Part shown: in pieces, positions 1 to 37,492 of the stretch
How positions within the stretch are numbered: position 1 is the first letter of the stretch
Layout: each line of letters starts with the position of its first letter
DNA from: a virus
Virus record (IMG/VR): IMGVR_UViG_3300034073_001491
Span: 1-37,492 of that record
DNA length: 37,492 bases
Direction: 5' to 3' (one strand)
The notes under the pieces: generated by a model
The model's input: the letters and a program-made list of their open reading frames with translations, nothing else
What the model was told of the DNA's origin: nothing
The model's database searches: none
Made by a program: the position numbers and the translations under genes

Positions 1-974
1 GCAAAGATGCTGACTATCGGTTGATCCTTGACACCGGCTCCACCGACTCCACGACCGGCCTCGCCCATGAACATGGTGTTCGGTGGGTGCGGAAACAGTT
101 TGTGCCGTGGCGGTTTGACACAGCCCGGAACGCCGCCCTCTCGCTCTTGCCGGATGACATCGACATCTGTATCGCTTTGGACATGGATGAGGTGCTGGCT
201 CCGGGCTGGCGTGAAGCCCTAGAAACAATCCCCGAAGGCACCACCCGACCCCGGTATAAATACATATGGTCGTGGAATAAAGACGGCTCGGAAGGGCTTG
301 TATATGGTGGTGACAAGATTCATTCCCGACATGGCTACGAGTGGGTACATCCCGTGCATGAGGTTCTCCGACCTGTGGGTGTGGTGGAACGCCAGCACTG
401 GGTTGATCGCCTAGAAATCCATCATCACCCTGACCATACGAAGTCTCGGGCGCAGTATTTTGATCTGTTGAAACTCGCCGTTGAGGAAAAGCCGAACGAC
501 GACCGCAATAGGTATTACCTCGGTCGGGAATACTTTTACCACGGCGAATACGGGTTGGCTCAGTATCATCTAGCAGAGTTTTTGCGTCTGTCGAACTGGC
601 CACCAGAACGGGCGTCTGCTCGTCGGATGATCGCCAAGATGCGTCCCGACCATGCGGAAGGGTTGCTGTATCTAGCGGTGGCTGAGGACCCGTCTCGTCG
701 GGAGAACTGGGTTGCGTTGGCGAAGGTGTATTACGACCGGCAGGACTGGGCCTCTGTCAGGGCGTGTTGTGAGATGGTGTTCCGGGTTGAGAAGAAACCG
801 TTGGATTATTTGTGTGATGCGGAGGCGTGGGGTTGGTTGCCGCATGATCTGATGGCGATTGCGTCGTACCATTTGGGGGATCGGGAGACAGCATGGTTTC
901 ATGGGGTGGAGGCGGTGGCGTTGGCCCCTGATGATGAACGGTTGCGGGCGAATCTGCGCTGGTATCGGGAATAG
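1..974 (+). CDS. Family-2 glycosyltransferase, 5' end cut by window edge
   Basis: The frame is open from the first bases, so the start lies left of the window; an internal TTG at 21 is unlikely to be the real start. The visible N-terminus has the GT2 (GT-A fold) signature LDTGSTDST and, about 50 residues on, ALDMDEVL, which supplies the metal/nucleotide-sugar DxD. The last 150 residues are helical and TPR-like (YYLGREYFYHGEY, WVALAKVYYDRQDW), as in many phage and SunS-like GT2 proteins. It sits at the tail/fibre end of the genome and pairs with the GT4 enzyme at 35214-36299. It probably glycosylates a virion protein or a host-surface target; the substrate cannot be read from sequence. Confidence 0.85.
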   Translation, partial: KDADYRLILDTGSTDSTTGLAHEHGVRWVRKQFVPWRFDTARNAALSLLPDDIDICIALDMDEVLAPGWREALETIPEGTTRPRYKYIWSWNKDGSEGLVYGGDKIHSRHGYEWVHPVHEVLRPVGVVERQHWVDRLEIHHHPDHTKSRAQYFDLLKLAVEEKPNDDRNRYYLGREYFYHGEYGLAQYHLAEFLRLSNWPPERASARRMIAKMRPDHAEGLLYLAVAEDPSRRENWVALAKVYYDRQDWASVRACCEMVFRVEKKPLDYLCDAEAWGWLPHDLMAIASYHLGDRETAWFHGVEAVALAPDDERLRANLRWYRE

Positions 975-1009
975 GGTATTATCTGGGGACGACTGTAGGA
1001 GGTCCCCTG

Positions 1010-1123
1010 ATGATGAAGAAGCCTGCGAAGAAGAAGGCCGGGATGATGGCCGACAAGATGGGTTACGGCATGGCTAAGGGCGGCAAGAAGATGGCCGCCA
1101 AGAAGGGCCGTAAGAAGAAGTAA
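1010..1123 (+). CDS. Tiny Lys-rich basic protein
   Basis: A 37-residue ORF made almost only of Lys, Met, Gly and Ala (MMKKPAKKKAG, ending GRKKK). The start is ATG 1010, with AGGAGGT at 997-1003 giving a strong ribosome binding site. The TAA stop overlaps the ATG of the next gene (TAATG). The composition suggests nucleic-acid binding or an internal virion peptide, but no family is recognised. Similar Lys/Ala-rich small genes lie at 36296 and 36442 in the same structural arm. Confidence 0.7.
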   Translation: MMKKPAKKKAGMMADKMGYGMAKGGKKMAAKKGRKKK

Positions 1124-2013
1124 TGTCGACCGGCACTGTTGTCATCAACCGTACTCTCCGGCAGTTGTTGTCGGGGGTGGTGGAATCCAAGAACAAACTG
1201 GCTACTGCCTTGTCAAATACGACGGGTACTTCGGTGGTGTGTTCGTATGATTTGGATGGGTTGCGGGCTGGTGCCGTGTTTGAGATCGACTCCGAATTGT
1301 TTTATGTTTGGGAGGCGAATCCGGGTAGTAAGACGCTGACGGTGGAGCGAGGCTGGAACGGGTCTACCCCGGCTACTCACGCCGCTGGTGCGATCATCAC
1401 GCTCAATCCTCGGTTCCCACGGTCGCAGGTGTTGGAAGCCTTGAACGATGAACTGCGTGACCTGTCGTCACCGATGCATGGTTTGTTTCAGGTGAAAGCG
1501 TTTGACTTGGATTACAACGGCTCTGATGTGTTCATCAATTTGCCGCCAGTTGCAGACATTATTGACATCCTCAGCGTCCATGTCCGGTATCTCGCTGATG
1601 AGTACATCCAGATCAGGAAGTTCAAACTGGTGCGGGATATGCCGACGGATGATTTTTCGTCGTCGTATGCGTTGAAGTTTGAACAGCCTGCACGGCAGGG
1701 CCGTCTGCGGGTTGTGTATAAGGCTCCGTTTGTGTCGCTGTCAAACGAGTCGCAGTCGCTTGCCAACATCGCCGGGTTGCCTGCCTCTTGTGAGGACATC
1801 GTGAACCTTGGGGTGCAGATCAGGATGATGGCTCCTCGGGAGTTGAAGCGGAACTTTACGGAGTCGCAGGGGGATACTCGCCGCCCGGATGAGGTGCCGT
1901 CTGGTGCTGTTACTTCGTCGTTGACTCAGTTGATTCGTATGCGTCGGGATCGTATTACGGCTGAGTCGGCCCGGTTGAAGCGGCAGTATCCGACCTTCTT
2001 GACGAAGGACTAG
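1123..2013 (+). CDS. Putative head-to-tail adaptor/neck protein
   Basis: A 296-residue protein with start ATG 1123 overlapping the previous stop. The N-terminal third carries a beta-rich module seen in virion proteins (FEIDSELFYVWE, then LTVERGWNGSTPATH around residues 60-90). The C-terminus is a charged helix (RMRRDRITAESARLKRQYP). It precedes the large nozzle-like protein, the order adaptor then nozzle known from podoviruses such as T7 (gp11, gp12). Only order, size class and module type support this; there is no clear homology from reading alone. Some other neck or tail-completion protein is possible. Confidence 0.55.
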   Translation: MSTGTVVINRTLRQLLSGVVESKNKLATALSNTTGTSVVCSYDLDGLRAGAVFEIDSELFYVWEANPGSKTLTVERGWNGSTPATHAAGAIITLNPRFPRSQVLEALNDELRDLSSPMHGLFQVKAFDLDYNGSDVFINLPPVADIIDILSVHVRYLADEYIQIRKFKLVRDMPTDDFSSSYALKFEQPARQGRLRVVYKAPFVSLSNESQSLANIAGLPASCEDIVNLGVQIRMMAPRELKRNFTESQGDTRRPDEVPSGAVTSSLTQLIRMRRDRITAESARLKRQYPTFLTKD

Positions 2014-2016
2014 CCG

Positions 2017-4113
2017 GTGGCTTTGACTTTTTCGTTCCCGTTTGTTGGGACACCAGCGTTTTATACGGGTGCTTCGACGACGCCGTTGGTGCCGGATGTG
2101 TTTCCGGTGGCTATTGCTGGCCGTCCGTACATGATTGATTTGCGGTCGAATCAGTTTACTCGGGGGTTTGAGCCTCGGGTGCGTGATTCGGTGGATCAGT
2201 CGACGGCTCCGGGTGAGGCGGCTATCAATCCGGGTGGGTTGTGGCGGCGTGGTGAGGTGTCGTGGCATCAGGGTGCGGGGCAGAAGTATGCCGATACTGC
2301 GGAGGCGCAGGACTATCGGTTTTTCAGGTCGAAGGGTGTTGATCCGTGGGTGAAGGGCCAGTTGACACTGTTGAACGATACGAAGGTGTCGTTGTCTACT
2401 TCAGCCACAAATCTTTATATGGTGACTGTGAGGGCATCTAACGGTACTGAGTATGTGTATGTGGCTGACGGGTCCACTTTGAAGTACACGACTGATCCGT
2501 TTGATGTCAAGAAGGCGGCGATCACCAATGTCTCTGCTTCTGGCGGGACGGTCACTTATACGACTTCATCTGCTCATGGTTTCACGGCTGGGCGTACCGT
2601 CACTATTAGTGGGGTTGACCCTTCTGCATACAATTTGTCAAATGTGACGATTGCTTCAACGCCGACGGCCACTTCTTTCACTGTTACTAATGCCGCTACT
2701 GGGACATATGTTTCCGGTGGGTCCGTGACTCAGTACCCGGTGTGGACTTCGGTGACAACTGGTGCGCCAGCAGGTTCTCCTGCGATTACAGGGTTGGAAA
2801 CCAACGGTGTCAATGTGTACATCGCATACACCAATAATGATATTTATTACACGACTCCGGGTTCATCGTCGGTGTCATTGTTTTTCCCGACAAGCGGCAC
2901 AACGGGCCAGACCTACACCGGGTTTGGCTATGCAAAAGGTTGGGGTATCGCTTCGGTTGACAACAAACTGTATGTCATCGGCATTGGTTCTGGTTCTCAT
3001 ACGGTTCACTACACCCATCCGGATACAACTTTCCGTTGGGTTGGTGCGGCGGGCGGGCAAAACGCTGTGTATGCCGCCGGGTCTGCCGGTGAGAAGTCAA
3101 TCATCTACAAGATGACTTTGAAATCTGATGCTTCTGGTTTGGATCAGCCGATTGCGGCGTTGGAACTTCCGTTGGGGGAACTTGCTACCAGTATCCACGG
3201 CTATTTGGGGGCGATTCTTCTCGGCACAAATAAGGGTGTCCGGTACTGCTCGACGGATGCGAACAATAATCTTGTTGCGGGTGCGTTGATCCCCACCTCC
3301 GGCCCTGTGTATGACTTTATTTCTGAGGACCGGTTTGTGTGGTTTGGCTGGTCAGCGTATGACTCAACTTCAACTGGGTTGGGGCGTTTGGATTTGTCGT
3401 CGTTTATTGCGGCGAACACCCCGGCTCATGCGTCGGATGTGATGTACGGGTCGTCCACTGCTGTTGTGCGATCGGTTACCGAGTTGAACAGCAAACGGAT
3501 TTTCACGGTGTCCGGGGTCGGTGTGATCGTGGAGGACTCTGCAAACCTTGTTGCCTCGGGCGAGATTGAAACCGGTATCTACCGGTGGGGTATCCCTGAT
3601 CCGAAGTTTGTTGCCCGTGTTGATACTCGTGCGTTGCCGTTGACCGGGGCAATCGTGTCCTACATGGCGTTGGACGGTGCTGATTTTGATGAACTCGGCG
3701 TGTGGGATGCGACTGCTGATGTGGAGAATTCGTTTGCCGGGTCTGATGATCGGGCGATTGAGGCTCGTTTCAAGTTCGCTTTGAACCGTGAGTCGGCTCT
3801 GGTGGGGCCGACTTTGACTCGGTGGACTGCTCGTGCGTATGCGGCCCCGTTCCGTTCTGAGGTGTTCCGTATCCCGATTCTGCTTCATTCCAACATCAGG
3901 GTGTGGGATAAGGATTACTTCTTTGATGTTGATAATGAGTTGTTGTTTTTGCGGGGGTTGATTCAGGCTCCGACGATTGTCACTTTGCAGTATCGGAATG
4001 AAACGATCTCAACCATTATGGAGGATTTGGAGTTCAGCCCGGTTGATGGAAAGGATCGGGAGTGGCTTTGGGAAGGGACTGCGGTTGTTACTATGAGAAG
4101 TGTTCAGGAGTAG
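2017..4113 (+). CDS. Putative tail nozzle/tubular protein, beta-propeller-like
   Basis: A 698-residue protein with a GTG start, AAGGAC at 2005-2010 upstream. Residues about 145-240 hold a beta-sandwich insert of the type common in phage structural proteins (SSAHGFTAGRTVTISGVD). The middle shows repeated short strands with aromatic turns (NNDIYYTTPG, DNKLYVIGIGSG, HTVHYTHPD), suggesting a propeller. The C-terminal part (FRIPILLHSNIRVWD) is the kind that docks to the tail. Length is near T7 gp12 (about 790 residues). It sits between the adaptor candidate and the collar fibre. A fibre or stopper role cannot be excluded. Confidence 0.55.
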   Translation: MALTFSFPFVGTPAFYTGASTTPLVPDVFPVAIAGRPYMIDLRSNQFTRGFEPRVRDSVDQSTAPGEAAINPGGLWRRGEVSWHQGAGQKYADTAEAQDYRFFRSKGVDPWVKGQLTLLNDTKVSLSTSATNLYMVTVRASNGTEYVYVADGSTLKYTTDPFDVKKAAITNVSASGGTVTYTTSSAHGFTAGRTVTISGVDPSAYNLSNVTIASTPTATSFTVTNAATGTYVSGGSVTQYPVWTSVTTGAPAGSPAITGLETNGVNVYIAYTNNDIYYTTPGSSSVSLFFPTSGTTGQTYTGFGYAKGWGIASVDNKLYVIGIGSGSHTVHYTHPDTTFRWVGAAGGQNAVYAAGSAGEKSIIYKMTLKSDASGLDQPIAALELPLGELATSIHGYLGAILLGTNKGVRYCSTDANNNLVAGALIPTSGPVYDFISEDRFVWFGWSAYDSTSTGLGRLDLSSFIAANTPAHASDVMYGSSTAVVRSVTELNSKRIFTVSGVGVIVEDSANLVASGEIETGIYRWGIPDPKFVARVDTRALPLTGAIVSYMALDGADFDELGVWDATADVENSFAGSDDRAIEARFKFALNRESALVGPTLTRWTARAYAAPFRSEVFRIPILLHSNIRVWDKDYFFDVDNELLFLRGLIQAPTIVTLQYRNETISTIMEDLEFSPVDGKDREWLWEGTAVVTMRSVQE

Positions 4114-4122
4114 GAGACTCTA

Positions 4123-5259
4123 ATGGCTGTGAAGATTCGTAGGACATATAAAGGTGCGGCTGTTTCGGCTGTGTTGGGTTCGTCTGGGGTGAGTTCGGCT
4201 ACGCAGACTTCGATTACTTTGTCTACTTCGCCGTCGACTTGGCCGACTGGGAAGTTTTTTGTGGTGGTTGCGCCGGGTACCGCCCAAGAAGAAAAGATGT
4301 GTGTGACGCTTTCTGGGGCGACACTAACAGTGGTTGATCCTGCTGTGGCAAGTACCTCTGCTTCGGCAAATGGTCGTGGTGTGGATGACACGACGGCTCG
4401 TTCTGCGATTGCTGGTGGTGCTGTGGTGTATCCGGTGTTCACGGCGACGGATGCTGATGAGGCGAACGAGTTGACTTCGACCTATTCGGCGCAGGGCCAT
4501 ATCGTCTACCAAGGTGCCTCAACTTTTGCGGGGTTGGGTATCGGTACAGCGGGTCAGGCGTTGAAGGTAAACAGCGGTGCGACCGCCCCGGAATGGGGTC
4601 AAATCAGTGCCGCTGGTTTGGCTGATGGTGGTGTTGAGTTTGCGAAACTTGCGGCCGCTGTTCAAGCGTTGCTTGTCCCTGCCGGTACTGTTTCCTCTTT
4701 TGCTGGTGCGAACGCCCCTACAGGCTGGTTGCTGTGTCACGGTCAGGCTGTCTCTAAGTCAACCTATGCGGCTTTGTACTCGGTCCTCGGTCCCAATGCG
4801 TTCGGTACTGACACGGCGTCGGATTTTTATTTGCCTGATCTTCGTGGCCGGGTGGTTGCCGGTCAGGACGATATGGGCGGTACTTCTGCGAATCGTTTGA
4901 CTGGTCAAACGGGTGGTGTTAATGGTGATGTGTTCGGCGCAACCGGTGGTGCTGAGACACATACGCTGACTGAGGCGCAGATGCCAAGCCACACTCACAC
5001 ACAGGCAAGCCATTACCACAATTTGTTGATGGGTGGCAGTATCGGTAATGCTGGTGCTGGTCGTGAGTTGTATGGCGACTGGAACGCTGGTGGTAGCACA
5101 ACGGCAAACATTGTGCCGTCTCCAAAAACTGATGCCGCCGCATGGTCTAACCCGTCGTACACCACTACAGTTACTCCGATCATCAATGCGACCGGCGGCG
5201 GCGGGGCGCATAACAATGTTCAGCCGACCATCATTTTGAACTACATCATCAAGACCTGA
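4123..5259 (+). CDS. Tail fibre with phage tail-collar domain
   Basis: A 378-residue protein with start ATG 4123 and AGGAGACT just upstream. The N-terminal half is beta-rich and presumably attaches to the tail. From about residue 185 it is a classic tail-collar domain: GWLLCHGQAVSKSTYAALYS, then YLPDLRGRVVAGQD, a metal-binding PSHTHT motif, a variable Gly/Asn-rich loop, and the family ending VQPTIILNYIIKT. Such domains form short fibres that bind host receptors. It follows the nozzle candidate directly and closes the structural arm before the lysis genes. Confidence 0.88.
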   Translation: MAVKIRRTYKGAAVSAVLGSSGVSSATQTSITLSTSPSTWPTGKFFVVVAPGTAQEEKMCVTLSGATLTVVDPAVASTSASANGRGVDDTTARSAIAGGAVVYPVFTATDADEANELTSTYSAQGHIVYQGASTFAGLGIGTAGQALKVNSGATAPEWGQISAAGLADGGVEFAKLAAAVQALLVPAGTVSSFAGANAPTGWLLCHGQAVSKSTYAALYSVLGPNAFGTDTASDFYLPDLRGRVVAGQDDMGGTSANRLTGQTGGVNGDVFGATGGAETHTLTEAQMPSHTHTQASHYHNLLMGGSIGNAGAGRELYGDWNAGGSTTANIVPSPKTDAAAWSNPSYTTTVTPIINATGGGGAHNNVQPTIILNYIIKT

Positions 5260-5306
5260 TAACATCCACCTGACCGGGAAGGGGCTGACATAAGGAGCCT
5301 GTTCCC

Positions 5307-5627
5307 ATGATGAGTTTCAAAGTTGCTAAGGACATCCTCGGGCGCATGGTCGCCCTGTTCCTTGTGTCGTCGCTTGGGATCATCACCGGCTCCAGCGTGT
5401 TGAACGCTATCAACCCGGAACAGCAGATGCCTCTCTGGTATGCGGCCGCACTGGCAGGGTTTACTGCGGTGGCGAATGTGTTGACGAAGTTGGCGCAGGC
5501 ATCGCTTGATGGGAAGTTGACTGCCGCTGAGGTGGATGAGGCGTTTGGTGTGAAGTCGGAAACCCGTGACGCTGTGAACGCATCAAAGGCTGACCCGGCT
5601 CCGGTCGAAGATCAGTACGAAGTTTAG
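5307..5627 (+). CDS. Putative holin, two membrane segments
   Basis: A 106-residue protein with AAGGAGC before two adjacent ATG codons (5307 and 5310; either may be used). Hydrophobic segments at about residues 13-35 (ALFLVSSLGIITGSS) and 43-62 (WYAAALAGFTAVANVLT) are followed by a charged, acidic C-terminus. Size, topology and position upstream of an M15 endolysin fit a holin. Its 3' end overlaps, in another frame, the signal-peptide coding part of the next gene. A different small membrane protein is possible; no family signature decides. Confidence 0.65.
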   Translation: MMSFKVAKDILGRMVALFLVSSLGIITGSSVLNAINPEQQMPLWYAAALAGFTAVANVLTKLAQASLDGKLTAAEVDEAFGVKSETRDAVNASKADPAPVEDQYEV

Positions 5628-6651
5628 ATTCTTCGCTGTCCTGTTCGGGGCCAGTGTTCTACTGCTGGCTTCGACAGCGCAGGCCAACCCGTATCGGGTG
5701 ACATCCGCATCTGACTATTGGTTCTCGTTCGTTGAGCCTACGGTTTTTGTTGCGTACACAACTAATGTTGACGGCCAGTGGACCGACCCCATGTTGTGGT
5801 TCTACAACGAGACAGGTGATCTGCTGACAGCGAACGACGATTACCAGTCGTTGATGTCTCGCATCGAGATACAGGTTGAGCCGGGGTCGTACCGTTTGAG
5901 GGCTGGTATCTGTTGTGGTGATCCGAACCGTTGGGTTGATGGTTGGCATTATGACTTGACGGCTAGTGTGTCGGCATGGAACCTGACGACGACGACCTCT
6001 ACGATTGGGACCACGACGACCATCGTGCCGCCTACGAGCGAGCCGTCTACGACGCTATTGCAGACGACGACTACGACGAGCCTGCCGGAGTTGATCCTGC
6101 CACCTACATCGACTTTGCCCGAATCGTCCAGCACTACGGCGACACTGCCCGACCCGACCACGACAACATCGACTACGACGACGACGATCTTGACGGTGCC
6201 GAGTTCGACAACAACGGTGAGCGTGTCTCCCCCCTCGGCCTTATCTCAGCCATCGCTGACGCCATCATCGAGTTCGGTTCCTTTGACGACATTCCCGACG
6301 ACTACGAGTTCATCTTTGAGGCCGAGCCTGACTTCATCCTCCCTGTCATCCCCGTCAACCGTTTCCGTTTCCCCCTCTACAATCCCCGGAAACCCTCCTG
6401 TAAGCGTCGTAGAGGCTTCTTCTTCAACGACCGCTATCCCGGTCAGCCTCCCGTCTGATACGCCCTCTGAGAAGCGTAAAACATTCTCACGGAAGGTGGG
6501 CATCGGACCACTCTCCGTCACCCTCACGGTGACCGAAGAACAACGCACCACCGTCATCGCCGCCGCAATCGTACAGATAACGACTGTTGCTACAATCTCC
6601 ACCACGGGGGTATCAACCGGCAACAACACCAGCACAAGGAGAAGAAGATGA
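5590..6651 (+). CDS. Secreted Thr/Ser-rich protein with PPC-like domain, start codon unresolved
   Basis: From the in-frame TGA at 5575 the frame is open, with no ATG or GTG before GTG 5698. Yet 5608-5685 encodes a textbook signal peptide: a basic n-region (SKISTKFR), a hydrophobic core (FFAVLFGASVLLLAS) and TAQA before the mature part. CTG 5590 is given as a nominal start. The mature protein has about 90 residues resembling a bacterial pre-peptidase C-terminal beta-sandwich (PMLWFYNETGDLL, then RIEIQVEPGSYRLRAG), about 150 residues of Thr/Ser/Pro low complexity, and a hydrophobic stretch near the C-terminus (TTVIAAAIVQITTVATI). It lies between holin candidate and endolysin, so a surface or lysis role is likely but unproven. 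Confidence 0.6.
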   Translation: MTRLRSKISTKFRFFAVLFGASVLLLASTAQANPYRVTSASDYWFSFVEPTVFVAYTTNVDGQWTDPMLWFYNETGDLLTANDDYQSLMSRIEIQVEPGSYRLRAGICCGDPNRWVDGWHYDLTASVSAWNLTTTTSTIGTTTTIVPPTSEPSTTLLQTTTTTSLPELILPPTSTLPESSSTTATLPDPTTTTSTTTTTILTVPSSTTTVSVSPPSALSQPSLTPSSSSVPLTTFPTTTSSSLRPSLTSSSLSSPSTVSVSPSTIPGNPPVSVVEASSSTTAIPVSLPSDTPSEKRKTFSRKVGIGPLSVTLTVTEEQRTTVIAAAIVQITTVATISTTGVSTGNNTSTRRRR

Positions 6652-7061
6652 TCGAAAAGTTCCTCCGGCTGGTGTTCAAAGCCCCCACCGTCCATGTCCG
6701 GTTTGATGAGGACGAAACCTTGCCCGCCAACTGGGTCGCCGTAGACAGTAAAACGCTTGGCATTCTGGGTATGGAACCACTTGACGAAGGCATGATCGGC
6801 TCCGAAGTAGTTGTCGTCGCAGAAGATGACACCCCGGTAGCCGCCGTCAACATCATCGGAATGTTCGGCCACGGCCCCCTCCCACTGCGTCGGCGTGTCC
6901 TGTCCCGCCTTCTACGCCACCTGATCGGAGCCGCATGGACCCTCGCCGGAATGGTCATCGTAGTTCTCACCCTGTCCGGTGCTGTACAGATCATCTCGCT
7001 GATTGTCTGTCTGCTATTTTTTATGATTGACCTGATGACCATTTCACTGAGGAGGCCATAA
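6648..7061 (+). CDS. Membrane protein of the lysis cassette
   Basis: A 137-residue protein whose ATG overlaps the previous stop (ATGA), with AAGGAGAAGAAG upstream. Residues 1-80 are soluble and acidic. Two hydrophobic segments follow near residues 88-110 (HLIGAAWTLAGMVIVVLTL) and 110-130 (IISLIVCLLFFMIDLM). Tight coupling to the secreted protein before it and the endolysin after it (TAATG) suggests a lysis role such as a second holin or a membrane anchor. No family recognised. Confidence 0.65.
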   Translation: MIEKFLRLVFKAPTVHVRFDEDETLPANWVAVDSKTLGILGMEPLDEGMIGSEVVVVAEDDTPVAAVNIIGMFGHGPLPLRRRVLSRLLRHLIGAAWTLAGMVIVVLTLSGAVQIISLIVCLLFFMIDLMTISLRRP

Positions 7062-7579
7062 TGCCGGGACGCAAATACACAGGAAACTCAGACGGCCTCA
7101 GCCGAGTCGGTGCCAGACCCGGCACAAAGAAACTGGTCGAACTCTGCGGCAAGCGGTGGGGATTCACCAACATGGGGATCTTCGTCAACCGTTCCATGAA
7201 CAACCCGAAAGCCAAGAAGGGCGACCCCCGCTGGCTGAGCGTCCACGCAACGGGTCGTGCCTGTGATGTCGGCTACAAGGACCGCAAGGATGCTGTCGAG
7301 GCGTGGGACTGGTTCCTGAAATACACGAAGGAACTCGGCATTGAAGAAATCCACGACTACGCCTACGACGACAATGTGAAAGACAAGCAGTTGGGGTGGG
7401 GTCGTGGCTACCGTTGCTCCCGTGGCGAAGGTCAGCGAGGCGTGAAGATTTACAACGCTCAGGACAACGCCGGTTCCCGAGGCGGTCGCTGGCTCCACTT
7501 TGAACTGTCGCCCGAAATGGCTGACAACCCCGCCAAGTTTGAAGCAGTATGGCGATCCCTCCCCAAGCCCGGACAGTAA
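7061..7579 (+). CDS. Endolysin, M15-type D-Ala-D-Ala peptidase
   Basis: A 172-residue protein; ATG 7061 overlaps the previous TAA, GAGGAGG upstream. The zinc-binding pattern of M15 (VanY-like) peptidases is present: SVHATGRACD with His62 and Asp69, and WLHFE with His146. These enzymes cut peptide bonds in peptidoglycan stems or cross-bridges. There is no signal peptide, so release through a holin is expected, in line with its place in the cassette. There is no separate cell-wall-binding domain; the protein is essentially a single catalytic domain. Confidence 0.85.
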   Translation: MPGRKYTGNSDGLSRVGARPGTKKLVELCGKRWGFTNMGIFVNRSMNNPKAKKGDPRWLSVHATGRACDVGYKDRKDAVEAWDWFLKYTKELGIEEIHDYAYDDNVKDKQLGWGRGYRCSRGEGQRGVKIYNAQDNAGSRGGRWLHFELSPEMADNPAKFEAVWRSLPKPGQ

Positions 7580-7583
7580 TCAA

Positions 7584-7685
7584 ATGGTTCTCGGTTTTTT
7601 TCTTGGTGTCGGTGTGGGTGTTCTGCTCGTACTGTGTTCTTTGTGGCGTTCGGCTGTTGAAGTCTATGAGGATGCAAACCGGTGA
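7584..7685 (+). CDS. Single-pass membrane micro-protein
   Basis: A 33-residue ORF: MVLGFFLGVGVGVLLVLCSLW forms one membrane helix, followed by a short charged tail. Its TGA overlaps the GTG of the next gene (GTGA), which supports translational coupling. No clear Shine-Dalgarno sequence is seen. It lies directly behind the endolysin among other membrane proteins. Confidence 0.5.
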   Translation: MVLGFFLGVGVGVLLVLCSLWRSAVEVYEDANR

Positions 7686-7948
7686 ACGCCGCACAGTGGA
7701 TCATCACAGCAGGGGCGGTGGTCGGTGCGTTCGGCATCATCTGGCAAACCCTTGTGCGTCCTGTCGTTAGATGGGGCCGCAGGATCGAGAACGCTGTCTC
7801 CGTCGTTGAGGCGAACATGGTGAACAACGGCGGGGCGTCGTTGCGTGACGCTATCGACAGGATTGAAAATCGTTTGACCGATCTGGAAAATCTTGTGACG
7901 ACACCGAAAAAACCAACGGTTCCGAAAAAGAGAAACACTTCCAAGTGA
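7682..7948 (+). CDS. Membrane protein with coiled coil, DUF2746-like
   Basis: An 88-residue protein with a GTG start coupled to the preceding stop. An N-terminal membrane segment (WIITAGAVVGAFGIIW) is followed by basic residues, a predicted coiled coil (SLRDAIDRIENRLTDLENLV) and a Lys-rich tail. This layout matches the DUF2746 type proteins often found in lysis cassettes of actinobacterial phages; their exact role is unknown. Family assignment is from memory of the pattern. Confidence 0.65.
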   Translation: MNAAQWIITAGAVVGAFGIIWQTLVRPVVRWGRRIENAVSVVEANMVNNGGASLRDAIDRIENRLTDLENLVTTPKKPTVPKKRNTSK

Positions 7949-7966
7949 TCTAAAGTTGCTTCTCCT

Positions 7967-8113
7967 ATGAGCAACGAATCCATCGACACACTCCTGTATT
8001 TCCTCCGCCGCCTCTATGTCCCACAAGGGGAACAGGCTGTCCTGCTTCGTGCCATGAAAGAACTGGAATCCTTGCGCCACAAGGAAAAGCCAAGCCACCG
8101 TCAGGTCGCCTAA
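7967..8113 (+). CDS. Small hypothetical protein
   Basis: A 48-residue ORF (starts MSNESIDTLLYFL) with an amphipathic helical middle and a basic C-terminus. No Shine-Dalgarno sequence is evident before ATG 7967. Support is the absence of any other gene here and the close packing with the neighbours. No family recognised. Confidence 0.45.
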   Translation: MSNESIDTLLYFLRRLYVPQGEQAVLLRAMKELESLRHKEKPSHRQVA

Positions 8114-8122
8114 CATCTAGCC

Positions 8123-8236
8123 ATGACCCTCATCTGGTTGTCCTGCCCCGAGTGCGGCAACGCATGGCCCGAAAAAGATTCCCGCTATTGCGCTGTGTGT
8201 GGTGTGAAAGGGGAACCAGATGACCCCCAAGACTGA
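8123..8236 (+). CDS. Tiny zinc-ribbon protein
   Basis: A 37-residue ORF with CPEC and CAVC pairs spaced about 13 residues apart, a minimal zinc ribbon. Its 3' end overlaps the next gene's start at 8220 in another frame. Such small zinc proteins recur throughout this genome. Function unknown. Confidence 0.55.
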   Translation: MTLIWLSCPECGNAWPEKDSRYCAVCGVKGEPDDPQD

Positions 8237-8510
8237 ACTCCAACCAGTGATCCTTGTGTGGGCTGACGCACACGCCGACTCTGAAGGCTGGACCGCCCGT
8301 GGCGAATGGGAAATTGACGGCGAGTTGCTCGTCGAAACCTGCGGCTGGCTGTTGCCCGTGGATGAGGGCGGCAAAGAAGGTCATGTGACCATCATCCAGT
8401 CCATCACCCCGCATGACGACATTGACCATGTGATCCATGTCCCGGTGTCTATGTCCCGCAGTTTGACCTTTTTGCGTCCCTTCACAAAAGACCTGCATAT
8501 TTCTTCTTGA
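8220..8510 (+). CDS. Hypothetical protein
   Basis: A 96-residue protein with ATG 8220 overlapping the zinc-ribbon gene and AAAGGGGA as ribosome binding site. It is a compact soluble protein with alternating beta strands (PVILVWADAHADSEGW, HVIHVPVSMSRSL). Small proteins of this look occur before early operons of actinobacterial phages; no function is known to me. It ends right at the -35 element of the next promoter. Confidence 0.65.
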   Translation: MTPKTELQPVILVWADAHADSEGWTARGEWEIDGELLVETCGWLLPVDEGGKEGHVTIIQSITPHDDIDHVIHVPVSMSRSLTFLRPFTKDLHISS

Positions 8511-8535
8511 CAGTGATACACCCCTTCTATAGAGT
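8507..8535 (+). promoter_or_regulatory. Strong promoter of the recombination operon
   Basis: A perfect TTGACA at 8507-8512 and TAGAGT at 8530-8535 are separated by 17 bases, the vegetative-sigma pattern with the TAnnnT -10 usual in Actinobacteria. It sits just upstream of the exonuclease gene and overlaps an inverted repeat. Confidence 0.75.
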
Positions 8536-8563
8536 GCCGAGCAATCACTCAACATAGAAGGGG
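8521..8563. promoter_or_regulatory. 10-bp inverted repeat, candidate operator
   Basis: CCCCTTCTAT at 8521-8530 and its exact complement ATAGAAGGGG at 8554-8563 flank a 23-base spacer. The first arm reaches into the -10 element; the second contains the ribosome binding site of the exonuclease gene. The arm spacing (about three helical turns) suits a dimeric repressor. Confidence 0.55.
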
Positions 8564-8568
8564 GCCAC

Positions 8569-9525
8569 ATGGCACTTCATCGGTATCGGATCACTAAACC
8601 CACCCACGGGTCGGGGGACTGGCTTAACGCCCGGTTCTGGGACGAGAAAGGGAACAAGCGGGTATCAGCCTCAGCGGCCGCCGCTATCTACGGGCTTCAC
8701 CCGTTCGTTCCGAAAGACACTTACGCCGCTGAACTTATGTCAGATGTCCCGCCTCAGCCGGTTCCACCGAATGAGGCGATGGAACGAGGCAACCGGCTGG
8801 AAGACCCAATCATGCAGTGGGCATCCGACAGGCTTGCTATCCCGTTCGTCACACCAGATGAAATGTTTGTCGCAGAATCCAAGGGTGGGGCACGAATGAT
8901 TGCCACTCTCGACGGGTTCTACGAAGACGGTGACACACGCAAAGTGCTGGAAATCAAAACCACTACCAAAACATGGGAAGGCGACCTGCCCGACTATTGG
9001 CGCATCCAAGGAATCCAACAGGCCATCTGCGCCGACGTGGAAGAAATCACATGGGCAGTGTTTGACCCGTCAATGAAGTTGCATCTTCATACACAGGTCA
9101 TCACCCCAGCCGAACAAGCAGAACACATCTCTGCTGTCGAACAATGGCTTAACGCTATTGATCTTGGCATGACCCCTAGCGGTGTGCATTGGTCATACGA
9201 AACAATCACGACCCGCTATCCGAAGCCTGAACCAAAGACTGTCGAGTTGCCGGAAGACACGTTGGGGTTGATCGAACAACTCCGCCATGTGAAGTCCGAA
9301 CTTAAGTCATATCAAGAGTTGGAAGACCAGTTGAAGGCTCGCATTTGCGAGTTGATTGGTGATGCCGACACCGCTACCATCAACGGTACGACGGTAGCGA
9401 CGTGGAAGGGGCAGACTCGTGACTCTCTCGACATCAAAGCATTCAAGGCCGCCATGCCTGAGATTGCCCGTCAGTTCAGCAAGCAAGTGACCACACGTAC
9501 ATTCCTAATTAAGGGGAGCAGATAA
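8569..9525 (+). CDS. YqaJ/lambda-type exonuclease
   Basis: A 318-residue protein with start ATG 8569, AGAAGGGGG upstream. It has the PD-(D/E)xK core of the YqaJ/lambda exonuclease family: Glu78 in GNRLEDP, Asp115 in IATLDGF, and Glu128-x-Lys130 in LEIKTTT, with a downstream helix (RIQGIQQAICAD) carrying the family Gln. It would resect double-strand ends 5'-3' and load the annealing protein encoded next. The C-terminal 80 residues form a helical extension. It is the first gene of the operon driven by the promoter at 8507. Confidence 0.85.
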   Translation: MALHRYRITKPTHGSGDWLNARFWDEKGNKRVSASAAAAIYGLHPFVPKDTYAAELMSDVPPQPVPPNEAMERGNRLEDPIMQWASDRLAIPFVTPDEMFVAESKGGARMIATLDGFYEDGDTRKVLEIKTTTKTWEGDLPDYWRIQGIQQAICADVEEITWAVFDPSMKLHLHTQVITPAEQAEHISAVEQWLNAIDLGMTPSGVHWSYETITTRYPKPEPKTVELPEDTLGLIEQLRHVKSELKSYQELEDQLKARICELIGDADTATINGTTVATWKGQTRDSLDIKAFKAAMPEIARQFSKQVTTRTFLIKGSR

Positions 9526-9527
9526 CC

Positions 9528-10190
9528 ATGTCAGAAAATGCAAAGCAACTGTTGGATGTGCTGAAGCACTACGCAGTACCAGACCCGAAAATCGTTGGCA
9601 AACTGCCCAAGGGTGGCCGCCAGTTGGATTTTGTGGGTCATGCCGACATCACCAAAATCCTCATCGAGATCGACCCGAACTGGCGTTGGGTGCCGTGCGG
9701 CTGGGACAACGGCCGACCCGCTATCCACATTCAGAACGGGACAGCAACCATGTGGGGCGAACTTCAACTGCTGGGGCAGGGCCGTCTTGGTGTTGGCTCC
9801 GTGTCGGCAGACAAGGCCGACCTCGACAAGGAACTTGTGTCAGACTTTCTCCGTAATGCCGCCATGCGGTTCGGTATCTGCCTGTCGTTGTGGACAAAGC
9901 AGGAATGGGATGACGTGGATCAGCCGACCCGTCAGGCCGCTCCTCGTACAGCGAAAGCCGCACAGGTGGCGGAGCGTATGGCCGCCCGTGCCGCCGCCTC
10001 GGCAGAGCCACAGCCTTTGACGGAGGAACAGCGAACCCAGTTCATGACTGCGTGTGAGAAGGCTGGGCTCGACCCGGCAACTGTTGCCCGTAATGCTGGT
10101 CTGGATTGGGACAAGCCGATCATGGAAAACGATTTGAATGCGTTGCGTGAAGCGTTTAAGGAACTTAAGACATTTAAGGAAGGTGAGTGA
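9528..10190 (+). CDS. Single-strand annealing protein, Rad52/Sak-like
   Basis: A 220-residue protein with AAGGGGAG before ATG 9528. The N-terminal 130 residues (GRQLDFVGHADITKILIEIDPNW..., then LVSDFLRNAAMRFGICLSLW) match the pattern of Rad52-superfamily annealing proteins common in actinobacterial phages. An Ala-rich linker and a small helical C-terminal domain follow. It is paired with the exonuclease as in Red-type two-component recombination systems. The assignment rests on motif memory and gene pairing; an Erf/RecT-type relative is the alternative. Confidence 0.7.
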   Translation: MSENAKQLLDVLKHYAVPDPKIVGKLPKGGRQLDFVGHADITKILIEIDPNWRWVPCGWDNGRPAIHIQNGTATMWGELQLLGQGRLGVGSVSADKADLDKELVSDFLRNAAMRFGICLSLWTKQEWDDVDQPTRQAAPRTAKAAQVAERMAARAAASAEPQPLTEEQRTQFMTACEKAGLDPATVARNAGLDWDKPIMENDLNALREAFKELKTFKEGE

Positions 10191-10381
10191 TGCCGAACAA
10201 AAGAACCGTAGACCCGACCGCATCTGAGGCGTCGTCGAAGATCATTGGTATCCGTGTGACGGAGACACAGTTGCGTCAGTTGCAGGAGTTGTCGGAGAAG
10301 CGTGGTCAGCGTAGGTCGCAGTTGATTCGTGATCTTGTGGCCCGTGCGTATGACTTTGAGTTTTCACCGGAGCCGTTCTGA
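10190..10381 (+). CDS. Ribbon-helix-helix DNA-binding protein
   Basis: A 63-residue protein. ATG 10190 overlaps the previous TGA (TGATG); GTG 10187 is a less likely start. The core (KIIGIRVTETQLRQLQELS, then RRSQLIRDLVARAYD) is the strand-helix-helix of CopG/Arc-type repressors. It could bind the operator-like repeat at 8521-8563, but nothing in the sequence links the two directly. Confidence 0.7.
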   Translation: MPNKRTVDPTASEASSKIIGIRVTETQLRQLQELSEKRGQRRSQLIRDLVARAYDFEFSPEPF

Positions 10382-10536
10382 TGCCTGACGCTGGAACCAC
10401 CCGTGACCACATCGAGGATTTGATGGGGGAGATTCAACGCTGGCGGGACAAGGTGACTGTGCTTCAGCAGAGGATTGCTGAGTTGACGGCCGAGACTGAG
10501 CGGCTGGCTAGGGAGTTGGCGAGGACTTATGGCTAG
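10381..10536 (+). CDS. Small coiled-coil protein
   Basis: A 51-residue ORF with TGATG coupling to the RHH gene. Heptad-like spacing of Leu/Ile in the second half (VTVLQQRIAELTAETERLAREL) predicts a coiled coil. Overlaps the next small gene by eight bases. Function unknown. Confidence 0.6.
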   Translation: MPDAGTTRDHIEDLMGEIQRWRDKVTVLQQRIAELTAETERLARELARTYG

Positions 10537-10666
10537 GGGTTGTACCTGTTCAAGCCGTTGGTCGTGGGAGCATGGCCCGTGTGACTGGTGCAACGGTCAC
10601 CGTCCGTGTGACTGTGGCGGCGACCATGAAGAGGTTGACCATGACGAGGAAGAAGAAGATGAGTAA
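10529..10666 (+). CDS. Cys-rich protein with acidic tail
   Basis: A 45-residue ORF with Cys pairs CTC, CDWC and CDC plus His residues in the first 32 positions, followed by a nearly pure Asp/Glu tail. It probably binds zinc. It overlaps both neighbours in different frames (start 10529; resolvase starts at 10659), which is typical of coupled phage genes. Confidence 0.5.
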   Translation: MARGCTCSSRWSWEHGPCDWCNGHRPCDCGGDHEEVDHDEEEEDE

Positions 10667-10994
10667 GCAGAGGGCTAAAGGCACTGCCGCAGAAACCGCA
10701 GTCGTCCGATACCTCCGTGACCACGGCTTCCCCCACGCAGAGCGTCGAGCGTTGCACGGCACCGCCGACAAAGGCGACATCACCGGCTGTGGCCCAGTCG
10801 TTTTCGAGGTCAAGAACCACAAACAACTGTCACTGGCTGAATGGGTCAAAGAACTGGAAGCAGAGATGGTGAACGCTGGTGTAGATGTCGGTGCTGTGAT
10901 CGCCAAGAAGCGTGGCACGACCGACCCCGGCGAATGGTACGCAATCCTGCCCACCCGCATCCTTGTCGGGCTGTTGATCGAAGCGGGATACTGA
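10659..10994 (+). CDS. Holliday-junction-resolvase-like nuclease (Hjc type)
   Basis: A 111-residue protein. The start is taken at ATG 10659 (MSKQRAKGTAAE) because upstream codons overlap the Cys-rich gene. It has the PD-(D/E)xK layout of archaeal/phage Hjc-like resolvases: Glu12, Asp40 in DKGDITG, Glu50-Val-Lys52 in FEVKN. It would cut branched DNA left by recombination or replication before packaging. It lies in the recombination operon and couples to the next gene by TGATG. Confidence 0.75.
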   Translation: MSKQRAKGTAAETAVVRYLRDHGFPHAERRALHGTADKGDITGCGPVVFEVKNHKQLSLAEWVKELEAEMVNAGVDVGAVIAKKRGTTDPGEWYAILPTRILVGLLIEAGY

Positions 10995-11329
10995 TGCGTC
11001 GATATAACAAGCCGCTGGTTCACAGCATCGGCGGCTACGACCGTGGCTGTCGTTGCGATATCTGCCGTAAGGCTAAGAGCATCGCACGGCTGGCTGGTCG
11101 TCCTCGACCGTCGAAACTGAAACTCCCGTACGAACCGCTGGTTGCGGCGTTGGAACGGACAGGCCAGTTGCAGAACCTTGACCCGCATCGTCTCTACAGT
11201 TGGCGCAAGGCTGGTGGTATTCAGGTGTATTACGCCGATCAGTGGGCGATCAAGTTCGGGTTTCACCCTGCCCAGATTTGGGGTATGGACTTTTACGAAG
11301 GATGCTTCGATGGGGAAGAAACCATTTGA
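10994..11329 (+). CDS. Putative DNA-binding protein with CRCDIC motif
   Basis: A 111-residue protein with the start ATG overlapping the resolvase stop. The N-terminus carries GYDRGCRCDICRKAKS, a Cys motif recurring in actinobacterial phage proteins. The C-terminal half (LYSWRKAGGIQVYYADQWAIKFGFHPAQIWG) looks like a helix-turn-helix. A regulatory or DNA-processing role is plausible; no specific family. Confidence 0.6.
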   Translation: MRRYNKPLVHSIGGYDRGCRCDICRKAKSIARLAGRPRPSKLKLPYEPLVAALERTGQLQNLDPHRLYSWRKAGGIQVYYADQWAIKFGFHPAQIWGMDFYEGCFDGEETI

Positions 11330-11726
11330 CTCTGACCTGTACGACGCTGATGATGATGCAAAATATCTCATCATCGACTGGTTGTTCAGTGAAGATTTTT
11401 ATGCGTGGGTGAACCCCGACAAATACGGGATCGATGTCCTTGCTATGAGGAACATGGAACACTACGGCTTTGAAGTTGAAGTGAAACACAACTGGTCAGG
11501 CAGAAAGTTTCCTTATGACACAGTTCATTTCTCTGCACGGAAACAAAAGTTCATCGCACCGGGTCATTACTTCACGATGCTCAACGACGACAGATCGTGT
11601 GTGTTGGTAGTTGATGATGACACGATGGCTTCGGCTCGGGTTGTAAGTAAGAACACTAAATACACAACCGCTGAACAGTTTCTTGAGGTGTCTGTTCGGC
11701 ATTGTCCGGTGTTCCGACTAGACTGA
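11310..11726 (+). CDS. Nuclease-like protein of unknown function
   Basis: A 138-residue protein; the real start is ATG 11310 (MGKKPFDSDLYDADDD), inside the end of the previous gene, rather than a far upstream codon. GIDVLAMRNMEHYGFEVEVKHNW (split here as Asp42 then Glu57-Val-Lys59) resembles a PD-(D/E)xK catalytic core followed by a beta strand. Position beside the resolvase and annealing protein supports DNA metabolism. It may be a recombination-associated endonuclease or only a structural relative. Confidence 0.55.
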   Translation: MGKKPFDSDLYDADDDAKYLIIDWLFSEDFYAWVNPDKYGIDVLAMRNMEHYGFEVEVKHNWSGRKFPYDTVHFSARKQKFIAPGHYFTMLNDDRSCVLVVDDDTMASARVVSKNTKYTTAEQFLEVSVRHCPVFRLD

Positions 11727-11800
11727 CACGAACCGTTTCACAAAACCTTTGGAGGTCTATGCCCCCTACCTAGTCATGTCCCCCGTCAAAGGAGAAACCC

Positions 11801-12265
11801 TTGCGAAAACTTGCAACCGCAACCATTCTGTCCCTGTCCACCCTCATCGTGTCGGCCCCGGCTCAGGCCCACCACAACCACGATCTTGATATGAGCCGCA
11901 AGAAGTACGGCGCAATCATGCCCGACGCTTACTACGACATCCTTGGCACCTGTGAAACCGGGCTCCCCGGCACCCGACGACCCAACTGGGACCACTCCAC
12001 CCGCAATTACACAGGCGGTCTAGGCATCCACCGTCAAACTTTCCGCCGCTGGTCGAAGTACCACTCCGCCAAAGGTCTAACCCCCCGCCAGCAGATCAGG
12101 GTTGCCGATGCAATCGCCTTTTCGTCTTACGTCACCAAGCACGGCGAACTGGTGTGGAGAGTTGGCCCGTGGGGGTGGGCTTGCCTGAAGCAAACCAAGA
12201 TTCTCCAGCGGTACATCTGTATCTCCCGCCACCCGAAAGTTCAGAAGTGGAAACGAGGATGCTAA
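11801..12265 (+). CDS. Secreted Rpf-like muralytic protein
   Basis: A 154-residue protein with a TTG start and AAAGGAGAAA at a good distance. A signal peptide (MRKLATATILSLSTLIVSAP then AQA) is cleaved near residue 23. The mature part follows the resuscitation-promoting-factor/transglycosylase-like fold: ILGTCETG with the likely catalytic Glu52, then TGGLGI, an aromatic segment, QQIRVADAIAF and WGWACL. Rpf enzymes cleave actinobacterial peptidoglycan outside the cell. It lies in the early module, not in the lysis cassette. A lysozyme-like superinfection or cell-wall-remodelling role is possible. Confidence 0.75.
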   Translation: MRKLATATILSLSTLIVSAPAQAHHNHDLDMSRKKYGAIMPDAYYDILGTCETGLPGTRRPNWDHSTRNYTGGLGIHRQTFRRWSKYHSAKGLTPRQQIRVADAIAFSSYVTKHGELVWRVGPWGWACLKQTKILQRYICISRHPKVQKWKRGC

Positions 12266-12275
12266 TGTCCGACCC

Positions 12276-12701
12276 GTGGGGGAAGCCTTCACATACCGGG
12301 ACACAGCCCGATTCTGGCGACGAGTTATGGTCGGTCTACCATCCGACTGTTGGGAATGGCAAGGCTCCCGCCGATCCGACGGCTACGGACAGGTCTATGT
12401 CGCAGGGAAACACCGGGCCACACACCGCCTGTCGTTTTACCTGTCGAACCTGTTTTGGCCCCCTGTGGTACGCCACCGTTGCGACAACCCTCGGTGTTGC
12501 AATCCTCATCACCTAGAAGCAGGCACTCAGTCAGACAACATGAAAGATGTCGTCGAACGAGGCCGCCACTATTACGCCACCCGAACCCACTGCCCCTACG
12601 GACATGAATACACACCAGAGAACACCTATACTCGCCCCTCCGGTGGGCGTGAGTGCCGACAATGCAGGAGGGAGAGACCGACCCGTGACAAAGAAAGTTG
12701 A
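12276..12701 (+). CDS. HNH endonuclease
   Basis: A 141-residue protein with GTG start at 12276. It has the phage HNH_3-type pattern: CWEWQG, GYGQVYV, THRLSFYL, then VRHRCDNPRCCNPHHL carrying the HNH His/Asn residues and Cys pairs, followed by QSDNMKD. A C-terminal zinc module (CPYGHEYTPENTY..., CRQCRRER) matches the frequent DNA-binding tail. It may be a homing endonuclease or a packaging/recombination nicking enzyme; the latter usually lies beside terminase, so free-standing homing type is favoured. Confidence 0.85.
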   Translation: MGEAFTYRDTARFWRRVMVGLPSDCWEWQGSRRSDGYGQVYVAGKHRATHRLSFYLSNLFWPPVVRHRCDNPRCCNPHHLEAGTQSDNMKDVVERGRHYYATRTHCPYGHEYTPENTYTRPSGGRECRQCRRERPTRDKES

Positions 12702-12834
12702 ATGGTACTGCGACCGTTGCCGTATCGTACTTACGACATACGTTTCTCTGTCCAGTATTCCGACACACCCCTGTGCTAGGAAAGCCAACAAAACAATCCC
12801 ATTACAAAAGAAAGAAGGGAACACCCATGAGTAA
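12685..12834 (+). CDS. Small Cys/His zinc protein
   Basis: A 49-residue ORF starting GTG 12685, with GGAGGGAGAG upstream, overlapping the HNH end and the SSB start in other frames. Pattern WYCDRCRIVL...PTHPCARKAN suggests one zinc site. Similar short proteins occur in actinobacterial phages. Function unknown. Confidence 0.5.
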   Translation: MTKKVEWYCDRCRIVLTTYVSLSSIPTHPCARKANKTIPLQKKEGNTHE

Positions 12835-13231
12835 TCACATCACAATCCACGGCAACATCGGCCAAGAACCAGAGTTGCGGTTCACCCAGTCAGGCATGGC
12901 GATCATCGAGTTCAGCGTCGGTGACACCTACGGCAAGGACGACAAGAAGAAGACCACATGGCACAACGTCGTAGCGTTCGGCCGATTGGCTGAGAACTTC
13001 GCCGCATCTGCCGCCAAGGGCAACAGCGTCATCGTGTCGGGCCGCTATGAGGTGGAGGAATACACCAAGAAGGACGGAACCAAAGGAAAGTCGGTCAAGG
13101 TTGTGGCTGATGAGATCGGTATGTCGCTCCGCTGGGACCGCTGGGTGAAGGACCAGACTGAGCAGGTCATGGCGAAGATTGGCAACGTGTTCCCGAACGC
13201 ACGTCAGGTCGATCAGTTCGAGGAGTTCTGA
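12827..13231 (+). CDS. ssb: Single-stranded DNA-binding protein
   Basis: A 134-residue protein; ATG 12827 preceded by AGAAGGGA. The OB fold is plain: ITIHGNIGQEPELRFTQSG, then WHNVVAFGRLAENFA, KGNSVIVSGRYEVEEY and KGKSVKVVADEIG. It ends with the acidic, Phe-tipped tail FEEF that docks partner proteins. It coats single-stranded DNA during replication and recombination. TGATG coupling links it to the next gene. Confidence 0.93.
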   Translation: MSNHITIHGNIGQEPELRFTQSGMAIIEFSVGDTYGKDDKKKTTWHNVVAFGRLAENFAASAAKGNSVIVSGRYEVEEYTKKDGTKGKSVKVVADEIGMSLRWDRWVKDQTEQVMAKIGNVFPNARQVDQFEEF

Positions 13232-13473
13232 TGGACTTGTCGAAGATTGACTTCGACACATGGATGGAGTGGGGTCTACAGCGGGGGTTCGTTGGGCCTC
13301 CGGTGTGCGCTACCCACGACGGTATCCCCATGTCTAAAGCCGAAGAGCAACAGACCGAGGAGTTCGACGACGTGTGTATCCATGTCATAAGGCCGTACCG
13401 TTCACAGGAAGAACGTAAAGCGGTCGAGGCTAATCACCCTGCAACAAAGTTCCGCAACCCGCTTGTGTCGTGA
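13231..13473 (+). CDS. Conserved actinophage-type hypothetical protein
   Basis: An 80-residue protein coupled by TGATG to ssb. Core pattern WMEWGLQRGFVGPPVCATHDG..., followed by FDDVCIHVIRPY, belongs to a type of small protein repeatedly found in actinobacterial phages; two Cys and two His could bind a metal. No function known. Confidence 0.7.
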   Translation: MDLSKIDFDTWMEWGLQRGFVGPPVCATHDGIPMSKAEEQQTEEFDDVCIHVIRPYRSQEERKAVEANHPATKFRNPLVS

Positions 13474-13652
13474 CGTTTGAGTTCACACGAGCACACCCTG
13501 ACTGTGTTCACTGCGGTGAGATCGACAGGGCAATGACGGTCTGGGATCAAAGTGTTCACGACACCTGCCCATGTGTGTGCCATGCGCATCGGACAACGAA
13601 AGCACAGTTGGAACGTAAGTCAGCAAAGAGGGGGCGACGTAAGAATGCCTAG
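13470..13652 (+). CDS. Small Cys/His-rich protein
   Basis: A 60-residue ORF with GTG 13470 overlapping the previous TGA (GTGA). Contains HPDCVHCGE and DTCPCVCHAH, enough ligands for one zinc site, and a strongly basic C-terminus (KSAKRGRRKNA). Overlaps the whiB start by eight bases. May bind nucleic acid. Confidence 0.55.
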   Translation: MTFEFTRAHPDCVHCGEIDRAMTVWDQSVHDTCPCVCHAHRTTKAQLERKSAKRGRRKNA

Positions 13653-13908
13653 TTGGTTTGATCGGGCTGAATGTAGAAACGTCAAAGACATCAGCATTTT
13701 TTTCCCTGATGCTGAGTCTGTCCAACTTGGCCCGCACGTGTGGAGCAAGGCACGAGCGTTCTGTTCCAGATGCCCGGTCTCTCGTGAATGTCTGGAGTTT
13801 CAGATGCCGTTCGAGGAGAAGACGGGCAGACGTGACGGTATGTGGGGTGGCTTAAGTCCGAAGGAGCGGGACCAGTTGGCTCGGGAAAGAATGAGACCCC
13901 GACTGTAG
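13645..13908 (+). CDS. WhiB-family iron-sulfur regulator
   Basis: An 87-residue protein with start ATG 13645 (MPSWFDRAEC). It has all four cluster cysteines: Cys10, Cys40, Cys43 and Cys49 (ARAFCSRCPVSRECL), and the family turn GMWGG at residues 65-69, then a basic C-terminus. WhiB proteins are restricted to Actinobacteria and their phages and bind a 4Fe-4S cluster while contacting the host sigma factor. Phage versions can repress host whiB genes and contribute to superinfection exclusion. It is the last gene of the operon, before the hairpin at 13897. Confidence 0.92.
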   Translation: MPSWFDRAECRNVKDISIFFPDAESVQLGPHVWSKARAFCSRCPVSRECLEFQMPFEEKTGRRDGMWGGLSPKERDQLARERMRPRL

Positions 13909-13932
13909 GGAAGGGGAAACCTACAGCCGGGG
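13897..13932. terminator. Hairpin between convergent operons
   Basis: CCCCGACTGTAGG (13897-13909) can pair with CCTACAGCCGGGG (13920-13932) with one mismatch around a 10-base loop. The whiB stop codon lies inside the first arm. No T-run follows on either strand, so it may act as an intrinsic terminator of the actinobacterial type lacking a U-tract, or as mRNA 3'-end protection. Confidence 0.65.
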
Positions 13933-13954
13933 CTCGATCTGAGCGTAGCAGATG

Positions 13955-14143
13955 CTACTCGATTTTGTGTATCTGGTAGTCGGATTGCCATGCCAGTGAT
14001 GACAGCAGGGCTGTGCTGTTGGCTTGGTCGTAAGACCGGAACACTTGGGCAAGGTGGGGTTGTTTTGTCCAGCGCCACCCGTTCTGTTGGCAGTAGCGGT
14101 AGTAGCGGAGCGGGTGCCCGTTCAGGGTGGTGAACACGATCAC
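13955..14143 (-). CDS. Small hypothetical protein, start uncertain
   Basis: The C-terminal 60 residues (IVFTTLNGHPLRYYRYCQQNG, ending SDYQIHKIE) look protein-like. The frame extends upstream to 14329, but that part overlaps the more convincing zinc-ribbon gene at 14173-14358, so GTG 14143 is chosen. No good Shine-Dalgarno sequence supports any start. Last gene of the minus-strand cluster. Confidence 0.45.
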   Translation of the reverse strand: MIVFTTLNGHPLRYYRYCQQNGWRWTKQPHLAQVFRSYDQANSTALLSSLAWQSDYQIHKIE

Positions 14144-14172
14144 CCAGCGTTCTGTCTTTGGTGGTGGTTCTT

Positions 14173-14358
14173 TTAGAAGCCGACGTGCCAGTAGTCGGTG
14201 TTGATACCGGAGCACTCTGGGCAGATGTCTCCGCCTCGCTGCCGTCGCCATTGGTTTCCCCTTGCCTGTTTCCAGATGTGCCGTTCTGACCTGCCTGTGA
14301 AGTGGTCGATGCGGCCGCAGTTGTCGCATCGTATCCTGTATTCAGGGAAGATCGCCAT
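14173..14358 (-). CDS. Zinc-ribbon protein
   Basis: A 61-residue protein with CDNCGRIDHF near residue 12 and CPEC near residue 47, plus basic residues between, a zinc-ribbon layout. Start ATG 14358; ribosome binding site weak (AAGGCT). Function unknown. Confidence 0.6.
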   Translation of the reverse strand: MAIFPEYRIRCDNCGRIDHFTGRSERHIWKQARGNQWRRQRGGDICPECSGINTDYWHVGF

Positions 14359-14364
14359 GGTTGT

Positions 14365-14646
14365 TTAGCCTTGCGCCCCGTTCTTAAGAAAGGGGTAGAG
14401 GACGAGCCCTGCGATGCCGACGATCACGAACGAGATAACGTGTCCTGCTGTCACGGCGGAGCCGATGAGCAGTGCGATGCCTGTCATGGCTCGGAGCCTG
14501 TCGTGGTTCCTGGGGTGGTTCAGCCCTCGTCGCTGTCTGACCATCGCCTTGCGGTAGGCGAGGCTGTCACGTCCGTCGGGGTGTTGGTCGAGCCATGCCA
14601 TGACGGCCGGGTGGTTCGGGTTCCAGTGTTCACGGTAGCGGTTCAT
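14365..14646 (-). CDS. Small membrane protein
   Basis: A 93-residue protein. ATG 14646 overlaps the upstream gene's TGA (ATGA). The first 50 residues are basic and soluble (MNRYREHWNPNHPAVMAWLD). Two hydrophobic stretches follow at about residues 53-67 and 69-87 (ISFVIVGIAGLVLYPFL). A holin-like or membrane-associated host-modifying role is possible; nothing decides. The longer upstream frame is ignored because it covers two better genes. Confidence 0.6.
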   Translation of the reverse strand: MNRYREHWNPNHPAVMAWLDQHPDGRDSLAYRKAMVRQRRGLNHPRNHDRLRAMTGIALLIGSAVTAGHVISFVIVGIAGLVLYPFLKNGAQG

Positions 14647-14843
14647 GCTGTGATCTCTTTCATTGTGCGTACCCAGTTGTTGATTTGTTCCACGATGTCG
14701 TCGAACGATTCTCCAAATGGGTACTCTGTGCCGAACAGGTCTAAGATTTCTTCTGGTGTTTCGCATGATAGGAACAGGGCAAGGTCGTTGCCTGCGTTGC
14801 GGAACTGTTCTGCCAGTTGCAACAGTTGTTCTTTCTGGTTCAT
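14643..14843 (-). CDS. Small acidic helical protein
   Basis: A 66-residue acidic, all-helical looking protein (QLLQLAEQFRNAGNDLALFL..., IVEQINNWVRTMKEI). Start ATG 14843 and stop both overlap neighbours by ATGA, so it belongs to a tightly coupled operon. No family recognised. Confidence 0.6.
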   Translation of the reverse strand: MNQKEQLLQLAEQFRNAGNDLALFLSCETPEEILDLFGTEYPFGESFDDIVEQINNWVRTMKEITA

Positions 14844-14980
14844 GCTGTCTCGCTTTCTGTATCTGTGACGTACACAGAGATGATGTTTTCGTCGGGTTCA
14901 CAGTCCAGTAGGGCTGTCCAGTCCCATTTGTCGGGGTTGTACGGTGTCTCGATAACGAGTGTGATGGTGTAGCGGTTCAT
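14840..14980 (-). CDS. Small beta-rich hypothetical protein
   Basis: A 46-residue ORF (MNRYTITLVIETPYNPDKWD...) with a strong ribosome binding site AAGGAGAACCA before ATG 14980. It is coupled by ATGA on both sides. The 18 bases covering this ribosome binding site are identical to those before the major capsid gene at 33600. Function unknown. Confidence 0.6.
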   Translation of the reverse strand: MNRYTITLVIETPYNPDKWDWTALLDCEPDENIISVYVTDTESETA

Positions 14981-15093
14981 TGGTTCTCCTTAAGAAAGCA
15001 TTCGGGACAAATTGGTTGAGCCATGTACCAACAGGCTTCGGTCTCTGATGTCTGGCTCTGGCATCGTTCGCACGTCACCGTTTCAGTGTCCAT
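14977..15093 (-). CDS. Minimal zinc ribbon
   Basis: A 38-residue ORF (MDTETVTCERCQSQ..., PICPECFLKENQ): CERC and CPEC about 20 residues apart form a minimal zinc ribbon. ATG 15093 is preceded by AAAGAGGA. The frame stays open further upstream, but the gene at 15083-15226 covers that part. Confidence 0.6.
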   Translation of the reverse strand: MDTETVTCERCQSQTSETEACWYMAQPICPECFLKENQ

Positions 15094-15226
15094 TGCGGTC
15101 CTCTTTCTCCAGTTGTACGTCGTCGTAGCCTTCTCGTACCCAGCGTTGGTACGCCTGCTCTGCTTCTTGCTGTGTCTGGTAGTTGTCGTCGATGCCGCCA
15201 ACCCAGACTGTCCATGTGGTACTCAT
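15083..15226 (-). CDS. Small hypothetical protein
   Basis: A 47-residue ORF (MSTTWTVWVGGIDDNYQTQQ...) that looks like a compact beta-beta-alpha unit: WTVWVGGID, then a helix rich in Gln/Glu (EAEQAYQRWV). ATG 15226 overlaps the upstream stop by ATGA. No function known. Confidence 0.55.
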   Translation of the reverse strand: MSTTWTVWVGGIDDNYQTQQEAEQAYQRWVREGYDDVQLEKEDRNGH

Positions 15227-15477
15227 GACTTAATCCCTTCTCTGTCGTTCAGGAGCCCGCACACGTTGATGAGGTCTCCTACCCACGCTTTCGGCATCAC
15301 CATGTAGATCGTGGCGTTCGGGTGTTCTTCGGTTGTGTTGTCCACCGCTGACCGGACGATCTCGTGCTGTTGGCCTTGGCCTTTCACGATGCGCCAGTAG
15401 TACGGGCCGCTGTTGGTTTCTTTGGCGTAGGCGTAGTCTCGGAAGATCACGCCTACGTTGTGGGTTTCTGGTTTCAT
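15223..15477 (-). CDS. Hypothetical protein
   Basis: An 84-residue protein with start ATG 15477 after GGAGGGAACCG, a strong ribosome binding site. Alternating strands and a helix (VGVIFRDYAYAKE, YYWRIVKGQG, ATIYMVMPKAWVGDLI) suggest a small globular fold. ATGA overlaps on both sides. No family recognised. Confidence 0.6.
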   Translation of the reverse strand: MKPETHNVGVIFRDYAYAKETNSGPYYWRIVKGQGQQHEIVRSAVDNTTEEHPNATIYMVMPKAWVGDLINVCGLLNDREGIKS

Positions 15478-15761
15478 CGGTTCCCTCCAATGAGTTGTTG
15501 TAGTTGTGCGAATCGTCGGTAGTTGCGTGCGATGTCGTAAGTCAGGGCCTTGGCTTCAGCAAGTGTCGAGGCTCGGCCCTCGGGCTCCATGTTGTAGTGG
15601 CAACAGTCGAGCCACTCGGCCTGATCCACGGTGCCCCCTGCCCGACGTACGAGATGACTCTCAGGGCAGGGCTCGTGAACTTCCCAGTAGTCCACCTGCC
15701 CGGTGTCGTCGTTGAGTATCGGCCAGAGCAGACAGCCCCGGTGTTTTCTTGGTGTGGTCAT
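15474..15761 (-). CDS. Hypothetical protein
   Basis: A 95-residue protein with start ATG 15761 after GAGGGGGAA. It has a Trp-rich N-terminus (CLLWPILNDDTGQVDYWEV), two adjacent Cys (WLDCCHYN) and a helical C-terminus (TYDIARNYRRFAQLQQLI). The longer upstream frame would cover the zinc gene before it and is not used. Function unknown. Confidence 0.6.
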   Translation of the reverse strand: MTTPRKHRGCLLWPILNDDTGQVDYWEVHEPCPESHLVRRAGGTVDQAEWLDCCHYNMEPEGRASTLAEAKALTYDIARNYRRFAQLQQLIGGNR

Positions 15762-15940
15762 GATTCCCCCTCGCATCTTCCACGGTGAACCGTGGCGCAG
15801 TTGTCGTGGCCGTACTGGCATCGGCTGGTTCGGCGGGATTCCATACACGAGCGGCACAGGCGATCTTCTGTCCCGTCTTGTGGGTAGTACCCCTCTTGTG
15901 TTTCTTCTGCGCATTCGTCGCAGTTGTATTCGGAACTCAT
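15758..15940 (-). CDS. Zinc-binding protein, first gene behind SOS-type promoter
   Basis: A 60-residue protein, ATG 15940 preceded by AAAGGGGAACAG. Cys pairs CDEC and CRSC plus a third Cys/His group (CQYGHDNC) predict one or two zinc sites. It lies directly downstream of the promoter at 15963-15991 beside a LexA box, so this gene and those after it may respond to DNA damage. Confidence 0.65.
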   Translation of the reverse strand: MSSEYNCDECAEETQEGYYPQDGTEDRLCRSCMESRRTSRCQYGHDNCATVHRGRCEGES

Positions 15941-15962
15941 CTGTTCCCCTTTCGTTGTTTTC

Positions 15963-15991
15963 ATTTTCCCAAATTGTGAAACGCTTGTCAA
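15963..15991 (-). promoter_or_regulatory. Internal minus-strand promoter
   Basis: Read on the minus strand: TTGACA (15986-15991), a 17-base spacer, and GAAAAT (15963-15968), followed by the zinc-protein ribosome binding site. It restarts transcription inside the minus cluster. Confidence 0.6.
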
Positions 15992-15995
15992 GTAT

Positions 15996-16009
15996 CGAAC
16001 ATACGTTCG
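15996..16009. promoter_or_regulatory. LexA/SOS box
   Basis: CGAACATACGTTCG is an exact match to the CGAAC-N4-GTTCG operator (CGAACRNRYGTTCG) bound by LexA in Actinobacteria and Bacillus. It lies four bases upstream of the -35 element of the internal minus-strand promoter and directly after the stop codon of the gene at 16010. Confidence 0.75.
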
Positions 16010-16222
16010 CTAGTCATGAGAGTGGAGCATTGCCCATACCCCACCCGCCTCAGAGGCCGGGAACTCGTGCGGCATCAGCGGCTCGCCACACGTCGAGCAC
16101 TTCGCTCCGTGGTTGTTCTTCTCCCACTCGTCGAGCGTCGGGAACCTGCCTGCGGCGGTCTTGGTGATCGACCACCCGCAAGCGGGGCAGTACGAGCCAC
16201 ACGTCAGCATCTCAATCTTCAT
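16010..16222 (-). CDS. Zinc-ribbon protein
   Basis: A 70-residue protein with YCPACGWSI near residue 12 and CSTCGEPLMP near residue 42, a standard zinc ribbon, then a His-rich tail. The start ATG 16222 is preceded by CTTAAGAC rather than a strong ribosome binding site, so translation is probably coupled to the upstream gene. Function unknown. Confidence 0.65.
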   Translation of the reverse strand: MKIEMLTCGSYCPACGWSITKTAAGRFPTLDEWEKNNHGAKCSTCGEPLMPHEFPASEAGGVWAMLHSHD

Positions 16223-16233
16223 GTCTTAAGCCC

Positions 16234-16527
16234 TCACTTTCCTTGCTGGAATCTGTCGTACCTGCGGCCAACCCAGTCGCCGTCGATGATCTCGGCCGGA
16301 ATCGCCATGTCTCGCACCGCCTCCGGCGTGAACCCATAGTGACGGAACCACACGCCCGCATCACAGTCACCTTCCAAGTAGGCAAACCCGTTGTGCTGGT
16401 AGGAGTAGGTCGAGATGTCGAGCCCCTTACACGTGGCGAGCGGTACTTCGAGCCATTCGTGGCCGCTGTCTGCTATCCACCGGAGCCGGGGAATCCCGGC
16501 CGCTGGTGCGTTGTCTGTCGTTGTCAT
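16234..16527 (-). CDS. Conserved small phage protein
   Basis: A 97-residue protein with GAAGGGGAGAAC before ATG 16527. Pattern LRWIADSGHEWLEVPLA..., ISTYSYQHNGFAYLEGDCDAG resembles a small protein family often seen in actinobacterial phages and plasmids, thought to be globular with beta strands. No function is known. Confidence 0.65.
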   Translation of the reverse strand: MTTTDNAPAAGIPRLRWIADSGHEWLEVPLATCKGLDISTYSYQHNGFAYLEGDCDAGVWFRHYGFTPEAVRDMAIPAEIIDGDWVGRRYDRFQQGK

Positions 16528-16632
16528 GTTCTCCCCTTCGGAGTGTTGCTACTGCCGCCCCGGAGTGGGGTGACATGGTGGGCGGCCGGGTGTGGCTCCC
16601 GGCATGGGCCTTGCCCCGCCCGTTGGTCTGTC

Positions 16633-17115
16633 TTAAGCCCTTGCCTTTTCTGTCAGTGCTTCGAGGCGCTTGGCCATGTCTGCCCGTGACCAGTCCCAGC
16701 GAGCGTCACACTCGTTCGACACCTTGCGGCAGACCTTCCGCCTGATCACATCGACGGCCGCCTTGGCGAGGCTCGTCGGCCATGTCTCGTACGCCTCGCA
16801 GGATTGATACTCGTAGCAGTCGAGCGCCGCCAGTACCACGCCCCACGGTGCGGCGGGGCTCCCGATGTAGTCGATGATTCCCGCCCCGTTGTAGGTGTAG
16901 TCGTAGGCGGGGGTGTCTTCGTTGTATCGGAAATTGACACTGGCCACGTTCGCATCGACGAGGAGTTGCCCCAACTCGTCGGCATTCTCGTAGCGGTTCC
17001 ACTCGTGCCATTCGCCTTCGTGGTAGACCCGGAGCGAGCCCTCCGAACCGATGCCACGGAGCGCCGCCGTGACCAGTAGATCTATGTTGTCACTGTCTAA
17101 GATGTAAGCACTCAC
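16633..17115 (-). CDS. Hypothetical protein of actinobacterial mobile elements
   Basis: A 160-residue protein. The start is GTG 17115 (coding MSAYILDSDNID), preceded by AAAGGGGAGCAC; the frame's upstream ATG lacks such a site. The N-terminus (ILDSDNIDLLVTAAL) recalls a protein type found in actinobacterial plasmids and phages. The middle has a Trp/Tyr-rich region (WHEWNRYENADELG) and the C-terminus is basic and helical with Cys. Function unknown. Confidence 0.65.
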   Translation of the reverse strand: MSAYILDSDNIDLLVTAALRGIGSEGSLRVYHEGEWHEWNRYENADELGQLLVDANVASVNFRYNEDTPAYDYTYNGAGIIDYIGSPAAPWGVVLAALDCYEYQSCEAYETWPTSLAKAAVDVIRRKVCRKVSNECDARWDWSRADMAKRLEALTEKARA

Positions 17116-17184
17116 GTGCTCCCCTTTCTGTTGTTGATACCGGGAAGAGTAATACATTTCCCGGGAGGGGTCAAGTACCCCAGC

Positions 17185-17230
17185 GGGTGGCCGGGAATCG
17201 AACCCGGCACGGCGGCCATACCGCCCACCC
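17185..17230 (-). ncRNA. 46-nt tRNA-like structure
   Basis: On the minus strand GGGTGG and CCACCC close a 6-bp acceptor-like stem. Inside are a small hairpin (GCGG-TATGG-CCGC), a four-base linker and a perfect T-arm, CCGGG-TTCGATT-CCCGG, with the invariant T-loop bases. No D-arm exists and a normal 7-base anticodon loop cannot be formed. It lies in a 130-base gap between genes. Could be a truncated tRNA, a tRNA-mimic processing site, or remnant of a host tRNA 3' end. Confidence 0.45.
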
Positions 17231-17245
17231 TGTCTGCCTTAAGAC

Positions 17246-17524
17246 TCACCCCCCACACTTCGAGCAAGGGATACGGTCAGAGGCGGGAAGATCATCGAGG
17301 GCGCTCGGCCACTCGTCGAACACTACGCCCATGTCATCGGAGCACTCTCCACATAGGAGCCGCTCCTCCTCGTCGGCGGGCATCTCTTCGAGCATCTCCG
17401 CCCCGCACCCGCACACGGGACACACTTCGCCGCCTTCCACGTAGGTGCGCTCGTCGGCGGGTGTCTCCGTCTCGCACCACTGGCACCGTACCCCGGGGGC
17501 CTTGTCACTTGTCGTGGTAGTCAT
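17246..17524 (-). CDS. Double zinc-ribbon protein
   Basis: A 92-residue acidic protein with four Cys clusters: CQWCETE, CPVCGCG, CGECSDD and a C-terminal CSKCGG, enough for two zinc ribbons. The start ATG 17524 lies three bases after the upstream stop (TAAGACATG), so it is coupled to it. Function unknown; could interact with nucleic acid or the transcription machinery. Confidence 0.65.
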   Translation of the reverse strand: MTTTTSDKAPGVRCQWCETETPADERTYVEGGEVCPVCGCGAEMLEEMPADEEERLLCGECSDDMGVVFDEWPSALDDLPASDRIPCSKCGG

Positions 17525-17527
17525 GTC

Positions 17528-17863
17528 TTAAGACTCCCCCCGGACGTAGCGCTCCCGAATCTCGGCCGAATCGTGGTGACGCTGGCGGCCGGGACGGCGG
17601 GAAATTTTGCTCTGCCACTTACGCTGGAGCACCGTCGCAGTGTTGAGTCGTTGCCGACGGCGGGACAGGAGCGCCTGTAGGGCAAGATCCTCGTAGCCTC
17701 GTGCCTTGGCATCTCGGAGCGCCGCCGCCATTTTGGCCTTAGTCACCGGGGTGGAGCACCCGCTCGACATCTCCACATAGACCCGGTATGCCACTTGTGC
17801 GGCCTCCGGGTAGTGCGAGGCGAGAAACTCCCCGCCTAGCACCGTCTCGTACTGTTCTCTCAT
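17528..17863 (-). CDS. Basic helical hypothetical protein
   Basis: A 111-residue protein with AGGGGAAGAG before ATG 17863. The first 80 residues are helical (AAQVAYRVYVEM, KAKMAAALRDAKARGYEDLALQALL), the last 30 strongly basic (RKWQSKISRRPGRQRHH). A nucleic-acid-binding role is possible. Operon partner of the zinc protein at 17246. Confidence 0.6.
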   Translation of the reverse strand: MREQYETVLGGEFLASHYPEAAQVAYRVYVEMSSGCSTPVTKAKMAAALRDAKARGYEDLALQALLSRRRQRLNTATVLQRKWQSKISRRPGRQRHHDSAEIRERYVRGES

Positions 17864-17977
17864 CTCTTCCCCTTACTTTCTGTCTTACGTGTGGAGCCTT
17901 GTCGCTCCCCCGGTGCCACGAGCCGCAACCCATGGGACCGGGGGAACGGAGGAGCCGGAGCCCCTCCGCCCCTCGTG

Positions 17978-18757
17978 CTAGTTCACCGGGAGGAAATGCT
18001 CCTGACACTCTTCGCACCCGATGCCCTTGGCGAGCACCTTGGCGCTTGCCCGGATTGAGTCACCGCACCCGCACACGGCCTTTCGGAGGTTCTTATCCCG
18101 GCCGGAGCCGCCACGGGAACCCGGGCCTGTCTTAGGACGTGCCCCGCCGCCACCGAAGACACCGAACCCGCCGGAGGCTCGTGGAGCCGCCACCGCTATG
18201 GCCTCGTCGAGGAGCCCGATAGCCTCCGCCCAACGTGCGGCGCACTCGTCCGACACCGTGGTGACGCTCCACCCGATGCCCTTGGCCTCGGTGATCGTGA
18301 GACCGAAGAGACCCTCGGCGGCCGCTTGGAATTTCTTATTGTGGCGGCCGTTCGAGTCCGTGTCACGAATCCCCGCCGCAATGTTGGCCGCATGGGCGGC
18401 CTCGTGAGCGACGGTCCCGAACACGTCACGAGCACCACGAGCGAGATTCTCACCGGAAACCATGATCTCATGGAACCCGGCCGTGGTGGTCACTGTCATT
18501 GGTGCGCCCATGGACACCGCCACCGCCCCGTAGGGGTAGTCGATGTCGAGCCCCTCCGTTTCTGTCTGCCACGTCGGCACTGTCGTAATGTGCCCCCATG
18601 CTCGTTGGTCACGCTTGACCACGAACACGGCCGGGAGAAGATCGAGCCCCGTGGCCGCCTTGACGGCGGGGGCGAGATGCTCCCGGTAGACCGTGTGGAG
18701 CGCCTCCACCACGGGAGCGAGAGTCACGCCCTCGCTCGTCCTTGTGTCTGTCTTCAT
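17978..18757 (-). CDS. SprT-like zinc metalloprotease
   Basis: A 259-residue protein, start ATG 18757 with AAGGGGAAC upstream. It has a HEAAH motif (His118, Glu119, His122) in GTVAHEAAHAAN and a likely third ligand His139 in GRHNKKF, as in SprT/gluzincin-like proteases. A Gly-rich linker leads to a C-terminal zinc ribbon (CGCGD...CEEC). In eukaryotes the SprT-like Spartan protease digests DNA-protein crosslinks; bacterial and phage members are little studied. Largest gene of the minus operon, near its promoter. Confidence 0.75.
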   Translation of the reverse strand: MKTDTRTSEGVTLAPVVEALHTVYREHLAPAVKAATGLDLLPAVFVVKRDQRAWGHITTVPTWQTETEGLDIDYPYGAVAVSMGAPMTVTTTAGFHEIMVSGENLARGARDVFGTVAHEAAHAANIAAGIRDTDSNGRHNKKFQAAAEGLFGLTITEAKGIGWSVTTVSDECAARWAEAIGLLDEAIAVAAPRASGGFGVFGGGGARPKTGPGSRGGSGRDKNLRKAVCGCGDSIRASAKVLAKGIGCEECQEHFLPVN

Positions 18758-18834
18758 GTGTTCCCCTTGTCTTGGCCTGTCTCATCAGTGGCGGGAGGCC
18801 ATTCCACGCCATACGCCCCGGAGGGCGTTTCGAC

Positions 18835-19071
18835 TCAGAGTGTCGGGCGCTCGCTGAGGGCGTGCTCCTTGGCGGCCGCCTCGGCCTTGGCCAACTCTCC
18901 ACGAAGATGCGAGAGGTTCTCTTCGAGCCCCTCGATAAGGTATTGTAGCCTCCGCACCCGGTTAAGGTGCTCGACCCACTCACGGTGCCACACGTCGAGC
19001 GCTCGAACCTTTGGGTCCGGTTGCCACGACGGTGCGCCCGTCGAGTCCATGAACGGTGCCTCAGTTGTCAT
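18835..19071 (-). CDS. Small coiled-coil protein
   Basis: A 78-residue protein starting ATG 19071 with AAGGGGAACAC upstream; the frame extends further but lacks a better site. After a Pro-rich N-terminus it is a single coiled coil (VRRLQYLIEGLEENLSHLR and onward). First gene of the minus operon. The 18 bases at its start match those of the SprT-like gene. Function unknown. Confidence 0.6.
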   Translation of the reverse strand: MTTEAPFMDSTGAPSWQPDPKVRALDVWHREWVEHLNRVRRLQYLIEGLEENLSHLRGELAKAEAAAKEHALSERPTL

Positions 19072-19119
19072 GTGTTCCCCTTGTCTGTCGGTGGCGGGTC
19101 TCTCCCACTCACTGACGCA

Positions 19120-19148
19120 AGCGTACAACACTTACCCCCCCGTGTCAA
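19120..19148 (-). promoter_or_regulatory. Main minus-operon promoter
   Basis: On the minus strand TTGACA (19143-19148), 17 bases, then TACGCT (19120-19125), matching the TAnnnT -10 pattern. It faces the minus gene cluster from the divergent region and lies 50 bases from the parS site. Confidence 0.75.
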
Positions 19149-19197
19149 CCCCTAAGACAAGATTTTCCCTTGTGCCATACAACCAAACAAGTGTTCG

Positions 19198-19213
19198 TGT
19201 TTCACGTGAAACA
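19198..19213. other. Perfect parS (ParB-binding) site
   Basis: TGTTTCACGTGAAACA is a 16-bp perfect palindrome identical to the near-universal bacterial chromosomal parS consensus (TGTTNCACGTGAAACA), bound by ParB. It lies in the divergent gap between two operons, next to tandem repeats. No parA or parB gene is visible in the window. Confidence 0.9.
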
Positions 19214-19214
19214 A

Positions 19215-19254
19215 CGCTAACCACAGCAAGCACCCGCTAACCACAGCAAGCACC
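19215..19254 (+). repeat. Two perfect tandem 20-bp repeats (iteron-like)
   Basis: CGCTAACCACAGCAAGCACC occurs twice back to back (19215-19234 and 19235-19254) without a mismatch, starting one base after parS. Size and tandem layout resemble replication iterons or operator repeats. Confidence 0.85.
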
Positions 19255-19706
19255 TAGGCATCGCCGCCCCGCCACCACGAGATGCCGACACGCCTACCCG
19301 GTGGAGGGGGGTCACCCGGCTCGATCACCCACCAACACGCCACCCGGCCACGTCAAGCACCCGCACCCCGCCACCCCCCGGCCCCACACGCCACCGAACC
19401 GGGCCTGTGCCGAGGGTGGGGGGGTGTGTATAGGTATGTATCTGTTCGTAGATGGATTCACTCTTTTGGGGTGTTTGCTGTGGGTGGTTGTTTTGGTCTC
19501 TGTGTGTGGTTGGTGTGCATATTTCTGTACAAGTGTTCCACGTTTGAGGTGTTGTACACATTGTTCACAGCCTCCTGTGAGCAACCGAACGCAGTGAGGG
19601 CGGTAGCCCAACGAGCGAAGCGAGGCGGGAGTTGCCCGCACAGAGAGGTAGATGGCTTCCCCCCACGTTTCACTGCTCACACAGTCGGTAGCCGTAGCCA
19701 AGATTT

Positions 19707-19796
19707 TCAGCCGACACCGTTTCGAGATATCTCTTCGATGATCTGTCGTTCATCACGCCGCTTGTTCCTCTTACGCAACAGGGCAAGGACGGTCAT
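19707..19796 (-). CDS. Possible 29-residue basic peptide
   Basis: MTVLALLRKRNKRRDERQ and an acidic-helical end form a plausible amphipathic peptide on the minus strand. There is no clear ribosome binding site, and it sits in the otherwise non-coding region, so it may be a chance ORF. Confidence 0.25.
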   Translation of the reverse strand: MTVLALLRKRNKRRDERQIIEEISRNGVG

Positions 19797-19930
19797 GGAT
19801 ACTTGTTGGTTGCAGGGAACATCGACCCACGTTTCCGTGTTTCATCTACCAGCAGAGTGCGATCCCCTACGTGGCCGTGGGTGCCTCGCCTGTCTCCCGA
19901 CGGTGAGGGCTTGCTCGGTTGTTGCGAAGT

Positions 19931-20065
19931 GTAGCAGGGTTTTGCGGCAGGAGTCGAACCTGCGACCAGACAGTTGCAACCTGTCGGTATGAATTCCCCG
20001 GACTTACCTAGTATCACCGTGCGTCCAGACAGTCCCGCCGATACTGCTTCGACAAAACCTGCTAC
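19931..20065 (-). ncRNA. tRNA-like element (TGC anticodon loop) with inserted segment; possible attachment site
   Basis: The minus strand has a perfect T-arm (GCAGG-TTCGACT-CCTGC), a 5-base variable loop, and a perfect anticodon arm (GACAG-GTTGCAA-CTGTC, anticodon TGC, Ala). The 3' acceptor CGCAAAA pairs with TTTTGTCG near 20050 (one bulge), followed by AA and a possible D-arm (GCAG, 11-base loop, CTGT). About 42 extra bases lie between D-arm and anticodon arm. Outside the acceptor the pairing continues (GTAGCAGG with CCCTGCTAC). A normal uninterrupted tRNA cannot be folded. It may be a disrupted tRNA, or an attP carrying a host tRNA 3' half. Confidence 0.5.
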
Positions 20066-20102
20066 CGGGAATCATAACGGCCGATGTGGTATCTTGCAAG
20101 GT

Positions 20103-20795
20103 ATGGCAAAGAAAAAGTCTGACCCGAAAGACACTCGTGGAATGAACACGAAAGGTCAGACTGTTACCTACAAAGGGAAGCAGGTTTCTTTCCCTGCACA
20201 GACAAAGGTGAAGCCAACAGAAGCGATCACAGCAAAAGGGCAAAAGGCGACCGGGTTGGCCAAGTCAGGGCGTCGTGATTTTCTTCCCGGCACCTCTGCA
20301 AGCCGTGCTAAGTGGAACGCTGAGGATCGGAAGCAGAAGATTGTTGAAGGTGTTGTCCGTACCGGTATTGAACTAGGTGTTGGCGGAGTTGTGGGCGGTG
20401 CTGTTGCTAAAGGGGCAACGGTTGCTGGTCGTGCGTTGACCCGTGCCGCCGGTACCCGGCAGTTTGCGAAGACTGCTACTGCTACTTACGGTGCGGCTAG
20501 TCGTGGTTTGGCTAAAGCCACTGGTGAAGGTGGGAAGGTGTCTCGTACCCAAACCCCGTTTGGCCCGATGCTTCGTTCGACAAGGATCGGCTCCGAGGCT
20601 CAGCAGGCTCAACGCATGGGCGGCCTATACAGAGCCGCTGAAAAAACAGCGATGATTTCTGGCGCACGGGCTAAGCAAGAAACTATTTCTGCTGGTTTGA
20701 AAGCAACCCGTAAAGCCGCTGGCATTGGTGGTTTGACTGCTGGTTTGGCTGGTGGGAAAGCGGTGACGAAGAAGGCCAACCGTAATAAACGGTAA
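20103..20795 (+). CDS. Basic Gly/Ala-rich hypothetical protein before terminase
   Basis: A 230-residue protein taken from ATG 20103 (MAKKKSDPKDTRG); the frame runs upstream through the tRNA-like element, which argues against an earlier start. It is rich in Lys, Arg, Gly and Ala with helical Gly-rich stretches (GIELGVGGVVGGAVAKGATV). The charge suggests nucleic-acid or virion association. Seven bases separate it from terminase. No family recognised. Confidence 0.6.
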   Translation: MAKKKSDPKDTRGMNTKGQTVTYKGKQVSFPAQTKVKPTEAITAKGQKATGLAKSGRRDFLPGTSASRAKWNAEDRKQKIVEGVVRTGIELGVGGVVGGAVAKGATVAGRALTRAAGTRQFAKTATATYGAASRGLAKATGEGGKVSRTQTPFGPMLRSTRIGSEAQQAQRMGGLYRAAEKTAMISGARAKQETISAGLKATRKAAGIGGLTAGLAGGKAVTKKANRNKR

Positions 20796-20801
20796 TTTCT
20801 G

Positions 20802-22784
20802 ATGGGGACTAAACGAGCAGTACCGGCTCAAGACAAAGCAAAATTTTTTGCTCTTATTGCCGCAGGCCAAAACATCAAATCAGCCTGCGCCCAAGCCGGG
20901 GTGCATTACAACACCGGTTCCCGCTGGCTGAAAAAAGCCAAAGAAGCCGAGGCGGCACGTCGAGAGGCTGAAGCAAAAGGCTCACGAGGGTCCGGATCAG
21001 GTGGCCGTCAAGCGTTGGATTATCAACGTCTGATGGATGCGGTTGATTTGCCTTCTGCTATTCCGTATGACCAGTTAACTGACGAAGCAAAACGAGGGTT
21101 GGAGGATTTCGACTATTTCCGTAGGAGATATTTGGGCAGGGTTCCTAGCCCGTGGCAGGTAGAAGCCGCAGTGACTCTGGTTGAACTGCTCGAATCCGAA
21201 GAAAAAGAGTTCGTTGTTCTGAATGTTCCTCCGGGTGCAGGTAAATCCACCCTGTTTCATGATGTTGCGGTGTGGGCAATCTGTCGTAACAGGCGTATTC
21301 GTGTGATGATCGGTTCGGTTTCGGCGGCAATGGCAAAGATGTATTCCCGCCGTATCCGTGAAACCCTCGAACGGGTCACCCCTATGGAACCAGACCCGAT
21401 CATGATCCAAAAAGGACTAGCAATCAACGCCGAAGGGTGCCTCTCTATCGACTATGGCCGGTTTAAACCCGTCGACAAGGGGGCGTTGTGGCGGGCTGAA
21501 GAGTTCGTTGTCGAACAGGTAGACGGAAACGGACTCGACAACAAAGAACCCACCGTCCGTGCCTACGGAATCGAAGCAGAATTCATTGGTCACCGTGCCG
21601 ATCTGTGCCTGTTTGACGATGTGGCCTCCCCAGACAACGCCCGAGAATCAGTTGCGAGGGACAAACTGTTGGAACGGTGGGACAATGTGGCCGAGGCTCG
21701 CTGTGACCCCGGCGGCCTCCTCGCTGTAATCGGCCAGAGACTCGGCTCCGGCGACCTGTACGCCCATTGTCTGGCAAAAGAAACCTACGACATCGACGAA
21801 GACCTGAACTACGACGGCTCAGACGTCCTCACCCCTGAGGAAGCCGAAGCCCAAGAGCCTCTGAAACAAAAAAAGTATCGCCACATCATCTACAAAGCGT
21901 ATTACGACGAGTTGGATACGGGCCCTAAATCCCGTGCCTTCACCGCCGAACCATACCCAAACGGCCCTTTGCTCGACCCGAAACGCCTTTCATGGAAAGA
22001 CCTGTCATTCATCAGATACAACAAACCTGACATCTTCCGGGTTGTGTATCAGCAAGAAGACCTTGACATCGAAAACAGATTGGCGGATCGCACATGGATC
22101 ACCGGAGGAAATGGCCCAGACGGCGTTCTCTACCCCGGCTGTATCGACTCCGAACGGTTCCCCGGCAACATCACCAGAGACCTCGCCCACCCGTGGGTCT
22201 CCATCGTCGCCATCGACCCCAGCCCCACCATGTTCTGGGCGTTCGTCTGGATCATCTACCAACCCGAACAAAACCTGTACCACGTCGTCGACATTGAACG
22301 CACCAAAATGACCGCCGAAGACGTACTCGGATACGACACCACCAGCCGTATCTACGCAGGCAAAATGGAAGAATGGCAAAACCGGTCCTATGATATGGGC
22401 TACCCCATCTCCCACTGGGTTGTCGAAATCAACGCCGCCCAACGATTCCTCCTTCAACACGATTTCGTCCGTAAATGGCAGGCACTCCACAACGTCAACA
22501 TCATCCCCCACACCACCACCCGCAACAAAGTTGACGAAAACCTCGGCGTTGAAGCCCTCATCCCGCCGCTCCTCCGATCCGGCTCAATCCGGTTCCCCAC
22601 AATGCGGGCCAACTGGAAAACCCTCGCCATCGTCGACGAACTCACCAAATGGACCCGAGATAAAAAGAACGGAACTGACCTTGTGATGGCTTTGTGGATG
22701 GCGATTCTGAACCTGCCAAACCTCACGACCGTCAAACTGCCACCCCGCCAGTGGCGGCCGTCATGGATGCTCAAAAGAGCGTAA
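20802..22784 (+). CDS. Terminase large subunit with N-terminal HTH
   Basis: A 660-residue protein. Residues about 10-45 look like a helix-turn-helix (FFALIAAGQNIKSACAQAG, then SRWLKKAKE), more typical of small terminase subunits. The ATPase follows: Walker A VPPGAGKST at 142-150 and Walker B DLCLFDD near 270. The RNase-H-like nuclease has Asp near 470 (IVAIDPS), Glu near 540 (WVVEINAAQ) and Asp near 624 (NGTDLVMALW). It cuts and pumps DNA into the procapsid through the portal encoded next. No separate small subunit gene is recognised. Confidence 0.9.
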   Translation: MGTKRAVPAQDKAKFFALIAAGQNIKSACAQAGVHYNTGSRWLKKAKEAEAARREAEAKGSRGSGSGGRQALDYQRLMDAVDLPSAIPYDQLTDEAKRGLEDFDYFRRRYLGRVPSPWQVEAAVTLVELLESEEKEFVVLNVPPGAGKSTLFHDVAVWAICRNRRIRVMIGSVSAAMAKMYSRRIRETLERVTPMEPDPIMIQKGLAINAEGCLSIDYGRFKPVDKGALWRAEEFVVEQVDGNGLDNKEPTVRAYGIEAEFIGHRADLCLFDDVASPDNARESVARDKLLERWDNVAEARCDPGGLLAVIGQRLGSGDLYAHCLAKETYDIDEDLNYDGSDVLTPEEAEAQEPLKQKKYRHIIYKAYYDELDTGPKSRAFTAEPYPNGPLLDPKRLSWKDLSFIRYNKPDIFRVVYQQEDLDIENRLADRTWITGGNGPDGVLYPGCIDSERFPGNITRDLAHPWVSIVAIDPSPTMFWAFVWIIYQPEQNLYHVVDIERTKMTAEDVLGYDTTSRIYAGKMEEWQNRSYDMGYPISHWVVEINAAQRFLLQHDFVRKWQALHNVNIIPHTTTRNKVDENLGVEALIPPLLRSGSIRFPTMRANWKTLAIVDELTKWTRDKKNGTDLVMALWMAILNLPNLTTVKLPPRQWRPSWMLKRA

Positions 22785-22826
22785 TATGTTATCGTTAGAC
22801 ACGACTGCGCCAACCAGAGGTCTTGA

Positions 22827-24620
22827 ATGAAAACTGTCGAAGAAATCGTTGATCTCTACAAAAGCCGTAGAGAAGCCATTGGCCCGATCCTCCGACAGAT
22901 GATGGAAGTACGCCACCTCGCCAACGGCGATGTGGTTGTCCCCCTGTCAGAACTTGACCGCACCGCCCGCTCCTCAGTCGCAAACCTTTTCGTTACCGGC
23001 CTCGAACAAATGTCCATGAGGTCAGCATCAACCAGCCCGACCTGTTATTTCCCGCCGTTGCGAGAAGGACAGGATCGTTCGATGAAACTGGCTCGTGACC
23101 GCAAACGAGCAATCGAATCAATCTGGGCAAACAACCGAATGCAACAGAAAGACCGTCGCCGCTACCGGCACTACTACGCCTACGCCTCCTCCCCGGTCTT
23201 TCTTAAGCCCAACATGGATAAGCGGATCGTTGAATGGCATATCCGCAACCCGCTCGATACGTTTGCCGCACCCCCATCAGACCCCGAGAACCCGGTACCC
23301 GACAACGTAATTTTCACATATTCACGTACATATCGTTGGATTATGCAGAACTTCGGCAACGCCATCGATGGTCTGCTCCGAGTTGGCAACCCCAAATGGG
23401 ACGACCTGTTCACCATCATCGAATACGTTTGCGACAACGAAATCGTCACCGCCGTTATCGGTTATGAAAAAGACCGTGACCCGATCACCGGCATCCCCTA
23501 CGCCGGACGGCCCGCCGTGGAACTGTCCCGCATCCCGAACCGCACCGGAATGCCCCTCGTTGTCATCCCCCAGCGCATCACCCTCGACAAGCCCCGAGGC
23601 CAGTTCGACGGAATCCTTGGAATGTATTACACCCGAGCAAGGTTGCAGGCTCTCACCGAGATTGCTATTGAGCGTGGCATTTTCCCCGACGAATACCTGA
23701 TCGCCCGCCCCGGCGAAAACCCCGAAATCATCCAGTTGGCCGACGGCAAAACCGGACAGTTGGGAGTCGTCAAAGGCGGCGACATTCAACAGTTGAACGC
23801 CCAACCCGGCTACAAAACCGACGTCGCCATCGACCGTCTTGAACGGCAAGAACGACTTGAAGCCGCCATCCCCGCAGAGTTCGGCGGCGAATCCGGCACC
23901 AACATCCGCACAGGCCGTCGAGGCGAATCCATTCTGTCAGCCACCATCGACTTCCGAGTACAGGAAGCCCAAGACATCTTTGCGGCCGCACGAGTCGAAG
24001 AAGACAAAATCGCAATCAACCTAGAAAAAACCTACTGGGGCAACGCACCCAAGTCGTTTTTCATCCCCGGCATCGGCGGAGGAATCAAGGACTACACCCC
24101 CAACAAACTGTGGGAAACCGATTTCCACTATGTCGCATACTCAGCCGCAGGATCAGACGTCAACAGCCTCATCGTCGGCCTTGGTCAGCGCCTTGGAACC
24201 GGTCTTATGTCCAAAGAATCAGCCCGTGAAGCAGACCCGCTGATCTCCGACCCGGAACTTGAAAAGGACCGCATCGTTGCCGAAGGTATCGAAGCCGCCC
24301 TGCTGTCCTCAATTCAGGCACAGGCCGCCGACCCGAACGGCCCATACCAGCCAGATGACCTTGCCTACATTTCTGAACAGGTACAATCGAACAGGATGTC
24401 GTTGTCTGAAGCAATCATGGCGGCACAAAAGCGTGCACAGGAACGGCAGGCCGCTATGGCCCCGGCCGGGTCACCAGAAACAATGCCCGGTTTGTCAATG
24501 CCCGGAATGGGTATGGAACAAATGGCAGGCCCAGCCGCTCCGGCAGGCCCGCCATCACTTGAATCACTACTGGCACAACTTGGTGGTGGAGGCGCACCCG
24601 CCCCAGCAGGAATGATCTGA
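22827..24620 (+). CDS. Portal protein
   Basis: A 597-residue protein following terminase, start ATG 22827 with AGAGG upstream. Length, position and content fit a portal: an N-terminal helical part (IGPILRQMMEVRHLANGD), a central region with IVVEWH-like aromatic strands, a long stem/crown helix region (IDRLERQERLEAAIPAEFGG) and a Pro/Gly/Met-rich C-terminal tail. It forms the dodecameric channel for DNA. No single diagnostic motif, so support is mostly order and size. Confidence 0.75.
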   Translation: MKTVEEIVDLYKSRREAIGPILRQMMEVRHLANGDVVVPLSELDRTARSSVANLFVTGLEQMSMRSASTSPTCYFPPLREGQDRSMKLARDRKRAIESIWANNRMQQKDRRRYRHYYAYASSPVFLKPNMDKRIVEWHIRNPLDTFAAPPSDPENPVPDNVIFTYSRTYRWIMQNFGNAIDGLLRVGNPKWDDLFTIIEYVCDNEIVTAVIGYEKDRDPITGIPYAGRPAVELSRIPNRTGMPLVVIPQRITLDKPRGQFDGILGMYYTRARLQALTEIAIERGIFPDEYLIARPGENPEIIQLADGKTGQLGVVKGGDIQQLNAQPGYKTDVAIDRLERQERLEAAIPAEFGGESGTNIRTGRRGESILSATIDFRVQEAQDIFAAARVEEDKIAINLEKTYWGNAPKSFFIPGIGGGIKDYTPNKLWETDFHYVAYSAAGSDVNSLIVGLGQRLGTGLMSKESAREADPLISDPELEKDRIVAEGIEAALLSSIQAQAADPNGPYQPDDLAYISEQVQSNRMSLSEAIMAAQKRAQERQAAMAPAGSPETMPGLSMPGMGMEQMAGPAAPAGPPSLESLLAQLGGGGAPAPAGMI

Positions 24621-24621
24621 C

Positions 24622-25014
24622 ATGGCAAAGCAATACCCAAACCGTTCAGACCTTCGTAACCCCGCAGGCAAAGTAGCCAAAATGGCTCCCAAAGGGCAAA
24701 CCTACGGCGAAGCAACAAAGCAGATGCAAGCACAAGAAGCCGTCCCAATGGCGGCCGCCCCCACCGAAACAAACATCCCCGCACCTCAGCCGGGGTCACT
24801 TGGCGAGTTCGGCCGTGCAACTGAACGCCCTGACGAACCAGCAACCCTCGGCTCAATGGTTGGTCCCGGTCCCGGCCCAGAAATCTTCGGCCCGTCACCA
24901 ACCGTCCCCGCTGTCGGTTCAAAACGAGACCTTGTTGAAAGAGTCCGTGCCATCGCAGACGTCTATCCTTCCCCTGTCCTGTTGATGTTTCTTTCGGAGT
25001 TGGAACGGTCCTAA
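24622..25014 (+). CDS. Small Pro-rich virion-module protein
   Basis: A 130-residue protein starting one base after the portal stop. The N-terminus is basic (MAKQYPNRSDLRNPAGKVA), the middle Pro/Gly-rich and disordered, the end helical (LVERVRAIADVYPSPVLLMFL). TAATG couples it to the next gene. Perhaps a portal- or ejection-associated protein. Confidence 0.6.
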   Translation: MAKQYPNRSDLRNPAGKVAKMAPKGQTYGEATKQMQAQEAVPMAAAPTETNIPAPQPGSLGEFGRATERPDEPATLGSMVGPGPGPEIFGPSPTVPAVGSKRDLVERVRAIADVYPSPVLLMFLSELERS

Positions 25015-25340
25015 TGCCTTTCATCACAAACGATATGCCCCTTGACGTCGATCAGGTGATGCAATGGGAAAAGGCACGGTCGGAAAGAATTGAAACCTAC
25101 AAAACGCTGTACAACGAAGACACAGCACAACGCCTCATTGACGCCGCCACCCAATACCACTGGGTCAACCCACAGTTGACCGCCTCTTTGATCCTTAACG
25201 GTGCTGACTATCTGATGCCAGAAGTTGGTGCTCACGCCGCAGAAAAAATGGCGGAAGTTGGCCTGTCCCCCGCAGACCGTGTGCGGAACGATCGCATCAT
25301 GAAAGCACTACGAAGCAGGCTTGAAGGCGGTGCCGAATAA
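25014..25340 (+). CDS. Small helical virion-module protein
   Basis: A 108-residue, mostly helical protein (VDQVMQWEKARSERIETYKTL, then LIDAATQYHWVN). Start ATG 25014 and stop 25340 overlap neighbours (TAATG). It sits between portal and the giant internal protein. No family recognised. Confidence 0.6.
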   Translation: MPFITNDMPLDVDQVMQWEKARSERIETYKTLYNEDTAQRLIDAATQYHWVNPQLTASLILNGADYLMPEVGAHAAEKMAEVGLSPADRVRNDRIMKALRSRLEGGAE

Positions 25341-28300
25341 TGTCGTGGAATCCGTTTGACTGGGTTGACGAGGGGCTCGACGCCGCTGGTGATGCTTTTG
25401 GCTACACCAAAGATGCCTTCGAAAACCTGTTGAAGTCCGGTGGTAAAACTATTTTTGGTTCACCAGCAACACGTGTCGTCACCGAAACCGTAGGGACAGT
25501 CACCGAACCTTTGTATGCAAGCGTCAAAGGGACGAGTCGTGCAGTCACAACAGCATGGGATTTCCCACTCCAAGTGTTGAACAACTCTGCGGCGTTTTCC
25601 TACAACAACCCAATCTCCCGTAACGCAATACCGTTGATGCCTAAAGCCGGTAAAGGCTTTAAAAAGGCGGAAGCCTCAACCCTTGAACAACTTGTTGGCG
25701 TGATCCGTAACACCACCCTCGGAGAAGCGGTGTCTGATCTTCTTCCCGGCGGCCAAAAACTTGACATCGGTACCGGATTTTTTGCTGGCGGAGAAACACA
25801 AGCCCAAGTCAACGCCAAGAAAAGAGAACTGTACCCCACGCTGTACGGCTCGACATACACCGTCGGCCGGTCGTTTTCGGCTCAACTTGCAGACAACGGC
25901 GTAATCGAACCCGGCTCCACCGCCTACAATGTCATCTCCGGTGCGCTCGACGCAGGCTGGACAATCGGCGCAGATCCCACGAACTGGATACCGGCTGGGG
26001 CTGTAGCCCGAATCGGTGACGTTGTAGTACCGATTACAACCGGCGCACGTGCCGGTCGTCGTGCCAAAGTCACCACAACGCTTTCTCCAAAAGCCAAGCG
26101 GGTTATTGAAAAAGCAATCGACGAAGGCAAAATCATTACCGACGCCGCAGGGCTTATCGACAACGGCCGCCGCACCGTCAACCCCAACAACTGGGAAGCA
26201 TTCAAAGTAACCCCCAAAGGCCAGCAGTGGCTTGAAGGGTTCGTGGGGGACCAGTCTGGAACTGCCGCAGAAATCTGGCGCCGATCCAACAAAACAATCC
26301 CACCGGGCACAGCCAAGAAACTTGCCGACGCCCAAACGATTGACGAAGTAGTAGCCGTACTAGATGATGCTGTCTACACGGGCGACCCTCTCGCACACGT
26401 CCGTATTCTCCCCGGTATCGACCCCCGCCCTATCGTCACCAAGGTCGGAGCAACAATCAAGGGCAACGCCACCCGCTACCGCCCATTTTTTGACACACTC
26501 CCAGAAGCAACCGACTTCCCCCTGAATAACCCACTTAAGGCCGCAAACAACGCCGACAGCGTGATGGGCGTTTTGGAAGTCCCGCTCGAAACCCGTAACG
26601 CTTTAATGACGGAACTGTTCGAAATTTTCGACGGCACCGACAACAAAGCAGTATTCGACTGGTTGAACAAGTTTGAAGAAACTGTCGTCGCAAGCCAGTT
26701 GAAAAAGTGGAACTACACAGAAGACGAAATCAGGCGGGTCGCATCGTGGCGTAAGCGCTACCAAGAAACCGTGTCAGGGTTCGTCACCGATCAGGCTGGG
26801 TCGTCTGTACCGCTTGAATGGCTTATCGGAGGCCCTGAAGGCGGGTATGGGCCTTTGTTGCTTTCCCAAATCTTGAACGTCAACCCGGTACTTATCGACC
26901 CGGAAGATATGCGTTACATCGCTGACCGGCTTGGTCCGATTCGTTCCCGCCTCGAAGCATCCCGCCGTAGAGTCACAGAAACATTTACCGATCCTGACAC
27001 TGGTGAAAAAATTGTCACCGAAACAGAGTTGGTCCCGTTTATCAATAGACCGCTTGCAACAACAGAAATGGTTGGCGACCTTCTCGACTATGGGCAGGCA
27101 CGTGTCTGGAAACCAAACGTCCTTCTTCGCCCCCGCTACCTCATCCGGGTGTTGCCAGAAGAAATGTTGCGTGTCTCCGCATCCGGCATCTTCGACCACC
27201 CGTTCCAGTATGTGGCGCAAATCTTCACAAACCGCAACACCGTCGATGCTTACGGGCGGGTCATTATCACAGCCCGGAAAGCCGCCAAAATTGAAGCCGC
27301 CGCCAACGAAGCAGGGCGTGTACTGAAAAGGCTGGAAGACTTGCAAGCGGCAGGCCGGACTATTTACCGTGACAAAAACATTGCTGAATGGATTGCTGAA
27401 CTCCAAGACGAAATTGCTGGCTATACGTCACAACTTGACGTGTTCGATGAGCGCCTCGCAAAACTTATGCCCGGTGTAGATGACGCCCTTCTGCGTGGCG
27501 CCCCCGGCCGAACAAGCAATTTGATGCTTCACCCCGCCGCAGTATCAGGGATGCTAAAGCGAGGAGAACTGATTTCTGTTGAGAGAGCCGTTAACCCTGA
27601 CCTGTGGGCTAAAGCAATGGCACAAAGACTCGCTGAACGTGCCTCAAACGGCTACTACCGATCAATCGCCAAAGCCATCAAGGACGGCGAAAGCGTTCAA
27701 AAGATCACAAACCGTTTTATGAGCGGAGACCTCAAGCAGTTCCTCGACAGATACAAAGCAGAAGTGGGAAACCTTGATCCGTCTTACGTCTGGGACCGGA
27801 ACGGTGTTCGAAACTTCGTACAAAAAAACATCGACGATATTAACATCTACACCTTCAACGGTGAACCACAACTGCTTGACGCCATCATCAACAACTCGTT
27901 CGCTAACGAGGCGCTTTCAGGAGCCAAGGGTTTCCAGAGCCTTGCTGACCGGGCCAAGTTTGGCAAGCAGGTAGCAGGCTACGAACCGAACCGACTGCTG
28001 AAAAAGTTCATCAAGGACAATTTCCTTGAAAGCCCTAATGCCCCGGCACGTGTGAACTATTTCCCGTCGGTGTATGACCAAGATGCAACCGTAAAGAACC
28101 TCGCCCAACGTATGTCAGCACGGTACGACGCCCTGCTTGCCATGTTCTGGGACGGGCTGTACGGGACGTCTTCGGACCTGTTGGCACGTAACCCGCTGTG
28201 GAGCCAAAGCAAATGGCAACGGATCGTCGAACTCGTTCCCGTTATGAACCCCGCTGAAGCGGCCAAACTGGCAAACAATGTAAAAAACAGCAGTCTGGCA

Positions 28301-30052
28301 AAGTCGATCATTGACGACATTGTTGAGTTGGCCGCCACCGCCCGTGGGGAAATGACAATCGACGATGTAGAAATACTAGGAGAACTGTTCGCTATCCGTA
28401 ATACAAGAGAAACCTTGTTTGATGCGTCTCGCAAAACCAAGTTCGGTGCCGCCCACCGCAAGTTGTTTCCTTTCTACGATGCTTTTGTCGAGTTGACCGG
28501 CTCCGCCCTCAAACTTGCAACCAACCCAAAGGTGTTGCACCGTGCCGACAAAGTGATTGGGGAACTTCAGGAAAACACTTTCCTCGGCTCAGACATTGAC
28601 GGTGATGGGAAGAAAGAGTCTTTTCTTTATCGTGATCCCGCATCTGGCGAAGAAATGTTTGCTATAGCGGTGAGAGGGAAATTTCTCCAGAAGTGGAGAG
28701 ATATGGGTTTGGACTTCAGGTTTGGCAATACTTTGAATAGCCTTTCACTTATCACCACGCCGTACCCTTCACTGTCACCTTTCGTGTCCGGACCGGTGAA
28801 TGCGATGCTTCCGAACACGACAGAGTTCGACAAACTTCGAGACCTCATTGCCCCTTACGGAGTGCCTAATCTCAGCGACCCGTCAATCGCCCAGTATCTC
28901 ATTCCCGGGGCCACAGAACAGGTACAAAGAATTCTCGGCTCTAACGGGATTGAAATTTTTAGCAAGGTAGACGACCGCCAAAAAGCAATTCAATCAGTTC
29001 TCAGAGCCTTGCAAGTGGCGGCGACAGTCAAAGATTATGACCCGATCACACCCGGCCAGCAGGGGCCGACAGGCGACGAATCGCTTGAAGAATGGCAGAA
29101 CGACGGGAAAGAACTAGGAATAAAAATCTGGGGTCTTACCGGCTGGGCCGGTCTATTCCTTCCCGGCGCCCCTATCGCCCAATGGTCAGCCAAAACAAAA
29201 CAAGGGAATGTCCTGCTGTCTGTCTTGTCGCAACGCTGGGTTCAGATTGACAAAGACGGCGACAAACTAGGACTGGACTATCAGGACAAACTGGAACAGT
29301 TCGTAGAGGAATTCGGCTCAGAAAACATGGTTGCGTTCCTTCAACCTGTTACTGACCGCACCATCGCCGGGTCTACCTCAACCCGTGAATACTACGACTG
29401 GTATCGCCAAAACAAAGAAGTTGTTGATAGATACCCAGAAGTTGGTGGATATTTTTCACCGAAGGCTGGCGATCTTGACCCTGACGTGTGGAACATCCAG
29501 CGCCTCTCCGGCGATGTCGAATACAAAGACCCAGAACAGTTCGCCAAAAACGTCGAATCGGCAGTCGCCAACTTCCTTTTTAATCGCAACATCCGAGCCT
29601 TTGAAGACAGCATCCCGCCGAATCAGCGGGGCACCAAGGCCGCAGATAGCGCTATCAAGGAAGAACGTAAGAGATTGTCGGATGGCCTTTCGAAGGCATA
29701 CCCGAACTGGGATCGGGCTTCTGCCGCTACCCAAGCAAAGAAAAACCGGGAAATCCAGATTCAGCAGGTCCGTCGTTTTGTGGCTGAACCCAGCCAGCAA
29801 GATAATGCTGTAGCCAGAGCCGCCCGTGCATACCTTGAGTTCAGAGACGCAAACGTGGAGTTCGTTGTCGCTAACACCAGCAAGGTCAGCGAGGAGAACT
29901 GGAAAACAATGACGGCGAACCGGGCCGCTATTGCTCTTCGTGGGGCGCTTTGGCAGGAAGGCGAACGTCTAGCCTCGGAAACCCCTGAATTTGTGAACCT
30001 GTGGCAGAATGTTTTGTCACGAGAGTTTATTTCTGTAGAGATTGAGGACTGA
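25340..30052 (+). CDS. Giant internal virion/ejection protein candidate (1570 aa)
   Basis: The largest gene of the window, ATG 25340. The N-terminal 250 residues contain small hydrophobic or amphipathic helices (GALDAGWTIGADPTNW). Most of the rest is charged and helical with several coiled-coil stretches, and a domain near residues 1080-1190 has EDxDGDG-like turns (GSDIDGDGKKES). No lysozyme, protease or RNA-polymerase motif was found by eye. Size and place between portal and scaffold suit podovirus ejection proteins such as T7 gp16 (about 1320 residues). It may form a trans-envelope channel or be carried in the head. Confidence 0.55.
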   Translation: MSWNPFDWVDEGLDAAGDAFGYTKDAFENLLKSGGKTIFGSPATRVVTETVGTVTEPLYASVKGTSRAVTTAWDFPLQVLNNSAAFSYNNPISRNAIPLMPKAGKGFKKAEASTLEQLVGVIRNTTLGEAVSDLLPGGQKLDIGTGFFAGGETQAQVNAKKRELYPTLYGSTYTVGRSFSAQLADNGVIEPGSTAYNVISGALDAGWTIGADPTNWIPAGAVARIGDVVVPITTGARAGRRAKVTTTLSPKAKRVIEKAIDEGKIITDAAGLIDNGRRTVNPNNWEAFKVTPKGQQWLEGFVGDQSGTAAEIWRRSNKTIPPGTAKKLADAQTIDEVVAVLDDAVYTGDPLAHVRILPGIDPRPIVTKVGATIKGNATRYRPFFDTLPEATDFPLNNPLKAANNADSVMGVLEVPLETRNALMTELFEIFDGTDNKAVFDWLNKFEETVVASQLKKWNYTEDEIRRVASWRKRYQETVSGFVTDQAGSSVPLEWLIGGPEGGYGPLLLSQILNVNPVLIDPEDMRYIADRLGPIRSRLEASRRRVTETFTDPDTGEKIVTETELVPFINRPLATTEMVGDLLDYGQARVWKPNVLLRPRYLIRVLPEEMLRVSASGIFDHPFQYVAQIFTNRNTVDAYGRVIITARKAAKIEAAANEAGRVLKRLEDLQAAGRTIYRDKNIAEWIAELQDEIAGYTSQLDVFDERLAKLMPGVDDALLRGAPGRTSNLMLHPAAVSGMLKRGELISVERAVNPDLWAKAMAQRLAERASNGYYRSIAKAIKDGESVQKITNRFMSGDLKQFLDRYKAEVGNLDPSYVWDRNGVRNFVQKNIDDINIYTFNGEPQLLDAIINNSFANEALSGAKGFQSLADRAKFGKQVAGYEPNRLLKKFIKDNFLESPNAPARVNYFPSVYDQDATVKNLAQRMSARYDALLAMFWDGLYGTSSDLLARNPLWSQSKWQRIVELVPVMNPAEAAKLANNVKNSSLAKSIIDDIVELAATARGEMTIDDVEILGELFAIRNTRETLFDASRKTKFGAAHRKLFPFYDAFVELTGSALKLATNPKVLHRADKVIGELQENTFLGSDIDGDGKKESFLYRDPASGEEMFAIAVRGKFLQKWRDMGLDFRFGNTLNSLSLITTPYPSLSPFVSGPVNAMLPNTTEFDKLRDLIAPYGVPNLSDPSIAQYLIPGATEQVQRILGSNGIEIFSKVDDRQKAIQSVLRALQVAATVKDYDPITPGQQGPTGDESLEEWQNDGKELGIKIWGLTGWAGLFLPGAPIAQWSAKTKQGNVLLSVLSQRWVQIDKDGDKLGLDYQDKLEQFVEEFGSENMVAFLQPVTDRTIAGSTSTREYYDWYRQNKEVVDRYPEVGGYFSPKAGDLDPDVWNIQRLSGDVEYKDPEQFAKNVESAVANFLFNRNIRAFEDSIPPNQRGTKAADSAIKEERKRLSDGLSKAYPNWDRASAATQAKKNREIQIQQVRRFVAEPSQQDNAVARAARAYLEFRDANVEFVVANTSKVSEENWKTMTANRAAIALRGALWQEGERLASETPEFVNLWQNVLSREFISVEIED

Positions 30053-30054
30053 TT

Positions 30055-30942
30055 ATGGCTGAGACACCCCCAACAACTACAACTACTACGCCCTCCACAC
30101 AGCCGACTGTTCCTGCGGCACGTCAATTTGGTGCGACGACCACGACAGTACCAACAAGATCGTCGACCCCTGCGGCCGGAAACAGCAGAGTTAGCCCTGA
30201 CTTGACAAGACCGGGGATTCTCACTGAAGAGGATGGGGACTTTTCTGTTTCCGCTATTGGCGTTCGTGGCCGCAGGCTTTACGACGCACAGGGGAAACTG
30301 ATCCGGTATGAGGGTTACAAGTACCAGACTGGCGCTAGGTACCCCACAACGTCCGGGGCTGGTGCCGCCACAGGTACACCGATGGTTGTAACCCAGCGGG
30401 AACCTCAGTATTTTGCTGGCGATGAAGATAAAATCTTTGCACTGTCGATAGAAGACCTTTCAAATCTTCAACGGGCGATGAACGCCGTCGGTCTTCTTGG
30501 TGACAACTATTCACCGGGAGTGGCTGACGGGCCAACTCGTGCCGCCTACTACAACCTGCTCGAAGAAGCCAACGGCTACGGTGAGGACACCGACGCTACG
30601 ATCTTGCGACGTGCCGCCCTTGGTGGCGGCCCCAAAGGCCAGTTGACCCAATATCGGGTATCGAACGAACTCGACATCAAAAACGTCATCAACCGTGTTT
30701 CTCAGCAGGCATTGGGCCGCAAACTTGGAGAAGGTGACCTGACCCGTCTTGCCAAGATGTACCGTGAACTCGAAAAGCAGGCTGGTCTTGCCGCCGGTTC
30801 AGACACGATACAGCAGGTTGAAACAGCGCCCAGCCCAGAGGCGTTTGCTGAATCACAGTTGGGGCAGATGTTCCCAGATGAAACGAACGCTCGCCAGTTC
30901 GGTTCGTACCTTGAGGCGATCAAGGAAAGGTATCAAGTCTGA
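30055..30942 (+). CDS. Virion-module protein with peptidoglycan-binding-like region
   Basis: A 295-residue protein. The first 55 residues are Thr/Pro-rich and disordered (TTTTTTPSTQPTVPAA). At about residues 130-175 there is a PGBD-like pattern (SIEDLSNLQRAMNAVGLLGD, then GVADGPTRAAYYNLL): helix, loop with D-G, helix. The C-terminal third is helical. It follows the giant protein and is probably ejected or head-internal, helping reach or cross the wall. Coupled to the next gene by overlap. Confidence 0.6.
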   Translation: MAETPPTTTTTTPSTQPTVPAARQFGATTTTVPTRSSTPAAGNSRVSPDLTRPGILTEEDGDFSVSAIGVRGRRLYDAQGKLIRYEGYKYQTGARYPTTSGAGAATGTPMVVTQREPQYFAGDEDKIFALSIEDLSNLQRAMNAVGLLGDNYSPGVADGPTRAAYYNLLEEANGYGEDTDATILRRAALGGGPKGQLTQYRVSNELDIKNVINRVSQQALGRKLGEGDLTRLAKMYRELEKQAGLAAGSDTIQQVETAPSPEAFAESQLGQMFPDETNARQFGSYLEAIKERYQV

Positions 30943-32012
30943 TGGCTAAGGGAGATAAAGAGTTTCTTGCTGATGCGAACAAGCGCCTCAAGAAAACATA
31001 CAAATCGATCAACGACTACCTGACGGACAATGGACGTCTTAAGAAAGATGGCCCCGGCTATAGCCGCAGGTTGACAGAACTTCAGAATGCCCGTGGCGTA
31101 TCGCAACGAACTGCTTTGGTGATGTCGGGCAAGGTCATGGAAGAGGCCCGCAAGTTGTATGGCTCGGCCGCAGATCTTTACTCCATCCCAGAACTCAAGT
31201 CCATTTTTGAGAACGCCTTTATCAACGAATGGACTGTCGACGAATTGCTACGTCAGGTCGATAACACCGACTGGGCCAAAAGCAGAACCAACGCTCAAGA
31301 GTCATACGACATCCAAAAAACCGTTAACCCTACTGAAGCCGCCGCAAAGGTTGATGCGAACATTGCCCTTGTCCGGCGTGTGCTTAGTGGTAAAGGGCTG
31401 ACGGTTGGCGAAGATCAGGTTCGTGCTATTGCAGAAAAGGGAACCCGTGACGGCTGGGATGGTAACCAGTGGGACGAGTACACGGCTTCCGAAGCAATCA
31501 ACTACATGGCCGCTGGCGGGGGGCAAATCGCTGTTGCAGGACAGCCATCTGCTGGTGTATCCGTTACACCTACTGCGTCAGACCTGAGAAAGATTGCTAA
31601 AGACTTTGGGGTTACGGTTAGTGACAATGTTCTCAACCAGTATGTTGCTGACATTTCGACCAACCGTGCTACCCCGGATCAGTTCACAGAGTATGTCAGG
31701 CAGTCGGCACAGACGCTTTACCCGTCTTTGTCTGAGAGGTTGAAGACCGCCAACTTCGAACAGATTGTTGCACCGTACAAGAACCTGTATTCTCAGGTGC
31801 TTGAAGTCCCCGAAGAAAACGTCGATCTTACCAGCCCCGCCATGTCCCCTTTGTTCTCTGGGCCCGATCCTGAAAAGCCCCGCATGATGACCTCCACAGA
31901 ATGGGTCGCCTACCTCCGCAAAAAGCCAGAGTGGCAGAATACTCAGAACGCCTATAGGGAATACTCGGAAGTTGCGGCCACGTTGAACAAGATATTTGGA
32001 GGCACACGGTAA
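30942..32012 (+). CDS. Virion internal-protein candidate
   Basis: A 356-residue, mostly helical protein with a basic N-terminus (MAKGDKEFLADANKRLKKTYK). Both ends overlap neighbours by a few bases. The helical segments (SDLRKIAKDFGVTVSDNVLNQ) resemble the repeated small helical units of ejection-type proteins. No known family; role inferred from position. Confidence 0.5.
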   Translation: MAKGDKEFLADANKRLKKTYKSINDYLTDNGRLKKDGPGYSRRLTELQNARGVSQRTALVMSGKVMEEARKLYGSAADLYSIPELKSIFENAFINEWTVDELLRQVDNTDWAKSRTNAQESYDIQKTVNPTEAAAKVDANIALVRRVLSGKGLTVGEDQVRAIAEKGTRDGWDGNQWDEYTASEAINYMAAGGGQIAVAGQPSAGVSVTPTASDLRKIAKDFGVTVSDNVLNQYVADISTNRATPDQFTEYVRQSAQTLYPSLSERLKTANFEQIVAPYKNLYSQVLEVPEENVDLTSPAMSPLFSGPDPEKPRMMTSTEWVAYLRKKPEWQNTQNAYREYSEVAATLNKIFGGTR

Positions 32013-32890
32013 TGCCAGCATCAGACGTTCTTAAAGCAACAATTACCCGCCTGAGGCTGAACCCTCAGCAACAGCAACAGGTGTTCAATTTCTTCGACCA
32101 GAAGGTGTCGGACCCGACAGCCGTGCTCGACGACAACACCATTGCGTTCTACGTTTCTCAGGAACCTGCTATTCAAGCAATCTTCGATGAACGATTCGCA
32201 GGCAACAAAATCCTCAGAGAACAAGGGAAAGCCGAATATTCGTTCTCTAACTACATCGCCCTCGAACAAGAACTCCAAAACGACCTACGTGACTCAGGCT
32301 TCCCCCCCGGCTTCTACGACGATCCCGCCTCACTCGCCCGATTCATCGGCGGCGAAGTATCACGTGCAGAACTCCGTGACCGGGCACAAGCCGCCTACGT
32401 CGCAGTGCGACAAGCAGACCCAGCCACCGTGGCAGAACTACAAAACCTGTACGGCGTGAACGAAGGAGAACTAGCGGCCTACTTCCTCGACCCCACAAAA
32501 GCGTTGGACGCTATGGGTAAGAGGCTCACCGGCCAAGACTTGACCCGTCGGGTGCAGGCCGCACAAGTTGGCGCACAAGCCCGCCTCCAAGCCGGAATCG
32601 GCCTCACCGCCCAACAGGCAGAACAACTCGCCACACAAGGAGTCGGAGTCGAAGAAGCCAGAACCGGGTTCGCCGCTATCCGCCAGCAAGAAGGACTCTT
32701 CCAGCCACAACTCGCAGGGGAACAAGCGATCTCTCAGGAAGAGCAGATTGGTGCCGCACTCGGCCTGAACGCCCAAGCCGCACAACGAGTAGCCACCCGT
32801 CGTCGCCGTCGTCAAGCAGAGTTCGAAGCGGGCGGAGGATTCGCCGCAGGACAAACAGGCATGGGCGGTCTCCGCACAGTTGGCGAATGA
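32012..32890 (+). CDS. Virion internal-protein candidate, Gln/Ala-rich
   Basis: A 292-residue protein with ATG 32012. The N-terminus is Gln-rich (LRLNPQQQQQVFNFFDQ). Much of the second half is Ala/Gln-rich helix (VQAAQVGAQARLQAGIGL, QQAEQLATQG) and the end basic then Gly-rich (RRRRRQAEFEAGGGFAAG). Its composition resembles ejection or internal proteins of podoviruses. ATGA coupling to a tiny zinc gene. Confidence 0.5.
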   Translation: MPASDVLKATITRLRLNPQQQQQVFNFFDQKVSDPTAVLDDNTIAFYVSQEPAIQAIFDERFAGNKILREQGKAEYSFSNYIALEQELQNDLRDSGFPPGFYDDPASLARFIGGEVSRAELRDRAQAAYVAVRQADPATVAELQNLYGVNEGELAAYFLDPTKALDAMGKRLTGQDLTRRVQAAQVGAQARLQAGIGLTAQQAEQLATQGVGVEEARTGFAAIRQQEGLFQPQLAGEQAISQEEQIGAALGLNAQAAQRVATRRRRRQAEFEAGGGFAAGQTGMGGLRTVGE

Positions 32891-32982
32891 CCTGCCAAAA
32901 CTGCGATCAAACTTTTGACCCAATCCAAACTAGATGGCGATGCCCCCACTGCGGCCTTAAGCACCACTGTTGCGAAGGCTAA
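32887..32982 (+). CDS. 31-residue zinc ribbon
   Basis: MTCQNCDQTFDPIQTRWRC and the following PHCGLKHHCCEG form two Cys pairs at zinc-ribbon spacing. ATG 32887 overlaps the previous stop by ATGA. An unusual place for such a gene, between virion proteins and scaffold. Confidence 0.55.
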   Translation: MTCQNCDQTFDPIQTRWRCPHCGLKHHCCEG

Positions 32983-33023
32983 AAAACCGTGATACCTTAA
33001 GACCGATCCCGATGGGAGGAACT

Positions 33024-33103
33024 CAAGACTCAGCCCCCATAAGTCTTGACGTAAGTATGGGGTGTAACAACACAAGTAGCCGTCGTACTCCTCCGGTACG
33101 ACG
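33024..33103 (+). promoter_or_regulatory. Two hairpins in the leader of the scaffold-capsid genes
   Basis: CAAGACT/AGTCTTG (33024-33030 with 33042-33048) and CGTCGTAC/GTACGACG (33081-33088 with 33096-33103) are perfect stems. The second loop is TCCTCCG, complementary to GGAGGA at 33016-33021. They may stabilise, process or control the highly translated scaffold-capsid message. Confidence 0.5.
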
Positions 33104-33124
33104 TGGACGAAACGGAGAGTGCCA

Positions 33125-33583
33125 ATGTCAAACATCGCAGACGAGTTCTACGAGGACGACGACCAGCCGCAGGAATCCAACCCCGTCAGGGCAAGGATGA
33201 AGCAGTTGGAGAAAGAAAACCGTGAGTACAAGAAAATGCTTGCGGAAGCAGAAGCGGCCCAGAAAGAACTGGCATTCGTGAAAGCAGGGATCGACCTGAC
33301 TTCACCAATGGCAAAGTATTTCGTCAAGGGCTACGACGGCGAACTTTCTCCAGAAGCAATCAGGCAGGCCGCCGAAGAGGCACAGTTGATTACACCCCAA
33401 CCAGAAGTCGCAAACGAAGACAAGCAAGCGTGGCAGACCAGTAACAAGGTGGCCGCAGGCGCAGAGTCATCAACAGAGATTCCTAGTTGGACCAAGCGAA
33501 TCAACGACGCCAATTCCGAAGCAGAACTGATGGCGGTATTCGCAGAGGCGCAGGCTCAGGGCATCGACCTGACCGAACTGTAA
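33125..33583 (+). CDS. Capsid scaffolding protein
   Basis: A 152-residue acidic protein, ATG 33125 with GGAGAG at a suitable distance (a GTG at 33119 is less likely). It is a charged helix and coiled coil at the N-terminus (RMKQLEKENREYKKMLAEAE), then a flexible middle and a short C-terminal helix (WTKRINDANSEAELMAVFAE). It directly precedes the capsid gene, the usual order. It should guide procapsid assembly and leave before packaging. Confidence 0.75.
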   Translation: MSNIADEFYEDDDQPQESNPVRARMKQLEKENREYKKMLAEAEAAQKELAFVKAGIDLTSPMAKYFVKGYDGELSPEAIRQAAEEAQLITPQPEVANEDKQAWQTSNKVAAGAESSTEIPSWTKRINDANSEAELMAVFAEAQAQGIDLTEL

Positions 33584-33599
33584 AACCAACCACTTCTAG

Positions 33600-33617
33600 T
33601 TCTTAAGGAGAACCAAT
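33600..33617 (+). promoter_or_regulatory. Ribosome binding site cassette of the capsid gene
   Basis: TTCTTAAGGAGAACCAAT contains AAGGAG at good spacing from ATG 33619. The same 18 bases occur on the minus strand (14979-14996) before a 46-residue gene. Confidence 0.7.
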
Positions 33618-33618
33618 C

Positions 33619-34599
33619 ATGGCGGATTACTACGCCGCAGAAACCGGGACAGCAAACCTGTCCGTCGACCAGACCGCATTTGAGAAGTTGGCATACTTCG
33701 CCCTCCGTGACGAGATGTACTTCGATCAGTTCGCAGAGGTTCAGGCGACCAACGCCACGAACCCCGGAGCAACGGTCACCTTCACCATCTTTCAGGACAT
33801 GGCGGCCGCCACGACCGCACTTGGCGAGGCTGAAGATGTCACCCCTGTCGCACTGAGCGACTCGCAGGTGTCCGTCACCCTCAACGAGTACGGCAACGCC
33901 ACCGTCACGACCGCCAAGTTGCGGGCAACCTCGTTCCTCCCGGTCGACCCGGTAGCGGCGAACGCTGTCGGCTACAACGCCGGTCTGTCCATCGACACCA
34001 TCGCCCGTAACGCCGCACAGGCCGGAACGAATGTCGTGTACGCCACTGGCGGTGCGACCGATCCGACGGCCCGTAACACGGTCCAGCCGGAGGACACCCT
34101 TACCGCCAACGACATCCGCAAGGTTGTCGCCCAGTTGCGGAAGGCCAATGTCCCCACCATCGGCGGTTCGTATGTTGCGATGATCCACCCGGATGTGTCG
34201 TACGACTTCCGTTCGGCCACGGACGCCGCCGCATGGCGTACCCCGGCGAACTATGTCAACCCGCAGGGCATCTACAACGGTGAGATCGGCCTGTTTGAGG
34301 GTGTGCGTTTCATCGAGTCGCCCCGTGCGCCGCTGTTCGCCAACGCCTCGGATGGCTCGTCGTCGTCGGGTACGGTGGATGTGTACGGCACCCTCGTCAT
34401 GGGTCGTCAGGCTCTCGCTAAGGGCATCAGCCTCGGCGGCGAGTACGGCGCACAGCCGACCATCGTGTACGGCACGATCACCGACATCCTGAAGCGTTTC
34501 CGTCCGGTGGGCTGGAAGCACTTCGTCGGGTACGGCGTGTTCCGTGAGGAAGCACTTCGTCGTATCGAGTCGGCGTCGTCCATCGGTGCGAACGCCTAA
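33619..34599 (+). CDS. Major capsid protein, N4-gp56-like
   Basis: A 326-residue protein with a strong ribosome binding site. It has the pattern of the N4-gp56 family of major capsid proteins (HK97 fold): an N-terminal arm (MADYYAAETGTANLSVDQ), GATVTFTIFQDM, the Ile/Val strands of the P-domain, YVAMIHPDVSYDFR, AAAWRTPANYV, and YNGEIGLFEGVRFIESPRA. The C-terminus ends in a short charged helix. It is followed by the terminator at 34616, which fits its high expression. Confidence 0.88.
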   Translation: MADYYAAETGTANLSVDQTAFEKLAYFALRDEMYFDQFAEVQATNATNPGATVTFTIFQDMAAATTALGEAEDVTPVALSDSQVSVTLNEYGNATVTTAKLRATSFLPVDPVAANAVGYNAGLSIDTIARNAAQAGTNVVYATGGATDPTARNTVQPEDTLTANDIRKVVAQLRKANVPTIGGSYVAMIHPDVSYDFRSATDAAAWRTPANYVNPQGIYNGEIGLFEGVRFIESPRAPLFANASDGSSSSGTVDVYGTLVMGRQALAKGISLGGEYGAQPTIVYGTITDILKRFRPVGWKHFVGYGVFREEALRRIESASSIGANA

Positions 34600-34615
34600 T
34601 TCCTAACCGACAAGG

Positions 34616-34659
34616 AATAGCGAAGCCCCTCCGGGAAACCGGGGGGGCTTTTGCTATTC
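34616..34659 (+). terminator. Strong intrinsic terminator after capsid gene
   Basis: AAGCCCCTCCGG pairs with CCGGGGGGGCTT around a GAAA tetraloop, followed by TTTT on the plus strand. Outer bases GAATAGC and GCTATTC extend the stem, so it may also stop minus-strand transcription. Confidence 0.9.
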
Positions 34660-34666
34660 TCCATGC

Positions 34667-34921
34667 GTGGCAACATTCCGACCCCCAACAGATCCGTTTG
34701 TTCGTTTTGACGACGGCTCCGGCACCGGCATTTTTAGTTTCTTGAAGGGCTGGCCTCGGGGTAGGAATGTCTACAAACTGGTATCCGGTGAGTTCACCGA
34801 GTATCAGCCCGGGGATATGACGACGGTGGAAAAGATTTACCACGGTGGACATATTCACCCGTTGACCGCTGAAGAAGAAGCCGATTTGATTGCGGCGGGA
34901 TACGAGGATTACATCGAATGA
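34667..34921 (+). CDS. Small virion-adjacent conserved protein
   Basis: An 84-residue protein with GTG 34667, no clear ribosome binding site. Pattern GWPRGRNVYKLVSGEFTE..., KIYHGGHIHPLTAEEEADLIAAGYEDY is a small protein type that follows capsid genes in many actinobacterial phages. It may be a head decoration or connector-related protein; unproven. ATGA coupling to the next gene. Confidence 0.65.
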   Translation: MATFRPPTDPFVRFDDGSGTGIFSFLKGWPRGRNVYKLVSGEFTEYQPGDMTTVEKIYHGGHIHPLTAEEEADLIAAGYEDYIE

Positions 34922-35217
34922 AACACCGTGAGGTTCACCCGAACCTTGATGTGGACGGCTGTTTTGGGTGTCGGGTTGCTGGTATCTCGTTCGGGGCTAA
35001 CTCCACGACGACCCGTGGCAAGGTGGTTGCTGAGACGAATCAGCGGGCGAAGAACTGGGACAAGGATATGCCTGCTTACAAACGGTTGCGCCAGCAGGGG
35101 TTACAGCCGAAGAACATTGATGGGGCCGCCAAGATTGAAGCAACGGCTAAGACAGAGGCACAGGTTGAGGGTCGTCCGAATATTGAAGCCCTTGTGAAGC
35201 GTGGCGTTGCGGAGTGA
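34918..35217 (+). CDS. Conserved small protein with CxxC
   Basis: A 99-residue protein with ATG 34918 overlapping the previous stop. HPNLDVDGCFGCRVAGISF gives one Cys pair and a nearby His, followed by a helix and the pattern AYKRLRQQGLQPKNIDGAA typical of small actinobacterial-phage proteins in the structural region. Function unknown. Confidence 0.65.
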   Translation: MKHREVHPNLDVDGCFGCRVAGISFGANSTTTRGKVVAETNQRAKNWDKDMPAYKRLRQQGLQPKNIDGAAKIEATAKTEAQVEGRPNIEALVKRGVAE

Positions 35218-36299
35218 ACTACCAGAACTGGGTGGGGGTGAACGACCCGAAGTATGGCTATGGGTCGATGTTGAAAGGGTTTGTGGATCATGTGCCGGAT
35301 GGGGTGACGCTCAATAAGAAAGCCTCGGTTGAGGTGTATATGGGGGTGCCGTATGTGAAAGGGTCATGGTTGGAGGGGGTGCATCGTGTCTGTTTTACGA
35401 TGTGGGAAACGGATAAGTTGCCCGGGGATTTTCTCAGGTGGCTTGGCCAGTATGATCAGATTCTTGTCACCTGCCAACATAATGTTGAACTGTTTTCACG
35501 ACATCATGACAGCGTGAGTTATGTCCCCCTCGGGGTGGATCAAACTTTCTGGAAACCTGTCAAAGAACCAGCGTCGGGTCCGTTCAGGTTTCATGCTGGC
35601 GGTTCACTGTGGGGCCGCAAAGGGCTAGATGTTGTCATCGAAGCGTTCCGCAGGTTGGGGATACCAGACACTGAGTTGCATATCAAGATCGCCCCTCACG
35701 CCAAAGATGTCCCCACCGCCCCACCCCCAAAAGGGGTCACTTTCCATCGGCAGTGGATGACGCTAGAGCAACAACGGGACTGGTTCCAGCAAGGTCATGT
35801 GTATGTCGCCCCGGCCCGTGGAGAAGGGTTCGGACTGATGCCGCTACAAGCCATCGCCTCCGGCATCCCCACAATCCTGTCCGATACTTCAGGGCAGAAA
35901 CAGTTCGCTCATCTTGCTACCGGGGTGATCCCGGTGAAGTCTGTCCGGTCGCCGTTGGGTGGCAACTGGGATGAGCCGGATGTGCGGGTGTTGACCGAGT
36001 TGATGCGGGATCATTATGACCGTTGGCAGGACCACCGCCAGAAAGCGTTGAACACCATCAGTCGGGTGGGGGAATTCTCATGGGAGTCAGCCGCCCGCAA
36101 ACTCGTTGAAGCCGTCCCTGAGGGGCATCTCATCAAACACAACCGCACCGTCGAACCAGATGTCATGGTCCGGGCCACCTTCCTGAGGGATGTCAAAGCC
36201 GACATCGGCAAACACCACTACCGATTCAAGAAGGGCGAAACGGCTATGCTCACCGAAGGAGTCCACCAAGTCCTCTACGACGCAGGAGCCATCGAATGA
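35214..36299 (+). CDS. GT-B glycosyltransferase (GT4-like)
   Basis: A 361-residue protein; GTG 35214 overlaps the previous TGA. It has the GT-B two-domain layout: VSYVPLGVDQTFWKP at the domain hinge, FRFHAGGSLWGRKGLDVVI in the second domain, VYVAPARGEGFGLMP as the nucleotide-sugar binding loop. The second Glu of the usual E-x7-E motif is Gln here (EGFGLMPLQ). A C-terminal ~60-residue extension (HHYRFKKGETAMLTEG) looks like a separate small beta domain. It probably modifies a virion protein or host polymer with the GT2 enzyme at the other edge. Confidence 0.82.
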   Translation: MNYQNWVGVNDPKYGYGSMLKGFVDHVPDGVTLNKKASVEVYMGVPYVKGSWLEGVHRVCFTMWETDKLPGDFLRWLGQYDQILVTCQHNVELFSRHHDSVSYVPLGVDQTFWKPVKEPASGPFRFHAGGSLWGRKGLDVVIEAFRRLGIPDTELHIKIAPHAKDVPTAPPPKGVTFHRQWMTLEQQRDWFQQGHVYVAPARGEGFGLMPLQAIASGIPTILSDTSGQKQFAHLATGVIPVKSVRSPLGGNWDEPDVRVLTELMRDHYDRWQDHRQKALNTISRVGEFSWESAARKLVEAVPEGHLIKHNRTVEPDVMVRATFLRDVKADIGKHHYRFKKGETAMLTEGVHQVLYDAGAIE

Positions 36300-36445
36300 A
36301 GAAGCAGTTTTGGGATAAGAAAAACCCAAAGAAGAAGTCCACTCCGTTGACTGCCAGCCAGAAGAAGGCGGCTGAGGCACGGGCTAAGAAGGCTGGTCGT
36401 AAGTACCCGAACCTTGTCGACAACGCATGGGCGGCGAAGCAATGA
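36296..36445 (+). CDS. Small Lys-rich basic protein
   Basis: A 49-residue protein (MKKQFWDKKNPKKKSTPLTA...), ATG 36296 overlapping the GT4 stop by ATGA. Strongly basic and Ala-rich, like the 37-residue protein at 1010. Possible nucleic-acid-binding or internal virion peptide. Confidence 0.6.
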   Translation: MKKQFWDKKNPKKKSTPLTASQKKAAEARAKKAGRKYPNLVDNAWAAKQ

Positions 36446-36714
36446 GCATCGAATACCGGGGCGAAAAGTTCGCTGGCTACAACAAACCGAAGCGCACCCC
36501 GAACGCCAAGAAATCCCACGCTGTCCTCGCCAAAGAAGGCGACAAGGTGAAACTGATCCGGTTCGGTCAGCAAGGCGTGTCTGGCTCCCCGAAGAAGGCT
36601 GGCGAGTCAGCGGCCGACAGGAAGCGTCGAGAGTCATTCAAAGCCCGCCACGCCAAGAACATCGCCAAAGGTAAGATGTCAGCGGCGTATTGGGCTGATC
36701 GTGTAAAGTGGTAG
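36442..36714 (+). CDS. Small basic phage protein, DUF6321-like
   Basis: A 90-residue protein; ATG 36442 (ATGA overlap) is preferred over an upstream GTG/ATG within the previous gene. The pattern FAGYNKPKRTPNAKKSHAVL, KLIRFGQQGVSGSPKKAGES and RHAKNIAKGKMSAAYWADRV resembles the DUF6321-type proteins seen in environmental tailed phages. Function unknown; structural-module position. Confidence 0.6.
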   Translation: MSIEYRGEKFAGYNKPKRTPNAKKSHAVLAKEGDKVKLIRFGQQGVSGSPKKAGESAADRKRRESFKARHAKNIAKGKMSAAYWADRVKW

Positions 36715-36717
36715 ACG

Positions 36718-37492
<775 letters not shown>

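What the first reader, a model, noticed from the sequence alone, without database searches (positions are those of the whole stretch)
19931..20065. tRNA-like element with a 42-base insertion and long flanking inverted repeat
T-arm and TGC anticodon arm are perfect on the minus strand; the acceptor partner and a possible D-arm appear only after skipping about 42 bases, and pairing continues beyond the acceptor (GTAGCAGG...). A 16-base motif is repeated with two mismatches (19959-19974 and 20018-20033), suggesting duplication created the insert. It could be a disrupted tRNA, a tRNA-like RNA, or an attP made from a host tRNA 3' half.
Basis: partly seen in the sequence, partly recalled or inferred. 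Interest (0 to 1): 0.65.

Follow-up and report, generated by a model that had tools for sequence, protein, structure and literature searches.

The report
Phage tRNA-mimic RNA gene
What looked like a broken tRNA is an intact, probably separately transcribed small RNA of a virus of (probably) actinobacteria: it copies the elbow of a tRNA but has its own insert where the anticodon arm should be, and it belongs to an unlisted family found in at least 27 versions, mostly in uncultured phages and once in a lab-grown phage.

Summary
The minus strand carries a tRNA-like RNA, about 135 nt (about 20066-19931). ARAGORN and Rfam 15 do not recognise it.

Relatives share one fixed plan: 7-bp acceptor, C, near-invariant D-arm GAAGCNGTANNGGCGGGACNG, a variable domain of 53-180 nt, T-arm, one unpaired base, acceptor 3' strand. 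At least 27 distinct members were found, nearly all phage. Sixteen core pairs covary very strongly over 24 members. No anticodon arm sits in the usual place.

In the window a sigma70-like promoter (TTGCAA-17-TATGAT) puts the start at the acceptor's 5' end. Close relatives keep it beside the terminase gene. Others sit inside tRNA clusters: a 30-tRNA array in Planobispora, and, unannotated, Microbacterium phage Rasputia. Acceptor sequence and discriminator base are free, so it is probably not a decoding tRNA. It lacks tmRNA hallmarks.

Best reading: a new tRNA-mimic RNA family whose elbow binds a host tRNA-handling factor. Most likely it is a decoy, like the TLD-only tmRNA of phage DS6A, thought to titrate SmpB. 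Identity is well supported; the target is inferred. The 16-base repeat is not conserved, so duplication does not explain the insert.

The parts
20094..20099 (-). -35 box TTGCAA of the RNA's promoter
   Evidence: TTGCAA-17-TATGAT ending about 5-7 nt before the RNA's 5' end; none of 400 random positions in the window scored as high; L043, L081, L255, L063 and L103 have the same layout
20071..20076 (-). -10 box TATGAT of the RNA's promoter
   Evidence: TANNNT at the right distance also in most other members outside the co-transcribed S group
19931..20066 (-). tRNA-like RNA (class A); inferred transcript starts near 20065 at GGTAGCAGG
   Evidence: family descriptor matches with 0 mismatches at 19939-20058; covariation
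20052..20065 (-). 5' strand of the extended acceptor helix (GTAGCAGG-TTTTGT)
   Evidence: pairs with 19931-19945 with one bulged C; inner part covaries in L043 and L255
20030..20050 (-). near-invariant D-arm GAAGCAGTATCGGCGGGACTG; loop A-NN-GG like tRNA A14, G18, G19
   Evidence: 24-member alignment A1; relaxed patterns found only position-4 variants
   Evidence: sequence comparison
19969..19985 (-). anticodon-like hairpin GACAG-GTTGCAA-CTGTC
   Evidence: compensatory AACAG-ATTGCAA-CTGTT in L081/L255; absent in L043
19947..19963 (-). T-arm GCAGG-TTCGACT-CCTGC
19939..19945 (-). 3' strand of the 7-bp acceptor, after one unpaired C at 19946
19928..19933 (-). -10 (TACACT, extended TGC) of a second promoter just 3' of the RNA
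   Evidence: TGCTAYANT-like sequence conserved in L043, L081, L053, L063, L076 and L087

Best explanation
The element is the gene of a trans-acting tRNA-mimic RNA. Shown by comparison: it folds into acceptor helix, D-arm and T-arm, and a family-specific variable domain replaces the anticodon arm; the D-arm sequence is almost frozen while the acceptor sequence is free. Inferred: it is transcribed leftwards from its own sigma70-type promoter starting at the 5' base of the acceptor, is stable because of its closed end helix, and presents a tRNA elbow (D-loop GG against T-loop UUCGAC) to a host protein that reads elbows rather than codons. Most likely target: the SmpB/tmRNA ribosome-rescue pathway, which it would titrate as the TLD-only tmRNA of phage DS6A is thought to do. 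RNase P or another tRNA-processing factor is the next candidate.
For: Family with fixed geometry, all members at the same register. 16 core pairs over 24 distinct members: 98.4% paired, covariation 0.783 against 0.199 shuffled, 106 double-change cells against 30; one D-stem pair shows all four Watson-Crick types, 24/24 paired. About 25 G-U cells would be A-C mismatches on the other strand, so the RNA is on this strand. The variable domain is itself structured in the F and S groups: 95.5% paired, 0.691 against 0.205. Promoter at the correct distance. Found inside tRNA clusters in Planobispora and Microbacterium phage Rasputia, and beside a tRNA-Thr in L076/L077. Essentially phage-only: 1 member among 86 motif hits in 84,980 genomes against about 30 of 38 in IMG/VR. 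3-70 pair and discriminator not conserved, arguing against a decoding tRNA. Precedent: phage DS6A tmRNA is little more than the tRNA-like domain, and a similar molecule strongly inhibits tmRNA, perhaps by titrating SmpB (PMC4131195, PMC11915505).
Against: The D-arm does not carry the GGUUUCGAC-type D-loop seen in 19 actinobacterial tmRNAs fetched here, and Rfam tmRNA scores only the T-arm, so SmpB recognition is conjecture. No transcript is shown. An extra unpaired base between T-stem and acceptor and a 5-nt acceptor/D connector depart from tRNA and tmRNA. No protein target was tested. The acceptor/T-arm match was used to collect members, so its pairing is partly selected; the D-stem covariation and the constant register are not.
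Confidence: 0.5

Rival explanations
1. RNA punctuation: the tRNA-like fold is a signal for RNase P/RNase Z to cut polycistronic transcripts, and the released RNA has no function of its own.
For: In the S group the element begins 0-3 nt after a stop codon with no recognisable promoter. The same phages carry other candidate processing elements on the same strand: mini tRNA-like elements between genes and hammerhead ribozymes.
Against: In the window and most other groups the element has its own promoter-like sequence that starts at the acceptor, leaving no 5' leader to cut. A punctuation mark would not need a near-invariant D-arm sequence.
Confidence: 0.2
2. A divergent, tag-less tmRNA that still works in ribosome rescue.
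For: Same anatomy (acceptor, D-region, T-arm, large domain in place of the anticodon arm). Some phages carry tmRNAs (PMC4131195), and this RNA sits in two tRNA clusters.
Against: No G3-U70 pair in any member, no conserved tag frame, ARAGORN -m negative in 26 members, Rfam scores only the T-arm, D-loop differs from 19 actinobacterial tmRNAs.
Confidence: 0.1
3. A non-canonical or intron-containing tRNA that is spliced or read as tRNA-Ala(UGC) or another isoacceptor.
For: Anticodon-like 7-nt loops in the window, L081/L255 and the F and S groups.
Against: The loop is missing in L043 and the A group, its triplet varies, acceptor identity elements vary, conserved residues lie on both sides of it, and ARAGORN with introns allowed finds no tRNA in the window element.
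Confidence: 0.07
4. attP made from the 3' half of a host tRNA.
For: A perfect T-arm and anticodon-like arm lie together, as in tRNA-targeting attP cores.
Against: No host match in 395 Actinomycetes, no integrase seen in scanned ORFs, the 5' half is the most conserved part, and the element sits at one locus beside terL in close relatives.
Confidence: 0.02
5. A cis-acting leader or packaging RNA of the divergent terminase gene.
For: In the window, L043, L053, L063, L076, L081 and L103 it lies beside terL.
Against: Other members lie beside DnaB helicase, head protease or glycosyltransferase genes, or inside tRNA clusters; G-U pairs fit only the strand pointing away from terL.
Confidence: 0.04

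Closest known systems
TLD-only tmRNA of mycobacteriophage DS6A
   Same: Phage-encoded RNA consisting of a tRNA-like domain without an anticodon arm or tag frame
   Different: Here the D-arm sequence, the 5-nt connector, the extra base before the acceptor and the large variable domain differ; the tmRNA model scores only the T-arm. An 81-nt TLD-only tmRNA found here in an actinobacterial genome (L252) does score over the tmRNA cut-off. DS6A itself could not be fetched for direct comparison
tmRNA (RF00023)
   Same: Acceptor + D-region + T-arm with a large domain replacing the anticodon arm; the gene can sit in phages
   Different: No G3-U70, no tag frame, different D-loop, about 110-240 nt instead of about 360-390
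tRNA
   Same: Acceptor 7 bp, D-loop A..GG, T-loop UUCGACU, occurrence in tRNA clusters
   Different: No anticodon arm in the canonical place, 5-nt acceptor/D connector, unpaired base before the acceptor 3' strand, free acceptor identity
Bacterial Y RNA / YrlA tRNA-like module
   Same: tRNA-like module in a non-coding RNA
   Different: No match to a Y RNA family for this element; no Ro60/TROVE protein was seen in the ORFs scanned with Pfam

Membership tests
tRNA | Recognised by tRNA gene finders | tested here: not met
   ARAGORN 0 genes; no hit in the window element with introns allowed
tRNA | Acceptor, D-arm with A14/G18G19, T-arm with UUCRANY | tested here: met
tRNA | Anticodon arm between D-arm and T-arm with 5-bp stem and 7-nt loop | tested here: inconclusive
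   Present in the window and L081/L255 after a 44-nt domain, absent in L043 and the A group
tRNA | Conserved identity elements / aminoacylation | not testable with these tools
   3-70 pair and base 73 vary; charging needs the bench
tmRNA | Scores over the RF00023 gathering cut-off | tested here: not met
   Only the T-arm aligns, 8.1 and 13.1 bits against 47
tmRNA | G3-U70 alanine identity | tested here: not met
   Third pair is UA, AU, CG, GC or mismatched; no G-U
tmRNA | Tag reading frame ending at a stop | tested here: not met
   No frame conserved across members by inspection
TLD-only tmRNA (DS6A type) | tRNA-like domain alone with tmRNA-type D-loop | tested here: not met
   D-loop differs from actinobacterial tmRNAs and from the 81-nt TLD-only tmRNA in L252
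TLD-only tmRNA (DS6A type) | Inhibits trans-translation / binds SmpB | not testable with these tools
   needs bench work
Bacterial Y RNA (YrlA) | Match to a Y RNA family | tested here: not met
   No Y RNA hit for this element at E up to 10
attP in a tRNA gene | Identity to a host tRNA 3' half | tested here: not met
   0 of 395 Actinomycetes genomes, up to 3 mismatches; the host is unknown
attP in a tRNA gene | Integrase in the genome | tested here: inconclusive
   None among scanned ORFs; the contig is linear and may be partial

The most novel reading that the evidence does not exclude
A previously undescribed, phage-specific class of anticodon-less tRNA mimics in which a frozen D-arm is the recognition element and the interchangeable domain adapts the RNA to different hosts. 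It would act as an RNA inhibitor of a host translation or tRNA-maturation factor and be carried in some phage tRNA clusters alongside ordinary tRNAs.
Probability: 0.4. Interest if true: 0.85.

Novelty: new variant of a known kind. Interest (0 to 1): 0.66.

Why it matters
Phage tRNA clusters and intergenic gaps are annotated with programs that miss this RNA, so a structured phage RNA family present in many environmental phage contigs and in an isolated actinophage has gone unnamed (no Rfam family matched). If it is a decoy, it would be a further case, after DS6A, of phages attacking a host tRNA-handling step with a tRNA mimic. The near-invariant D-arm gives a direct handle for finding the target, and Microbacterium phage Rasputia makes the question testable on a laboratory host.

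Tried and rejected
Rfam at gathering and relaxed thresholds: no family; weak tRNA-Sec hits only reflect the T-arm and neighbouring hairpins. ARAGORN with intron and tmRNA options: negative for the window element; doubtful intron-tRNA calls in L084 and L103 only. Group I intron: considered because of GACUA-like words; no Rfam hit. tmRNA tag frame: short frames after CUAAG-GCG in the F group looked suggestive (conserved stop), but the S group does not keep a frame, so rejected. BLAST of several members against named phages: nothing until a 32-nt query reached Rasputia. DNA search of 299 genomes of L129's order gave mostly GC-rich noise; the two best extra candidates did not hold up. Direct-repeat origin of the insert: rejected, not conserved. 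A covariance model of the whole family was not built because the variable domain cannot be aligned across groups. Attempts to fetch the DS6A record failed, so it was not compared directly.

Full report
WHAT IS IN THE SEQUENCE. On the minus strand, 20066-19931, there is a perfect T-arm (19963-19947), an anticodon-like hairpin with TGC in its loop (19985-19969), an acceptor helix that runs on outward for about 8 more pairs with one bulged C, and a D-arm right after the acceptor (20050-20030). The fold is -50.2 kcal/mol, z -2.4. ARAGORN and Rfam at gathering score report no tRNA or tmRNA; a relaxed Rfam scan finds only the T-arm. The contig is a linear 37.5-kb IMG/VR phage record with terminase, portal and a major head protein whose best named relatives are Streptomyces phages at about 42% identity.

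RELATIVES. A terminase search gave 80 related contigs. Two have a clear homologue of the element in the same place (L043, L081), and several more share the 5' part GAAGCAGTATCGGCGGGACTGT. Scanning IMG/VR for GAAGCNGTANNGGCGGGACNG gave 38 stretches. About 30, counting duplicates, are followed by a T-arm and the complement of the 7 bases before the motif; seven are chance matches without a T-arm. The same scan (one position slightly stricter) of 84,980 bacterial and archaeal genomes gave 86 matches. Only one is a member: L129, Planobispora siamensis. A further IMG/VR pattern based on the 3' part added L204 and L205. A descriptor allowing five mismatches added nothing among the held loci, including about 670 kb of control loci. 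A 32-base query reached one isolated phage, Microbacterium phage Rasputia. At least 27 distinct members are therefore in hand.

THE FIXED PLAN. All members fit: acceptor (7) - C - GAAGCNGTANNGGCGGGACNG - 53 to 180 nt - T-arm (5/7/5) - one unpaired base - acceptor (7). L106 has an 8-nt T-loop; L081, L103, L114 and L076 lack one or two acceptor pairs. On 24 distinct members, 16 pairs give 98.4% paired cells, a covariation score of 0.783 against 0.199 for shuffles, and 106 double-change cells against 30. Acceptor pairing helped select members, so the independent points are the constant register and the D-stem pair at motif positions 6/20, which is paired in 24/24 with all four Watson-Crick types. 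About 25 cells are G-U; on the opposite strand these would be A-C mismatches, which fixes the RNA strand. The D-loop is A-NN-GG-CGGG, matching tRNA A14 and G18G19; the T-loop is UUCGACU.

THE VARIABLE DOMAIN. In two groups (F and S) it contains a helix interrupted by the conserved internal loop ACUAAG/AUUACG. Eleven pairs over 12 sequences give 95.5% paired and covariation 0.691 against 0.205 (segments were cut out and joined by a spacer, and L099 was left out because of an indel). In the window group, helix P2 changes together: GTCTG/CAGAC in L081 and L255, GTTTAT/ATAAAC in L043, GTCTG/CATAC with one mismatch in the window. The anticodon-like hairpin covaries between the window and L081/L255 and is missing in L043. 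The repeat 19959-19974/20018-20033 is not kept in relatives.

EXPRESSION AND CONTEXT. The window has TTGCAA-17-TATGAT ending just before the acceptor's 5' end; none of 400 random positions in the window scored as high. Similar promoters precede L043, L081, L255, L063 and L103, weaker ones L053, L076, L087 and L105. Most other members outside the S group have a TANNNT -10 at the right distance, with poor -35 boxes and modest statistics. The S group has no promoter and starts just after a stop codon. No transcript has been observed. Contexts differ: beside terL (window group, F group, L103); between exonuclease-side genes and a DnaB-like helicase (S group); among head genes (L084); near a head-tail adaptor or a glycosyltransferase (L101, L083). 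The Planobispora copy lies inside an array of 30 tRNA genes. The Rasputia copy lies about 11 nt after tRNA-Trp and before tRNA-Tyr, unannotated. L076/L077 have a tRNA-Thr next to it. Varied contexts with a constant RNA point to a product acting in trans.

WHAT IT IS NOT. It is not a decoding tRNA by any test available: acceptor sequence, 3-70 pair and base 73 vary freely, and no regular anticodon arm exists in several members. It is not a tmRNA: the Rfam score is confined to the T-arm, ARAGORN -m is negative, G3-U70 is absent, no tag frame is conserved, and the D-loop differs from 19 actinobacterial tmRNAs. It is unlikely to be attP: no match in 395 Actinomycetes and no integrase in scanned ORFs; but the host is unknown and the contig may be partial.

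MECHANISM. Shown: a conserved tRNA elbow with a frozen D-arm and free acceptor. Inferred: the elbow is read by a host protein and the RNA works as a mimic. Closest precedent: phage DS6A encodes little more than the tmRNA tRNA-like domain, and a similar molecule, chargeable or not, strongly inhibits tmRNA, perhaps by titrating SmpB (PMC4131195; also PMC11915505). A member of that type, 81 nt and over the tmRNA cut-off, turned up here in an actinobacterial genome; our RNA is distinct from it. I put the tRNA-mimic RNA identity at about 0.95, a decoy role at about 0.5 and SmpB as the target at about 0.3.

NOVELTY. No Rfam 15 family and no annotation in the one named phage. I found no paper describing it in the open library, which lacks many journals. 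The kind (phage tRNA-like RNA) is known; the family appears new.

Noticed in passing
window 17185-17230 (-): A 46-nt mini tRNA-like element (6-bp acceptor, D-like hairpin, T-arm CCGGG-TTCGATT-CCCGG, no anticodon arm) between genes, just before a promoter-like TTGACC-17-TACTCT. About ten further distinct ones lie on the same strand in related phages; none in a 3-Mb shuffle. Best Rfam hit is mascRNA, below cut-off.
   Followed up: partly
window 18771-18835 (-): Type II hammerhead ribozyme over the Rfam cut-off (43.5 bits), 14 nt upstream of the minus-strand ORF 17978-18757; also in related L020, L022 and L057.
   Followed up: partly
window about 19790-19930 (-): A second conserved region with extended -10 TGCTACACT just after the tRNA-like RNA, leading to a small ORF; in relatives GGGCTGTAC..GTTGCA..GCGGGGC and CACGGGAACGTGGGT recur. 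Possibly a structured leader.
   Followed up: no
L252 (G317:C13:64027-64107 +): An 81-nt TLD-only tmRNA with G3-U70 and encoded CCA in an actinobacterial genome, over the Rfam tmRNA cut-off (56.8 bits) but missed by ARAGORN: apparently a DS6A-type tag-less tmRNA.
   Followed up: partly
L380 about 2650-2770 (Microbacterium phage Rasputia): Another unannotated tRNA-like gene (GGGACGG ... CCGTTCC with D-arm and T-arm and an enlarged anticodon region) in the same tRNA cluster.
   Followed up: no
L207 (Planobispora siamensis, 19.9 kb): An array of 30 tRNA genes, one with a four-base anticodon call (gtca), holding a member of the new RNA family.
   Followed up: partly
window 17978-18757 (-): PHROG_6361 protein with a weak, sub-threshold SprT-like metallopeptidase match downstream of the hammerhead.
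   Followed up: no
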